The notes: generated by a model not told the origin, from the sequence alone. Counted from the first letter of the stretch, positions 1-64,000 are shown. The stretch is DNA of 64,000 nt from a gamma proteobacterium endosymbiont of Lamellibrachia anaximandri (GCA_016756855.1 JAESPD010000002.1:1-64000), one strand, 5' to 3'. Made by a program: numbers and translations.

Positions 1-73
1 CAGGCTTTGGCCCAAACCTCGCAATCCCCGGGAAAATACTTTCGTCTCACTCCTCTTACGCATGGTGGCTTGA

Positions 74-1414
74 GTGCCAACTTTCAGGATGGTGAGAATT
101 TCAGTGAAACTTCAGTTCATATTTCTGAAGCAGGGCAAGGTACCTCCAGTGCAACAGGAACCCGCAGAGATTCCCAAGCTCGTCAGGAGTATCTCGATTC
201 CCAGTCTTAATGTTGCCCCCAAGTCAGTCGGCCACGGGACAGTACGTCCGGGTTTTACTTGGGACGCTGTGGCACAGGTTAGCGGCAAGATCCTTGAGAA
301 ACATCCGAAGCTGAAAAAAGGGGCCATTATCCCGGCTGGACAACCGTTGCTCCGGATTGATCCCACGGATTTCGAGCTGGCTATCACTCAGATCAAAGCC
401 GACATCCAGGCCAGTCAGGCACAACTTCAGGAACTCGATGCCAAAGCAACCAATACCCGTGCTGCCCTGGCCATCGAAGAGCGAGCTTTGCTTCTGAATG
501 AATCAGAACTGCAGCGCAAGAAAAAACTGATTGGAAAGGGAGGCGTCAGCCGCTCCGATCTGGAGAGTCAGGAACAAGCCCTGTTGGCACAGAAACAGAA
601 ACTGCAGTCGCATGAGAACACTCTCAACCTGCTCCCCAGCCAAAAAGCACTGCTGGAGGCACAGTTGGCGCGCCATCGGGCGAAACTGGCTACCGCTGAG
701 CGGGATCTTCACCACACTAAAGTGCAAATGCCTTTTACCGGGCGTATTGCCGAAGTCAATTTTGAAAAGGAGCAGTATGTCAGGGTAGGAGAGATTCTGC
801 TCGAGGCAGACGATCTGCAACGTGCCGAAATAGAGGTGCAGATCCCGATCGAGCAGATAGCACCCCTAATGCGCTCTGAAAAAAATGTGAATATTCTGAA
901 TGCAGTGCAATCCGATTCTCATCATTCGTTTGGCATCACGGCCGAGGTGAAATTGAATCAGGGGCTGCTCAAGGCTGTCTGGAAAGGACGGGTTGCCCGC
1001 ATGAGCGACACCCTGGATCCCAAGACAAGAACGGTTGGCGTGATAGTGGAAGTGGATGACCCTTACGCCAACGTGCGACCCGGTGTGCGTCCACCTCTGC
1101 TGAAGGGGCTTTTCGTTGAGGTCACGCTGATGGGAAGTGTACGCACTAACCGCCTTGTGATACCTCGTCTGGCCATACATGACGGTACGGTCTATCTGGT
1201 TAACGCGCAAGACCGTTTGGAGATCCGCAGAGTGGAGATTGAACTGCTGCAGCCGGAATTTGCAGTGATTGGCAGCGGAGTGGCGTCTGGTGAGCGGGTT
1301 GTCATCTCCGACCTGGTTCCCGCCATCGAAGGCATGTTGTTGTCGCCGCAGGCAGATGAAGCGGCTCAAACCATGCTGGGCCAACAGGCTGCTGCAGAGG
1401 GCGTCCGACCATGA
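74..1414 (+). CDS. RND efflux pump periplasmic adaptor (membrane fusion protein, HlyD family)
   Basis: Adaptor that should bridge the inner-membrane RND pump encoded next to it to an outer-membrane channel. The translation shows the usual order: a first lipoyl half with the GTVRP and LLRIDP region (about residues 56-95), a long alpha-helical hairpin rich in Gln/Glu/Lys/Leu (about 100-205), the second lipoyl half with MPFTGRIAEV (about 220-235), then beta-barrel and membrane-proximal domains. It ends in a 4-bp ATGA overlap with the pump gene, so the two are translationally coupled. The start is uncertain: GTG at 74 follows an in-frame stop, and ATG at 89 is an alternative. Neither gives the N-terminal signal peptide or membrane anchor expected for the family, so the N-terminus may be damaged or the export signal lost. 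No TolC-type channel gene is in the window. Confidence 0.85.
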   Translation: MPTFRMVRISVKLQFIFLKQGKVPPVQQEPAEIPKLVRSISIPSLNVAPKSVGHGTVRPGFTWDAVAQVSGKILEKHPKLKKGAIIPAGQPLLRIDPTDFELAITQIKADIQASQAQLQELDAKATNTRAALAIEERALLLNESELQRKKKLIGKGGVSRSDLESQEQALLAQKQKLQSHENTLNLLPSQKALLEAQLARHRAKLATAERDLHHTKVQMPFTGRIAEVNFEKEQYVRVGEILLEADDLQRAEIEVQIPIEQIAPLMRSEKNVNILNAVQSDSHHSFGITAEVKLNQGLLKAVWKGRVARMSDTLDPKTRTVGVIVEVDDPYANVRPGVRPPLLKGLFVEVTLMGSVRTNRLVIPRLAIHDGTVYLVNAQDRLEIRRVEIELLQPEFAVIGSGVASGERVVISDLVPAIEGMLLSPQADEAAQTMLGQQAAAEGVRP

Positions 1415-4400
1415 TCGAGTTCTTTGCCCGACACCCCACCGCCGGAAATCTGCTGATGCTGTTTCTGGCCATCCTGGGATTAACTGCGCTGCCGGGTTTG
1501 CAGCGGGAGACTTTTCCTGACTTTGCCAGTGATGAGATTGAGATACGGGTCGTCTACCCCGGCGCCAGTGCTGAAGATGTGGAAGAGGCGCTGTGCCAGC
1601 GCATCGAAGATGCCGTCGATGGTATTAGCGATGTAGCTGAGATGCGTTGTGATGCCAAAGAAGGTTTCAGCGTTACTATCGTTGAGATGGAGGAGGGAGG
1701 AGATCTGCTCCGTTTCAAGGATGACATCAAGACTGAGATCGATGCCATCGACAATTTTCCTGAACAGGTGGAGCCACCGGTTATCCGGGAACTGGGTCGT
1801 ACCGACAGAGTTGTCTCCATTGCGGTTACCGGTCCTATGTCGGTGAGTCATCTGAAAGCCTATGCTGAACAGGTAAAGGATCGATTTCAGGTGCTTCCCG
1901 AAGTTTCGCAAGTCGATATTAATGGTTTTTCAGATCACCAACTGCGTATCGAGGTTCCTGCTTCTGCACTGCGTCAATATGGCGTAAGCATGTCGGAGAT
2001 TGCCAATGTCATTGCCCGTCAGGGCGTGGATCTGCCAGCCGGATCCCTGGAAGCAAGAGAACGGGACATTCTTCTCCGCTTCACCGATCTGCGAAGGACA
2101 CCGGAGGAGTTGGCGGATTTGGTTGTGGTCAGCGCCAGTTCCGGCTCTGAGATACGCCTGGGGGATATCGCCCATATCAGTGACCGATTTGAACTGGACG
2201 AGGACAAAATCCTCTTCAATGGCAAGCGTGCGGCAATTCTCCAGATCAACAAGACCAAGCAGCAGGACACGCTGGTGGTCATAGATGCGGTCTCCAGCTA
2301 TCTGGATGAATTGCGCTTGACTGCACCCTCCGGTGTGACGTTTACGCTCACCGAGGATCGTTCGTCTGTGGTGCGGGATCGCCTCACTCTGCTGCTGAAG
2401 AACGGCGCCCAGGGTCTATTGTTGGTGTTCCTGACCATGTGGCTCTTCTTTCAGGGACGCTTTGCCTTCTGGGTGGCGATGGGACTGCCGATCTCATTTC
2501 TGGGTGCGCTCTTCTTTATGAGCGTGCTGGGATTGACTATCAACATGATCACCATGGTGGCGCTGTTGATTGCGATTGGCCTGCTGATGGATGACGCGAT
2601 CGTTATCGCAGAAAACATCGCCACGCACCTGAAGCGGGGAAAAAACGCCATGCAGGCGGCAATCGAAGGAACCCGGCAGGTAGCACCCGGTGTGCGTTCA
2701 TCATTTCTGACCACTATAGCCGTCTTTGGTCCCCTGGCGTTTCTCTCGGGACATCTGGGCAAGGTACTGCAGTTCATACCGATGGTGCTGATCCTGGTGA
2801 TTGCAGTCAGCCTGATCGAGGCCTTTCTGATTCTGCCGCACCACCTGGCACACTCATTGAAACACCATGAGCAGGAAACCGGGCGCTTCCGGCAAGCCTT
2901 TGACGATCGTCTGCTACGTTTCAGGGATGTCACACTGGGGCGCATCGTAGATAGTGTTATTCATCAACGCTACTGGTTTGTCGGTGGTGTAATCGCCTTG
3001 TTCGTGGCCAGTATCGGAATGATGGCGGGAGGCAAACTCAAATTTCAGGCCTTTCCCGATATCGAGGGTGACACCATCGAGGCGCGTATCCTGCTGCCTC
3101 AGGGCACCCCTCTGTGGCGTACGGAAGCCGTGGTTGAGCAGGTGACCGATGGGCTGAAAAAAGTGGATGAGACATTCTCGCCGTTACAGCCGAATGGCCA
3201 ACGTCTGCTGAAGAATGTCCAGATCCGTTACAACTCCAACCTGGATGCCAACGAGGCCGGTCCCCATGTTGCCACGGTTACTGTCGATCTGTTGACGGCT
3301 GAAGAACGCAGCGGCTCATTGGATGATGTGATCAATCAGTGGCGTAGTGAGGTGGGCGATATCCCTGATCTTGATGCCTTGAGCTTCAAGGAGCCGGTAA
3401 TCGGTCCGGGCGGCATTCCAATGGAGATTCGTCTGGTCGGGGATGATCTGGATCAGCTCAAGCAGGCATCACGAGAGCTTCAATCCTGGCTGTCGCGTTA
3501 TCGAGGGGTATTCGATGTTACCGACAACCTGCGTCCCGGCAAACCGGAGTTGCGCCTGAGTCTGAAAGAGGGGGCGCTCTCTCTGGGCCTGGATGCCTTT
3601 ACCATTGCTAATCAGTTGCGGGCCGCCTTCTATGGAACCACCGCAACAGAGATCCAGGTTGGGCCTGAGTCCTATGAAATCGATGTCCGGCTCATGGATC
3701 AGGATCGTTCCGATCTGACCGATATCGAGATGTTCAGAATCACCACCGCGGCGGGTGACCAGGTTCCCCTCAGTGCTGTTGCTCACATTGAGCATGATCG
3801 TGGTTACGCCCGGATCCAACGGATAAACGGGAGGCGCACCATAACGGTTCAGGGCGATATCGATAGCCGAATCGCCAACGCTGCCGAGATTGTAGGCGAT
3901 ACCAAAAAGCGCTATCTGCCGCAGCTGCTGGAACGCTATCCCGGTATCAGTGCCGGTATCGAGGGCGAGTCAAAAAGGACCGCCAAGACAGCGGCCTCCA
4001 TGCTGAGGGGATTCGGTATCGGTCTTGTCGGTATTTTTATCCTGCTCAGTTTTCAGTTTCGCAGTTATGTCGAGCCGGTTGTCGTAATGACAGTGATACC
4101 ACTGGCTTTGATTGGTGTTGTTTGGGGCCATCTGTTGATGGGGCTCAATCTGACCATGCCGGGTGTCATCGGCTTCGCCTCTCTCTCGGGAATTGTGGTG
4201 AACGACTCTATTCTGCTGGTCGAGTTTTTGAAGTTGCGGGTACGGGAGGGACATGCAATTGTTGAGGCGGCAAAGATGGCGAGTCGGGAGCGGTTCCGTG
4301 CGGTGTTGTTGACCTCCATCACGACCATTGCCGGGCTTATCCCGCTGCTGCTTGAAAAGAGCATGCAGGCGCAAATTCTGATACCCCTGGCTACCAGTAT

Positions 4401-4542
4401 CGTTTTTGGCCTGTTGGCGACCACTATGCTGGTGTTACTGGTGGTACCGGCGCTGTACAGCATACTGAACGATTTTGGCCTGCTGTCTGAATCGGATGAG
4501 GAGGAGGAAACGCCGGGAACCCCTGACTTACCTGCCCAGTAG
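1411..4542 (+). CDS. RND multidrug efflux pump, inner-membrane permease (AcrB/HAE1-like)
   Basis: Proton-driven inner-membrane exporter of 1043 residues, the usual size for the AcrB class. It opens with the typical FFARHPTAGNLLMLFLAILG transmembrane start, has the periplasmic porter loops, and carries the proton-relay acidic pair in TM4 (Asp394-Asp395, in LLMDDAIVIAENI). The C-terminal half repeats the fold, with the GVIGFASLSGIVVNDSILLV region in the second bundle. The substrate cannot be told from sequence. Its 3' end overlaps the tail of the minus-strand secretin-like gene by 15 bp. Confidence 0.93.
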   Translation: MIEFFARHPTAGNLLMLFLAILGLTALPGLQRETFPDFASDEIEIRVVYPGASAEDVEEALCQRIEDAVDGISDVAEMRCDAKEGFSVTIVEMEEGGDLLRFKDDIKTEIDAIDNFPEQVEPPVIRELGRTDRVVSIAVTGPMSVSHLKAYAEQVKDRFQVLPEVSQVDINGFSDHQLRIEVPASALRQYGVSMSEIANVIARQGVDLPAGSLEARERDILLRFTDLRRTPEELADLVVVSASSGSEIRLGDIAHISDRFELDEDKILFNGKRAAILQINKTKQQDTLVVIDAVSSYLDELRLTAPSGVTFTLTEDRSSVVRDRLTLLLKNGAQGLLLVFLTMWLFFQGRFAFWVAMGLPISFLGALFFMSVLGLTINMITMVALLIAIGLLMDDAIVIAENIATHLKRGKNAMQAAIEGTRQVAPGVRSSFLTTIAVFGPLAFLSGHLGKVLQFIPMVLILVIAVSLIEAFLILPHHLAHSLKHHEQETGRFRQAFDDRLLRFRDVTLGRIVDSVIHQRYWFVGGVIALFVASIGMMAGGKLKFQAFPDIEGDTIEARILLPQGTPLWRTEAVVEQVTDGLKKVDETFSPLQPNGQRLLKNVQIRYNSNLDANEAGPHVATVTVDLLTAEERSGSLDDVINQWRSEVGDIPDLDALSFKEPVIGPGGIPMEIRLVGDDLDQLKQASRELQSWLSRYRGVFDVTDNLRPGKPELRLSLKEGALSLGLDAFTIANQLRAAFYGTTATEIQVGPESYEIDVRLMDQDRSDLTDIEMFRITTAAGDQVPLSAVAHIEHDRGYARIQRINGRRTITVQGDIDSRIANAAEIVGDTKKRYLPQLLERYPGISAGIEGESKRTAKTAASMLRGFGIGLVGIFILLSFQFRSYVEPVVVMTVIPLALIGVVWGHLLMGLNLTMPGVIGFASLSGIVVNDSILLVEFLKLRVREGHAIVEAAKMASRERFRAVLLTSITTIAGLIPLLLEKSMQAQILIPLATSIVFGLLATTMLVLLVVPALYSILNDFGLLSESDEEEETPGTPDLPAQ

Positions 4543-5325
4543 TTCCACCTTGATCCAGGTCGAGTGCTCGTCGCTGGCTCGGGTCTTCGCCTGCATGCCG
4601 ATATTGGATGTGCTGTTCGAACCAGCTTGGCCTGTGCTGCTAAGGGGAATCCATTCTCCAGGTTTGACGCTGACCACGGTTGCGCTTTCTGTTTGCCTGA
4701 CTGTTTCCTGACGGCGGCCGGGTTGTGCGTGGCGGTTGGTGATCTCCAGCCTGATGCGATCACCGATGATCTGAGGCGTTACATGGAAACCGGAACTGAT
4801 ATCCTGATACTCCGTAGTGCTCTGATATCCGACAATGGGACCAGCGATTACCCCGGTCCCGCTTTCAACAGGCCGGCTGATCCCCGTTTTGATGAAGGCG
4901 GATTGACCCTCCAGGGTCTGTATCGTCCGGCTGGCATCAGTGTGGCTTTGGGTTGTGTAGCGTTTGATACTGCCTCTTTCCGATTGGGTGCCGATTCTGA
5001 TGCTGTCGTTCCCGGCGTGAAGTTCGACTTGCTGTCTCTGCCGTTGTGACGGTGCCTGTTCACGAACATGGATCAACATTCGTCTTGGCGCATGGTCGAA
5101 CTCATTGATGATCTTTTTTATCTCAACCATGCGTTCTGGTGAGGTGCGAATAATCAGCTTGTTATGCATCCCCTCGATCGTGCCCTCAGGACCCAGGAAG
5201 GGTTTTAGCAGAGGGATCATCTCTTGGGGTGTCCTGCCTTTGAGTTCGAATATTTCCAAACTCTCTGCCTGGGCCTGGAGTGGAAGAAACATGAGGATGA
5301 TAATCAGGCAGAGGGATTGGGTCAT
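4528..5325 (-). CDS. miniature secretin-like exported protein
   Basis: About 265 residues, starting at the ATG at 5325, which gives a clean signal peptide (MTQSLCLIIILMFLPLQAQA). A longer GTG start at 5370 touches the stop of the upstream gene and would hide that signal. Residues about 20-75 look like the short N1-type domain of secretins (PLLKPFLG, then KLIIRTSPERMVEIKKIINE, then FDHAPRRMLIHV). Residues about 120-200 resemble the first part of the secretin barrel domain (TLEGQSAFIKTG, then TEYQDISSGFHVTPQII, then LEITNRH). It is far shorter than a true secretin and no type II/III secretion or pilus genes are nearby. Role unknown. It is the last gene of a minus-strand unit. Confidence 0.7.
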   Translation of the reverse strand: MTQSLCLIIILMFLPLQAQAESLEIFELKGRTPQEMIPLLKPFLGPEGTIEGMHNKLIIRTSPERMVEIKKIINEFDHAPRRMLIHVREQAPSQRQRQQVELHAGNDSIRIGTQSERGSIKRYTTQSHTDASRTIQTLEGQSAFIKTGISRPVESGTGVIAGPIVGYQSTTEYQDISSGFHVTPQIIGDRIRLEITNRHAQPGRRQETVRQTESATVVSVKPGEWIPLSSTGQAGSNSTSNIGMQAKTRASDEHSTWIKVELLGR

Positions 5326-5369
5326 GGAGTTTTCCAGCGATAGATTGCGGCAACAGGCTATGAGTTTCA

Positions 5370-5894
5370 CTACAAGTGTAGCCGCCAGAGTTCTGCATCC
5401 GGTTCCCCAGTCTCCCAGGCTTCATCGAATATCTCTGTCAGTTGATGAACCCTTGGCCGGGCATTGAAGGCGGCAACGGCATCGTAGCGGGTCGGCAGTG
5501 ACCGGTGCAGATAACCGCAACCATCCACCAGCATGAAATTCTCTGGAAATTGTTGGTAGTTCTCGCCGGGTTTTCTGATCTCAACGGTGGTGGTCAAGCG
5601 TTGCGCCAGTGTGATCAGGCGATGCCCCGTTTTTTGTATTGTGCTGTTGTCCTGCAGCAGTATCCGTATTCTGGCAAAACGGGAGTTGAGCGCCAATCGC
5701 TTAAAGGGTTCGAGGAACGCTGTTTTGTCAAATACCGGTGGATCGAGATCGCGGGTGAATATCTGCAACTCGCGATTTGCCTGTTCGACAAGTCGTGATG
5801 CAACGGCAAGGTTTTCGGCGGGATCCTGCAGGTAAAAAGTGTCGCTGGTAACACCAAGGATCGCATTCTGAAAAGTGGGCGCTTGATCAGGCAT
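5370..5894 (-). CDS. conserved hypothetical protein (DUF7931-like)
   Basis: 174 residues, no signal peptide or membrane segment. I do not recognise a catalytic motif. Phrases such as ELQIFTRDLDPPVFD and RIRILLQDNSTIQKTGHRLI recall the phospholipase-D-like fold of small proteins often paired with acetyltransferases, but the HKD motif is absent. It overlaps the GNAT gene upstream by 8 bp, so the two are probably made together and may act on the same substrate. DUF7931 is a tentative family name from memory. Confidence 0.75.
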   Translation of the reverse strand: MPDQAPTFQNAILGVTSDTFYLQDPAENLAVASRLVEQANRELQIFTRDLDPPVFDKTAFLEPFKRLALNSRFARIRILLQDNSTIQKTGHRLITLAQRLTTTVEIRKPGENYQQFPENFMLVDGCGYLHRSLPTRYDAVAAFNARPRVHQLTEIFDEAWETGEPDAELWRLHL

Positions 5895-6333
5895 TGTTCA
5901 GAGGCTCCTTTGTCATCCGGCGGTGTGGGATGCCGGCATCCATGAACTCGTCACCCTCTGCAGCGAAGCCATGCTGTGCATAGAAGGAGAGCGCTGTTGA
6001 TTGGGCATTCAGGAACAGGCTGGGGTAGCTGTTCTGATCTGCGGTAACCAGCAATTTTTGCAAAAGGGCTTTGCCGACGCCGCGTCCGCGCCATGAGCGA
6101 ATGACTGCCATGCGCCCAATCTGGCCGCTTGGCAGCAGGCGAGAGCTACCAATCGGCTCTCCTGTCCCCTGTTCCACGGCGAGCAGGTGCAGTGCGCCTT
6201 CATCCAGACCATCCCACTCGAGTGTCGGCGGCACCTGCTGCTCATGAACAAAGACGATCTCTCTGACTTGCTTCAGCAGCACCTGGTCTTCAGGCCAGTG
6301 GGCAATACGTATCTGAAAGGCCGGCTTAATCAT
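5887..6333 (-). CDS. GNAT family N-acetyltransferase
   Basis: Probable acetyl-CoA-dependent acetyltransferase of 148 residues. The CoA-binding motif A is clear (IGRMAVIRSWRGRGVGKALL, about residues 77-96), followed by the SLFLNAQSTALSFYAQHGF strand-helix typical of the ElaA/YjcF-like branch. The start is the ATG at 6333, giving MIKPAFQIRIAHWPED. The longer open frame to 6501 runs inside roxA and is not coding. The start overlaps the roxA stop by 8 bp and the end overlaps the next gene by 8 bp. Substrate unknown. Confidence 0.88.
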   Translation of the reverse strand: MIKPAFQIRIAHWPEDQVLLKQVREIVFVHEQQVPPTLEWDGLDEGALHLLAVEQGTGEPIGSSRLLPSGQIGRMAVIRSWRGRGVGKALLQKLLVTADQNSYPSLFLNAQSTALSFYAQHGFAAEGDEFMDAGIPHRRMTKEPLNNA

Positions 6334-7498
6334 CAGGAAACCTAAAATGGCCGTCGTTGTAAAGGTCACAGACCAGCTGCAGATAGTCGGGCTGCTCCAG
6401 CCATGCCTCAAGATAACCGTAGTGCAGTGCCTGGTAGTGGGTGATGACCGGGAGGAAATCCCCCTCATCTGAGGGGAGCTGATACTCTTTGCCGTTGGCA
6501 AAGAGAGAGTCGTTGCCCTGGTCGCCGCGGCTGAATGCCAAACGTGTGTAGGGATTGCGCTGGATGACCGCCACTTCCCTGAACCGGTTGTGGAAGATAT
6601 TGGGATCGAGTGGCTGATCCTGTGCCTCCACCTGAAGATTCAGTTTGCCCTCAGTGATAAAACGTCCGAACCAGCGGCGCTGGTGATCGCTATCTTCAGT
6701 GAGTAGTTTACCCAGCAGCTCTCTTATCTGTTCAAGTGCCTGGGGAGTTATCTCGGCGTTGGCAGACTGGGGTTTGAGTGGCCTGTCGAGTAAACGCCCT
6801 GTTGCGATACGATCTTGTACCAGCTCCTCACACCAGGCGGCAGCCATCTCTCTGAATGCAGGTGCCTGAAAGCCTACCGAACAACTCAAACATTCACCTT
6901 CGGCTATGCCCCAGTGGGCGACATTTGGGGGCAGATAGAGCATGTCCCCGGGTTCCAGCAGCCACTCCTCTTCAGCATTGAATTCCGGCAGGATGCGCAG
7001 GTCGAGACCGGGGATGTAATCATCCTCGGTGACTCTCTGATAGTGGATCTTCCAGCGGCGACGTCCCTTGGCCTGGAACAGAAAGACATCGTAATCGTCG
7101 ATGTGGGGGCCTACCGAACCCTGATCAGCAGCATAACTGACCATGACATCATCGAATCGCCAATCGGGCAGGAAACGAAAATATTCCGTCAGTCTGGCGA
7201 CTTCAGGCAGATGTTTGTCCACATCCTGTACCAGGAGCGTCCAGTGACTCTCAGGCAGTTTGGAAAATGTCTCGTCATCGAAGGGGCCGTGGCGGGCTTC
7301 CCAGGGTGTTGACCCGTGTTTTTCCAATACAAGGCGGGATTCGACATCGTCTTCACAGGCAAGTCCTGCCAGTTCGTCAGGTTCAAGATGGCATTTGAAA
7401 TCAGGCAGTGCCTGACGAAAGAGCAGGGGTTTTTGCTGCCAGTAATCGGTGAGGAACTGCTCGGCAGTCAATCCGTCGGGAAATTTCAGTCTCTGCAT
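6326..7498 (-). CDS. roxA: 50S ribosomal protein L16 arginine 3-hydroxylase (JmjC/cupin oxygenase)
   Basis: 390 residues matching the RoxA/YcfD family, Fe(II)/2-oxoglutarate oxygenases that hydroxylate an arginine of ribosomal protein L16. The N-terminus has the family hallmark LTAEQFLTDYWQQKPLLFRQ. The iron-binding HxD (VGPHIDDYDVF) and the distal histidine (NVAHWGIAEGECLS) are both present. The C-terminal dimer/winged-helix region is intact. It is the first gene of a four-gene overlapping minus-strand unit. Confidence 0.92.
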   Translation of the reverse strand: MQRLKFPDGLTAEQFLTDYWQQKPLLFRQALPDFKCHLEPDELAGLACEDDVESRLVLEKHGSTPWEARHGPFDDETFSKLPESHWTLLVQDVDKHLPEVARLTEYFRFLPDWRFDDVMVSYAADQGSVGPHIDDYDVFLFQAKGRRRWKIHYQRVTEDDYIPGLDLRILPEFNAEEEWLLEPGDMLYLPPNVAHWGIAEGECLSCSVGFQAPAFREMAAAWCEELVQDRIATGRLLDRPLKPQSANAEITPQALEQIRELLGKLLTEDSDHQRRWFGRFITEGKLNLQVEAQDQPLDPNIFHNRFREVAVIQRNPYTRLAFSRGDQGNDSLFANGKEYQLPSDEGDFLPVITHYQALHYGYLEAWLEQPDYLQLVCDLYNDGHFRFPDD

Positions 7499-7542
7499 AG
7501 TCTGATCTGTGTGGTCACTGCGATTCGGGGGGGATTACCCCT

Positions 7543-7575
7543 CATTGTCATCTCGACGAAAGGAGAGATCTCCTG
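7543..7575. repeat. short repeat-like segment between roxA and the spondin gene
   Basis: The stretch CATCTCGACGAAAGGAGAGA and flanks resemble a widespread intergenic repeat seen in many bacterial genomes. Only one copy is visible here, so this is recognition rather than proof. The rest of the 280-bp gap between the divergent genes shows nothing else I can name apart from the GAGGAG ribosome site in front of the spondin gene. Confidence 0.2.
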
Positions 7576-7779
7576 CCGATTTGTCATTGCTCAAAAAGAC
7601 AGTTGGTTAATGATTCCTCAAAGTATAAACCAACCCTCTCGACAGGGCGGGGGCTGATAAATGGTTTTTCTACTGAAAGTTAGTGAATTGTGACAATTTC
7701 GGGACGGTTGCGAGATTACCAGGACTCAGACTTGGTTGTGCAGGGGATCCTGTAACAACACTGTTTTGAGGAGATTGTT

Positions 7780-8502
7780 ATGAAAAGGCACATCGCTACC
7801 CTTCTATTGACAGGTGGCATTTTGGCTTCGTCACCATTACTGGCAAGGGATATCAATGTAGAGATCACCAATCTTACAAGTGGTGTCTACTTCACCCCAT
7901 TGTTGATTGCTGCACATGATCGGCACACCCATCTTTTTGAAGTCGGCACTGAAGCAACAGTAAATTTGCAGGCTGCAGCAGAAGGCGGGAACATCTCTGG
8001 CCTGATTGGCGATGTTGAGGCGGCCGGAGGTGAGTATGCGGCAAATCCGGCTGCCGGGCTACTGGGTCCCGGTGAGACGACGGATGCTGAACTGGATATT
8101 CATGGCCGCTCCACCTCGCGTCTGTCGATTATTGGCATGCTGCTGCCCACCAATGATGGTTTTGTTGGATTGGATGCGATCAAAATCCCCAAACGGAAAG
8201 GTATCTATACCTATTTACTCAACAGTTACGATGCTGGCACAGAAGCAAACGATGAGATAGTAAATGGGGGCGGCGCCCCAGGTGTCCCCGGCATTCCCGC
8301 CGACCCGGGTGGCTACAACGGCAGTGGCGCCACAGGAGTTTTTGATGCCGAGCAAAATGTCAACGTGCATGTCCACAAGGGTGTGGTGGGTGACCAGGAT
8401 TCGATCGGTGGAAACAGCGATCTAGACAGTCGTGTCCATCGCTGGCTGAATCCTGTTGCCCGGGTCGTTATCCGTGTCGGCGAACATTGGGATGATGATT
8501 GA
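7780..8502 (+). CDS. secreted spondin-domain protein
   Basis: 240 residues with a signal peptide (MKRHIATLLLTGGILASSPLLA). The body matches the spondin N-terminal domain known from animal extracellular-matrix proteins and from a set of marine bacteria: VEITNLTSGVYFTPLLIAAH, then HLFEVGTEAT, then LSIIGMLLPTNDGFVGLD. A Gly/Pro/Ala-rich collagen-like stretch (about residues 163-186) interrupts it before the NVHVHKG segment. It sits alone, with a GAGGAG ribosome site and a downstream terminator. Function in bacteria is unknown; surface adhesion or matrix contact is a guess. Confidence 0.85.
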   Translation: MKRHIATLLLTGGILASSPLLARDINVEITNLTSGVYFTPLLIAAHDRHTHLFEVGTEATVNLQAAAEGGNISGLIGDVEAAGGEYAANPAAGLLGPGETTDAELDIHGRSTSRLSIIGMLLPTNDGFVGLDAIKIPKRKGIYTYLLNSYDAGTEANDEIVNGGGAPGVPGIPADPGGYNGSGATGVFDAEQNVNVHVHKGVVGDQDSIGGNSDLDSRVHRWLNPVARVVIRVGEHWDDD

Positions 8503-8542
8503 GCGATCCGGATTAACTAGGGGCATGTAAAACGGGCAAAAG

Positions 8543-8584
8543 AAAACCCGGCACACCAAGTTGGGGGAGGTATGCCGGGTTTTA
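8543..8584 (+). terminator. intrinsic terminator after the spondin gene
   Basis: Eleven-base arms AAAACCCGGCA and TGCCGGGTTTT enclose a 19-base loop. The run of T on the right and of A on the left means it could act on both strands. It lies 40 bp after the spondin stop. Confidence 0.75.
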
Positions 8585-8733
8585 AATTGCACGCACAGCT
8601 GAAGACCCTGTGTTTGCGGACACGAACGGGAGGACAAGCCAATCAGGTTCGTGCGTGCAGAGTTAGTATGAACTAAATTCCTTATGCAAAACTGTGCTGG
8701 AGATCACATTTTTGAGCAGATTTGCGATCTGCG

Positions 8734-10137
<1,404 letters not shown>

Positions 10138-10192
10138 TTATAACCGCATGTTCACTCGGATAGTGAGAGTCCTCTGCGCTATTTCATGTAGT

Positions 10193-10260
10193 CCTAAAAA
10201 AGGCAGGCGGCGGAGTCGATGCGGCCCACAGCTGTTTTTCGCTGCTGCCTGATCGACTCC
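10193..10260 (-). terminator. probable terminator after the LEA-like lipoprotein gene
   Basis: On the minus strand, arms GGAGTCGAT (10252-10260) and ATCGACTCC (10212-10220) flank a partly paired loop. They are followed about 10 bases later by a run of six to seven T. The gap between stem and T-run makes it less certain than a textbook terminator. Confidence 0.45.
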
Positions 10261-10297
10261 CCTTTATGCATTGCGTGATAGGGTGGATAGTGCAGAT

Positions 10298-10774
10298 TTA
10301 CTCCGCTTTCTCTTCCGCGCCGCCCATCATCTCCATGCCTTTCGACTTGGCGGCATCGTAGTACTCGCTCGATTTTTCGCCGATTGAGCTACCGATATCC
10401 CCGGCGGTCTCTTTGGCAGCGTCATAGTATTCGCCCGATTTTTCTTTGATGACGCCACCGACTTCGCCGGCAGTGTCTTTTGTCGATTCGTAGACTTCCT
10501 TGCTTTTCTCTGCAACGGCATCATAGGTGTCAGCGGAGACTTCCTTGGTTTTTTCCCAGGTCTCTTTCCCCACCGTTTTGGCTTTTTCGGTCAGTGACGG
10601 ATCAGTTGCCGATACCGGGGCTTCAGCAATTTCCACCTGTGGTGCTTGGGCCGGTTCATTTGATGTGCCGACGGCTCTCTGTTCCGGTGCCACAGGTGCG
10701 GGGGTGTTGGACTCGCCGCAAGCGGTGAGAACCAATGCGAAAGCGAGGGGCAATGCTGAATGGAGCAGTTTCAT
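10298..10774 (-). CDS. LEA-like repetitive lipoprotein
   Basis: 158 residues with a lipoprotein signal (MKLLHSALPLAFALVLTACG; lipobox LTAC, Cys19). The rest is hydrophilic and built from imperfect amphipathic repeats in which EKSxEYYDAAKETAGD-like units recur (about residues 60-150). Similar Lys/Glu/Ala/Tyr repeats occur in late-embryogenesis-abundant (LEA-type) and YtxH-like stress proteins. It probably sits on the periplasmic side of an envelope membrane. No enzyme motif is visible. It is inserted between hflD and purB. Confidence 0.75.
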   Translation of the reverse strand: MKLLHSALPLAFALVLTACGESNTPAPVAPEQRAVGTSNEPAQAPQVEIAEAPVSATDPSLTEKAKTVGKETWEKTKEVSADTYDAVAEKSKEVYESTKDTAGEVGGVIKEKSGEYYDAAKETAGDIGSSIGEKSSEYYDAAKSKGMEMMGGAEEKAE

Positions 10775-10874
10775 AATAAATTATCCTGATCGTTTGAAAT
10801 TTCGATTTTCAGGGTACTACAGGCCCTGATTGTAAGACCCGCGACACTGTCGCATTTAACAATTGTTCAAATTC

Positions 10875-11498
10875 TCATGTGGACTGATCCAACAACTTTT
10901 TTGCGGTGGCCAGATAATTTTTCCTTCCGAACGCGATTTGCATCCTGCGTCCACCGGTTTGGTGCCACAACATGGCGGAGCGGATGCCCGCGAGCAACAG
11001 GGAGCGGATACGATTCACATTATCAGGATTCTGCAGATAGACAGCTTCCCCCTGAACCATGATCCTTGGCTGAAGGTTGCTGACGTTCTCGGCATATATC
11101 TCCGCCAGGGAGGCGAGAATATTGGAGTGCATCTCGGGAAAATGTGCCAGGCGGGTGGTGGTTAAATCGATGCCCTGGCGGATTTTCGTCAACCGTTCCG
11201 GCAGCTTTGAGAGCTTGCGTTCGAGTTGAATCAGGGCGAGTAGATACCCGGTGACTTCCGCATCCCTTTTGGCTTCACCACTCAGTTGACGGTAAATCTC
11301 ACGCAGGCCGAAGGCAACGCCATTGATGCCGCCGAAAACATCGGAAACAGTTCCAGCATCTGTCTCGAACAAACTGTGGATACTGCGGTTCATAATCTCC
11401 GAATCCGCCATTCCCCGCCGTCCAATCTGCTGCACCAGTGTGGCTGCCTGGAAGATGCCGGCAAGTGCCAGGGTACGGTCCTCTATGTTGTATTTCAC
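10875..11498 (-). CDS. hflD: high-frequency lysogenization protein HflD
   Basis: 207 residues, an all-helical soluble protein close in length to E. coli HflD (213). In E. coli it is peripherally membrane-associated and modulates lambda CII. The family is recognised from the opening [21 protein letters not shown] and from [21 protein letters not shown]. Its ATG overlaps the mnmA stop by 4 bp (ATGA), as in the conserved rluE-mnmA-hflD-purB block. Confidence 0.92.
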
Positions 11499-12613
11499 GA
11501 TGGATGCGCCTCTCCAGGGGGGTATGAGGATTCGATAATGCCGCCGCCGAGGCAGTCGCCATCCCGATAGAATACGATTGATTGGCCGGGTGTCGCGGCC
11601 CGTTGGGGTTCGTCGAATACGACTTCAAAAGTGTTCCCTGGTCGCAGAAGGACTTCACAGCCTTGCAGGGACTGACGATGCCGCAGTCGCGCCTCGCATG
11701 ACAAGGGAAATTGGGGTGCCTTGCCGGAGACCCAGTGCAGCTGGGTTGCGAGGACTCCCCCACTCATCAGCAGGGGATGGTTGTGACCCTGTGCTGCTAT
11801 CAATACGTTTTGTTGCAGATCTTTTGACACCACGAACCAGGGAGCCTCGGCGCTATTCTTCCGGCCGCCGATACCCAGACCTTGTCTTTGTCCCAGGGTG
11901 TAGTACATCAGTCCCTGATGATTTCCGAGGGCCACACCTTCAGGATCTTCGATACGACCCGGATTGGCCGGCAGATATCGGCTGAGAAACTCGCGAAACT
12001 TTCGCTCCCCGATGAAACAGATGCCGGTGCTGTCCTTTTTTTTATGATTGGGAAAACCGGCTTCCTCGGCAATTCTTCTCACTTCGTCCTTCTGCAGATC
12101 ACCCAGGGGGAAGAGGGTACGGGAGAGTTGTGTCTGGCCCAGCATATAGAGAAAGTAGGTCTGATCCTTGCCTTCGTCTGCTGCTCGCTGAAGCTGATAT
12201 TCGCCCATGTGCTTTCCCAGTCGTGCATAGTGCCCCGTAGCGATGCGTTCCGCGCCCAGAGACTCCAGTGCATAGTCGAGAAAAGCCTTGAACTTTATCT
12301 CCCGGTTGCAGAGCACGTCGGGATTTGGCGTTCGTCCTGCACGGTACTCATCGAGAAAATAGGCGAATACCCGATCCCAATACTCAGCAGAGAAATTTAC
12401 GCTGTGCAACGGAATGCCAAGTATGGCTGCCACACCCTGGGCATCTTTGAGATCTTCTGCCGCAGAGCAGTACTCTGCGTCGTCATCCTCCTCCCAGTTC
12501 TTCATGAACAGGCCTTCTACCCGGTAACCCTGTTCTTGCAGAAGCAGGGCTGCGACGGATGAATCGACGCCGCCTGACAGGCCGACAACGACCAGGCCCC
12601 TGTCACCACTCAT
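11495..12613 (-). CDS. mnmA: tRNA-specific 2-thiouridylase
   Basis: Adds sulfur to the wobble uridine (U34) of tRNAs for Glu, Gln and Lys. The 372-residue protein has the ATP-binding PP-loop SGGVDSS (residues 13-19). The two catalytic cysteines fall at the same numbers as in E. coli: Cys102 (LCNREIKF) and Cys199 (GICFIG). The ATG at 12613 overlaps the rluE stop (ATGA). Open frame upstream of it lies inside rluE and is not coding. Confidence 0.97.
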
Positions 12614-13176
12614 GTTTGGTCCTTTTTTTCTGCGCTGCTGTGCCGAGCACCAAATTGACGCCACTCTCCAGGTTGCAGGTCGCCGAGACGCCAACGTCCG
12701 ACGGTTGTGCGTACTAGCCGCAGGGTGGGGTGTCCAACTGCGGCAGTCATACGCCGGACTTGCCGGTTGCGGCCCTCGCGAATCTTGATCTCCAGCCATT
12801 GTGTGGGAATATTCGCCCGATATCGTACCGGTGGGTCTCGTGGCCAGAGGTCCGGTTCTTCCAGCAGCGTTGCCTGCGCCGGCAGGGTGGGGCCATCCTT
12901 GAGCTGAACCCCCTGTCGCAACTGTTCTATCGCCTCGATACTGGGTATTCCATCCACCTGTACCCAGTAGGTTTTCCAGGTTTTTTTTCGAGGATTGGTC
13001 AGTTGATATTGAAGTTTTCCATCATCGGTCAAAATCACCAGTCCCTCGCTGTCGCGATCGAGTCTTCCGGCGGCGTAGACCTGTTTTACGGGGATGAAAT
13101 CGGCCAGCGTGGCGCGATCCTCACTGTCGGTAAATTGGGTCAGGACGCCGTAGGGTTTGTTGAACAGGATCAGCAT
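12610..13176 (-). CDS. rluE: 23S rRNA pseudouridine synthase, RluE type
   Basis: 188 residues lacking an S4 domain, as expected for the RluE branch of the RsuA family, which modifies U2457 of 23S rRNA in E. coli. The catalytic motif [10 protein letters not shown] is present, with Asp40 as the likely nucleophile. It is first in a unit with mnmA and hflD. The E. coli neighbour nudJ is missing between rluE and mnmA. Confidence 0.9.
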
Positions 13177-13493
13177 GAAAGGATTTATTGTGGAACGAGG
13201 GGAGGATTATATCGTTCTATGTCTATCGATAGAGCCTTTTTTCTATATGCTTGGTTTTTATCAATCCGCAAATAGCGCTAACAACGCCAAATTAGTTGCT
13301 GAAGCGATTTCGTAATCCAGCACAAAATTTAAACTATTGCGTGCTCAGCGTTATTTGCGGAATCAATGATTTGTTAGCACAGACGAAGGAAATTCCTGGA
13401 ACAAGGAAGCATGTGCAGATCGACAGGGCAGCAAAAGGGCCGATGAATTAACTCATCGGCCCTTAAGTAAAATCATTATGCTCGAAAACCCAG
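13177..13493. other. intergenic region between rluE and csp, with a long inverted repeat
   Basis: Two 15-base arms, TCCGCAAATAGCGCT (13265-13279) and AGCGTTATTTGCGGA (13347-13361), are complementary at 14 of 15 positions. A further pair, GCTAACAA (near 13277) and TTGTTAGC (near 13371), offers an alternative fold. Besides this and the csp terminator I see nothing in the gap. Confidence 0.45.
13433..13466 (-). terminator. intrinsic terminator of the cold-shock gene
   Basis: Perfect 12-base arms AAGGGCCGATGA and TCATCGGCCCTT enclose a 6-base loop, with a run of T on the minus strand. It sits about 28 bp after the csp stop. Confidence 0.85.
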
Positions 13494-13706
13494 CTATTCA
13501 TTGGCAACACGTTGTATGTTGACCGCGTGAAGGCCTTTTGGACCTTGATTGATCTCAAATTGCACTTGTTGCCCCTCTTTGAGGGTCTTGTAACCGTCCA
13601 TCTCAATGGATGAAAAATGGACGAATACGTCCTGCTCTCCTGAATCCGGGGTCACGAAACCGTAACCCTTCGCATTGTTAAACCATTTTACAACTCCAGT
13701 GGCCAT
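13494..13706 (-). CDS. cold-shock protein, CspA family
   Basis: 70-residue single cold-shock domain (OB fold) that binds single-stranded nucleic acid, acting as an RNA chaperone. RNP1 (KGYGFVTP) and RNP2 (VFVHFSSI) are intact and length is standard. A strong AGGAG ribosome site lies 9 bp before the ATG. It is monocistronic with its own terminator. Which Csp paralogue it is cannot be told. Confidence 0.95.
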
Positions 13707-14142
13707 AACTTGATACTCCTCGCGTTCAATGCCCCGAATTGGTTAAAAATATATAAATTGCATTATTAGGAGCGATCCGGATGTCCCGGAACCCGCTCTG
13801 TTATTGTCAGGGTTTTTCGATGGTCTTTGCCTCGTTAAAACCCGCGCCGGCAATTCGCCGGCTAAACTGGCGGTTTCGATTTCGGCAGCATGAAACGAAA
13901 CCGCTGATGGCTAAGTATAGTGAACCAATCGATTTGGTCAACTATTGTCCAAGTAAAATAGTAGGATATACTTATCAACTGAACTGAACCGATTGGTACG
14001 ACTCAAACAAATCGAGGCGTTCCTGTTTACGGCTTTCGTCACCCTGTTAGGCCCCGTAATCGAAAAACCGGAGAGAAATAGTGAATTTTGTTCTCTTCGA
14101 TTCGGTCGTGCTAACAGTAACAGCCTGCTAATATTCCTTACT
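13707..14142. other. divergent intergenic region between csp and clpS
   Basis: It holds the leader of the cold-shock gene (minus strand), a possible sigma-70 promoter for clpS and a small GC hairpin (TCCGG/CCGGA near 13776-13790). Weak open frames across it show no protein-like composition. No other gene is seen. Confidence 0.4.
13945..13972 (+). promoter_or_regulatory. candidate sigma-70 promoter for clpS
   Basis: TTGTCC (13945-13950) and TATACT (13967-13972) are 16 bp apart. They match the -35 and -10 consensus at 4/6 and 5/6 positions and lie about 170 bp before the clpS start. Reading only; no other support. Confidence 0.35.
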
Positions 14143-14463
14143 ATGACAGAGAGAAAAGAAAATACGCACGATGGTAGCCTTGCGGTTCAGGAGAAACCGC
14201 CGAAGCTGAAAAAGCCTCCACTGTATAAAGTGATACTTCTGAATGATGACTACACGCCGATGGAGTTTGTCATCCAGATTCTGGAGACTTTTTTCCAAAT
14301 GGAGAGAGAGAAGGCGACGAGGATCATGCTGCATGTCCACACCCGTGGGGTTGGGGTTTGTGGTGTCTTCAGTCGGGACATTGCTGAAACCAAGGTTTCA
14401 CTGGTCAATGATTACTCCAGAAACAATCAGCACCCGCTGTTATGCGATATGGAAGAGGCTTGA
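14143..14463 (+). CDS. clpS: ATP-dependent Clp protease adaptor
   Basis: 106-residue adaptor that captures N-degron substrates and hands them to ClpAP. The fold is recognised from [20 protein letters not shown] (the substrate pocket Asn-Asp-Asp region) and from the later [21 protein letters not shown] use the ATG at 14143; the longer frame to 13993 adds residues unlike the family. It lies 15 bp before clpA, so the two form an operon. Confidence 0.95.
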
Positions 14464-14478
14464 GAAAAGAGTAGAGAG

Positions 14479-16740
14479 ATGTTGAGTAAAGAGCTGGAAT
14501 TTACCCTGAACCAAGCGTTTAAACGCGCAACAGAGAAACGTCGCGAGTTTATGACAGTGGATCACCTGCTGATGGCGCTGCTGGATAACAGTGTGGCGGC
14601 TGAGGTTTTGACCGTCTGTGGCGCTGACATACAACAGCTCAGGCAAGAGATCACCCGTTTTGTCGATGAGACCACACCGACAATTTCGGAAGATGATGAA
14701 CGTGAGATACAGCCGACTCTGGGTTTTCAGCGAGTGCTTCAGCGTGCGGTTTTTCATGTCCAGTCATCTGGACGTAAAGAGGTGACCGGCGCCAACGTGC
14801 TGGTGGCTATCTTCAATGAACAGGATTCCCAGGCTGTCTACTTCCTGGATCAGCAGGATGTTGCCAGACTGGACGTCGTCAACTACATCTCCCATGGCAT
14901 TTCCAGGTTTGATGAAGCACAGGAACAGGAAGAGGGTGATGATGCCGTTGATTTCACTGGTGAACCCAAGCCGGAGAGCCATCCCAGCCCGCTTGAGAGT
15001 TACGCCGCTAATCTGAATGAACAGGCGGTAGCTGGAAAGATAGATCCACTGATCGGCAGACGATCCGAGATAGAGCGAACGATTCAGATCCTCTGTCGCA
15101 GGCGCAAAAACAACCCTCTGCTTGTCGGCGAGGCAGGTGTCGGAAAAACAGCGATTGCCGAGGGACTTGCGAAGATGATCGTTGATGGTGAAGTGCCGGA
15201 GGTCCTGGCCGGTGCAACGATCTATTCACTGGATCTTGGCAGTCTGGTAGCAGGCACAAAGTACCGCGGCGACTTTGAAAAACGTCTGAAAGCGGTTCTT
15301 GCCCAGCTGCATAAAACCCCTGACGCGGTGCTGTTTATCGATGAAATTCACACCATCATTGGTGCCGGTTCGGCTTCCGGCGGGGTGATGGATGCCTCCA
15401 ATCTGATCAAACCCGTTCTCGCCTCAGGTGAGCTGCGCTGCATCGGGTCAACCGCCTATCAGGAGTTTCGCGGCATCTTTGAGAAGGACCGTGCTCTGGC
15501 CCGGCGTTTTCAGAAGATCGACGTGGAAGAACCAACGGTGGAAGAGACGGTGGATATCCTGAAGGGACTTAAAACCCGTTTCGAAGAACACCACGAGATT
15601 GAGTACACCCTGGATGCCCTGCTGAGTGCAGCGGAACTCTCCGATAAATATATCAATGATCGTCATCTGCCGGATAAGGCTATCGATGTGATCGATGAGG
15701 CGGGTGCCAATGTTCAACTGCAACCGAAAGGTAGCCGTAACAAGTTGATCGACGTGGAGGAGATCGAAGCGATTGTTGCAAAGATTGCACGAATCCCGCC
15801 GCGTAGGGTCTCCTCGTCGGACACTGAATCATTGCGCAACCTCTCCCGTGATCTGAAAATGGTGGTTTATGGGCAGGATCCAGCGATTGAAGCGCTGACC
15901 AGTGCCATCCGCATGAACCGCTCCGGGCTGGTAAGTGAAGGACGCCCGGTGGGTTCATTTCTGTTCGCCGGTCCCACAGGTGTCGGCAAGACTGAGGTGA
16001 CTCGTCAGCTGGCCAGAATCATGGACATGGAGCTGATTCGATTCGATATGTCGGAGTACATGGAGCGGCATACGGTTTCGCGTCTGATTGGAGCCCCACC
16101 AGGTTATGTGGGTTTCGATCAGGGCGGCCTGCTCACTGAAGAGATCAACAAGCACCCACACGCTGTGCTGCTGCTCGACGAGATCGAAAAGGCCCATCCT
16201 GATGTTTTCAATCTGCTGTTGCAGGTGATGGATCACGGCACACTGACCGATAACAATGGCCGCAAAGCCGATTTTCGGAATGTAGTCCTTGTGATGACCA
16301 CGAATGCCGGTGCACAGGAGATGAGTCGGGCATCCATTGGTTTTACCTTACAGGACCATGCCTCTGACGGCATGGAGGCGATCAAGAAACTCTTTACCCC
16401 GGAATTTCGAAATCGTCTGGACACGGTGATCCAGTTTTCCCCACTCTCCACTGAGCATATTGCCAAAGTGGTGGATAAGTTCATTTTTGAACTGGAAGGG
16501 CAATTGCAGGAGAAGGGCGTAACGCTGCTGATCGATGCAGAGGCGAGGGTCTGGCTGGCTGAGAAGGGCTATGATCCGAAGATGGGTGCCCGTCCGATGG
16601 CCCGGCTGATCCAGGAAGAGATCAAAAAGCCATTGGCAGAGGAGCTACTGTTCGGTCGGCTGGCTGGGGGAGGATCGGTTGCAGTGGATGTGGCAGACGG
16701 CAAACTGCAGTTTGGTATCCAGGGGGAACCCGTACACTGA
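14479..16740 (+). CDS. clpA: ATP-dependent Clp protease ATP-binding subunit
   Basis: Hexameric AAA+ unfoldase that feeds substrates to ClpP. The 753-residue protein has the N-terminal Clp repeat domain (about 1-145), a first AAA+ module with Walker A GEAGVGKT (217-224) and a second with GPTGVGKT (498-505) and Walker [14 protein letters not shown]. There is no ClpB-type middle domain, and length matches ClpA. It follows clpS directly. Confidence 0.97.
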
Positions 16741-16779
16741 TTCGTCTAGCCTCCCTTGAAGCTGGGAGGTCGCCGAAGA

Positions 16780-16998
16780 TCAGCGTGCGCGATAGGTAAT
16801 GCGCCCCTTCGACAGATCGTATGGGGTAAGCTGGACGGTAACCTTGTCACCGGTGAGAATGCGGATGTAGTGTTTGCGCATCTTGCCGGAGATGTGAGCT
16901 GTCACTACGTGACCGTTCTCCAGTTCCACACGGAACATGGTGTTCGGCAACGTTTCGGTAACGGTGCCTTCCATTTCGATGAAATCTTCTTTCGCCAT
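16780..16998 (-). CDS. infA: translation initiation factor IF-1
   Basis: 72 residues, the standard length. It is an OB-fold protein that binds the 30S A site. The sequence [20 protein letters not shown] and the ending [16 protein letters not shown] are typical. It converges on clpA with a short GC inverted repeat (CCTCCC/GGGAGG) in the 39-bp gap, and lies downstream of aat and bpt. Confidence 0.98.
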
Positions 16999-17154
16999 GC
17001 TGCTACCTGAACAATTATGGAAGTTCGGAGCGCGAGTTCGCCGGGCCCCTGAAAATCAAGAACGCCATTATCAGCATAATTCAGCGTAAAGCAAGCCTGA
17101 CATCCACTATTTTCACTGTTTGGCCTGAAAAATATCGGGAATGAAGGGTGGGTT

Positions 17155-17907
17155 TTATGGCAAGACCAGTGTCTCGCCACTCCCAAAGCGTAGCCACTCC
17201 TGACCATTCCAGGCCTCCAGTGGACGATAGCGGGATTTATAACTCATTTTGCTGCAGTTGCGAATCCAGTAGCCGGGATAGAGCCAGCGCCGCCCAAGCT
17301 TTTCAGCGTGTTGAATCTGCCAGAGCAGCGCAAACACACCAATGCCCTCGGTCTGCATGCCGGGGTCAAAGAATGTGTAGACGGAGGAGATCCCTTCCGG
17401 GAGGAGGTCGGTGGCTGCAACGGCCGCCAGTCTGCCTTTATATCGAAATTCATAAAACACCGTCTCTGCCCACGGCGTGGTGAGGAAACTCAGATACTGC
17501 TGGGGATCTGTATTGCTCATCGATCCGTCGGGGTGACGCTGTTGCAGGTACGCTACATAGAGTGCGTAATGCTCGTCATCAAATTCAGCCGGACAGGGCG
17601 CGATGGAGAAACGGCCAAAATTCCGCTTCCAACAGCGGCGTTGACTGCGGTTTGGTCTGAATTCGGCTACGGGCAGACGCAGTGAAGTACAGGCGTTACA
17701 AGAACTGCAGGCTGGCCGGTAGAGATGGGCGCCGCTGCGACGAAATCCCTGGTCGATCAGAAACTGGTAGAGCAGGGCATCGACTGAAGCGGAGGGATCA
17801 AGAAAAAGCGTTCTGGCTTGCCGACCAGGTAGATAAGAACAGTCGTGTTCCTGGCTCAGATAGAGCGCGAGTGTTGGATTATTTGTAAAAACCTGGTCGT
17901 TATTCAT
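17155..17907 (-). CDS. bpt: aspartate/glutamate leucyltransferase (arginyltransferase family)
   Basis: Transfers an amino acid from tRNA (leucine in the bacterial Bpt type) to N-terminal Asp or Glu, making N-degrons for ClpS. The 250-residue protein begins at the ATG at 17907; upstream frame lies inside aat. It has the N-terminal CSYLPGRQARTLFLDP and the cysteine cluster PACSSCNACTSLRLPV, then the GNAT-like half with FYEFRYKGRLAAVAATDLL. It overlaps aat by 8 bp. Older annotation calls this family Ate. Confidence 0.93.
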   Translation of the reverse strand: MNNDQVFTNNPTLALYLSQEHDCSYLPGRQARTLFLDPSASVDALLYQFLIDQGFRRSGAHLYRPACSSCNACTSLRLPVAEFRPNRSQRRCWKRNFGRFSIAPCPAEFDDEHYALYVAYLQQRHPDGSMSNTDPQQYLSFLTTPWAETVFYEFRYKGRLAAVAATDLLPEGISSVYTFFDPGMQTEGIGVFALLWQIQHAEKLGRRWLYPGYWIRNCSKMSYKSRYRPLEAWNGQEWLRFGSGETLVLP

Positions 17908-18604
17908 GCGTCGGTTGAGTGTTTTTCCAGGAGTCCGGGTCTGTCGCGAGGTTACACCAGGCATCCAGGGATTGACAGAAAACGCTACGGGGGATCTCCT
18001 CTGCGCCAAGGCTCGCCAGATGCTCTGTATAGACTTGGCAGTCGATTAAACGGTAACCCCAGCGGTGCAGATGCCGGCAGAGGAAAACGAAGGCCACCTT
18101 GGAACTGTCCGATACGCGGCTGAACATCGATTCACCAAAAAAGACGCCGCCAATAGCGACACCATATAGCCCACCGACCAGCTGCTTCTCTTGCCATACT
18201 TCAACGGAGTGCGCGACTTCCTGCTCGTGCAGTTCGGCATACGCCGCTTTCATCTCGGGCATCAGCCAAGTACCGGGCGACTTCGGCCGGGGCTCGGCAC
18301 ATGCATGGATAACCTCGCTGAATGCCGTGTCCAGGGTGACCTGAAACTTCTCTTTACGCAGCGTCTTTCCCAGCGAGCGGGAGATCTTGACTCTCTCGGG
18401 ATAGAGAACAGTTCGAGGATCCGGCGACCACCAGAGGATCGGTTCATTATCGCTGTACCAGGGAAAAACACCGTGTCTGTATGCGTTAACCAGCCGTTCC
18501 GGGGAGAGATCTCCGCCAACTGCCAGCAATCCGTTGGGCTCCTGTTCAGCAAACTTGACTGCGGGAAAGGGGGCGAGGGGGTCATTTTTCAGTAAGAAGA
18601 TCAT
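17900..18604 (-). CDS. aat: leucyl/phenylalanyl-tRNA-protein transferase
   Basis: Adds Leu or Phe from tRNA to proteins with N-terminal Lys or Arg, creating ClpS substrates. The 234-residue protein has the hallmark GLLAVGGDLSPERLVNAYRHGVFPW region split over residues 25-50, then WWSPDPRTVL and GGLYGVAIGGVFFGESMFSR. It is coupled to bpt. With clpS and clpA next door, the whole bacterial N-degron pathway except clpP is in this 4.5-kb block. Confidence 0.97.
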   Translation of the reverse strand: MIFLLKNDPLAPFPAVKFAEQEPNGLLAVGGDLSPERLVNAYRHGVFPWYSDNEPILWWSPDPRTVLYPERVKISRSLGKTLRKEKFQVTLDTAFSEVIHACAEPRPKSPGTWLMPEMKAAYAELHEQEVAHSVEVWQEKQLVGGLYGVAIGGVFFGESMFSRVSDSSKVAFVFLCRHLHRWGYRLIDCQVYTEHLASLGAEEIPRSVFCQSLDAWCNLATDPDSWKNTQPTHE

Positions 18605-18930
18605 AAGTCCAAGAATAAATCTGAAAAGAAATCAGAGTCATGCGATAGTTGTTGTGCAGCTAATTTGGTCCTTATCTCCAGAGAAAACAGTTCGCATTTT
18701 TCCTGGCAGGAATTATAGTTCCAGGAAGAACTGCCGATAGCAGAATAAACAGCGCCACTAGTTTGCGTTCTCAATTAATCAGTGTCCACCTGGAAACCCA
18801 TGTCTAACCACGAAGGACACGGAGAGCACGATGGGAATGGATTGATTAACGATAATCTTATTCGTGTGCTTCGTGGTAAAAAGACGATGTTTCCGGGCGG
18901 ATACAGATTAGGGTAATACTGGATAATCTT
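18605..18930. repeat. large imperfect inverted repeat between aat and the PilZ gene
   Basis: Within this 326-bp gap, 18783-18822 and 18863-18903 form imperfect arms of about 40 bases. The best part is ACCACGAAGGACACG (18807-18821) against CGTGTGCTTCGTGGT (18863-18877), 14 of 15 complementary. The outer parts, GTGTCCACCTGGAAAC and the reverse of GTTTCCGGGCGGATAC, also pair. It resembles a non-autonomous palindromic element. No gene is seen here. Confidence 0.5.
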
Positions 18931-19602
18931 TTGTCAGATATTGTATCGAACTTGCAGATAGGAGAGGTATTGCAGCTGCAGTATGCCCCTCCCAGTGAAA
19001 ATCAGGATCGGTATGCGGTCAAATTGATCGGATATCTTCCCAACGAAAGCCTGGTTATCACCACTCCCAGAAAGCAGGGCAAGGCAATCCTGGCGAGAGA
19101 AGGACAAATGTTCACTGTTCGCGTGCTTCAAGGCAGCAATATTTTTGGGTTCGTGGCAAAAGTGTTGCAGACCTCATCAAAACCCTACCCTCATCTGCAC
19201 CTGGCATATCCGGAAGAGGTTGAAAGTGCGGTGGTCAGGAATGCGCCACGGGTACATACCTCACTTCAATCTGTCTGTCGTAACACAAAGAACCCGGATG
19301 ATTCAAAACATGTCAGCCGTGCCAAAGTTATCGACTTGAGCCGGACCGGTGCCCGTCTTTCCGGTGAAATGTCGTTGGGAGAGGTCGGCGAGACGCTGCA
19401 ACTACAGTTAGCGATTAATAGTTGCGATGGTGACGATGTGCTCCAGCTGTTGGGCGTCATACGCAGTGTTCGCGAAGTTGAGACACCTGTAGGTGGGACT
19501 CACTATATCCACGGTCTGGAGTTCAGCGGGCTGAACCGTTTTCAGCAGGTTTTGCTCTGCGCCTTTGTGTTGGGACAGATGGTGCATGAGAATGAGATGT
19601 AG
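18931..19602 (+). CDS. PilZ-domain cyclic-di-GMP receptor, YcgR-like
   Basis: 223-residue cytosolic protein. The N-terminal half resembles the YcgR N domain (IGEVLQLQYAP, then LIGYLPNESLVITTPRKQGK). The C-terminal half is a PilZ domain with an (N/D)xSxxG-type motif (IDLSRTGARL) and upstream arginines (RNAPRVHTSLQSV; VSRAK). The family tunes flagellar or surface behaviour in response to cyclic di-GMP, but no flagellar genes are near, so the target is unknown. The start is taken as TTG at 18931, since no in-frame ATG gives a full N domain. A strong terminator follows. Confidence 0.8.
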   Translation: MSDIVSNLQIGEVLQLQYAPPSENQDRYAVKLIGYLPNESLVITTPRKQGKAILAREGQMFTVRVLQGSNIFGFVAKVLQTSSKPYPHLHLAYPEEVESAVVRNAPRVHTSLQSVCRNTKNPDDSKHVSRAKVIDLSRTGARLSGEMSLGEVGETLQLQLAINSCDGDDVLQLLGVIRSVREVETPVGGTHYIHGLEFSGLNRFQQVLLCAFVLGQMVHENEM

Positions 19603-19608
19603 AAGAGC

Positions 19609-19659
19609 CGATCAAGGCCATACAGCACCAATCGCTGTATGGCCTTGATCGGATTTTTT
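19609..19659 (+). terminator. intrinsic terminator after the PilZ gene
   Basis: Perfect 18-base arms (19609-19626 and 19634-19651) enclose a 7-base loop and are followed by GATTTTTTC. It lies between convergent PilZ and trxB genes; the T-run favours the plus strand. Confidence 0.92.
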
Positions 19660-19669
19660 CTGGCTCTGC

Positions 19670-20638
<969 letters not shown>

Positions 20639-20873
20639 TTACTCCAGATCTGATGGGATTCCAGCGCGCTGGAACTTTCCAAAACGGGTTAACAATCTTT
20701 AAGCTTGATAACAGTGAAATGTGGGGATTGAAACAGATGTTTCAAGTCCCGGACACAATCGTCGAATTTTACGAAATGATCTGCCTCGGGTAAAGGTGAC
20801 TCACCCTGTCTTGAATGGGTAAATGGGTTGCTCTTACTGTTTCAGAAGATTGCTCAAAGGGTAAAATGAGAAT

Positions 20874-21938
20874 ATGCGGATAGGCATACCGAAGGAGATC
20901 AAGCCACTGGAGGCTCGTGTCGGGCTGGTTCCCGAGGCATGTGCCGAACTGGTTCGTGCGGGTCATGAACTCTTTATTGAGGCAGGGGCTGGCGAGGCAA
21001 GCGGCTATCCTGATGAGTCTTATAGCCAGCTGGGTATCACGCTTCTGCCGGATGCTGAGGCGCTTTTTGGCCAGGCTGAAATAATTGTCAAGGTGAAGGA
21101 GCCGATTGCCGGGGAACCGGAGATGCTGCGGCAGGATCACCTGCTGTTCTGTTTTCTGCATCTTGCGGCCAATTCCCAACTGACCCGTCAACTATTGGAT
21201 TCCGGCGTCACCGCAGTGGCTTTTGAGACGCTCGCAGATCGAGGCGGGTTACCGGTGTTGGCGCCGATGAGCGACATCGCTGGCCGTCTGGCCGTGCAGA
21301 TAGGTGCAGGTCTGTTGCATCAACCGGCGGGTGGAAAGGGAATTCTGCTGGGCGGACTTCCCGCTGCTGAACGGGGCAGGGTGGTTGTGCTCGGGGCGGG
21401 GCAGGCCGGAGGCAACGCTGTGCGCATGGCCGCTGCCATGGGTGCCCAGGTGACAGTGTTTGACCGGCAACGGGAACGCATGGCTGCAATGCGCGCCGTC
21501 GGTGAGAATGTCACGGCGCTCTATCCCTATTCGACAAGTATCTCCGCTGCGGTTGCGGGAGCCGATCTTCTCGTCGGTGCGGTGTTGATTCCCGGCGCCA
21601 AAGCGCCGCACCTGGTTTCCAAAGCCCAGGTTGCGAGCATGCAGCCTGGTAGTGTGGTCATCGATATCTCGGTGGATCAGGGAGGGTGTATTGAGACAAC
21701 CCGCCCGACGACCTACGAGTCACCCACTTTTCTGCTGGACGGCATCATCCATTTCGGGGTAACGAATATGCCGGGCGCGGTACCCCGCAGTGCCTCGCAA
21801 ACCCTCTCCGCTGCAATGCTTCCCTATCTGCAACGTCTGGCTGCCGGAAAGCTGGCAGAGGACGAAGTGCTGTCGTCTGCGGTGAATGTTTCCGGTGGCG
21901 AAATTGTGCATCCCGCCTTGCGCAAACAGTATATGTGA
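20874..21938 (+). CDS. ald: alanine dehydrogenase
   Basis: Catalyses reversible NAD-dependent deamination of L-alanine to pyruvate. 354 residues. The N-terminal [20 protein letters not shown], substrate-site IIVKVKEPI and [13 protein letters not shown], and the NAD-binding [22 protein letters not shown] (about 168-189) all fit Ald rather than transhydrogenase. It lies between trxB and ftsK, where E. coli carries lrp. Confidence 0.93.
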
Positions 21939-21992
21939 AACTAGAATAAGAATGCGTGCTAACTCAATAATTATTAGGGTCATTCATCCGAC

Positions 21993-22069
21993 GTAGGCCT
22001 GATCAAGCGTAGCGGACCAGGCGCTGGCGTACATGGGTTGCCGGTTCCGCTACGCTTGAACTGGCCTAC
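21993..22069. repeat. palindromic intergenic repeat, copy 1
   Basis: Arms 21993-22016 and 22046-22069 are near-perfect reverse complements built on GTAGGCC, TCAAGCGTAGCGG and flanking bases. The right arm, reverse-complemented and extended to 22038, matches 26497-26528 at 31 of 32 bases. This shows a dispersed family of REP-like type. Confidence 0.75.
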
Positions 22070-22108
22070 ATATTCAGAACAAATTTTTGCTTAATTCAGG
22101 ATAATCAA

Positions 22109-24415
22109 TTGCAGGCAAAATCAAAGGATTCGGTTGATCAGACACCCTTTGCAGCGCATGTCGGTCATGCATTGCGGGAGGGCGCCATGTGGAGTCTGTT
22201 CTGTCTCAGTGGTTATCTCCTGCTTACACTCATTACCTATTCGGGTAATGACCCGGGCTGGTCTTACACGGGACCCTCGGCTCAAGTGATTAATTCAGGC
22301 GGTCCTGCGGGCGCTTGGTTTGCCGATGTTTTTTTCTACCTGTTTGGTATTTTTGCCTACCTCTTTCCCATCATGTTGAGTTGGAGTGCCGTACTGGTTT
22401 TCAGGCGCCGCAATCCGGACGATACCGTCAACGTCAATCTGGTCGCCGTTCGCTGGATCGGTTTCTTCATCACCCTGGCTGCCGGCAGCGCGCTGGCGGC
22501 ACTGCATACTGCACATTTGAAGTTGGGATTACCCACCGGTACGGGTGGCGTACTCGGTGCCTCTCTGGGCGGCTATTTTGAGGCGATATTCAGCCGCTCA
22601 GGCAGCAGCCTGCTGCTGCTGGCGCTTTTTCTCAGTGGATTTACCCTGTTTACCGGTGTCTCCTGGTTCACCGTGATGGACGGAATTGGTGGAACTGTGC
22701 TGAACGCGCTGAGGTGGATGTTGCTCAAGATCAGCGATCTGCGAGAAAGACGTGTTGCCAATCAGGCACGTAAAAGCCGGGCTGAGACGGTACAGAGAGA
22801 GAAAAAACGGGTCAGCAAACGTAAACCGCCGAAGATTGAACCGGTCATCAAAGCCCTCAAGCCCAGCATGCGGGAGGAGCGGGAGCGCCAGGTGCCGCTC
22901 TTCGATGCTGATCCCAACAGCGAACTGCCCCCGCTGGCGCTGCTGGAACCTGCAAAGCACTCCGGCCCCCAATTCTCTGAGGAGTCACTGCAGGCCATGT
23001 CCCGCCTGGTGGAGTTGAAATTCAGCGACTTCGATATCGAGCTGGAGGTCGTGGCGGTACACCCCGGTCCCGTGGTTACATTGTACGAGTTGCAACTGGC
23101 TCCAGGCACCAAGGTGAGCAAGATAACCGGTCTGTCCAAAGATCTGGCCCGGGCGCTCTCCACGGTGGCGGTCCGCGTGGTGGAGGTGATTCCGGGCAAG
23201 TCTGTGATTGGTCTTGAAATACCCAACGAAAACCGTGAGATGGTCTATCTCAGCGAGGTGCTCAAGTCCGAAGTCTATGACTCGGCGAAATCACCCCTCA
23301 CACTGGCGCTGGGAAAAGATATTGCCGGTAATCCGATGGTGGCTGATCTGGGACGCATGCCCCACGCGCTGATTGCCGGTACCACCGGTTCCGGTAAATC
23401 AGTGGCGATCAACGCCATGATTCTAAGCCTGCTCTACAAGGCCAAGCCCACCGATGTTCGCATGATCATGGTCGATCCGAAGATGCTGGAGCTGTCGGTC
23501 TACGAGGGCATTCCCCATCTGCTGACACCAGTAGTGACCGATATGCAGGAGGCAGGCAATGCCCTGCGCTGGTGTGTCGGTGAGATGGAACGGCGCTACA
23601 GACTGATGGCAAATCTGGGCGTGCGTAATATCGCCGGTTTCAATCGTAAGGTAAAAGACGCTATAAAAGCGGGTGAACCGATCAAGGATCCACTGTTTCA
23701 GCCTGAGCCGACTGACATCATCGAGGCGATGGCTTACCCGACGCTGGAACCTCTGCCCTATATCGTGGTCATTATCGATGAGCTGGCGGATTTGATGATG
23801 GTGGCCCGCAAGAAGGTGGAGGAGTTGATCGCCAGGTTGGCGCAGAAGGCCCGCGCTTCGGGTATCCACCTGATTCTTGCCACGCAGAGACCCTCCGTGG
23901 ATGTGATCACCGGTCTGATCAAGGCCAATATACCGACCCGGATCGCCTTTCAAGTCTCATCCCGCATCGACTCCAGAACCATTCTGGATCAGATGGGCGC
24001 CGAACATCTGCTGGGGCATGGCGACATGCTCTATCAAGGCCCTGGGGGGAATATTCCCCAACGCATGCACGGTGCCTTTGTGGATGACAATGAGGTCCAC
24101 AGAGTGGTGAGCCATCTGAAAGCGAACGCCGGTCCGGATTATCTGCAAGAGATTGTGCAGGAGGCAACCGAGGCGGTTCCCGGTTTTCCGGCGGAATCCG
24201 GTGATGTGGAAGATCTTGACCCGCTCTATGATGAAGCGGTGCAGATTGTGACCCAGACGCGTCGTGCCTCAATTTCCGGCGTTCAGCGCAGACTGAAGAT
24301 TGGCTACAACCGGGCGGCCAGAATGATCGAAGAGATGGAACGTACCGGTATCGTCACACCGGTGGAATCGAACGGCAGCCGAGAAGTATTGGCTCCGCCG
24401 CCACCAGAGGATTGA
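22109..24415 (+). CDS. ftsK: DNA translocase FtsK
   Basis: Membrane-anchored ATPase that pumps chromosomal DNA at the division septum and activates XerCD at dif. The 768 residues give an N-terminal four-helix membrane domain (about 25-200), a short charged linker, the translocase alpha and beta domains with Walker A GTTGSGKS (424-431) and [13 protein letters not shown], and a C-terminal winged-helix gamma domain (about 700-760, [20 protein letters not shown]). The linker is much shorter than in E. coli FtsK. The start is TTG at 22109 with CAGGA upstream. Confidence 0.95.
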
Positions 24416-24420
24416 ATCGT

Positions 24421-25056
24421 TTGGCACTTAAAATGAATAACTTCAGGATTTTACTGTTGTTGGCACTGTTTTGGACCTCACTCGGCATTCGGGCTGATGA
24501 GGGGGCCAAGCAGCTGCAACTTTTTCTGCGCAATCTGAACACTTTGCAGGCGGATTTTCAGCAGACCCTGACGACCCCGGAGCTCGAAGGCACCTTCATT
24601 ACCAACGGCACCTTCTATCTCAACCGTCCAGGGCGTTTTCGCTGGGAATATGCTCCACCGAATGAGCAGATCATTGTCGCCGACGGCAACCGTGTCTGGC
24701 TCCATGACGTCGAGTTGGAACAGGTTTCCCATCGCAGTCAGCATGCGGCGTTAAAGGGAACGCCGGCACTGCTGCTGAGCGACACCAGCCCGGTCGGGCG
24801 TTATTTCGACATACGGGAGCTGGGGGAAAAAGAGGGGCTGATCTGGGTGGAGCTCCTGCCCAAGCAGAAGGATGTGCAGTTCAATCATCTTCGCCTTGGA
24901 TTGGCTGATCATGAACTGCGGCGCATGGAGATGTCCGACAGCTTTGGACAGGTAACCCGTTTCGTCTTTTCCAACATAGCACGTAATACAGATCTGCAAG
25001 ACGAACTGTTTATCTTTGATCCCCCATCCGGTCTCGATCTGATCGGCGATCTATGA
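24421..25056 (+). CDS. lolA: outer-membrane lipoprotein carrier protein
   Basis: Periplasmic chaperone that takes lipoproteins from the LolCDE-type transporter to LolB. About 211 residues with a signal peptide ([21 protein letters not shown]). Family landmarks are [22 protein letters not shown] and [14 protein letters not shown] choose TTG at 24421 because AGAGGA lies 9 bp upstream; TTG at 24412 and ATG at 24433 are alternatives that leave the mature protein the same. It overlaps rarA by 4 bp. The matching lolC and lolD genes are at 48-50 kb. Confidence 0.93.
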
Positions 25057-26375
25057 TCGAAGCCGACCTGTTCAGCCGCGAGCCCGATAGCGGAATGCGC
25101 CCGCTGGCAGATCGCATCCGCCCCCGCACTATGGATGAGTTTGTCGGACAGTCGCACATTGTCGGTCCGGGTAAACCACTGAGGCGTGCCATCGAGGAGG
25201 ATCGGTTGCACTCGATGATCTTCTGGGGACCACCGGGCACCGGCAAGACCACCCTCGCCAGTCTTATAGCCGGGCATTCTGGTGCCAACTTTCTCAGCCT
25301 CTCGGCGGTGTTGTCCGGTGTAAAGGATATCCGAGCTGCAGTTGAGCAGGCGCGTCTCTCCCGGCAGCAGGAGAACCGGGCGACTGTGCTCTTTATCGAT
25401 GAGGTACACCGTTTCAACAAGTCCCAGCAAGATGCGTTTCTCCCCCATGTGGAGGATGGCACCGTCGTCTTCATCGGCGCCACTACAGAGAACCCTTCGT
25501 TTGAACTCAACAATGCACTCCTCTCCCGCGCACGAACCTATGTGCTCAAGTCCCTGACCGAGGATGATATAAAACGTATCATTCGACAGGCATTGAGCGA
25601 AAAAGAGCGGGGGTTGGGAGAGCGTGAACTGCAGATGGACGATGAGGTTTGCGGGATGCTTGCGGAAGCGGCAGATGGTGATGCCCGCCGGGCTTTGAAT
25701 CTGCTGGAGATTGCCTCCGACCTGAGCGAAAACAGTGTGATCGGCAAACCGATTATCGAAGAGGTTGCGACCGGTACACTGCGGCGCTTCGATAAGGGCG
25801 GAGAGGCCTTTTACGATCAAATTTCCGCGCTGCATAAATCGGTACGGGGTTCGGCCCCACAAGCGGCGCTCTACTGGCTTGCCCGTATGATCGATGGGGG
25901 TTGCGACCCCCTCTATATTGCCCGCCGTGTGGTGCGTATGGCATCCGAGGATATCGGCAATGCCGACCCACGGGCGCTGGAGATAACACTCAATGCCTGG
26001 GATACCCAGGAGCGTCTCGGCAGCCCGGAAGGGGAGTTGGCCATTGCACAGGCGGTGACCTACCTGGCCTGTGCGCCAAAAAGCAACGCAGTCTATAGCG
26101 CCTGGAAAAGTGCGCTTGCCGAGGCAAAACAGTCTGGTTCTCTGGAGGTGCCTTTACATCTTCGCAACGCGCCGACCAAATTGATGAAGGAACTCGACTA
26201 CGGCAAGGCCTACCGTTATGCCCATGATGAACCCCATAGCTATGCCGCCGGGGAAAACTATCTGCCCGAACAGCTTGCCGGTCGTGAATTCTATTTTCCC
26301 GTGAACAGGGGGCTGGAGATCAAGATTGCCGAGAAGCTGGCCTACCTGAAAAAACTGGATGCTGAGTCTTTGTAG
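25053..26375 (+). CDS. rarA: replication-associated recombination protein RarA (MgsA)
   Basis: AAA+ ATPase related to clamp loaders and RuvB that acts at stalled replication forks. 440 residues with Walker A GPPGTGKT (59-66), Walker [21 protein letters not shown], sensor [18 protein letters not shown], and the C-terminal tetramer domain with [16 protein letters not shown] overlap with lolA. The position lolA-rarA-crcB-serS is conserved. Confidence 0.96.
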
Positions 26376-26384
26376 TTAGCGTCT

Positions 26385-26528
26385 GGCCGGTTCAAGTGCA
26401 GCAGGACCGGCAATCCCTCGCTTCACCCATTTTGAGCGCCCGATCCGCTGCGCTTGATCGAGCCTACATGCCGGATGTCTCCTCTTTCAATGAGTCGTAG
26501 GCCGGTTCAAGCGTAGCGGAACCGGCAA
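26385..26528. repeat. palindromic intergenic repeat, copies 2 and 3
   Basis: Three arms of the same family seen at 21993-22069: a degenerate forward arm (26385-26413), a reverse arm (26442-26467) and a nearly exact forward arm (26497-26528). The shared core is TCAAGCG(T/C)AGCGG. It fills most of the gap between rarA and crcB. Confidence 0.7.
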
Positions 26529-26596
26529 TTCCACTATCCATCCCACAGGAGCATAGGTAAAATGCTCCATTTCAGCATGCTCAGAGGATAGTCGGT

Positions 26597-26967
26597 TTGA
26601 CGCAGCTATTTGCCATCGCGGCAGGCGGCGCCGCAGGGGCGGTTTTTCGCTTTTGGGTTTCCAACGGCATATACGGTCTGTTTGGCCGTAGCTTCCCGTT
26701 TGGCACCCTTGTGGTCAATGTGGCGGGTTCGCTACTGATGGGTTTTCTCTACATCATGTTACTGGAGAGGATGAGTGTTGCGCCGGAGGTGCGTGCTGTG
26801 CTGCTGGTGGGTTTTCTGGGGGCGTTTACGACTTTCTCAACTTTCTCCATTGAAACTTTGAACCTGATCGAGCAGGCGGATTTTTTTAAGGCGGGCCTGA
26901 ATATTGTCATCAGTGTCACTGCTTGTCTGCTGGCCTGCTGGTTCGGTGTCTTACTTGGGAGGCAGCT

Positions 26968-26971
<4 letters not shown>
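26597..26971 (+). CDS. crcB: fluoride ion exporter CrcB (Fluc)
   Basis: 124-residue membrane protein with four helices that forms a dual-topology fluoride channel. Signature segments GGAAGAVFRFW (residues 9-19) and GFLGAFTTFSTFSIE (about 72-86, with the phenylalanine box and TTFSTF) are present. Start TTG at 26597 is supported by AGAGGA 8 bp upstream. I see no fluoride riboswitch in front. It overlaps the DUF190 gene by ATGA. Confidence 0.93.
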
Positions 26972-28552
<1,581 letters not shown>

Positions 28553-28559
28553 CCTGAAA

Positions 28560-28637
28560 TGTAGGTTGGGTTAGCGCAGCGTAACCCAACAAAATCAAAA
28601 ACTTGTCGGGTTACGCTATCTCTAACCCGACCTACAT
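28560..28637. repeat. palindromic element between serS and ccmI
   Basis: Two adjacent hairpins, GTTGGGTTAGCG...CGTAACCCAAC (28565-28590) and GTCGGGTTACGC...TCTAACCCGAC (near 28604-28631). They are also complementary to each other, so the whole 78 bp is one long palindrome bounded by GTAGG and CCTAC. The convergent genes around it may use it as a terminator. It resembles GTAGGTTGGG-type repeats common in gammaproteobacteria and differs from the family near crcB. Confidence 0.7.
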
Positions 28638-28671
28638 AGAGGCCTTTGCGACACCCTCATCAGGAAAATGG

Positions 28672-29949
28672 TCAGGGATGCAGCCCATTGATGACAACTT
28701 TCACTGTGCCTGTCTGGCCTGGAGTAACAGGTTTGACCTCGCCCTCCGGGTCGCCGGGCTGAGCAATGGGGTTGCCGGAGAGTGAGATACGTGCGCCAAC
28801 CACAACCTCAGGAAAGTTTGAGAGCTTGAACTGCGGCATCATTGCCATGCCGTCATCCAGCGCTATTGTCAGGGGCAGATCCCGCACCTGCTTGCGTGCT
28901 GCCGCCAGTGGCATTGGTGGTCCCTCCAGCGCCTTGGCGTAGATAAATACCAGATCCCCAGGTTTGGTCTTTGCCCGCATCTCTTCGGATAGTGCAATCT
29001 CTAGGGTTATCCTGGATTTGTCCGACGCCGGTGCGGGTTCGGTTGTAGCTGCTGGCTGTTGCTGTACGATACTGGGCAATTTTGGTGCCTCACCCATCTC
29101 TCTGCGCGCATCAGCAAGTGCGTTCGTGATGATGGCCGCATCCTTGTTATCCGGGCCGAGCAGAGTCTGAGCTCTCTCCCAATGTTCGACGGCCGCAGGG
29201 TAGTCTCCACGCTGGTAGGAGACTATTCCCATCATCCAAAGTGCATTGGGGTTATCGCCATCCAGCTCGATGGCCTTCTCGACGAGGGATGCAGCCTTGC
29301 CGGTGAAGCTGTTGCCTTCTGTTTTAGCCAGGCCCTCTGCATAGGCCAGCAAAACAGCGGTGTTTTCCGGGGCCAGTCTCATCGCCTGTCCATAGGCTTC
29401 AAGCCCTTCTTGAACTCTATCCATGGACATATAGCTGCGGGCCAGCATCAGCCAGCCATCGATATTTCCGGGTTGCTCCACCAGCTTGTCTGCCAGTTTT
29501 TGCACCAACTCATCCATTGGCGGCAGGTCTTTGGCTTTCGCCTGGGCGCTGCTCACCACATTGTCAGGTACCTGGCCCGCCAGACGCGGGATGATTTCAG
29601 GGGTGCCCAGTATCTGGTAGATGATCACGGCGCTGACAGGGATAAGCACTGCTGCGCCCATTACCCACTTTCCGCTGCTGCTGTTCATCGTTGCAGACGC
29701 CACTTTGTCGCCCGAGACATCGGTCAAGAGCTCTTTTTCAAGATCCTTGCGGGCAGCATCATAACGGGCCTGATCGAGAATGCCGCTGTCGAGGTCGTTA
29801 TCCAATTCTTCCAGCTGTTGCTGGAAAACCTCGAGATTGAGTTCATCGGAACTGATGCCTGTATTCTTAAAGCCTCTTAGTAAAGGCAGAACAACAAAGG
29901 CCATGGCCAGGAGGGTCAACCCGGCCGCAATAATCCAGAAAAGGGTCAT
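28672..29949 (-). CDS. ccmI: cytochrome c maturation protein CcmI
   Basis: 425 residues. Two N-terminal membrane helices (about 3-23 and 92-112) flank a cytosolic leucine-zipper-like loop; the periplasmic part holds TPR repeats (about 150-270, e.g. GWLMLARSYMSMDRVQEGLEAY), then a C-terminal beta-rich domain. CcmI binds the apocytochrome C-terminus and delivers it to CcmF/H. It is last in the ccm operon and starts in a 4-bp overlap with ccmH. Confidence 0.92.
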   Translation of the reverse strand: MTLFWIIAAGLTLLAMAFVVLPLLRGFKNTGISSDELNLEVFQQQLEELDNDLDSGILDQARYDAARKDLEKELLTDVSGDKVASATMNSSSGKWVMGAAVLIPVSAVIIYQILGTPEIIPRLAGQVPDNVVSSAQAKAKDLPPMDELVQKLADKLVEQPGNIDGWLMLARSYMSMDRVQEGLEAYGQAMRLAPENTAVLLAYAEGLAKTEGNSFTGKAASLVEKAIELDGDNPNALWMMGIVSYQRGDYPAAVEHWERAQTLLGPDNKDAAIITNALADARREMGEAPKLPSIVQQQPAATTEPAPASDKSRITLEIALSEEMRAKTKPGDLVFIYAKALEGPPMPLAAARKQVRDLPLTIALDDGMAMMPQFKLSNFPEVVVGARISLSGNPIAQPGDPEGEVKPVTPGQTGTVKVVINGLHP

Positions 29950-30434
29950 TTTTTTGCGTCCTTGGAATCAGACGGTTGCTTAAGAAGGGTGTCGAGCCGC
30001 TGTTGCTCATCGTTCGAGAGTTCGGTCTCTTGGGTCACGCTTTTTTTCCGTAGCGCCCGGATAAGTACCAAAGCGCCAATGATCAGCAGTACCAGCGGGC
30101 CGAACCAGAGGGGGTAGGTCGAGGGTTTCATCGGCGGATCGTAGAGGACAAAATCACCATATCGGGCAACCATGAAACGGATGACGTCGTCCTTACCCTG
30201 TCCTGCGGTCATCATATCGAAAATCTCGTTGCGCAGATCCACCGCCAGCTCGGCATTGGAACCGGCCAGGGACTCATTCTGGCAGACGAGGCAGCGCATC
30301 TCATCGATGACCTCGCGAAAATCAGCTGCCTTTTGTGGATCCTCGAATGTGTACTCTGCCAGTGTGGCGGCGTGGAGCGGGGTGGCGAATACGAGAAAAA
30401 ACAGGCTCAGTAGAAAGCTACGCACGAACATCAT
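29946..30434 (-). CDS. ccmH: cytochrome c maturation thiol protein CcmH (CcmL type)
   Basis: 162 residues with a signal peptide, the redox motif RCLVCQ (Cys48 and Cys51), a three-helix periplasmic domain and a C-terminal membrane anchor (about 108-126). It reduces apocytochrome CxxCH cysteines before haem attachment. It lacks the fused TPR part of E. coli CcmH, which is the separate ccmI gene here. ATGA overlaps on both sides. Confidence 0.95.
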   Translation of the reverse strand: MMFVRSFLLSLFFLVFATPLHAATLAEYTFEDPQKAADFREVIDEMRCLVCQNESLAGSNAELAVDLRNEIFDMMTAGQGKDDVIRFMVARYGDFVLYDPPMKPSTYPLWFGPLVLLIIGALVLIRALRKKSVTQETELSNDEQQRLDTLLKQPSDSKDAKK

Positions 30435-30970
30435 CCTTTCTTTTTGAGTTCCGCCACCATCGGCAGAATCTTGTCACGAATCAGATCCGGATTTACCGGT
30501 CCGGCATGCTTGTAGTGGATGATGCCCTTGGCATCGACCAGAAAGGTCTCCGGTGCGCCGTAGACACCCAAGTCGATCGCTGTGCGGCCTTTCTTGTCGA
30601 AGATATTAGCGGCATAGGGATTACCCAACTGCCTGAGCCAAGTTTGAGCAGCGGCGCGTTCATCTTTCCAATTGAGGCCGTAGATGTCGACCTTGTTCAT
30701 GCGGCCGAGCTGTACCAGGGTTTCATGTTCAGCCCGGCAGGAGACACACCAAGTCGCCCAGACGTTGAGCAGATAGACCTTGCCCAGCAGATCCTTATTG
30801 GTGATCTGAGTATCGGGTTGTTCCAACAGGGGCAGAGAGAACTCGGGCACCTGCTTGCCGATCAGGGGGGAGGGGATCTCCCGCGGGTTCATGTCGAGTC
30901 CCTTGAACAGGAACGTGGCAATCACTGCAAAGATCGCCAAAGGTACGAGGAAACGCAGGTAACGACTCAT
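30431..30970 (-). CDS. ccmG: thiol:disulfide interchange protein CcmG/DsbE
   Basis: 179-residue membrane-anchored periplasmic thioredoxin-fold protein with active site WCVSC (Cys75 and Cys78). The family helix-loop GLNWKDERAAAQTWL and the cis-proline segment (GAPETFLVD) are present. It keeps apocytochrome and CcmH thiols reduced. Starts in an ATGA overlap with ccmF. Confidence 0.95.
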   Translation of the reverse strand: MSRYLRFLVPLAIFAVIATFLFKGLDMNPREIPSPLIGKQVPEFSLPLLEQPDTQITNKDLLGKVYLLNVWATWCVSCRAEHETLVQLGRMNKVDIYGLNWKDERAAAQTWLRQLGNPYAANIFDKKGRTAIDLGVYGAPETFLVDAKGIIHYKHAGPVNPDLIRDKILPMVAELKKKG

Positions 30971-32976
30971 GAATGACTCTCCGCAGCGGCCGGGGTCGAA
31001 CTCCCTGCCGTCAGGGTGGATGTGGAACTGGCTCGTTTGCGGGCGGTGCGATAGCGTCTGTCCGTGATGGCGAGCAGCCCCCCGAGGCCCATGAAGATCG
31101 AGGCTATCCAGATCCAGCGGATATAGGGTTTGTAGTAGAGTCGCATACTCCAGTCACCGCCACCCAGGGATTCTCCGAGAGAGACATAGAGATCACGGGT
31201 CAGTCCCCAGTCGATTCCCGCTTCAGTCATGGGGCGTGTCTGTACAAAATAGGTGCGTTTCTCAGGCAGCAGGATGGCGATCTGTTCTCCATCCTTGGAA
31301 ATCAGAAAACGTCCACGATGGGCATTGTAGTTCGGTCCGGGAAACTCACTGACGCCCTCGAACTTGAAATCATAGCCGGCAATGTTTGCAGTATCACCGG
31401 GAGACATGCGGATGTCCTGCTCGATACCGTAGTTGGAAACCATGGTAACGCCGACGATAAACATGGCCACGCCCATATGGGCGAGAATCATGCCGTAGTA
31501 GCTGCGCCCACCACCCGAGAGATCTCTCAGGAAGCCATTGAACCCTGCTTTATGCTTGAGCCGTTCTTTGACGTTGACCAGATGGGAGGTCACCACCCAC
31601 ATCGCCAGTCCCATGCCGAGACCCACCATCAGGTTACCGTCGGAAAACAGGGGCAGCAGGGTGAGCAGACCGAAGGCCAGGCTGACGACAAACGCGACTC
31701 TCAACTGCTTGACCAGGAAGGCGGCATCGGTGTGTTTCCAACGGGAGATCGATCCCACGCCGATCAATAACGCCAGAAAAGGCGTCAGCAGGACGAACAT
31801 CTTGTTGAACCAGGGGAATCCGACGGAGATCTTGCCCCACTCCATGGCATCGTAGATCAGCGGCGCCAGGGTGCCGAGCAGGATCAGACCGGCCAGCACC
31901 GATAATAGTAAATTGTTGCCCAACAGAAAGGTTTCACGGGAGATCAGGTCGAAGCGGCCCCCGCCGGAGATATAGGGAGCGCGCCACGCATAGAGCATGA
32001 GGGAGCCACCGATCGCGACCAGAAGAAAGATCAGGATGAAGACGCCGCGTTCCGGATCTGACGCGAAGGAGTGGACGGAGGTCAACACGCCGGATCGGAC
32101 GAGGAAGGTGCCGAGCAGACTCAGGGAGAAGGCAAACAGCGCCAACAGCACGGTCCAGCTCTTGAAGGCGCCCCGTTTCTCGGTCACCGCCAGTGAGTGC
32201 ATCAGGGCAGTGCCTACGAGCCATGGCATCAAAGAGGCATTCTCCACCGGATCCCAGAACCACCAGCCACCCCAGCCCAGCTCATAGTAGGCCCACCAAC
32301 TGCCCAGTGCGATGCCCACCGTCAGAAAGACCCAGGCCACCGTGGTCCAGGGACGTGACCAGCGCGCCCAGGACGCATCCAGCTTGCCGCCAAGGAGGGC
32401 GGCAATGGAGAAGGCAAACGCAACCGAGAAGCCGACATAACCCATGTATAGCAGCGGGGGATGAATGGCCAATCCCGGATCCTGCAGCATGGGGTTGAGT
32501 TCGCGGCCCTCAAACGGCACCGGAAAAGTGCGGTCGAAAGGGTTGGAGGTCAGCAGCAGGAACAGCAGGAAACCGATGCTGATCATGCCCATTACCGACA
32601 GAACCCGGGCGACCACAGGCAGCGGCAGGTTACGGCTGAAAAGGGCGATGGCTGCGCTCCAGGCGGCAAGCAGAAAGGCCCACAACAACAGTGATCCTTC
32701 GTGAGCGCCCCATACAGCGGAGATCTTATAGAGATCCGGCAGTTTGGTGTTGCCATGCTGAGCGACATAGATGACCGAGAAGTCGTTGGCCAAAAAGGCA
32801 TTTGCCAAAACTATAGTTGAGAGGGTCAGGAAGAGCAGCTGGCCCCAGACCAATGGCCGTGACAGGGCCATCCAGCTGTGGGTGTTCGTGTAGGAACCCG
32901 CTAGCGGGATGATAGCCTGAATGATGGCAAGGCTGAGTGCCAGGATGAGCGCATAATGTCCGATTTCCGGGATCAT
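30967..32976 (-). CDS. ccmF: haem lyase subunit CcmF
   Basis: 669-residue polytopic membrane protein that takes haem from CcmE and attaches it to apocytochrome c. The WWD haem-handling motif GWGGWWFWDPVENASLMPW is complete. Further hallmarks are LPDLYKISAVWGAHEGSLLL and GLAIHPPLLYMGYVGF. About 15 membrane helices are expected. Coupled by overlaps to ccmE and ccmG. Confidence 0.97.
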   Translation of the reverse strand: MIPEIGHYALILALSLAIIQAIIPLAGSYTNTHSWMALSRPLVWGQLLFLTLSTIVLANAFLANDFSVIYVAQHGNTKLPDLYKISAVWGAHEGSLLLWAFLLAAWSAAIALFSRNLPLPVVARVLSVMGMISIGFLLFLLLTSNPFDRTFPVPFEGRELNPMLQDPGLAIHPPLLYMGYVGFSVAFAFSIAALLGGKLDASWARWSRPWTTVAWVFLTVGIALGSWWAYYELGWGGWWFWDPVENASLMPWLVGTALMHSLAVTEKRGAFKSWTVLLALFAFSLSLLGTFLVRSGVLTSVHSFASDPERGVFILIFLLVAIGGSLMLYAWRAPYISGGGRFDLISRETFLLGNNLLLSVLAGLILLGTLAPLIYDAMEWGKISVGFPWFNKMFVLLTPFLALLIGVGSISRWKHTDAAFLVKQLRVAFVVSLAFGLLTLLPLFSDGNLMVGLGMGLAMWVVTSHLVNVKERLKHKAGFNGFLRDLSGGGRSYYGMILAHMGVAMFIVGVTMVSNYGIEQDIRMSPGDTANIAGYDFKFEGVSEFPGPNYNAHRGRFLISKDGEQIAILLPEKRTYFVQTRPMTEAGIDWGLTRDLYVSLGESLGGGDWSMRLYYKPYIRWIWIASIFMGLGGLLAITDRRYRTARKRASSTSTLTAGSSTPAAAESHS

Positions 32977-33437
32977 TGGACACTCACCTGCTGCATCTCA
33001 CTGACACCTTCATCGTGGGCCGTTTTCAGTGAGTCAGCCACTTCCGGCGGCATGTAGTTCTCATCATGTTTGGCCAATACTTCACTGGCGACGAAAATAC
33101 CGCTTTCGTTCAACTGCCCCAGTGCGACGATACCTTGGCCCTCGCGGAACAGGTCAGGCAGAATGCCAGTGTACTCCACGGTAACGGTCTCGGCGTTGTC
33201 CGTGACGTCAAAGGCCGTGGTAAGTCCATCAGATCTGCGATTGACGCTGTTGTTACTCACCAGTCCGCCGACACGAAAGGGGTGGCCGGTGGGGGCTTTG
33301 CCCTCTGCAATTTCGGAGGGTGAAAAGAAAAACATCAGATTTTCATCGAAGGCGTTCAGAGCGAGCCAGGCAGCGACGCCGATACCGGCAACCATCATAC
33401 CAATCAGATAAAGGCGTTTTTTTCGAATAGGATTCAT
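32973..33437 (-). CDS. ccmE: haem chaperone CcmE
   Basis: 154 residues with one N-terminal membrane anchor and a periplasmic OB-fold. The covalent haem-binding histidine is His124 in LAKHDENYMPPEV. Receives haem from CcmC and passes it to CcmF. ATGA overlaps with ccmD and ccmF. Confidence 0.96.
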   Translation of the reverse strand: MNPIRKKRLYLIGMMVAGIGVAAWLALNAFDENLMFFFSPSEIAEGKAPTGHPFRVGGLVSNNSVNRRSDGLTTAFDVTDNAETVTVEYTGILPDLFREGQGIVALGQLNESGIFVASEVLAKHDENYMPPEVADSLKTAHDEGVSEMQQVSVQ

Positions 33438-33601
33438 TTTTGCTCTCTCTTCTCGCGCCGCAGTTTGCGGGCGATGTCAGTTAGGACTCGGCGGCGCTGT
33501 AAAAGCGGGCTGACCCAGTTGGCAACGAGGATGACGAAAGCCAGTCCGTAAGACGGCCAGACATACATGGCATAACCGCCCATATCCAGAAATTCGCTCA
33601 T
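33434..33601 (-). CDS. ccmD: haem exporter protein CcmD
   Basis: Small 55-residue gene found by reading the gap between ccmC and ccmE. The product starts MSEFLDMGGYAMYVWPSYG, has one membrane helix (about 17-34, LAFVILVANWVSPLLQ) and a basic cytosolic tail (RRRVLTDIARKLRREKREQK). This is the CcmD pattern. It stabilises the CcmABC-CcmE complex. It overlaps ccmC by 4 bp (33598-33601) and ccmE by 4 bp (33434-33437). Confidence 0.93.
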   Translation of the reverse strand: MSEFLDMGGYAMYVWPSYGLAFVILVANWVSPLLQRRRVLTDIARKLRREKREQK

Positions 33602-34344
33602 TTCATCTCCCCTTCAACCAGCTCGCGCACCCAGCGGGTATTGCGGTCACGCTCCAGTACTTCAGCTCGTGCCCGCATTAAGACCACGGCACCGTAATAA
33701 AGTTTAAAAGAGATGCCCATCAGCAAAAGCGGGATTAGCATGCTGGTCGACATGGCTTGTTTTCCGGTCATGGTCACGGATGAGGTCTGATGCAGCGTGT
33801 TCCACCACTCCACCGAGTAGTGGATGATCGGGATATTGACCACGCCCACCAACGCAAGGATGGAGATGGCCCGCGCTGCCACGCGTTTGTCTTCGATGGC
33901 GCTGTAGAGCGCGATGATGCCGAGGTAGAGGAACAGCAACAATAGCTCAGATGTGAGGCGTGCATCCCAGACCCACCAGGTCCCCCACATGGGTTTGCCC
34001 CACAATGAGCCGGTCACGAGTGCCAGAAAGGTAAAGGATGCCCCTACCGAGGCACTGCTGATAATCGTGATCTCCGTGATTTTGATGCGCCAGACCAAGC
34101 TGATCAGGCCGGCGACCGCCATCACGATATAGATGAACATCGACATCCAGGCCGCAGGCACATGGATGTACATGATGCGGTAGCTTTCACCCTGCTGATA
34201 GTCGGGCGGGGCGACGAACAGCCCGTAGTAGATACCGGCGATCAGGGTGAGTAGAAAAGAGATCGCGAACCAGGGAATCATCTTGCCCGCGACATTGTAA
34301 AAGTAACGGGGCGAACCCATCTGATGGAAAAATCGAACTATCAT
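33598..34344 (-). CDS. ccmC: haem transporter/ligase CcmC
   Basis: 248 residues with six membrane helices and the WWD motif (WGTWWVWDARLTSELLLLF). Loads haem onto CcmE. Begins one base after the ccmB stop; overlaps ccmD. Confidence 0.96.
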   Translation of the reverse strand: MIVRFFHQMGSPRYFYNVAGKMIPWFAISFLLTLIAGIYYGLFVAPPDYQQGESYRIMYIHVPAAWMSMFIYIVMAVAGLISLVWRIKITEITIISSASVGASFTFLALVTGSLWGKPMWGTWWVWDARLTSELLLLFLYLGIIALYSAIEDKRVAARAISILALVGVVNIPIIHYSVEWWNTLHQTSSVTMTGKQAMSTSMLIPLLLMGISFKLYYGAVVLMRARAEVLERDRNTRWVRELVEGEMK

Positions 34345-34345
34345 A

Positions 34346-35029
34346 TCAACTTAAACTAATTCTCAGAGAAGCGGCGGTGGCCAGCGGGGCCAGAACCAGG
34401 GAACCTATCAGCATTGCGGCAAGGATAGAAATATGCGCGCTGGTGGGAATCCCCACGATGGAGGTCTTTACGGCGTCGGTGGCAAAGATCAATACCGGGA
34501 CATAGAGCGGCAGCACCAGCAGTGAAAGAATGACGCCCCCGCGGCGCAGGCCGACTGTCAATGCGACGCCGACTGAACCGATCAGGCTCAATACCGGTGT
34601 GCCGAGCACCAGCGTCAACATCAGGGTCGGTATGGCGTCAGTGGGGACATTCAGCATCATCGCCAGCAGGGGGGCGGCGATGAAAAGCGGCAGTCCGGTG
34701 ATCATCCAGTGTGCCAGAATCTTTGCCAGGACCAGCACCGAGATCGGATGGGCGCTGAGCATGAACTGTTCCAGGGTGCCATCATCGAAATCGGAACGAA
34801 ACATGGTATCGAGGGAGAGTAGGGCGGCGAGTAGGGCCGCAACCCAGATGACGCCGGGGCCTACCGCCTGAATCAGCTTGGGATCGTTGCCTATGCCCAG
34901 GGGGAACATGGCGGTGACCAGCACAAAAAACAGCAGCGGGTTGACCAGTTCGGCGCGACGCCGATAGGCCAAGACCAGGTCCCTTTTGAGGAGCAGGATG
35001 AATGCGCTGGTAAGAGAGAGCGTGCTCAT
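34346..35029 (-). CDS. ccmB: haem exporter permease CcmB
   Basis: 227-residue membrane subunit of the CcmAB ABC complex, with about six helices. Family segments include ALLSLDTMFRSDFDDGTLEQ, LSAHPISVLVLAKILAHW and LPLYVPVLIFA. Overlaps ccmA by ATGA. Confidence 0.95.
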   Translation of the reverse strand: MSTLSLTSAFILLLKRDLVLAYRRRAELVNPLLFFVLVTAMFPLGIGNDPKLIQAVGPGVIWVAALLAALLSLDTMFRSDFDDGTLEQFMLSAHPISVLVLAKILAHWMITGLPLFIAAPLLAMMLNVPTDAIPTLMLTLVLGTPVLSLIGSVGVALTVGLRRGGVILSLLVLPLYVPVLIFATDAVKTSIVGIPTSAHISILAAMLIGSLVLAPLATAASLRISLS

Positions 35030-35673
35030 AGTTCCGACAGATTGATCCGTACCAGTTTGACGGCTTCCTTGAAGCCGATACGGTGGTGAGTCGTCATGGC
35101 CGCCATGCCACCAGACTGCAGGTGTGCTTCAAAGAGCCGTTCCATGTGTTCTATGCCTTTTCTGTCCAGTGAGGTAAAGGGTTCATCCAGAATCCAGAAC
35201 TTTGCATCGGTGACCAAAAGTCGGGCAATTGCCAGACGCCGCTGCTGTCCTGCTGACATGTTACGGGTGGGTACATCCTCGAAGCCGTAGAGTCCCACCT
35301 GATCCAGCGCCTCTTCCAGGGTGATCCCCTCTTTTGCCTTACCGAATCCGCGGGCCACACGCAGGTTTTCCAAAGGAGTCAGATCCTGCTTGCTGCCGTC
35401 CTTGTGCCCAAGGTAGGCGGTATGCTCGTGATATTCAGGACCCAGCCTGAAGATATCTTCGCCCTTCCAGAGCAGTTGTCCCGATTCCGGCAGCCGGATG
35501 CCGCACAGGATGCGCAGCAGGGATGTTTTGCCACTGCCGTTGCGTCCCTCGAGTACAAGCGCTTCGCCGGGGTTCACGGTGAAACACAGGCGCGAAAAGA
35601 GCACCCGGTCATCACGGATGCACTCAAGGTCCTTGGCTTCAAATGTTGCAGTATCAGAAAGAGGTGAAGTCAC
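35026..35673 (-). CDS. ccmA: haem exporter ATP-binding protein CcmA
   Basis: 215-residue ABC ATPase that releases haem-loaded CcmE from CcmC. Walker A GRNGSGKT (43-50), signature MSAGQQRRLAIARL and Walker B FWILDEPF are present. First gene of the nine-gene ccmABCDEFGHI operon. All junctions are 4-bp overlaps except ccmB-ccmC, which has a 1-bp gap. Divergent from the DNR-like regulator across a 438-bp region. Confidence 0.96.
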   Translation of the reverse strand: MTSPLSDTATFEAKDLECIRDDRVLFSRLCFTVNPGEALVLEGRNGSGKTSLLRILCGIRLPESGQLLWKGEDIFRLGPEYHEHTAYLGHKDGSKQDLTPLENLRVARGFGKAKEGITLEEALDQVGLYGFEDVPTRNMSAGQQRRLAIARLLVTDAKFWILDEPFTSLDRKGIEHMERLFEAHLQSGGMAAMTTHHRIGFKEAVKLVRINLSEL

Positions 35674-35925
35674 GTTTTATATTTTGGGTGTGGTCCTGGA
35701 GGTGATCACACTATCTATCAGCAGTTCGGAGTGCTGCAGGCCGATAATTTCAACAAGGCGCAACCATACCTGATACGAGGGGTGAATCACAAGAATTGTG
35801 AGGCGAGATTACCCGATTTTTTCGACCTTATCACGTTGTTTAGACTGTGTTTATAAACTACTTGTTTTATCCCGCGAAAATTGAGGGTAAGAGAATCGCT
35901 GTAGTTTCTCATTATTTGTGAATTC

Positions 35926-35941
35926 TACCGAAATATGGGTA
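35926..35941. promoter_or_regulatory. NarL-type 7-2-7 inverted heptamer site upstream of the DNR-like gene
   Basis: TACCGAAATATGGGTA. The right half reads TACCCAT on the other strand, a perfect fit to the known NarL/NarP heptamer TACYYMT; the left half TACCGAA is poorer. Two bases separate the halves, the arrangement required for NarL dimers. Its centre is 86 bp from the centre of the Fnr-type box. Confidence 0.5.
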
Positions 35942-36012
35942 GTTTTGCATACTAAATAAATTGGCAACTTCTTGATTGTTTTAGAAAAATATTCTAATAA
36001 ACTTATTCATCA

Positions 36013-36026
36013 TTGATTATTATCAT
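36013..36026. promoter_or_regulatory. Fnr/DNR-type box of the DNR-like regulator promoter
   Basis: TTGATTATTATCAT fits TTGAT-N4-ATCAA with one mismatch. GAGAAT (36049-36054), centred 32 bp downstream, would be the -10, the layout of a class II activated promoter. The start codon is 86 bp after the box, so auto-regulation is plausible. Confidence 0.55.
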
Positions 36027-36111
36027 TCAAAACTGATGCCGGTATCAGGAGAATAGTAACGTACATATTTTTGGTTAATCGATTGCAGATTGCTTATTTT
36101 AGGGTGACAAG

Positions 36112-36810
36112 ATGGATGTAGCGGTACGTGAAGTTCAGCTGGCGTCATTTTTGGGTGATTGTCCACTTTTTAGGGGCATTTCATCTGAAGTTCTTGAGTA
36201 TCTGTCGGCCAATGCACGAACCGTCTCAACAAAGCGCGGAGAGACTATCGTAACCAGCGGAAAGGAGCCGGCCGCCCTACATCTTGTATTGTACGGCCAG
36301 GTCAAATTGAGCATCCTCTCATCCCGCGGTTCCGAACGGGTTGTGAACATCCTTTCCCAAGGGGATTCCTTTGGAATTTCATCACTTTTTTCCGGTCAGC
36401 CGATGACGATTTCCGCCTATGCGCTGAATCGTTGCGAAGTTGTCGAGCTGCGTAAGGATGCGATCCTCAGCGCCGTTTATCTGTGGCCGGAGTTATCGGC
36501 AGCTCTGCTTCAGCATATGGGAACTTGTCTCGACAATCTGTATGCTGACCTGGAATCCTGCTGTCTCAAGTCGGCTACTCAGCGCGTTGCCGGATATCTG
36601 CTGAAGATTGCTGGAGAGGATATGTGCGGCGATAAACCGCAGGAAGTCGTACTACCCGTGAGTAAATCCGTCGTGGCGTCCTCTCTCGATTTGACGCCGG
36701 AGACCTTTTCCCGTGAGCTGCATCGGCTCTCAGCCCGGAAACTAATCGCCGTCAAACACAAAAATATCCTGATTTCAGATGTTACTGGGCTGCAGACGCT
36801 TGCGGAGTAG
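36112..36810 (+). CDS. Crp/Fnr-family transcription regulator, DNR-like
   Basis: 232 residues with a cyclic-nucleotide-fold sensor domain (about 10-135) and a Crp-type helix-turn-helix (about 185-210, VASSLDLTPETFSRELHRL; the E-SR pattern suits TTGAT half-sites). The N-terminal cysteine cluster of FNR is missing (only one Cys, in LGDCPLF), so it is not an oxygen-labile iron-sulfur FNR. Denitrification regulators of the DNR type, which sense NO through haem, look like this. The context fits: it precedes narX-narL-nap and is divergent from ccm. Confidence 0.85.
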   Translation: MDVAVREVQLASFLGDCPLFRGISSEVLEYLSANARTVSTKRGETIVTSGKEPAALHLVLYGQVKLSILSSRGSERVVNILSQGDSFGISSLFSGQPMTISAYALNRCEVVELRKDAILSAVYLWPELSAALLQHMGTCLDNLYADLESCCLKSATQRVAGYLLKIAGEDMCGDKPQEVVLPVSKSVVASSLDLTPETFSRELHRLSARKLIAVKHKNILISDVTGLQTLAE

Positions 36811-36846
36811 ATCCGCATTTTCATTAGAGAGTCTGGGGCATTGAAA

Positions 36847-36869
36847 AACTGATTCTTTGTGGATCAGTT
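36847..36869. repeat. short inverted repeat between the DNR-like gene and narX
   Basis: Perfect 7-base arms AACTGAT and ATCAGTT with a 9-base spacer, without a T-run. It could be a weak terminator or an operator; there is no way to choose from sequence. Confidence 0.3.
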
Positions 36870-36942
36870 AAATAGGGATATTATTAAAGCGTAACCCGGC
36901 ACCCTGATTGTTGCCGGTACTCTCTCCGGTACAGCCTGACAA

Positions 36943-38889
36943 GTGAACCGTTCATTACTCCTTCGGCTTGGAATCGCCATGATGACCATATTGGGTCTGG
37001 CGGTCATCAGTATGCTGATTTCGGTCTTCATGTCGGAGACGACGGAAGGATTTGCAGCCGCCATCAACCAGGCTGGCACCCTGCGCATGCAATCTTATCG
37101 CATAGCCAGCAGTCTGGTTCACGGCCCTTCAGGTGAAACGGAAAAACCTGTTTCGACAACCGGGAATCTGATCAACGAGTTCGAGGAGCGGTTATTCAGC
37201 CCCCGTATCCACAATGTTCTGGAGAAAGGACCCAGCAAACGGGTGCAGGCGGCTTATCAGGCGGTGGCAAGTCAGTGGCAGACTGACATCTTTCCCCATC
37301 TTCGCGTATACCTGGAATTGCTTGCACTCAATTCGGATTTACCTGATATTCGGCACGAAGTCACCAGGCAACAGGCGTACTTCCTTTCGAATGTGGATGG
37401 ATTTGTGAAACGCATCCACCATTTCGTGAAAGTACTTGAGCTTGATGCTGAGGAGAAAAATTCCCAGTTACGTATCATCCAGATTTTCTCACTGATTCTG
37501 ATTCTCTTTGTGGCGTTGGTCAGCCTCTTTCTGTTGCACACTAATGTATTGAGGCCACTCCGCGATCTGCTGGCCTGCGCGCGGGCGGCTCGACATGGGG
37601 ACTTTACGGTAAGAAGCAAATACCTCAGCGAAGACGAACTGGGCCAGCTTGGACATGCGTTCAACGTAATGGCGGAGGATCTGTCGAAGATCTATTCGGA
37701 TCTGGAGACGCGCGTTCAAGAGCAGACTGCACATCTGGAACGAAGCAACCGTTCTCTGGAGCTGCTTTACAAGACAACCAGAAGATTGAACGACTCATCC
37801 CTGGAAAGTGAAGTGTTGGTAGCGCTCATTCACGACATTGAGGATCTGATCGGGGTCAATAGCGGCACGATCTGTCTGGGCAGATCTGGTGATGAGAGTG
37901 GCTACCAGCTGGCCTCAACAAATTCGCTCAACAACAGGCGGCAGGCAGATCTGCTGGGCAATTGCCAGCTTTGCATTAGAGATGGCACCACTCACACCTT
38001 CGGCGCCGATACTATCGATGGCAAAAGGGTCAATGTGTTTTCTACTCCGATCCGTGATCAAGTGGAACAGTTTGGTGTGCTCCTGGTTGAATTTTCTGAG
38101 AAAAAGGTGCTTGAAGAGTGGCAGCAGCGCCTGTTGGAAACCGTGGCCAGCCACATTGCCTTGTCGATCAATGTGGCTCAGCGAGCATCACAAGGCAGGA
38201 TGTTGTCACTCATGGAAGAGCGCAGTGTGATTGCCCGGGAGTTACATGATTCGATAGCCCAATCTCTCTCCTACCTCAAAATACAGGTCAGCCGTCTGGA
38301 AAAGAGTGTCTCCGAAGAGCATGACCAGGAGAGTATTCTCTCCATCACTCAAGTTCTGCGCTCGGCACTCAATGGTGCCTATCGGCAGCTGCGGGAATTA
38401 CTGACTTCATTCAGGTTACGGGTCAATGAGGCGGGACTGGTCGCCACGCTGGAAAATACCGTCCGTGAATATGCCGACAGAAGCGGCATTCGGATTGAGT
38501 TTGTCGACCGGATCGCAAACTGCAGATTCAGCCCCAATGCGGAGATTCATGTCATACAGATCATACGTGAAGCACTCTCAAACGTAATCAGACATGCCAG
38601 CGCAACAACCGCTCAAGTGTTGCTTGAGTGCCAGGCCGATGGCGTTGTCAGGGTTAGGGTCGAAGATGACGGGATTGGCATCACTGGTGAAAACGGCGAT
38701 ATGATGCAGCACTATGGTCTGCCGATCATGGCAGAACGTGCTGCATGGCTGGGTGGTGAACTATCGATCACAGAGACGGATAACGGTGGAACAAGAATCG
38801 AGTTGACATTCAGCATCACTGGTAGTGACCATACCTTATCCCATGAAAAGCTCTTTCAGAAGATGAATAATGCCCGAAACAAAGCTTAG
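36943..38889 (+). CDS. narX: nitrate/nitrite sensor histidine kinase NarX-like
   Basis: 648 residues. An N-terminal membrane helix is followed by the nitrate-binding P-box (INQAGTLRMQSYRIA, residues 41-55), a periplasmic helical domain, a second helix (about 185-205), HAMP, a signalling helix and a GAF-like central domain with Cys-rich NCQLCIRDG. Then come the HisKA_3 dimerisation helix with His435 (ARELHDSIAQSLSYLK) and the ATPase domain (EALSNVIRHA, DDGIGI). Start is GTG at 36943. It overlaps narL by 20 bp, so the pair is co-made. No narK or narGHJI is in the window; the apparent target is nap. Confidence 0.92.
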   Translation: MNRSLLLRLGIAMMTILGLAVISMLISVFMSETTEGFAAAINQAGTLRMQSYRIASSLVHGPSGETEKPVSTTGNLINEFEERLFSPRIHNVLEKGPSKRVQAAYQAVASQWQTDIFPHLRVYLELLALNSDLPDIRHEVTRQQAYFLSNVDGFVKRIHHFVKVLELDAEEKNSQLRIIQIFSLILILFVALVSLFLLHTNVLRPLRDLLACARAARHGDFTVRSKYLSEDELGQLGHAFNVMAEDLSKIYSDLETRVQEQTAHLERSNRSLELLYKTTRRLNDSSLESEVLVALIHDIEDLIGVNSGTICLGRSGDESGYQLASTNSLNNRRQADLLGNCQLCIRDGTTHTFGADTIDGKRVNVFSTPIRDQVEQFGVLLVEFSEKKVLEEWQQRLLETVASHIALSINVAQRASQGRMLSLMEERSVIARELHDSIAQSLSYLKIQVSRLEKSVSEEHDQESILSITQVLRSALNGAYRQLRELLTSFRLRVNEAGLVATLENTVREYADRSGIRIEFVDRIANCRFSPNAEIHVIQIIREALSNVIRHASATTAQVLLECQADGVVRVRVEDDGIGITGENGDMMQHYGLPIMAERAAWLGGELSITETDNGGTRIELTFSITGSDHTLSHEKLFQKMNNARNKA

Positions 38890-39514
38890 CACTGTACTTG
38901 CCATTGATGATCATCCTCTGTTCAGGAAGGGCGTGGCAGACCTGATAGATATGGAAGATTCTCTGACGCTCGCAGGTGAAGCCGCAAATGGGCTCGATGG
39001 TCTAACGCTTGCAAAGCGTATCAAACCGGACTTGATCCTGTTGGACATCAATATGAAGGGCATGAATGGAATTGAAACCCTACGGGCGATCAAAAAAGAA
39101 AATCCCGACGCACGAATCTTGATGCTTACGGTTTCTGATAATGAAGAGGATGTCATAGCCGCACTACGCCAGGGTGCGGACGGTTATCTGTTAAAAGATA
39201 TGGAGCCCGAGGATATCCTCAGATCGCTCCGTAAAGCGGTCGAAGGGGAAATCGTCATCAGTGAGCGACTGACCCGGTTACTTGCCCAGGCTATTCGTGA
39301 AGAGGAAAAATCACCGCAATCGGTGGTTTTGGCTGGGCTGACCACCCGTGAACGGGAAATTCTGGGTCAAATTGCATGTGGCAGGAGTAACAAATTAATC
39401 GCCCAAGCACTTGATATTTCAGAGGGTACGGTTAAGGTCCACGTTAAACATCTGCTGAAAAAACTCAATCTGCATTCACGGGTTGAGGCGGCAGTATGGG
39501 CGTTAAAAAAATAG
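38870..39514 (+). CDS. narL: nitrate/nitrite response regulator NarL-like
   Basis: 214 residues. Receiver domain with acidic pocket IDDHPLFRKG, phospho-acceptor Asp59 (LILLDINMKGMNG) and conserved Lys in YLLKDMEPEDIL. C-terminal LuxR-type HTH (LTTREREILGQIACGRSNKL onward, about 152-205) that binds TACYYMT heptamers. Such heptamer pairs occur upstream of both the DNR-like gene and napF. Confidence 0.93.
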   Translation: MPETKLSTVLAIDDHPLFRKGVADLIDMEDSLTLAGEAANGLDGLTLAKRIKPDLILLDINMKGMNGIETLRAIKKENPDARILMLTVSDNEEDVIAALRQGADGYLLKDMEPEDILRSLRKAVEGEIVISERLTRLLAQAIREEEKSPQSVVLAGLTTREREILGQIACGRSNKLIAQALDISEGTVKVHVKHLLKKLNLHSRVEAAVWALKK

Positions 39515-39648
39515 TCAACAGCGTAGCTTAGGCGGCGCTCTCCTTCGATTTTGCAGCCAGACGCTGTATCTTTAATCTTTACGTGTCCAACAAGACCAAC
39601 CTTTCTTCCTACTTAGGGTAAACATTAATCTATCTTAGAGAGGCTGCA

Positions 39649-39664
39649 TACCAATTAGTGGGTA
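39649..39664. promoter_or_regulatory. NarL-type 7-2-7 inverted heptamer site upstream of napF
   Basis: TACCAATTAGTGGGTA. Two heptamers (TACCAAT and, on the other strand, TACCCAC) separated by 2 bp, each one step from the TACYYMT consensus. It lies 86 bp centre-to-centre from the Fnr-type palindrome, exactly as upstream of the DNR-like gene. Confidence 0.55.
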
Positions 39665-39735
39665 TAAGTGAGTAACTATTAAATGGTAATTGGTTGAATA
39701 ATTTGAAGAAAGTTGACGCGCTGTTTCCCAATCTC

Positions 39736-39777
39736 TTGACCAGCGTCAATGATGTTGTTCGGTGCCAGTGACAGAAT
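39736..39777 (+). promoter_or_regulatory. napF promoter: Fnr/DNR-type palindrome and -10
   Basis: TTGACCAGCGTCAA (39736-39749) is a perfect palindrome of the form TTGAC-N4-GTCAA. CAGAAT (39772-39777) is centred 32 bp downstream and would be the -10, putting transcription start near 39784. This is class II spacing for a Crp/Fnr activator. Confidence 0.6.
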
Positions 39778-39809
39778 CTTGCAAGGTTCTAATAAAACAC
39801 CATTTGATA

Positions 39810-40316
39810 GTGTCAGTTAACAGAACACATTTTCTTCGTGGCGATCTGCGTGGGACACAGTCCTCTATCAGACCGCCATGGTCAAAACCTGAAGCGGAAT
39901 TCGTCGAAAAGTGCGAACGATGCGACGATTGCATCTCAGAATGTCCGCAACAAATCATCCAGCGGGGTCCCGGTGGATTTCCCAGAATAGATTTCTCACA
40001 GGGTGGCTGCACATTCTGTGGGGATTGCGTAAAGGCCTGCACCCATAAGGTGCTGGCCTTTTTTAATGACCTGAATCAGCCGCCCTGGCCGCTGAAGGCT
40101 GAGATTGCAGATAACTGCCTTTCAATGCAGGGAGTTGTCTGCCGTAGCTGCGGCGAAGTCTGCGATGAATCAGCTATACGCTTCAAACTGGAGGTCGGCG
40201 GTAAGGCCCGGCCCCTACTTGACCCAGATGACTGTACGGGCTGTGGCGAATGCTTTGCCGTCTGCCCCTCTCAGTCTGTAATTCTCAAGCCGCGGCAACA
40301 AGACCAAGCGGCATAG
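39810..40316 (+). CDS. napF: ferredoxin-type protein NapF
   Basis: About 168 residues, cytosolic, with four iron-sulfur clusters: CERCDDCISECP, CTFCGDCVKAC, CRSCGEVC and CTGCGECFAVCP. Assists NapA maturation or electron supply in E. coli. The family opening is VNRTHFLRGDLRG. I choose GTG at 39810 (TTG at 39804 is possible): a longer open frame from 39762 would begin upstream of the predicted transcription start, and its first residues do not fit the family. First gene of napFDAGHBC. Confidence 0.88.
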   Translation: MSVNRTHFLRGDLRGTQSSIRPPWSKPEAEFVEKCERCDDCISECPQQIIQRGPGGFPRIDFSQGGCTFCGDCVKACTHKVLAFFNDLNQPPWPLKAEIADNCLSMQGVVCRSCGEVCDESAIRFKLEVGGKARPLLDPDDCTGCGECFAVCPSQSVILKPRQQDQAA

Positions 40317-40345
40317 TAATTCGATACCCGGAGGAATTCCAATCT

Positions 40346-40615
40346 ATGAATATTTGTAGTCTTGTTGTGCATACAAAGCCGGAGAAAGGGCCTGTCGTCT
40401 CCAGGCGGCTGGAAAAAATAACAGGTGTTGAAGTCCATGGCGGTGAGGATGCCGACAAATTGATCGTCACTGTTGAAGACGAAGGGGAAACAGTTTCCCC
40501 CGTGTCCGATACGATGAATGCGATGAATGGAGTTAAAGGGGTAGTGAGTACAATTCTGATTTATCACTATGGTGGTGAGGAATCGATGGAGGATATGAAA
40601 CGTGAAATTAACTAG
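40346..40615 (+). CDS. napD: NapA-specific chaperone NapD
   Basis: 89-residue cytosolic chaperone that binds the NapA twin-arginine signal and delays export until cofactor loading. Ferredoxin-like fold with the family pattern [16 protein letters not shown] and GKLIVTVED-like centre. ATG at 40346 follows GGAGG. It overlaps the start of napA by 14 bp, so chaperone and client are translated together. Confidence 0.92.
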
Positions 40616-43175
40616 ACGTGATTTTATTAAGAGCAATGCAGTTGCTGCTGCGGCTTCGGTGGCGGGTGTAACCCTGCCGGCGATTAAAACCGCTACAGCA
40701 GCTGACGGCGACGATGGTATCCGTTGGGATAAAGCAGCCTGCCGCTACTGTGGTACCGGCTGTAGTGTTCTCATGGGTGTCAAAGACGGCAAGGTTGTGG
40801 CCAGCCAGGGTGATCCTGATGCGCCGGTCAACAAGGGCCTGAACTGCATCAAGGGTTACTTCCTGCCGAAGATTCTCTACGGACAGGATCGCGTGACCCA
40901 GCCGATGCTGCGCAAGACCAACGGCAAGTACGACAAGAACGGCAAGTTCGAGGCGGTTTCCTGGGAAGAAGCGTTCAAGACAATGGCCGAGAAATGGGTC
41001 GCTGCCCGCAAGGCCAAGGGTGCGAAGGGTGTCGGCATGTTCGGCTCCGGACAGTGGACCGTCTGGGAAGGTTATGCGGCTGCCAAGCTCATGAAAGCGG
41101 GTTTCCGTTCCAATAGTATTGATCCCAATGCCCGTCACTGCATGGCCTCTGCTGTAGGCGCTTTCATGCGCGCCTTCCGTATCGATGAGCCCATGGGCTG
41201 CTACGACGATCTGGAACACGCCGATGTTTTCGTCCTCTGGGGCGCGAACATGGCGGAGATGCATCCTATCCTCTGGTCACGTCTTACCGATACCCGTTTG
41301 ACAAAGCCTGGCTGTGAAGTGCATGTGCTCTCCACCTATGAGCATCGTTGCTTTGAGCTGGCTGACAATCCGATGGTCTTTGAGCCTCAAAGTGATCTGG
41401 CGATCGCCAACTTCATCGCCAACTACATCATTCAGAACAAGGCCTATAACAAGGACTTCATCGGCAAGCACGTAAACTTCAATAAGACCACTACCGATAT
41501 CGGTTATGGCCTGCGTCCGAGTCATCCGCTGCAGAAGGCTGCGAAGAACCCCAACAAAGGCAAGTTCAACAAGATCGCCTTCGATGAGTATGCGAAGCTG
41601 GTCTCTGAGTATACCGTTGAAAAAGCCAGCAAGATGTCCGGTGTGTCTGAGAAGAAGCTGATCAAGCTGGCCAAAGTTTATGCCGATCCCAAAAAGAAGG
41701 TTTCCTCCTTCTGGACCATGGGCATGAACCAGCATACCCGCGGTGTCTGGATGAACGGCCTGGTCTATAACATCCATCTGCTGATGGGTAAGATCTCCGA
41801 GCCCGGCAACAGCCCCTTCTCCTTGACCGGTCAGCCCTCTGCTTGCGGCACTGCCCGCGAGGTAGGCACCTTTACCCATCGTCTGCCGGCTGATCTCGTC
41901 GTCAAGAAGGACGCGCACTGCAAATTTGCTGAGAAGGTATGGAAGCTGCCCGCAGGCACCATCCCACGACATAACGGTATGTCAGATAAGGCGGCTCAAT
42001 CGGACATCAGCGGGAAGCCAATGGGCAAGACCCTGATCCACGCGGTCGCCATGCATCGTGCGCTCAAAGACCGCAAGATGAACTGCTTCTGGGTCATGTG
42101 TAATAACAACATGCAGGCTGCGGCGAACTTTAACGAGGAGAGCTATCCAGGATGGCGTGACCCAGCCAACTTCATCACCGTTACCGACCCCTATCCCACA
42201 GTATCGGCTCAGGCGGCTGACCTGGTTCTGCCGACCTCCATGTGGATCGAGAAAGAGGGCGCTTACGGTAATGCAGAGCGACGCACCCAGTTCTGGCGTC
42301 AGCAGGTGCAGGGTCCGGGCGAGTCCCGTTCCGACCTGTGGCAGCTCATGGAGTTCGCCAAGTATGTCAAAGTGGAGGATGTCTGGCCGGAGGATCTTAT
42401 CGCCAAGCAGCCTGAATATGCGGGTAAAACCCTTTATGAGGTTCTCTATACCAACGGACAGGTTGATAAGTTCCCGAAACAGACGGTCACTGATGATCGT
42501 GGCAACGAGTACGGCAACGATGAGATGGACTACTTCGGCTACTACGTACAGAAGGGTCTTTTCGAAGAGTACCGGTTGTTCAACTCCGCACCTGGTATCC
42601 CCAAGAAAGGCCATGAGATGGCGGAATTCGAGGTCTATCACAAGGCACGTGGTCTGCGCTGGCCCGTGATCGATGGCAAGGAGACCCTGTGGCGTTTCCG
42701 TGAAGGCTATGATCCGCATGTAGAGAAGGGCAGTGAAGTGCAGTTCTACGGTGCTAAGGACAAGAAGGCGAACATCATCTTCGGTCCCTATGAGCCCGCA
42801 GCGGAGATGCCGGACAAGGAATATGATCTGTGGCTCTGCACAGGTCGTGTGCTGGAGCACTGGCATTCGGGTTCCATGACCCGGCGTGTGCCTGAGCTCT
42901 ACCGCGCCGTACCGGATGCTGTGGTCTTTATGAGCAAAAAGGCGGCTAAGAAGCGCAAACTGCGTAGCGGCTCCATGGCTAGGATCATCTCCCGTCGTGG
43001 TGAGATCGTCTGCCGGGTTGACACCAAAGGGCGCAACAAGGTGCCTGATGGGTTGGTGTTCATTCCCTGGTTTGATGCCGGTCGTCTGGTCAACAAGCTG
43101 ACTCTTGACGCCACTGATCCACTCTCGAAAGAGACGGATTACAAAAAGTGCGCGGTGAAGATCGTTAAGGCCTAA
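40602..43175 (+). CDS. napA: periplasmic nitrate reductase catalytic subunit NapA
   Basis: 857-residue molybdenum (bis-MGD) enzyme reducing nitrate to nitrite in the periplasm. Tat signal TRRDFIK (residues 4-10). [4Fe-4S] ligands Cys47, Cys50, Cys54 and Cys82 (CRYCGTGC ... LNCIKGYF). The Mo ligand is Cys180 in [17 protein letters not shown]. It has the Nap-type cofactor-binding segments and ends close to the E. coli pattern ([13 protein letters not shown]). NapD lies upstream; a perfect 10-bp hairpin follows before napG. Confidence 0.98.
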
Positions 43176-43185
43176 GAAGACGGAA

Positions 43186-43209
43186 TCCGGTCCGGTTTGC
43201 CGGACCGGA
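43186..43209 (+). other. intercistronic hairpin between napA and napG
   Basis: TCCGGTCCGG and CCGGACCGGA pair perfectly around the tetraloop TTTG. No T-run follows, so termination is unlikely. An mRNA-stabilising or processing structure that sets the NapA to NapG ratio is the simpler reading. Confidence 0.7.
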
Positions 43210-43259
43210 GAGCGTCAAAACTGAAAATGCGTAATCGATAGAATATCAACTGGTCAATA

Positions 43260-44120
43260 ATGTCAGATACAGACAAAAAACATGAGATGAATCGACGGCA
43301 GTTCTTGGGGAATATGCTCAAGACAGCCTGTGGGGTCGGATTGGTCGGCATGGGATTGGGCATCTACTCAAATAGAGCCTCTTCCCTCCCTGCCCACTAT
43401 CTTCGGCCACCGGGCGCCCTGCCGGAAGAGGATTTTCTTGGTGCCTGTATCCGTTGTGGGTTGTGCGTACGGGACTGTCCGTACGACATGCTGTTCCTTG
43501 GTGAAGTCGGTGACGACGTTGCAACGGGAACTCCCTATTTCGTGGCCCGCACCGGGCCTTGCGAAATGTGTGAGGACATCCCCTGCATCGCCGCCTGCCC
43601 GACCAATGCCCTGGATCATGGTCTCACCGATATCGAGGAGTCCCGTATGGGTCTGGCGGTAGTGGTGGATCAGGAGACCTGCATTGCCTTTCACGGTCTT
43701 CGCTGTGAGGTCTGTTTCAACGTCTGCCCGATTCGGGGCAAGGCCATAACGCTGGATTTGCAGCATAACGTCAGGTCAGGAAAGCACGCACTGTTTATTC
43801 CAGTAGTGCACTTCGACGCCTGTACTGGCTGCGGTCTCTGTGAGCGGGCCTGCATTCTGGAAGAGGCGGCGATCAAAGTGTTTCCGACCGATCTTGCGAA
43901 GGGCGAACTGGGTAAACATTATCGACTTGGCTGGAAGGAGAAAGAGAAAGCGGGTGGGGCCTTGGTCACGCCAGACGTGGAGCACAAATACAACCTCCCA
44001 GAGGGTGTGCGCTATGACTTGCAGGGCGAAGGTCTGATCATTGAAGAGAAGCCGGAGGAGACACCGTTCTCTTCCAATCCTCTGGATTCACTCAATAGCA
44101 GTTTCATGGATAAAAAGTAA
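43260..44120 (+). CDS. napG: ferredoxin-type quinol dehydrogenase subunit NapG
   Basis: 286-residue exported iron-sulfur protein with a Tat signal (MNRRQFLGN followed by a hydrophobic helix) and four clusters (CIRCGLCVRDCP, CEMCEDIPCIAACP, CEVCFNVCP, CTGCGLCERAC). With NapH it oxidises quinol and passes electrons towards NapC/NapB. Its stop overlaps the napH start by one base. Confidence 0.95.
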   Translation: MSDTDKKHEMNRRQFLGNMLKTACGVGLVGMGLGIYSNRASSLPAHYLRPPGALPEEDFLGACIRCGLCVRDCPYDMLFLGEVGDDVATGTPYFVARTGPCEMCEDIPCIAACPTNALDHGLTDIEESRMGLAVVVDQETCIAFHGLRCEVCFNVCPIRGKAITLDLQHNVRSGKHALFIPVVHFDACTGCGLCERACILEEAAIKVFPTDLAKGELGKHYRLGWKEKEKAGGALVTPDVEHKYNLPEGVRYDLQGEGLIIEEKPEETPFSSNPLDSLNSSFMDKK

Positions 44121-45028
44121 TGGTCGATCTGACGACATTAGGTGATGACTCCATTGCGGCCAAGGGCTGGATAAAAGCTCATAAATGGCTGATCCTGAGA
44201 CGTTTGAGTCAACTGGGGATTCTCGCCCTGTTCCTCGTCGGCCCCGTCCTCGGGGTGTGGATAGTGAAAGGTAATCTGGCATCGAGTCTGACGCTGGATA
44301 TTCTGCCACTGACCGATCCGCATGTGCTGCTGCAAGCGGTGCTTTCCGGCGTGGTGCCTGAGACCACCGCCATCATAGGCGTGGTACTCGTCCTGCTCTT
44401 CTACTTCGTAGTGGGTGGACGGGTCTACTGCTCCTGGGTCTGTCCGGTGAATATGGTCACCGATCTGGCCAGTTGGTTGCGGCGGATCTTGGGTATCAGG
44501 ACGACTTCTCAGATCTCCCGGAATTCCCGCTACTGGATGCTTGCCCTGACCCTGATTCTGCCACTGGTGGTTTCCGGGGGCATCATCTGGGAACTGATCA
44601 ACCCTGTCTCCATGATGTTTCGAGGTATCGTCTTCGGAATGGGGGCGACCTGGGTGGTGGTATTGGCGGTCTTTCTCTTTGATTTGGTGGTGGCCAAAGA
44701 AGGCTGGTGCGGACGTCTCTGTCCGGTCGGTGCCTTCTATAACCTGATCGGGAGCCGAAGCCTGTTGCGTGTCAACGCGAGCAACAGGGCGGAGTGCAAC
44801 GACTGCATGGAGTGCTTCGTCGTCTGTCCCGAACCACAAGTGATCAGGCCGGCATTGAAAGGTGGAAGCAAGGGCATCAGCCCGGTAATCCTCTCTTCCG
44901 ACTGTACTAATTGCGGTCGTTGTATCGATATTTGCGCGAAGGATGTTTTCAGTTATGGCGGTCGATCCGTCTCCGAGACCATAAGGTCGAATCCCGAAGT
45001 GGTTAAGAAACAGGAGGTCCATATTTAA
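44120..45028 (+). CDS. napH: quinol dehydrogenase membrane subunit NapH
   Basis: 302 residues: four to five membrane helices (first about 28-50), cytosolic CxxxCP motifs (CSWVCPVNMVTD and CGRLCPVGAFYN) and two C-terminal ferredoxin clusters (CNDCMECFVVCP, CTNCGRCIDIC). Partner of NapG. Confidence 0.95.
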   Translation: MVDLTTLGDDSIAAKGWIKAHKWLILRRLSQLGILALFLVGPVLGVWIVKGNLASSLTLDILPLTDPHVLLQAVLSGVVPETTAIIGVVLVLLFYFVVGGRVYCSWVCPVNMVTDLASWLRRILGIRTTSQISRNSRYWMLALTLILPLVVSGGIIWELINPVSMMFRGIVFGMGATWVVVLAVFLFDLVVAKEGWCGRLCPVGAFYNLIGSRSLLRVNASNRAECNDCMECFVVCPEPQVIRPALKGGSKGISPVILSSDCTNCGRCIDICAKDVFSYGGRSVSETIRSNPEVVKKQEVHI

Positions 45029-45081
45029 TGGGCCTGCTTATGAATTCGCAACTCATGTATAGAGCGATGATGGAGAATGAA

Positions 45082-45510
45082 ATGAAGAAAACTATTCTGG
45101 TCATGATGGCTGCAGTGCTGACTCTGTTTTTTACAGCATCAGCTATGTCTGAAGTGATGTCACTGCGCGGTAACAGTGATCTCAAGGCAATGGCTGATAA
45201 ACCTGATAAGAAGAAGGTTCAGTCCATTAAAGGCGGTATCGCCCGCAGTTACAAACAGCAACCACCAATGACTCCTCACACAGTTGACAAGTACAAAATC
45301 AATCTGAAGAACAATGGCTGTTTGAAGTGCCATAGCGAAAAAACCTATGAGAAGGAAAAATCCCCCAAGGTAGGTGACAGCCACTACATAAACCGTGATG
45401 GCAAGACACTAAAAACCATCTCGAGCCGTCGTTATTTCTGTAACCAGTGCCACGCTACCCAGATGGGGGCCGAACCGCTGGTCAAAAATATGTTCGAAGG
45501 CGCGAAATAG
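45082..45510 (+). CDS. napB: periplasmic nitrate reductase dihaem cytochrome NapB
   Basis: 142 residues with a signal peptide (MKKTILVMMAAVLTLFFTASA) and two haem sites, CLKCH and CNQCH. Family context around them is SRRYFCNQCHATQMGAEPLV. ATG at 45082 is chosen because GGAG lies just upstream and the signal peptide starts there. Electron donor to NapA; needs the ccm system for haem attachment. A strong terminator follows. Confidence 0.95.
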   Translation: MKKTILVMMAAVLTLFFTASAMSEVMSLRGNSDLKAMADKPDKKKVQSIKGGIARSYKQQPPMTPHTVDKYKINLKNNGCLKCHSEKTYEKEKSPKVGDSHYINRDGKTLKTISSRRYFCNQCHATQMGAEPLVKNMFEGAK

Positions 45511-45528
45511 GGTATATTTCGGCAACCG

Positions 45529-45570
45529 ATGCGCCCCGTCCTTAACTGGATTGGGGCGCATTATTTTTTC
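45529..45570 (+). terminator. intrinsic terminator inside the nap operon, between napB and napC
   Basis: Arms ATGCGCCCC (45529-45537) and GGGGCGCAT (45553-45561) pair perfectly, with an inner TCC/GGA extension. TATTTTTTC follows at once. By every feature this is a strong rho-independent terminator. Confidence 0.88.
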
Positions 45571-45601
45571 AACTATTTTTCTGTAATTCAGGTAGAAGAT
45601 C

Positions 45602-46171
45602 ATGAGTAATGGCAAGAGAACGGGTGGTTTCACCCTGATTCTGATCGGCATCGTAGCGGGTATCATCCTCTGGGGCGGTTTCAATACCGCGATGGAGGCA
45701 ACGAATACTGAAGAATTTTGTATCTCCTGCCATGAGATGGAACAGGCTGTTTACCAGGAACTGCAGGAGACCATCCACTTCAGTAACAGAACCGGTGTGC
45801 GCGCTACCTGCCCGGACTGTCATGTGCCCAAGGAGTGGATCCATAAGATTATCCGCAAGATCAAGGCAAGTAACGAGCTCTACCACATGATGCTGGGTAC
45901 CATCGACACAGTGGAGAAGTTCGAGGAAAAACGTCTGGAATTGGCACAGAATGTCTGGAAGGCTATGAAAGACACAGATTCCCGTGAGTGCCGCAACTGC
46001 CATAACTTCGATTCAATGGATTTTGATCGTCAGGAAGAGCGTAGCGCTGATCGACACGATGAAGCGATTGATGCGGGATATACCTGTATAGACTGCCACA
46101 AGGGTATCGCACATTCACTACCCGCAGGTTATGACCCTGCAGACGACCTGCCTGGCGATGCTGAAGAGTAA
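45602..46171 (+). CDS. napC: membrane-anchored tetrahaem cytochrome NapC/NirT type
   Basis: 189 residues, one N-terminal membrane helix (about 11-29, FTLILIGIVAGIILWGGF) and four haem sites: CISCH, CPDCH, CRNCH and CIDCH. Oxidises quinol and reduces NapB. Order and length fit NapC, though the family also serves other periplasmic reductases. It is separated from napB by a strong terminator. Confidence 0.93.
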   Translation: MSNGKRTGGFTLILIGIVAGIILWGGFNTAMEATNTEEFCISCHEMEQAVYQELQETIHFSNRTGVRATCPDCHVPKEWIHKIIRKIKASNELYHMMLGTIDTVEKFEEKRLELAQNVWKAMKDTDSRECRNCHNFDSMDFDRQEERSADRHDEAIDAGYTCIDCHKGIAHSLPAGYDPADDLPGDAEE

Positions 46172-46481
46172 GAAAACCATGTTAGGCGCGATTTTTGCCT
46201 AATAATAACGAAGCTTGTTCGCCAGTTGACCGAAAATCAAACGGTTAGCCGGTGTTTAAGAGAAATAAGCTGTGTGGTTTTGTCCGTAGAGTGAATGTTT
46301 TGTTCACTCTACGGAAAAGACCAGTCAGATATTGAAGGATTTGTTTATCCATCTGGATTTTCTCTTAAAAAATATGCCCTTAGCGTAATAAAACCAGAAG
46401 CACGGAAGTGCATCTGTTGTTTCGCGATAGACTACAATTAGCAAGCCTGGGAATTTTCCAGCTACGAGAGAAGCAAATGCC
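46172..46481. other. intergenic region between napC and moaA
   Basis: 310 bp without a gene. Features seen: a perfect 12-base inverted repeat CCGTAGAGTGAA/TTCACTCTACGG (46284-46295 and 46303-46314, 7-base loop) without a T-run; a small TTAGGC/GCCTAA hairpin just after napC (46182-46202); and TACAAT (46433-46438), which could be a moaA -10. I could not match it to the known molybdenum-cofactor RNA motif. Confidence 0.45.
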
Positions 46482-47456
46482 ATGTTGATAGACCCGTTTG
46501 GTCGTAACATCGAATATCTCCGTTTGTCAGTGACAGATCGCTGTGACTTCCGCTGTTTTTATTGCATTCCAAAAGGGTACAAGGACTTTTCTCAGCCTGA
46601 CAGTTGGCTGACCCTGGATGAGGTTGAGCGTCTTGTCCGTGTTTTTTCCGAGATGGGCATCAGCAAGGTCAGGCTGACTGGCGGCGAGCCTCTGGTAAGG
46701 AAGGAACTGCCAGAGATGGTGCGCCGTATTGGTGCGCTACCTCATATAGAGGATCTCTCCCTTAGCACCAATGCATCCCAACTGGCAAAGCATGCTGTTT
46801 CTCTCAAGCAGAGCGGCGTGAGCCGCATCAATGTGAGCTTGGATTCATTGAATCCTGACAGCTTTCGTGAGATTACACAGGGTGATCTGGGTAACGTTCT
46901 CGATGGCCTGATGGCTGCCAAGGAAGTGGGTTTAAACCCAATCAAAATCAACATGGTTGTGATGAAAGGGATTAACGACCATGAAATTGGCGGGATGGTC
47001 GATTTCTGTCTTAAGCACGATTTCACCCTCCGCTTCATTGAAACCATGCCGGTCGGTGAAACAGGCAAGAACGCCACGGATCGATATGTCAGCTTGAAAG
47101 AGATCAAGGCTGATCTTGAAGAGCGATTTCAGCTGGAACCTGCAGTTATGCGAGGCGCTGGCCCTGCCTCATACGTAAGAGTAAAAGAGACGAACCTGCG
47201 TATTGGCTTCATTACGCCCATGTCCCAGCACTTCTGCGAGAGTTGTAACCGGGTGCGTGTATCTGTTGAAGGAACACTCTATCTCTGCCTCGGAAAGCAC
47301 GACAATGCTGAATTGCGCCCTCTAATGCGACAGGGTATCAGTGATGAGGGGCTAAAAAAGGTGATTTATGAAGCAATCTCCAGAAAACCCGCACGTCACG
47401 AATTCAATGAAAATCCAGGTGAGGTTGTCAGGGTAATGTCCCTGACCGGCGGTTAA
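46482..47456 (+). CDS. moaA: GTP 3',8-cyclase MoaA
   Basis: Radical-SAM enzyme for the first step of molybdopterin synthesis. 324 residues, N-terminal cluster CDFRCFYC, C-terminal cluster beginning FCESCNRVR, and the essential C-terminal Gly-Gly. The cofactor made through this pathway is needed by NapA, whose operon lies just upstream. No other moa, moe or mob gene is present here. Confidence 0.95.
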   Translation: MLIDPFGRNIEYLRLSVTDRCDFRCFYCIPKGYKDFSQPDSWLTLDEVERLVRVFSEMGISKVRLTGGEPLVRKELPEMVRRIGALPHIEDLSLSTNASQLAKHAVSLKQSGVSRINVSLDSLNPDSFREITQGDLGNVLDGLMAAKEVGLNPIKINMVVMKGINDHEIGGMVDFCLKHDFTLRFIETMPVGETGKNATDRYVSLKEIKADLEERFQLEPAVMRGAGPASYVRVKETNLRIGFITPMSQHFCESCNRVRVSVEGTLYLCLGKHDNAELRPLMRQGISDEGLKKVIYEAISRKPARHEFNENPGEVVRVMSLTGG

Positions 47457-47477
47457 TCGCTGGCCAGGGTGTAAATA

Positions 47478-47648
47478 CTAGCGTAGTGGTGATACCCGGT
47501 AGGGATCGACCATTGCCGTCCGAGGCGAATGTTTCACAACCTGTTCATGCCCGACATCCTGTAACATCAAAGGGCGGTCTGCTCGACTTGAAGTCTGCCA
47601 GACCAAGGTCAATGAAAAAGCAACTGCCAACGCAAGCAGATATTTCAT
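47478..47648 (-). CDS. small exported protein, unrecognised
   Basis: A 56-residue ORF. It starts with a clear signal peptide (MKYLLALAVAFSLTLVWQT, then SSRA) and leaves a short mature peptide of about 33 residues with two His and a Pro/Arg-rich end (VDPYRVSPLR). A strong GGAGGA ribosome site lies 5 bp before the ATG, and a small AATGCC/GGCATT hairpin (47663-47678) stands just before that. No homologue comes to mind. Signal peptide and ribosome site together argue that it is real. Confidence 0.6.
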   Translation of the reverse strand: MKYLLALAVAFSLTLVWQTSSRADRPLMLQDVGHEQVVKHSPRTAMVDPYRVSPLR

Positions 47649-47877
47649 TATGTCCTCCGAAAAATGCCAATCGGCATTCGTGCTCCAGCTCTTGCGGCTG
47701 TTTACCTATTCTTTTTGTATTGCGGCGCCAATATAGAACATTTATTCCCGTATGGCTACTGCGGAAATTGAAAAAAGTGTGACTTGTGACCAAGTTACCT
47801 ATTTGCAGGCTTTTGTGGTGACAATATCTTCCTGTTCGACGGATTTTTCTGGAAATTGACGGCAGATGGGTGGGCTA

Positions 47878-48171
47878 TTATCGGCGGTGAACCACAGAGT
47901 TCAAGACATATTCGTGTTCAAAAAAAACTGAGAAGTCCGTATAGTCCCAGCGTGTGATTGGTGGATAACCCACCCAGGGATGTTCCGTGGAAGGCTCTCC
48001 AAAAGCTGTTTTGACCTGCTTCATCGTCATGCCGCGATCTGGGCGAGGAATCCCCTCTTCGCTGTTGAGCGGCGCCTCATTGATAGCGTCGATCAGCAAC
48101 ACATCAGAGTGAGCGGGGGTGACCGCAATCAGCAGGCTGGCTGCAAGAAAGAGCGAAATTGGAAATCTCAT
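47878..48171 (-). CDS. small periplasmic protein, BamE/OmlA-like pattern
   Basis: 97 residues from the ATG at 48171, with a signal peptide (MRFPISLFLAASLLIAVTPAHS). A longer frame to 48201 only adds residues before that signal. The mature part reads MTMKQVKTAFGEPSTEHPWVG then ITRWDYTDFSVFFEHEYVLN. The pattern (helix, GEP turn, then WxY strand) recalls the BamE/SmpA fold. No lipobox. Function unknown. Same strand as the small ORF downstream of it. Confidence 0.7.
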   Translation of the reverse strand: MRFPISLFLAASLLIAVTPAHSDVLLIDAINEAPLNSEEGIPRPDRGMTMKQVKTAFGEPSTEHPWVGYPPITRWDYTDFSVFFEHEYVLNSVVHRR

Positions 48172-48290
48172 CAGGAACAACTCCTTAAGGCCTGTTTGCA
48201 TTTCTGCAATCTAAAAATAAATATAGCACTCTTGCCTAACTATAGAAAATTTGGGGTCTTTTAATACCTACTGTGGTTTAATGCCGGGCT

Positions 48291-49538
48291 ATGTATAAAC
48301 CCCTCGAACTCTTCATCGGGATGCGATATACGCGGGCAAAACGGCGTAATCATTTTATCTCGTTCATCTCTACGATCTCCATGCTCGGCATCATGTTGGG
48401 CGTGATAGCGTTGATTGTCGTGCTCTCAGTTATGAACGGCTTTCACAAAGAAGTCCGTGAACGTATTCTCGGAATGGCATCACATGCGACTATTTCTGCA
48501 GTGCGGGGCGGCCTCAAGGACTGGCGCGAGGTGGAAGCAATGGCGGGAAAGAACCCCCATGTCATTGGACGAGCGCCTTATGTCGAAGGTCAGGGCATGC
48601 TTATCAATGGTCAGAAGGTCAGCGGTGTGTTGCTACGAGGGATTCTGCCTGCTGAAGAGGGCAAGGTTTCCGACGTGGTGACTGCCATGAAGAAGGGCAG
48701 CGTCGACGACCTTAAGCCGGGCAGCTATGGGATTATCCTGGGGCAGGAACTTGCCTACCTGCTTGGCGTCGGGGTGGGGGAGAAGGTGACGCTGGTAACA
48801 CCGCAGATCAATGTTACACCCGCAGGCATCATGCCCCGTTTGAAACGGTTTACGGTGAGCGGCATCTTTGAAGTAGGCATGGGTGAGTACGACAGGGGCG
48901 TAGCGCTTTTGCACCTGAAGGATGCCGCCAAACTGATGCGTCTCAACGACAGCATAACCGGCGTACGTCTGAAACTGGATGACCTCTTTCTGGCACCGAA
49001 GATTTCCAGGGAACTGGCCCTCAAGATGGGAGGTTACTACCGTATCAGTGACTGGACCATGCAGCACCGCAATTTTTTTGCCGCGCTACAGACCGAAAAA
49101 CGCATGATGTCGATCATCCTTTCGCTGATTGTGGCGGTGGCCGCGTTTAATATCGTTTCGACTCTGGTGATGGTGGTTACAGATAAGCAGGCCGACATTG
49201 CCATTCTGCGAACATTGGGCGCTTCACCAGGCACTATCATGGGGATCTTTATGGTTCAAGGTGCGGCTATCGGCTTTGTCGGAAATATCCTCGGCATGAT
49301 CGGTGGGCTGTTGCTTGCGACCAATGTAGAGGCGATCGTCAGCTGGGTCGAGCGTGTATTCAATATCGATTTTCTCGATCCTAACATCTACTACATCAGC
49401 GAGCTCCCTTCTGATCCTCATATGGAAGATATTCTTTCCATTGGGGTTACGGCGTTTCTGATCACTCTGCTGGCAACCCTCTATCCAGCCTGGAAGGCCT
49501 CCCGTACCGAACCGGCTGAGGCGTTACGCTATGAGTAG
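48291..49538 (+). CDS. lolC: lipoprotein-releasing ABC transporter permease (LolC/LolE/LolF family)
   Basis: 415-residue inner-membrane protein: N-terminal helix after [20 protein letters not shown], a large periplasmic domain (about 45-270), then three helices (from about 275). Extracts lipoproteins from the inner membrane and passes them to LolA. Only one permease gene is present beside lolD, so this may be a LolF-type homodimer rather than LolC plus LolE. Overlaps lolD by 8 bp. Confidence 0.92.
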
Positions 49539-50235
49539 CCGGGAAGTTGTGCTACAGGCTGAGGGCATCGTAAGAACCTTCTCTCAAGGTGACCTGCGGG
49601 TAGAAGTCCTGCGGGGTGTTGATATGACCATACGGCAGGGCGAACGCATCGCAATTGTCGGTAGCTCCGGATCGGGCAAGAGTACACTGCTGCACTGCCT
49701 GGGTGGGCTGGATCAGCCTAACGAGGGTCAGGTACGACTCTCAGGCATGGAGCTGTTGTCATTGGGCGAACGGGCAAGAGGAAAACTGCGTAATCGGAAA
49801 CTGGGTTTTGTCTACCAGTTCCACCACCTGTTGGCCGAATTCACTGCGCTGGAAAATGTCGCCATGCCGCTGCTTATCGGTGGGTATAAAGTTACTGATG
49901 CGAGCAGAAAGGCAGGGGAGATCCTTGAAAGGGTAGGCCTCGGCGCAAGAATTCAGCATAAGCCCAGTGAAATGTCCGGTGGGGAAAGACAGCGTGCGGC
50001 ACTGGCCCGGGCGTTGGTTCACTCACCGGCCTGTGTGCTGGCTGATGAACCTACGGGCAATCTGGACAGACACACTGCTGAGCATGTCTACGAACTGATG
50101 CTGGAACTCAACCGGGAGCAGGGCACCAGTTTCGTGATCGTAACCCATGATCCTGACCTGGCGGCCCGTATGGATCACACCTTGCATCTGATTGATGGCC
50201 GCCTGCAAACAGAGAATTCCCAGGAATCCTTATGA
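49531..50235 (+). CDS. lolD: lipoprotein-releasing ABC transporter ATP-binding protein
   Basis: 234 residues with Walker A GSSGSGKS (44-51), signature [16 protein letters not shown] and Walker [13 protein letters not shown]. The Lol-specific [19 protein letters not shown] is present. It converges on the DUF2062 gene with a 6-bp overlap of the coding ends. Confidence 0.96.
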
Positions 50236-50745
50236 GTGGCGATGGCTGCGCCGTCTCCACTGATTGATGACGTGCCAGCGCCAAAGCCCCCGAATGGTGA
50301 AGTAACCGACCAGGGAAAAAAAACTGCCGCAGATCAGACAGCCCAGCAGAAAGGGTGCCCAAACTCCGTCGAGACCGTTTTGCAGCCATTCAACACTGAA
50401 CTCAAAGGCCTGCGTATCCTGCGGTGAGCCAAGTACCGTAGTACCCACCAGATAGGCAAGAAAGAAGATCGGAGGGATAGTGAGTGGATTGGTGATCCAA
50501 ACGAGCGCCACGGACAAAGGTAGATTGACCCGACAGATGATGGCAGCGCCGGCCGCGAGCAGCATCTGAAAGGGCGCAGGTACGAAAGCCATAAACAGTC
50601 CCACCGCAAAGGCACCCGCTGCCGATCGGCGGTTCAGGTGCCATAGATTGGCGTCGTGCAGTAATGTACCGAACATCCGCAAATGCTTATGGTTGCGGAT
50701 GGTGTCATGGTCAGGTGTAATACGTTTTATCAGATGTTTTGGCAT
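50230..50745 (-). CDS. DUF2062 domain membrane protein
   Basis: 171 residues, three probable helices (about 45-65, 80-105, 130-155). The DUF2062 hallmarks [39 protein letters not shown] and [20 protein letters not shown] are clear. Function of the family is unknown. Its place next to comEC, exbBD and lpxK is conserved in gammaproteobacteria. Confidence 0.9.
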
Positions 50746-50855
50746 GGCTTCCGCGAAGATAATACGTCGGGATCTGTGCGGCTAATACTATTGAATCACG
50801 GTGGGGCAGGATGCGCCACAAAAAGCTGCTGAAGTTTTCATGACAGGGATGTTTC

Positions 50856-53150
50856 ATGACATTTATTCTGCTCGCCTTTATCACCGGAACAGCGCTCTTC
50901 CAGCTGCTGCCAGTGTTGCCTGAACCCGCCTGGTTCGGCGCTGCTGCAGCGATTCCTCTATTTTGGTTCTCACGTCTTACGAAGCTCCTGTCTGCGCTGC
51001 TTGCCGGTGGGATTTGGGCCTTTCTATTTGCCTGGCTTCAGCTTTCACAGGCAATGCCATTTTTACTCGAAGGGGAAACCCTCATTGTCACCGGCACTGT
51101 TGTCTCCCTTCCCAAACAGACATCAGCCATCAATCGATTTGAGTTTGAGCTGAAGACGGTTCAGTCGAAGCATGGTTCTGAGTCTCTGCAGGGGCGGATT
51201 CGACTCAACTGGTATCGTTTTGACGGCGTCTTGCTTCCTGGGCAGCGCTGGCAGTTGCAGGTCAGACTGAAAAGACCCAGAGGATTGCAGAATCCAGCAG
51301 GGTTTGACTATGAAAAATGGCTCTACAGCCGCAGAATTCGCGCCACAGGTTACGTGCAACACAGTATCGAAAACCAACTGCTGGGCGAAGATGATTTCAG
51401 CTACATCATCGACCGTGTACGCCATCGAATCGGCAGCGAAATAGAGCACTTGGTAGAGTCACAAAAGGCATCAGGTCTGATTCGTGCCTTGGCGATTGGT
51501 GATCGGGGTGGAATCTCCAGCAGTGACTGGGAGGCCTTTACCCGAACTGGCACCAACCATCTCATTGCAATCTCCGGACTCCACATCGGCATTGTAGCGG
51601 GTCTGATGTTCGCTCTTGGTCAGTGGTTGTGGCGACAATGGCCGAATTTGATGTTGTGGCTGCCAGCGCCAAAAGCCGGTGCAATATCCGGGTTATTGGG
51701 TGGGACCCTATATGCCATGTTGGCGGGTTTTTCCCTTCCTACCCAGCGGGCTTTGATTATGCTCTATCTGGTGCTTGGGGCAACGTTATTCGGGCGTACC
51801 CCTGTGATTAGCCGTTCTTTCAGTATGGCGCTCTTTCTTGTGATCCTGCTCGATCCGGCAGCGACGCTCTCTGCTGGATTTTGGCTCTCCTTCGGGGCAG
51901 TTGGTGTAATTCTGCTATCGGTAACCGGGCGGATCGGACGGCCGACAGGTTGGCACCAATGGGGTCGAGTTCAATGGGTGGTTGCACTGGGGCTGGCTCC
52001 CTTACTCTTTATTCAGTTTGGACGGGCATCTCTGGTCGCCCCCCTGGTCAATCTACTGCTGGTGCCCTGGTTTACCCTTGTGTTGGTGCCCCTGATACTT
52101 TTTGGCTTGCCGCTATTGAGTTTTCCAGCGGCAGCGGCTTTGTGGGCGAAGCTGACAGAACTCTGCGTCACTTACACACTGGTGACTATCGAATGGGCGG
52201 CCGATATAAGTTTTGCCGCACTATTTCTACCTGACCAGCCGCTCTGGATCTGGGCTGGGGCGATGGGGGGAATACTGCTATTTCTCCTGCCTGGCGGCTT
52301 GCCGGTGCGCGGGGCCGGTATAATACTGCTACTGCCTCTGGTATTCAGTTCACCTCAGCGTCCACCTCCAGGCGGATTCAGGCTCACCCTGCTTGATGTG
52401 GGGCAGGGATTGTCCGCGGTAGTGGAAACCGCACGGCACCAGCTTGTCTACGACACAGGCCCCGCTTTTCCTTCCGGATTCAATACCACAGAGGCGGCAC
52501 TCCTGCCCTATCTCCACAGCCGGGGTATAGAGCAGATAGACCGACTGGTGGTAAGCAATGGCGATCAGGATCATGCCGGCGGTGTAGCACATTTGCTCAA
52601 GGGGATAACGGTGGTGGCTCTGATCGGGGGCGAATCCATGGCTGTTGCCAATTTCCGCTACTGCCGTTCCGGTATGTCGTGGCAGTGGGATGGCGTCTCA
52701 TTCGAGATACTGCATCCGGATGGGAGCGAAAAATTTCAGACGGGTAATGATGCCTCCTGCGTATTGAGAGTCGAGGGAAGCGGTGGATCATTGCTGATTC
52801 CCGGTGATGTAGAGCAACAGGCGGAGAAGTGGCTGGTAGAGAGATATGGCCAGAATCTGAAAAGCGATGTTCTGATCGCGCCGCATCATGGCTCAACGAC
52901 ATCCTCCACCCAACCATTTGCCGATAGGGTGAGGCCGGAATATGTGCTGTTCCCGACCGGATACCGAAACCGGTTTGGTTTTCCCAAAGCGGGTGTCCAA
53001 CAGCGTTGGCGCGACTTGGGGGCAAAGTTGCTCAACAGCGCGGAGGAGGGTGCCATTCAAATTGATTTTCATCCGGAATCCGGACTCGGGAAGCCCTATC
53101 GCATTCGTCGGGAGAGGCGTCACTACTGGAGCACCCCCTGGAATGAGTGA
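50856..53150 (+). CDS. comEC: DNA uptake channel ComEC/Rec2
   Basis: 764 residues: N-terminal helices plus an OB-like domain (about 25-190), the membrane competence domain (about 210-480, TNHLIAISGLHIGIVAGLMF) and a C-terminal metallo-beta-lactamase-like domain (from about 505, LTLLDVGQGLSAVV). Imports one DNA strand during transformation. The usual HxDxDH metal motif reads NGDQDH here, with the first His replaced by Asn; the later PHHGSTTSS is intact. No other competence gene is in the window. Confidence 0.93.
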   Translation: MTFILLAFITGTALFQLLPVLPEPAWFGAAAAIPLFWFSRLTKLLSALLAGGIWAFLFAWLQLSQAMPFLLEGETLIVTGTVVSLPKQTSAINRFEFELKTVQSKHGSESLQGRIRLNWYRFDGVLLPGQRWQLQVRLKRPRGLQNPAGFDYEKWLYSRRIRATGYVQHSIENQLLGEDDFSYIIDRVRHRIGSEIEHLVESQKASGLIRALAIGDRGGISSSDWEAFTRTGTNHLIAISGLHIGIVAGLMFALGQWLWRQWPNLMLWLPAPKAGAISGLLGGTLYAMLAGFSLPTQRALIMLYLVLGATLFGRTPVISRSFSMALFLVILLDPAATLSAGFWLSFGAVGVILLSVTGRIGRPTGWHQWGRVQWVVALGLAPLLFIQFGRASLVAPLVNLLLVPWFTLVLVPLILFGLPLLSFPAAAALWAKLTELCVTYTLVTIEWAADISFAALFLPDQPLWIWAGAMGGILLFLLPGGLPVRGAGIILLLPLVFSSPQRPPPGGFRLTLLDVGQGLSAVVETARHQLVYDTGPAFPSGFNTTEAALLPYLHSRGIEQIDRLVVSNGDQDHAGGVAHLLKGITVVALIGGESMAVANFRYCRSGMSWQWDGVSFEILHPDGSEKFQTGNDASCVLRVEGSGGSLLIPGDVEQQAEKWLVERYGQNLKSDVLIAPHHGSTTSSTQPFADRVRPEYVLFPTGYRNRFGFPKAGVQQRWRDLGAKLLNSAEEGAIQIDFHPESGLGKPYRIRRERRHYWSTPWNE

Positions 53151-53222
53151 ACTCGTTCCCTTTCGGATCCATGCACAGATACAGTATGATTATCAGTAGA
53201 TTCCCAAGAGGTCCAGACTACA

Positions 53223-53843
53223 GTGTTTGAATTTGTAAAAGCGGGCGGGTGGCTCATGGCTCCCATCATAGCCTGTTCCGTCGTTGCCCTTGCGATTGTC
53301 CTGGAACGCTTCTGGTCCCTTCGCCGCAGAAAGGTAATGCCTGCAATTTTGATGCAGCAACTTTGGAAGTTACACAATGAGAATCAGCTAGAGCGCGCCG
53401 ATCTGGAGAAATTACGCAAAAGCTCTCCTCTCGGGCGAATCCTTGCTGCTGGCATGGTGAATCGTTACCACTCCAAAGAGGTCATGAAAGAGAGTATTGA
53501 AGAGGTAGGGCGTCAGGTGGTGCTGGAACTAGAACGCTACCTCAACGCCTTGGGTACCATCGCTTCCATTGCGCCACTGCTGGGGTTATTGGGTACAGTA
53601 TTTGGGATGATCAAAGTGTTCGGCGCCATCGTGACCGCTGGGGTCGGCGATCCGGGCGTTTTGGCAGGCGGCATTTCCGAAGCACTGATAACCACGGCGA
53701 CCGGTCTCTCCGTTGCCATTCCCAGTCTGATGTTCCATCGCTATTTCACCGGGCTTGTCGATAAACTGGTGCTGGGCATGGAGGAGCAGGCATTGAAACT
53801 GGTGGAGGTGATCCACGGTGAGCGGGAACGGGTCTCCGGGTGA
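53223..53843 (+). CDS. exbB: MotA/TolQ/ExbB proton-channel family protein
   Basis: 206 residues, three membrane helices (about 8-28, 110-132, 152-175) with the family ALGTIASIAPLLGLLGTVFGM and GISEALITTATGLSVAIP. Uses proton motive force with ExbD to energise outer-membrane processes. Start GTG at 53223. Adjacent to exbD and lpxK as in Pseudomonas. No tonB in the window. Confidence 0.92.
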   Translation: MFEFVKAGGWLMAPIIACSVVALAIVLERFWSLRRRKVMPAILMQQLWKLHNENQLERADLEKLRKSSPLGRILAAGMVNRYHSKEVMKESIEEVGRQVVLELERYLNALGTIASIAPLLGLLGTVFGMIKVFGAIVTAGVGDPGVLAGGISEALITTATGLSVAIPSLMFHRYFTGLVDKLVLGMEEQALKLVEVIHGERERVSG

Positions 53844-54259
53844 ACCTGCGGCCGCACCGAAAAAAAGCCATTGAGGTCGATATCACGCCGTTGATCGACG
53901 TGGTTTTCCTGCTGCTGATCTTCTTCATGGTTTCGACCACCTTCGACCGGGAGACCCAGATTGAGGTTGAGCTGCCGGAAGCTGCCGGAGAAGAGGCACA
54001 GACGGCGGCGGATGTGCTCGATATTACCATTGATACGTCGGGTACCTTCTACGTCAATCAGCAGGAAGTCATCAATACCGAGATCGAAACCCTGAAAAAG
54101 GCCATCACAAAAGCCGCAGGGGAGAAGAAAGATCTTCCGGTCATCATAAATGCGGACGCCAAGACGCCCCACCAATCGGTAATGACGGTGATGGATGCAG
54201 CAAGCCAACTCGGTTTTCTGCACATGACTTTTGCTGCGCATAAGCCGAAGAGTCCTTGA
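53840..54259 (+). CDS. exbD: biopolymer transport protein ExbD/TolR family
   Basis: 139 residues with one N-terminal helix carrying the essential Asp (IDVVFLLLIFFMVSTTF, with DITPLID before it) and a periplasmic domain. Starts at GTG 53840 in a 4-bp overlap with exbB and ends in a 4-bp overlap with lpxK. Confidence 0.93.
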   Translation: MNLRPHRKKAIEVDITPLIDVVFLLLIFFMVSTTFDRETQIEVELPEAAGEEAQTAADVLDITIDTSGTFYVNQQEVINTEIETLKKAITKAAGEKKDLPVIINADAKTPHQSVMTVMDAASQLGFLHMTFAAHKPKSP

Positions 54260-55245
54260 AAAGCATCGATCACTACTGGGAAGGATGGAACCCGGTCAGT
54301 CTGATCCTCCTGCCGCTTTCCCTGCTCTTCTGTCTGCTGTCATGGCTACGCCGGATTGCCTATCGGATCGGCCTTCTGAGCCGTGAGCGGATATCGGTTC
54401 CGGTTATCGTCGTAGGCAATATCACCGTCGGCGGCACCGGTAAGACGCCGCTGGTCATCTGGCTCGCAGAATGGTTGAAGGGCAGAGGATTGCAGCCGGG
54501 CATCATCACCCGTGGATATGGTGGCAAGGCCGAGTCCTGGCCGTGTGTGGTTTCTGTCGATAGTAGCGCGTCGGAAGTGGGGGACGAGGCGGTACTGCTC
54601 GCACGTCGCTCGGGATGCCCGGTCTTTGCCGGTCCCGATCGTCCCGAGGTGGCCCGTGCGCTGCTTGCCGCACATCCATGTGACCTGATTCTCTCCGACG
54701 ATGGCTTGCAGCACTACGCGCTGCAACGGGATGCAGAGATCGTCGTCATCGACGGGAAAAGAGGGTTCGGTAACGGACTCTGCCTGCCTGCCGGTCCTCT
54801 TCGGGAACGGCAATTCCGGCTTAATCAGGTAGACCTGCTGGTGGTCAATGGTGAGAAACCACTTCGTCACGACGCCTTTCAAATGCGGGTTGAAGGAGAC
54901 AAGGCACGGCTGTTGACTGACAGCGATCAGCAGCGAAGTCTGTCGGAGTTCACGGGGCAGCAAGTCGAAGCCATCGCCGCCATCGGCAATCCCGAACGCT
55001 TTTTCAGCATGCTCGAAGCGGCCGGATTGAGGATCAATCGGCATCCCTTTCCGGACCATCACCCGTTTGTGGAGGAAGATCTTCTGCCTTTGCAAAAAAA
55101 GACGGTTCTCATGACAGAGAAAGATGCGGTAAAGTGCACGTCATTCGCGGGAAAAAACCTCTGGTACGTTCCTGCTGACGCGAGGCTCGATGAAGGATTC
55201 ATCCAACAGCTGACGCAAATCATCAACAGGTTGTGTAATGGATAA
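54256..55245 (+). CDS. lpxK: tetraacyldisaccharide 4'-kinase
   Basis: Adds the 4'-phosphate to the lipid A precursor at the inner membrane. 329 residues with an N-terminal membrane helix (about 15-35), Walker [15 protein letters not shown] (55-68), and [18 protein letters not shown]. Start is TTG at 54256, overlapping the exbD stop (TTGA). The flippase gene msbA, often beside lpxK, is absent here. Confidence 0.95.
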
Positions 55246-55426
55246 TAAACTGCTCGATATTCTTGTTTGCCCTCTCTGCAAAGGCAATCTCTACTATGAT
55301 AAGAAGGTTGCAGAGCTTATCTGCAGAGTTGATCGGCTGGCATTCCCGATCAGGGATGACATTCCGGTAATGTTGCAGGACGAAGCGCGCGAACTGGCGG
55401 CGGATGAAGAGGTACCCGAGGGCTGA
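55238..55426 (+). CDS. Trm112 family protein (YcaR)
   Basis: 62 residues with [17 protein letters not shown] at the start and [13 protein letters not shown], the standard small protein encoded between lpxK and kdsB. One CPxC pair remains, while the second cysteine pair of eukaryotic Trm112 is absent as in other bacteria. Role in bacteria not settled. Overlaps lpxK by 8 bp. Confidence 0.92.
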
Positions 55427-55431
55427 TCGAT

Positions 55432-56190
55432 ATGGATTTCAAAGTTGTCATTCCAGCACGTTACTCATCGGTCCGTCTGCCGGGAAAACCACTGCGGGAG
55501 ATTGCAGGCAGGCCCATGATCCAGCACGTCTACGAACGTGCCCGGGAAAGTGGTGCTGACGAAGTGGTCATCGCAACAGATGATGAACGCATCAGGCAGA
55601 CGGCCAAGGCCTTCGGCGCAGAAGTCTGTATGACCGCCGCGCACCATCGTAGCGGCTCTGACAGGATTGCCGAAGTGGTGGAGCAGCTGCGCTGGGCTGC
55701 TGATGCCATCGTGGTGAATCTACAGGGCGACGAACCCACCATGCCGGCGTCATTGATCGACCAGGTTGCCGCCGACATGCAGAGTCACGAGCTGGCAGGC
55801 GTTACCACGCTCTCGGCCCCCATTGAATCCCATGAGATGCTATTCGACCCCCATGTTGTGAAGGTCGTGACCGATATTGAAGGATATGCCCTCTATTTCA
55901 GCAGGGCGCCGATTCCCTGGCACCGGGATGAGTTCCTCGAAGGCAGAGAATCCCTTCCCTCTACCGTGGCATTCAGCCGTCACATCGGCCTTTATGCCTA
56001 TCGTGCAGGTTATCTGAAGCAGTTTGTCTCCTGGGCTCACGCGCCACTTGAACAAGCGGAATCCCTGGAACAACTGAGAGTGCTTTGGCACGGCGGGAAG
56101 ATTCATGTCAGTCAGGCAACTGAAGCAGCAGGACACGGGGTGGATACCGAGGATGATCTGAAACGTGTGGACGAGGTTCTATCCCGGTAG
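55432..56190 (+). CDS. kdsB: 3-deoxy-manno-octulosonate cytidylyltransferase
   Basis: Activates Kdo as CMP-Kdo for lipopolysaccharide inner core. 252 residues with the nucleotide-binding VVIPARYSSVRLPGKPL (residues 5-21), VVNLQGDEPTMP and the C-terminal GVDTEDDLKRV. Ends the comEC-kdsB block. Confidence 0.97.
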   Translation: MDFKVVIPARYSSVRLPGKPLREIAGRPMIQHVYERARESGADEVVIATDDERIRQTAKAFGAEVCMTAAHHRSGSDRIAEVVEQLRWAADAIVVNLQGDEPTMPASLIDQVAADMQSHELAGVTTLSAPIESHEMLFDPHVVKVVTDIEGYALYFSRAPIPWHRDEFLEGRESLPSTVAFSRHIGLYAYRAGYLKQFVSWAHAPLEQAESLEQLRVLWHGGKIHVSQATEAAGHGVDTEDDLKRVDEVLSR

Positions 56191-56343
56191 TACGAGGGGC
56201 TGCTAATAAAAGAAGAAAATCACTCTTTATTCTTTCATGGGAAGTAAATGCCTGTAGAGAACAGGGACGTGTACCGAGGTTTCATTACTATGTAATATGC
56301 GGCTGGTTCAACTATCTAATCAGTCGAGAATTGGAAAACTTGT

Positions 56344-57747
56344 ATGCGTAATAAGCTAGCGTACGCCCTCGCTTTAACAGGTGTCTTATCTCCGCTATTG
56401 GCTCAGGCGGGACCACAACAAATGCTGCTGCTTATCGACATGCTCAAGGAAAACGGAACCTTGACAGAGATCCAGCACCAGCAACTCAAGGCGGCCATGA
56501 TGGCTGAAGATCCCACGCCTTCCACGAAACAGCCACCAGCACAACAAACTCTCCCGCTGCCCGCCTCCGAACCAGTGGATGTAATGGTCTCCACCCAGGG
56601 GGGCAGTGTAAAGGCGGAGTCCTACGATGGCAGGTCAAGCTTTGAGTTCACTGCGCAGATAGCGGCAGATGCGGCCTGGTACGACAGTGATATCACAGAT
56701 ATGGGAAACGCCGCAGAGATTCGATATGCCCGCATTGGGGCTGAAGGTACGCTCTTCGGGCCTTGGGAATACGAATTGGAGATAGACTTTGCCGGTGAGG
56801 ATGTCGGTTTGAAAGACGCTTGGCTTGGATATCGAACGCTGGGTGACAGCCGACTTAAGGTTGGCCTGTTCAAAACGCCATTCAGTCTGGAGGAGATGAC
56901 CACTTCTGCCAACCAGACATTCATGGAACGCTCATTGATCAATGCCATGACGCCGGGGCGAAACGTCGGCGTAGGTTTCGAAACCTATGACGGCCAGTGG
57001 AGTCTGGCGGGCAGCATTTTTGGCGAGGGCGCGGATGATGGTGACGATCGGCTCGACGACGAAGGATGGGGCGGCAGTCTGCGCGGCACTTGGGCACCAG
57101 TAGCAACAGACACTAGGGTCTTGCATCTTGGTCTCTCCAGCTCTGCCCGCACCTATGGCGGGGATTCGGATGACGAGGCGGTTTTTCGTATCCGAACTGA
57201 CCCTGAATCTCATTTAGTGGATTCAAATAACTACCTGCTGGATACCAATCAATACGAAACCAAGAAATCGAAATACAAGATCCAGCATATGGAACATACC
57301 ACCAGTATCGGAGTGGAAGCCGCAATGGTGCATGGTCCGGTTTCGTTACAAGGAGAGTTTGTTCGGACCTATGTCAATTCAGAGGACTACATGGAGAGCC
57401 TGAATTTTCATGGTTTCTATGTTGCCGGCAGTTGGTTCCTCACCGGCGAATCGCGAAACTACGATCATACACAGGGGCGTTTCAGTCGCATTTCTCCCTA
57501 TAGCAACTTTGGCTGGGGAGAAGGTACCGGTGCCTGGGAGTTGGCGCTGCGTCACAGTCATCTCGGCCTGGACGATCAGGATATCGAAGGCGGCAGGGAG
57601 TGGAATACCACAGTAGGGATCAACTGGTACGTCAACCCGAATATCCGCTTCATGGCTAACTACATCGTGGTCAATTCCGAGCCTGATGCGGCAGGGGAGG
57701 AGGATGATCCGCGCATCATTCAGGTTCGTGGCCAATATGATTTCTGA
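56344..57747 (+). CDS. OprO/OprP-type outer-membrane porin
   Basis: 467 residues with a signal peptide (MRNKLAYALALTGVLSPLLAQA), a short N-terminal helical segment (about 25-55) that may trimerise, a Pro/Gln linker, then a beta-barrel with alternating aromatic strands and a terminal Phe (IIQVRGQYDF). The barrel resembles phosphate-selective porins (YARIGAEGTLFGPWEYELEIDF; DAWLGYR; VGLFKTPFSLEEMT). Anion specificity is only inferred. Next to a PhnD-like binding protein, 27 bp downstream. Confidence 0.88.
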   Translation: MRNKLAYALALTGVLSPLLAQAGPQQMLLLIDMLKENGTLTEIQHQQLKAAMMAEDPTPSTKQPPAQQTLPLPASEPVDVMVSTQGGSVKAESYDGRSSFEFTAQIAADAAWYDSDITDMGNAAEIRYARIGAEGTLFGPWEYELEIDFAGEDVGLKDAWLGYRTLGDSRLKVGLFKTPFSLEEMTTSANQTFMERSLINAMTPGRNVGVGFETYDGQWSLAGSIFGEGADDGDDRLDDEGWGGSLRGTWAPVATDTRVLHLGLSSSARTYGGDSDDEAVFRIRTDPESHLVDSNNYLLDTNQYETKKSKYKIQHMEHTTSIGVEAAMVHGPVSLQGEFVRTYVNSEDYMESLNFHGFYVAGSWFLTGESRNYDHTQGRFSRISPYSNFGWGEGTGAWELALRHSHLGLDDQDIEGGREWNTTVGINWYVNPNIRFMANYIVVNSEPDAAGEEDDPRIIQVRGQYDF

Positions 57748-57774
57748 TGCGCATATACCGGATCTGAGGTAAAA

Positions 57775-58713
57775 GTGGCATCAATATCGAGACTCATCAG
57801 ATGCATCCTGACAGTGTCGATCCTGCTCTGTCTCTCCGGCCATGCGGTCGCATCAGATTCAGAAGTTCTCCGAGCCCAGACACTGGTGATCGGCAAGGTC
57901 AGCGACAGTCCACGTAAACACTATATCCGCCTCAAGCCGATGGTCGATTATGCGGGAAAAAAGATGAAGGACCTCGGCATTACCCACACCCGGGTTTTAA
58001 TGGCTAGAAATAATGCACAGATGATTCGCTATCTCAGGGAAGGGAGGGTCGACTGGGTAACCGAGACAATTTTTTCATCCCTGGCCTTTCGTGATCAGGC
58101 GGGTGCGGAGATTATTCTGCGGAAGTGGAAAAAAGGGGTGCCCGGCTATCACACGGTTTTTATTACACGGAAAGAGAGTGATATTTACACCTTGAAGGAT
58201 CTTCAGGGAAGACGTATTGCTTTAGAGGACCCAGGTTCGACCACAGCCTTTTTTGTACCTATGACTATTCTTTTCGGGGAGGGGTTGCAACCGGAAAAAC
58301 TCCAAACCATCCGTAGCACACCATCGCCGGATAAGGTGGGTTATGGCTTTGCAGGTGGAGAGATAAACATTGCAACATGGGTCCATCAAGGGTTTGCTGA
58401 TGCCGGTGCATATAACGATCTTGACTGGAACACGCCTGATCATACCCCACCTTCATTCAAAAAAGATCTGCGCATTTTCCATCGGGCTGAAAAAATGCCC
58501 AGAGGATTTGAATTGGTTCGTTCCGGCATGGATCCAACAATCAAGGCACGTCTCAAGAAAATTCTGCTTGAGGCTGATAGTGATCCTGATGCCGGTGATG
58601 TGCTTTTTTCCTATCAGCGTACAGCACAGTTCGATGAGATTGATGACGAAACCAAGGTCGCATTGGAGCTGGTCAGGCAGCAGATGGATAGACTGGCAGG
58701 TAAGCCGCATTGA
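57775..58713 (+). CDS. PhnD-like periplasmic binding protein without transporter
   Basis: 312 residues with a signal peptide ending near AVASD (residues 1-27). The type 2 binding-protein fold of the phosphate/phosphite/phosphonate group is seen from RLKPMVDYAGKKMKDLG, YLREGRVDWVTE and DLQGRRIALEDPGSTTAFFVP. No ABC permease or ATPase lies nearby. Its stop overlaps the ATG of a membrane cyclic-di-GMP protein (TGATG), so it is more likely a sensor subunit than a transporter part. Start GTG at 57775. Ligand unknown. Confidence 0.85.
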   Translation: MASISRLIRCILTVSILLCLSGHAVASDSEVLRAQTLVIGKVSDSPRKHYIRLKPMVDYAGKKMKDLGITHTRVLMARNNAQMIRYLREGRVDWVTETIFSSLAFRDQAGAEIILRKWKKGVPGYHTVFITRKESDIYTLKDLQGRRIALEDPGSTTAFFVPMTILFGEGLQPEKLQTIRSTPSPDKVGYGFAGGEINIATWVHQGFADAGAYNDLDWNTPDHTPPSFKKDLRIFHRAEKMPRGFELVRSGMDPTIKARLKKILLEADSDPDAGDVLFSYQRTAQFDEIDDETKVALELVRQQMDRLAGKPH

Positions 58714-61172
58714 TGGGAACACGCCTTCAGAGCAAATACTCGATGATCATGTTCATACTGATCATAGGGGTTGTTTTGGCTGTATCAACGATACTTTTCC
58801 TGCAGTTCGACGAGGCCTTCGAAGACTATCAGAGCGCAAGCGCATCGGCCTTGAAGGAGGTCCATTTTAAACAGTTGGAACACCAGGGACAGACTCTGGC
58901 AGAGGTCCTTGCACAAAGTCTGGTCAATCCGCTCTATGAACTGGACATGGAAAGTATTAGTACGCTGTTGCGCACCGCAGTCTCTCAGCACGATATTGAC
59001 TATGCCATGGTCTACGATACCCAAGGCAGAATCATCCATGACGGCAAAGAGACAATTCCAGGATTTGGAAAAACAACCGGGCATCAAATCGTCGAAAAGT
59101 CGCTGCAGGAAAAATCGGTAAAGAGCAAGATTGAAGACAATCATCTGGATCTGGCGACACCAATATTCATCGGCGAGGGTGTTGTGCTCGGCGGCATTCT
59201 AATCGGTGTTTCTCTGGAGGATATGCAGAAAACTCTGGCGCAATCAAATAAGAGATTGGAATCGATCAGCAGTCACCATAGTCAACGCAACATCTACGCG
59301 GTCTTGTTATTAGGCATCGCTTTAAGTGGAATAGGTATCCTGGCTGCCACCCTTGTCGCGAACCATCTCACCTCACCTATCGGGAAGCTTGCCAGGCTTG
59401 CTGAACGTATCGGCGCCCATGACTACCGGGCATCGAGTCAGATCGAACGTCCTGATGAAATCGGCGACTTGGCCCATGCATTGGAAAAGATGGGACGGCA
59501 ACTCGAAAAAACAACCATTTCAAAAGAGTATCTGGATGAGATCCTCTTCAGCATGAAGGATGCCCTGTTGGTAACGGATCGGCAGGGAATAATCAAAAGG
59601 GTGAACCGCGCCTTTTCCAATCTGACAGGCTACAACGAAGATGAGTTGCTGGAGAGTCCCCTCAGTTCGGTGCTGCCGCCAAAGTCCGATCGATTGGAGT
59701 GGTATGAACTCATTCTGGAACAGGAGGATGTCAATGCCGAGGATGCAACCTTTATCCGGCGTGACGGCAGTAGTGTTCCAGTGCTTTTGTCCGCTGCCCT
59801 GTTATCCCATTCCCAACACCATCAAGGCATGGTCTTTGTTGCGCAAGATATGACAGAACGTCATGCTGCGGCACAGCAGATTCACAATCTTGCCTATTTC
59901 GACCTGGTTACCGGACTGCCGAACCGGGCGCTTTTTATTGACCGCCTTAATCAGATGTTGCAGCTGGCTGCACGGGAAAAAAGCCGCCTGGCACTGATGT
60001 TTCTTGATCTGGATCGATTCAAAAATATCAATGATACCTTAGGGCATCAGGTGGGAGATCGTCTGCTGAAGGCAGTGGCGGAGCGATTTCAGAATGCCAA
60101 GCGCGCAGCGGATACGGTGGCACGCTTTGGTGGCGATGAGTTCACGTTCGTTATCCCGGATATTCAGAAGGCAGATGACATCATCGCCTTGGCGGAAAAG
60201 ATCCTGGCGCTGTTTCAGCGTCCTTTCCAGATTGATGACTATGAACTCTTTGCCGGTACAAGCATCGGCATTAGCATTTTTCCGGATGATGCGGAGAATG
60301 CCGAATCGCTGATTCGACATGCAGATACAGCCATGTACCGCTCGAAGGAAAAAAAGTCCAATGGGTTTGAATTTTACACTGCGGACATGAATATTCGCGC
60401 CACCGAGTTTCTGCGGCTTGAACACGGTCTGAGACGCGCATTGGATAACGCCGAATTTGAACTTTGCTATCAACCACAGATCAATCTCACAAGCGGGAAG
60501 GTAGAAGCCGTCGAGGCACTGCTGCGCTGGAGACAACTGGATGGGTCGATGCAGTTACCGGACAGCTTCCTTCCTGTTCTGGAAGAGACGGGCCTGGTGG
60601 TTCCCGTCGGTGAGTGGGTACTGAAAGAGGCCTGTCAACAGATGGTCCAGTGGCGCGAGACCGAGCTGGCGCCCGATCATGTTGCCGTCAACCTCTCTGG
60701 CAGACAGCTCTCAACTCCAGGGTTGGTCAGATTGATAGAAGAGACCCTGGAACAGTCGGGGCTCTCTCCCGAATGTCTAATGCTGGAGATCACGGAAAGT
60801 AGTCTCATGCAGGATACTGACCGGGCCGTCGATCAACTGACTCAACTATCGACGATGGGGATAAAACTCGCTATCGATGACTTCGGAACCGGCTATTCAT
60901 CGCTGGAACACCTGCAGCGTTTCCCAATCCATATTTTGAAGATAGACCGCAGCTTCGTGCAGAATATGGAGATCAACAAAGACCGGGCCGCTATCGTCAC
61001 GGCCATCATCAGTCTGGCGAAAATCATGGAGCTGGATGTGGTCGCAGAAGGGGTGGAGACAGAGCATCAGAAAATGCTACTTATCGAGCTTGGCTGTGAT
61101 CTGGTTCAGGGTTTTCTGTTTGGCGATGCTGTAGCCGGGTCAGAGATCAAATTCAGCAATGCCGCATGCTGA
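58713..61172 (+). CDS. membrane sensor with PAS, GGDEF and EAL domains
   Basis: 819 residues. Helix 1 (about 11-31), a periplasmic sensor region (about 35-190), helix 2 (about 197-220), HAMP (about 222-275), PAS (about 278-395), GGDEF (about 400-560, intact active site GGDEF at 473-477) and EAL (about 575-815, EAL at 601-603, with NLSGRQL, DDFGTGYSS and AEGVET). Both catalytic motifs look intact, so it may make and break cyclic di-GMP. ATG at 58713 overlaps the stop of the binding-protein gene. Confidence 0.93.
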   Translation: MGTRLQSKYSMIMFILIIGVVLAVSTILFLQFDEAFEDYQSASASALKEVHFKQLEHQGQTLAEVLAQSLVNPLYELDMESISTLLRTAVSQHDIDYAMVYDTQGRIIHDGKETIPGFGKTTGHQIVEKSLQEKSVKSKIEDNHLDLATPIFIGEGVVLGGILIGVSLEDMQKTLAQSNKRLESISSHHSQRNIYAVLLLGIALSGIGILAATLVANHLTSPIGKLARLAERIGAHDYRASSQIERPDEIGDLAHALEKMGRQLEKTTISKEYLDEILFSMKDALLVTDRQGIIKRVNRAFSNLTGYNEDELLESPLSSVLPPKSDRLEWYELILEQEDVNAEDATFIRRDGSSVPVLLSAALLSHSQHHQGMVFVAQDMTERHAAAQQIHNLAYFDLVTGLPNRALFIDRLNQMLQLAAREKSRLALMFLDLDRFKNINDTLGHQVGDRLLKAVAERFQNAKRAADTVARFGGDEFTFVIPDIQKADDIIALAEKILALFQRPFQIDDYELFAGTSIGISIFPDDAENAESLIRHADTAMYRSKEKKSNGFEFYTADMNIRATEFLRLEHGLRRALDNAEFELCYQPQINLTSGKVEAVEALLRWRQLDGSMQLPDSFLPVLEETGLVVPVGEWVLKEACQQMVQWRETELAPDHVAVNLSGRQLSTPGLVRLIEETLEQSGLSPECLMLEITESSLMQDTDRAVDQLTQLSTMGIKLAIDDFGTGYSSLEHLQRFPIHILKIDRSFVQNMEINKDRAAIVTAIISLAKIMELDVVAEGVETEHQKMLLIELGCDLVQGFLFGDAVAGSEIKFSNAAC

Positions 61173-61230
61173 ATCATCCAGGGTAAATCACGGACTATAT
61201 TTGTTTTCATTCTGACTACCGTATAGAGGC

Positions 61231-61260
61231 TGAGCCTCGCGGCGAGAGTGCGGCTTCTAC
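61231..61260. repeat. single REP-like motif upstream of yebC
   Basis: GCCTCGCGGCGAGAGTGCGG and flanking TTCTAC resemble, in reverse, the GTAG-start palindromic repeats of gammaproteobacteria. Only one copy is seen. Confidence 0.25.
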
Positions 61261-61343
61261 CACGATAGACCCGGTTCTTTCGAATCCGCCAGGATTATTG
61301 GCAAATCACTGCTTCAATGGTTTCTGCCCGGCGGGGGGAGTGG

Positions 61344-61349
61344 TAGAAT
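61344..61349 (+). promoter_or_regulatory. possible -10 element of the yebC-ruvCAB promoter
   Basis: TAGAAT, preceded by GTGG, lies 34 bp before the yebC start. The -35 position 17 bp upstream (TTTCTG) is weak. Tentative. Confidence 0.3.
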
Positions 61350-61382
61350 CCGAGCCATTTTATACTTCTCAGGGGAGTCAGC

Positions 61383-62129
61383 ATGGCTGGACACAGTAAA
61401 TGGGCCAATATCAAGCACAAGAAGGCTGCCAACGATAAAAAACGCGGCAAGATCTGGACCAAGCTGATTCGTGAAATCACTGTAGCGGCTCGCATGGGCG
61501 GTGGTGATATCGACGCCAATCCCCGACTGCGTCTGGCGGTGGACAAGGGACTCAACGCCAATATGCCGAAGGACACCATCGAGCGTGCGGTAAAACGTGG
61601 CGCTGGTGGTGCAGAGGGCGAGAATTACGATGAGATTCGCTATGAGGGCTATGGTCCCGGTGGCACCGCAGTGATCGTGGATTGCATGACTGACAATCGC
61701 AATCGTACTGCGGCCGAGGTGCGTCACGCTTTCAGCAAGCTGGGCGGGAATCTCGGTACCGATGGTTCCGTGGCCTACATGTTCAATAAACAGGGCGTGA
61801 TTAGCTATGCCGGTGGCGTGGATGAGGATGCGGTGATGGAAGCGGCCCTGGAAGCCGGTGCAGAGGATGTCATCGGAAATGACGATGGATCCGTCGACGT
61901 TGTGACCACACCGGAGGAGTTCACTGCAGTCAAAGACGCCATGATCGCAGCGGGATTCGAGCCGGACAACGCTGAAGTCACCTTCAGCGCCTCCACCGGC
62001 GCAGCCCTTGATGAGAAGGACGCCGACACACTGCTGCGCATGGTCGATATGCTCGAAGACCTGGACGACGTGCAGAACGTCTACACCAATGCCGAAATCG
62101 CCGACGAAATTCTGGAAGCCCTAGGCTGA
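61383..62129 (+). CDS. yebC: YebC/PmpR family protein
   Basis: 248 residues with the invariant start [20 protein letters not shown] and [19 protein letters not shown]. The family has been described as a transcription regulator and as a translation factor relieving polyproline stalls. Length is standard. It abuts ruvC with no gap, the usual arrangement. Confidence 0.97.
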
Positions 62130-62630
62130 ATGGTTCGCATCATAGGCATCGACCCCGGCTCAAGGGTGACTGGTTTTGGCATTATCGACAGTGATGGCAT
62201 CAGTGCCACCCACGTCGCCCACGGCACACTTCGCCTCAAAGGGAAGGAGCTTCCTCCCCGGCTGGGTCAGATATTTGCTGAGATCAGTGAAGTAATTGAA
62301 TCCTATCGCCCTGAGGTGATGGCTGTAGAGCAGGTTTTCGTATCGAAAAACCCCTCATCCGCTCTGAAACTGGGTCACGCGAGAGGCGCTGCGATCTGTG
62401 CCGGCGTGAGCCGGGGGCTGGCAGTGGCCGAATACACCCCACGTAGTATCAAGAAGGCGGTGGTGGGAACCGGCTCTGCTGAGAAGGAGCAGGTTCAGCA
62501 CATGGTAAAACTCATCCTCAAGCTGGTCGAAAAACCGCAGGAAGATGCTGCGGATGCGCTGGCCGTGGCGCTGAGCCACGCCAATACGAACACCACACTT
62601 GGCCGTCTGGCCGCAGGACGGACAAGATGA
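62130..62630 (+). CDS. ruvC: Holliday junction endonuclease RuvC
   Basis: 166 residues, RNase H-like fold. IIGIDPGSRVTGFGII holds the first catalytic Asp (Asp7), VMAVEQVFVSKNPSSALKLG the Glu, and EDAADALAVALSHA the C-terminal pair. Overlaps ruvA by ATGA. Confidence 0.97.
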   Translation: MVRIIGIDPGSRVTGFGIIDSDGISATHVAHGTLRLKGKELPPRLGQIFAEISEVIESYRPEVMAVEQVFVSKNPSSALKLGHARGAAICAGVSRGLAVAEYTPRSIKKAVVGTGSAEKEQVQHMVKLILKLVEKPQEDAADALAVALSHANTNTTLGRLAAGRTR

Positions 62631-63235
62631 TCGGTCGTTTGCGTGGAGAGATAGCCGAAAAGCAGGCCCCTCACCTGTTGCTGGATGTGAATGGGGTCGG
62701 GTACGAACTTGAAGCACCTATGTCCACCTTCTTCAATCTGCCGGATGTTGGCGCCAACATCACACTCCACACCCATCTTGCGATTCGTGACGATGCTCAT
62801 GTGCTTTATGGCTTCGCCAGTGAGGGGGAGCGCGCCCTGTTCCGCAGCCTGCTCAAGGTCAATGGAGTGGGGGCGAAGATGGCACTCGGCATCCTCTCAG
62901 GTATGACAGCTGATGAGTTCAGCAGCAGTGTGCAGAACGAAGATGTCGCTTCGCTGGTACGGCTGCCCGGTATCGGCAAGAAGACTGCAGAGCGGCTGAT
63001 TGTCGAGATGCGCGACCGTCTGACAAAATTGGGTATTTCACCCTCTGCAATAGGCGCTGCAGGAACAGTTGCCGGTCGTCCCCAGACATCTGTCTCCGAT
63101 GCGGTGGCAGCACTGGTGGCGCTGGGTTACAAACCACTGGATGCCGGGCGCATGGTCAAGGCTGTGGAAGGTGAGGGACTCGAAAGCGAGGCGCTGATCC
63201 GCCTTGCATTGCAGTGTGCGGCAAAGAAAGGGTAG
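62627..63235 (+). CDS. ruvA: Holliday junction branch-migration protein RuvA
   Basis: 202 residues: N-terminal OB domain (MIGRLRGEIAEKQAPHLLLD), two helix-hairpin-helix motifs (LLKVNGVGAKMALGILSG; LVRLPGIGKKTAERLIVEMR) and a C-terminal domain that contacts RuvB (VSDAVAALVALGYKPLDA). Standard length. Confidence 0.97.
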   Translation: MIGRLRGEIAEKQAPHLLLDVNGVGYELEAPMSTFFNLPDVGANITLHTHLAIRDDAHVLYGFASEGERALFRSLLKVNGVGAKMALGILSGMTADEFSSSVQNEDVASLVRLPGIGKKTAERLIVEMRDRLTKLGISPSAIGAAGTVAGRPQTSVSDAVAALVALGYKPLDAGRMVKAVEGEGLESEALIRLALQCAAKKG

Positions 63236-63241
63236 ATAACA

Positions 63242-64000
63242 GTGGATGGGGAAAACAGACTGATCGACGGCGAGGTAGTCGGTGACGATGCCACCATCGA
63301 CCGCGCAATTCGACCGGAACGACTGAAGGACTATGTCGGGCAGCCCGCTGTGCTGGAACAGATGGAGATATTCATTCCAGCCGCTAAGGGACGCAACGAG
63401 GCGCTCGACCACGTCTTGATCTTCGGCCCCCCAGGACTGGGCAAGACCACATTGGCCCATATCATCGCCAACGAGATGGAGGTTAACCTGCGCCAGACCT
63501 CGGGGCCGGTACTGGAAAAGCCAGGTGACCTGGCGGCACTGCTGACCAATCTGGAACCCCACGACGTGCTCTTCGTGGATGAGATCCATCGCTTGAGTCC
63601 GGTGGTGGAGGAAGTGCTCTATCCCGCGTTGGAGGATTTTCAACTCGACATCATGATCGGCGAAGGACCGGCGGCGCGCTCCATCAAGCTTGATCTGCCA
63701 CCATTCACCCTGGTTGGCGCCACAACCCGCGCCGGGCTGCTGACTTCGCCCCTGCGGGACCGGTTCGGCATCGTGCAGCGTCTGGAGTTCTACAGTGCTG
63801 CTGATCTGGCCCACATAGTGGGCCGTTCTGCTGGTATCCTGAATATTGGTATCGATGATGCCGGTGCGGTGGAGATTGCCCGCCGTTCCCGGGGTACACC
63901 GCGTGTTGCCAACCGTCTGCTGCGCCGGGTGCGGGACTATGCACAGGTAAAGGGAGACGGGTATATTTCGGCCGATCTGGCGGATCGGGCACTGGGCATG
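63242..64000 (+). CDS. ruvB: Holliday junction helicase RuvB (3' end cut by window)
   Basis: AAA+ motor of the RuvAB complex. The window holds 253 residues; about 90 C-terminal residues lie outside. The start is GTG at 63242, since the ATG four bases later is in another frame and stops at once. RLKDYVGQ, Walker A GPPGLGKT (62-69), Walker [13 protein letters not shown] and the sensor [20 protein letters not shown] are present. It lies 6 bp after ruvA. Confidence 0.96.

Follow-up and report, generated by a model that had tools for sequence, protein, structure and literature searches.

A porin-linked variant of a binding protein-cyclic di-GMP receptor pair in a tubeworm endosymbiont

What does a PhnD-like periplasmic binding protein do when its gene lies between those of a porin and a GGDEF-EAL receptor? 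We addressed this question for three genes in a 64,000-nucleotide stretch of DNA (GCA_016756855.1 JAESPD010000002.1:1-64000; the window) from the gamma proteobacterium endosymbiont of Lamellibrachia anaximandri. A preliminary description of the window had proposed a relay from a periplasmic ligand to cyclic di-GMP (c-di-GMP).

Organization of the three-gene locus

The three open reading frames were found on the plus strand where the preliminary description had placed them (Table 1). A 27-bp gap separated the porin gene from the binding-protein gene. The overlap between the stop of the latter and the receptor start was also confirmed, and it comprised four bases (TTGA). The receptor starts at the TTG at 58710, which is common to the genus mates; an in-frame ATG at 58713 is not common to them.

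Table 1. Positions of the genes and receptor domains in the window
Feature	Position	Strand	Evidence and remarks
Porin_O_P outer-membrane porin gene	56344-57747	+	467 aa; ORF call and Pfam, 249 bits
PhnD-type binding protein gene	57775-58713	+	312 aa; ORF call and Pfam Phosphonate-bd, 134 bits
TM-sCache-TM-HAMP-PAS-GGDEF-EAL receptor gene	58710-61172	+	820 aa; ORF call and Pfam
Periplasmic sCache domain of receptor	58821-59285	+	about residues 38-192; CitA/DcuS/WalK-like fold
HAMP domain	59352-59507	+	Pfam
PAS domain	59532-59858	+	Pfam
GGDEF domain	59892-60362	+	Pfam, 169 bits; GGDEF motif at residue 474 and RxxD I-site at residue 465, intact
EAL domain	60429-61124	+	Pfam, 251 bits; EALLR, NLSG, EITE, DDFGTGYSS, KIDRSFV and EGVE intact

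The three-gene order was kept in five further genomes of the genus, with PhnD identities of 86-92%; among the genus mates, those with names are endosymbionts of the tubeworms Lamellibrachia and Escarpia. The dN/dS values across the porin, binding-protein and receptor genes (0.06-0.27) indicated purifying selection on all three. With this selection, and with the order conserved in the genus and in other families, the arrangement is not due to chance.

Several minor features of the locus were recorded. Synonymous divergence between the window species and its genus mates was about 0.35-0.40 for the porin, 0.25 for the binding protein and 0.15 for the receptor. Ahead of the porin, at 56191-56343, a block reading GTGTACCGAGGTTTCAT..CTATGTA.TATG was kept in four genus mates and may be the promoter of the unit or a regulator site. 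Scans for promoters and terminators gave site numbers below or no higher than those in shuffled sequences. In a 3414-base contig of Candidatus Endoriftia persephone (L065/L047), the binding protein and receptor were split over several frames. This contig is an old draft with unknown bases, and the frame breaks represent either sequencing error or real decay.

The binding protein and its paired receptor

Within the Phosphonate-bd (PhnD-like) family, the binding protein falls into the XAC2383 branch; it is soluble and periplasmic, with a signal peptide that, by eye, has no lipobox. Phosphonate-bd was its sole Pfam family match. It scored below the cut-offs of the curated PhnD equivalog (89 bits vs. 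261) and of the subfamily model TIGR01098 (99 bits vs. 112). A phmmer search of the PDB gave 5ub3 as the best match (E 2.9e-64, 220 bits) and PtxB as the second (E 2e-8, 37 bits), and a profile search agreed that 5ub3 is the nearest solved relative. The entries of this group (5ub3, 5ub4, 5ub6 and 5ub7) carry the deposited molecule name phosphate-binding protein. AlphaFold modelled the binding protein poorly (pLDDT 44), which precluded a fold search; the 5ub3 match gives the fold and made such a search unnecessary.

We next consider whether the protein has transport partners. No ABC gene adjoins it. The preliminary description had regarded the binding protein as lacking ABC partners and had pointed to a phn/ptx-type ABC operon elsewhere as the finding that would speak against this. 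PhnC and PhnE models run over the whole, 100%-complete genome returned nothing above the curated cut-offs, the nearest PhnE-like match scoring 29.9 bits against 216.7, and the description thus stands on this point. The other Phosphonate-bd matches in the genome all lie elsewhere and comprise a histidine-kinase fusion, a lone gene and a short protein with an unrelated ABC set nearby. At G000:C35 (L036:7231-9435), a Phosphonate-bd domain and a PAS histidine kinase form a single protein that resembles TtrS-type sensors.

The neighbourhoods of related genes were then compared. Profile A1, representing the window-type binding protein, was used to search 369 genomes of the class and 398 of the phylum. 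The subfamily set comprised 38 loci above 150 bits, with the genus counted once, and 36 lower-scoring PhnD homologues served as controls. A receptor gene came next on the same strand in 35 of the 38 loci (the exceptions being L134, L141 and L144), and in most of these loci the receptor start lies only a few bases from the binding-protein stop. An ABC gene came next in none of the 38, compared with 18 of the 36 controls. On the binding-protein tree, the sensor branch stood apart from the ABC-linked controls with 100% SH-aLRT support, in a comparison that holds only three such controls and long branches.

The reverse survey used profile A2, which covers the TM-sCache-TM part of the receptor, over the same 369 and 398 genomes. 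Since A2 was built partly from adjacent pairs, the reverse survey supports the pairing but is not a fully independent test of it. In the class, nine genomes scored above 200 bits, exactly the nine with the binding protein and all with the two genes adjacent; the next match reached only 59 bits. In the phylum, every match above 150 bits adjoined a binding protein, bar an extra copy (G589:C277). The co-occurrence of the two genes in other genomes, on which the preliminary description had staked its proposal, was therefore found in both directions.

The outputs attached to the sCache part varied. They were GGDEF-EAL (the window, L045, L046, L121-L123, L126, L128, L130, L133, L138 and L139), kinase, including hybrid kinase (L124, L131, L135-L137, L143 and L145), or SpoIIE phosphatase (L146 and L148). 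The output type changes at least eight times on the binding-protein tree. The two periplasmic parts thus stay together while the outputs swap, which is the pattern expected of a docking pair.

These results bear on the reading that the binding protein serves ordinary transport through an ABC permease encoded elsewhere, with the neighbouring sensor unrelated to it. The family is named for ABC transport, and the genome holds many ABC ATPases. However, neither PhnC nor PhnE was recovered, no subfamily locus had an adjoining ABC gene, the position of the gene is kept throughout the genus and its pairing with the receptor was tight in both surveys. We regard this reading as very improbable, and the absence of PhnC and PhnE above cut-off led us to reject ABC transport as the use of the protein. 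That a binding protein free of ABC partners is coupled to a GGDEF-EAL receptor, as the preliminary description had it, is borne out by the surveys together with this absence. The idea that a binding protein controls a c-di-GMP enzyme here, with no ABC transporter involved, is well supported.

TM stretches lie at about residues 6-37 and 193-220 of the receptor. The preliminary description had correctly given it two helices; its periplasmic part was overestimated, being about 155 residues and not the first 190. The sCache_3_2 Pfam match of this part (25.8 bits) lay under the cut-off of 28.4. An AlphaFold model from a thin alignment had a pLDDT of about 80-89 over most of residues 50-170, and the domain model matched the sensor domains of WalK, CitA and DcuS (Z 16-18, rmsd 2.0-2.5, 118-134 residues). 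Foldseek matched the model to the same sensor domains. Because a sequence profile independently found CitA and DcuS in addition to these model matches, the periplasmic domain is assigned, on model and profile, as an sCache/PDC domain. The catalytic motifs of both GGDEF and EAL domains are intact, as predicted for an active bifunctional enzyme.

The sCache domain is presumably the docking site of the binding protein, by homology with the Xanthomonas pair considered below. CitA and DcuS, whose fold it shares, bind small carboxylates directly, and the sCache domain could likewise bind the signal itself, with the binding protein merely buffering or competing for it. The near-obligate pairing of receptor and binding protein argues against this arrangement, and we consider it unlikely.

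The closest known system is that of Xanthomonas citri. The 5ub3 structure is XAC2383 (PMC10942540), and XAC2383-XAC2382 is named as a periplasmic receptor and a diguanylate cyclase by Teixeira et al. (2018, J Biol Chem 293:10767; cited in PMC10380989). The window binding protein lies on the same branch as XAC2383, with 38% identity over aligned columns, and in the loci of the XAC2383 clade that were inspected, as in the window, an sCache-GGDEF-EAL receptor adjoins the binding protein and ABC genes are missing. The XAC2382 cache domain reportedly binds XAC2383, whose ligand-bound form is said to lower cyclase activity. Phosphate-containing ligands are reportedly present in the XAC2383 structures, and XAC2383 homologues are said to be paired with varied outputs. 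One profile spanned the cache domains of the window receptor, of L045, L126, L128 and L130 and of others, so that the window receptor is homologous in this domain to receptors of the Xanthomonas-type clade. The window receptor has a PAS domain and an intact EAL domain. The window unit differs from the clade loci in the Porin_O_P gene in front, which none of them has. It is a variant, with a linked porin, of a receptor pair already known.

NspS belongs to the PotD-type family. The window protein matches Phosphonate-bd alone and is not of the PotD-type, polyamine-binding kind. NspS-MbaA of Vibrio cholerae had been offered as the precedent; there, and in Sinorhizobium meliloti, the polyamine-sensing NspS controls a GGDEF-EAL receptor (PMC8967002, PMC9993111). 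The shared principle holds, since in both cases the binding protein would govern a GGDEF-EAL receptor instead of transport. As the nearest precedent NspS-MbaA gives way to XAC2383-XAC2382, which is much closer.

Ligand pocket and porin

The pocket was aligned with that of E. coli PhnD (L237). Tyr125 (Tyr93 of mature PhnD) and Ser155-Thr156 (Ser127-Thr128) are kept, whereas Glu196 replaces His157 and Asn80 replaces Tyr47; XAC2383 has Lys at position 196. We take these PhnD residues to be ligand-pocket positions and the Ser-Thr pair to be an anion anchor. The window protein is therefore like PhnD of the phnCDE system in its fold, its anchor and this tyrosine, and differs from it in lacking His157 and Tyr47 and in coming from a genome without phnC and phnE. 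Arg243 occurred in 39 of 40 sensor-type sequences and was not among the common residues of 35 controls at the same column. Glu97 and Asp217 likewise split the core sensor type from the transporters.

Judging from these residues, the ligand is probably an anion or a zwitterion. The preliminary description had placed the protein in the phosphate/phosphite/phosphonate group. The Phosphonate-bd family membership was upheld; a phosphate or phosphonate ligand exceeds the evidence because the pocket has changed relative to PhnD. The PhnD-like fold, the retained Tyr125 and Ser155-Thr156 anchor, the deposited name of XAC2383 and the phosphate-containing ligands that its structures reportedly favour are consistent with phosphate, phosphite or a phosphonate, but the exchanges at His157 and Tyr47 are not what this predicts, and the sensor-type marks Arg243, Glu97 and Asp217, unusual in transporters, suggest that specificity may differ. 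The same fold family, moreover, includes sensors of arsenic oxyanions (PMC5908839) and sterol-binding proteins (PMC10942540). We give such a ligand slightly less than an even chance.

The arsenic-sensing binding proteins AioX, ArxX and ArrX, which come from another regulatory gene cluster (XSR; PMC5908839), resemble the window protein in that a PhnD-like fold serves signalling and not transport. Because the mature window protein has no Cys, Cys106 of AioX has no counterpart, and we rejected arsenite sensing as in AioX.

The window porin was the sole Porin_O_P member found in the window genome and matched OprP (2o4v) with an E value of 2.8e-29 and 29% identity. Arg59, Lys109, Arg133 and Arg218 of OprP are kept and Lys378 is changed to Arg; Lys13, 15, 25, 30, 74, 121, 313 and 323 and Arg34, 60, 220 and 242 are not kept. 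These positions are, we assume, the phosphate-binding lysine cluster and the arginine ladder of OprP. The porin thus resembles OprP/OprO of Pseudomonas aeruginosa in family and in Arg59 and differs from them in lacking Lys13, 15, 25, 30 and 121, Arg34 and Arg60. With the lysine cluster not kept and the arginine ladder incomplete, the porin is, by its sequence, not clearly phosphate-selective.

A Porin_O_P gene adjoined the pair in 11 of the 38 subfamily loci, compared with 1 of the 36 controls. It immediately preceded the binding-protein gene in the genus and in L046, L121, L122, L123, L124, L131, L133 and L147, and it followed the receptor gene in L137 and L143. The outputs in these units were GGDEF-EAL, kinase or, across a 252-bp gap, MCP neighbours. 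The linkage spans several families and different outputs, and on the tree it takes five changes, with the XAC2383-containing clade free of the porin. In 12 of the 13 porin-linked genomes searched, the linked porin was the only homologue of the window porin. A literature search, with the 2018 Xanthomonas citri paper outside its scope, found no report joining a phosphate-selective porin with such a pair, and the conserved link of a channel to the receptor pair looks new. The earlier claim that an OprP-like porin 27 bp upstream could admit the same anion thus holds for family and linkage; phosphate selectivity does not follow, as the lysine cluster is missing.

Since the remaining 27 of the 38 loci, the Xanthomonas-type clade among them, have no porin, the pair can work without one. 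This pattern and the missing phosphate-binding lysines would suit a general porin that is co-transcribed with a working pair, is of use in the same circumstances and plays no part in bringing in the sensed ligand. Against this, the linkage recurs in several families and survives changes of output, and most of the genomes concerned hold no homologue besides the linked porin. A general porin is possible, and we hold it at clearly less than even probability. We are equally tentative about the channel as a dedicated part of a recurrent porin/binding-protein/exchangeable-receptor cassette, which would admit a signal and not serve nutrition. The exchangeable receptors of such a cassette would perhaps be of GGDEF-EAL, kinase and chemoreceptor types.

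Proposed relay and related gene pairs

We consider it quite probable that the three genes form one sensory unit, in which the porin admits a solute, the binding protein docks on the sCache receptor and c-di-GMP shifts. The porin would pass a small, probably anionic solute through the outer membrane; both this route and the ligand class are inferred. The soluble XAC2383-type protein would capture the solute in the periplasm and would not hand it over to an ABC transporter. The loaded protein may then dock on the sCache domain, as homology with XAC2383-XAC2382 suggests, and the docked state would be relayed via TM2, HAMP and PAS to GGDEF and EAL, shifting the balance between making and breaking c-di-GMP. 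By homology with the same pair, ligand would lower cyclase activity. The relay itself is not new, because XAC2383-XAC2382 has already been described. The preliminary description had further suggested that the c-di-GMP is perhaps read by the PilZ protein at 18.9 kb. The PilZ gene is real (18931-19602); since the genome has 44 GGDEF matches, nothing ties its product to the receptor, and we dropped this suggestion.

Should the cassette prove real, it would point to a c-di-GMP input with a ligand open to direct search, in relatives of tubeworm symbionts, which have to detect the switch between host and sea water. It would also offer a test of a porin as a dedicated receptor part. The marks Glu97, Asp217 and Arg243, with the loss of His157, are usable for re-annotating many genes now called phosphonate transporters.

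Two further gene arrangements were observed. More distant PhnD-like proteins, outside the sensor subfamily, adjoin GGEEF-type cyclases (L052:6633-8809 and L051:6959-9130), and the pairing of such binding proteins with cyclases seems to have arisen more than once. In addition, an NMT1_3-family binding protein lies near a same-strand GGDEF protein with a DGC-coil domain (G000:C184, L039:6718-10341), possibly another binding-protein/cyclase pair in the window genome.
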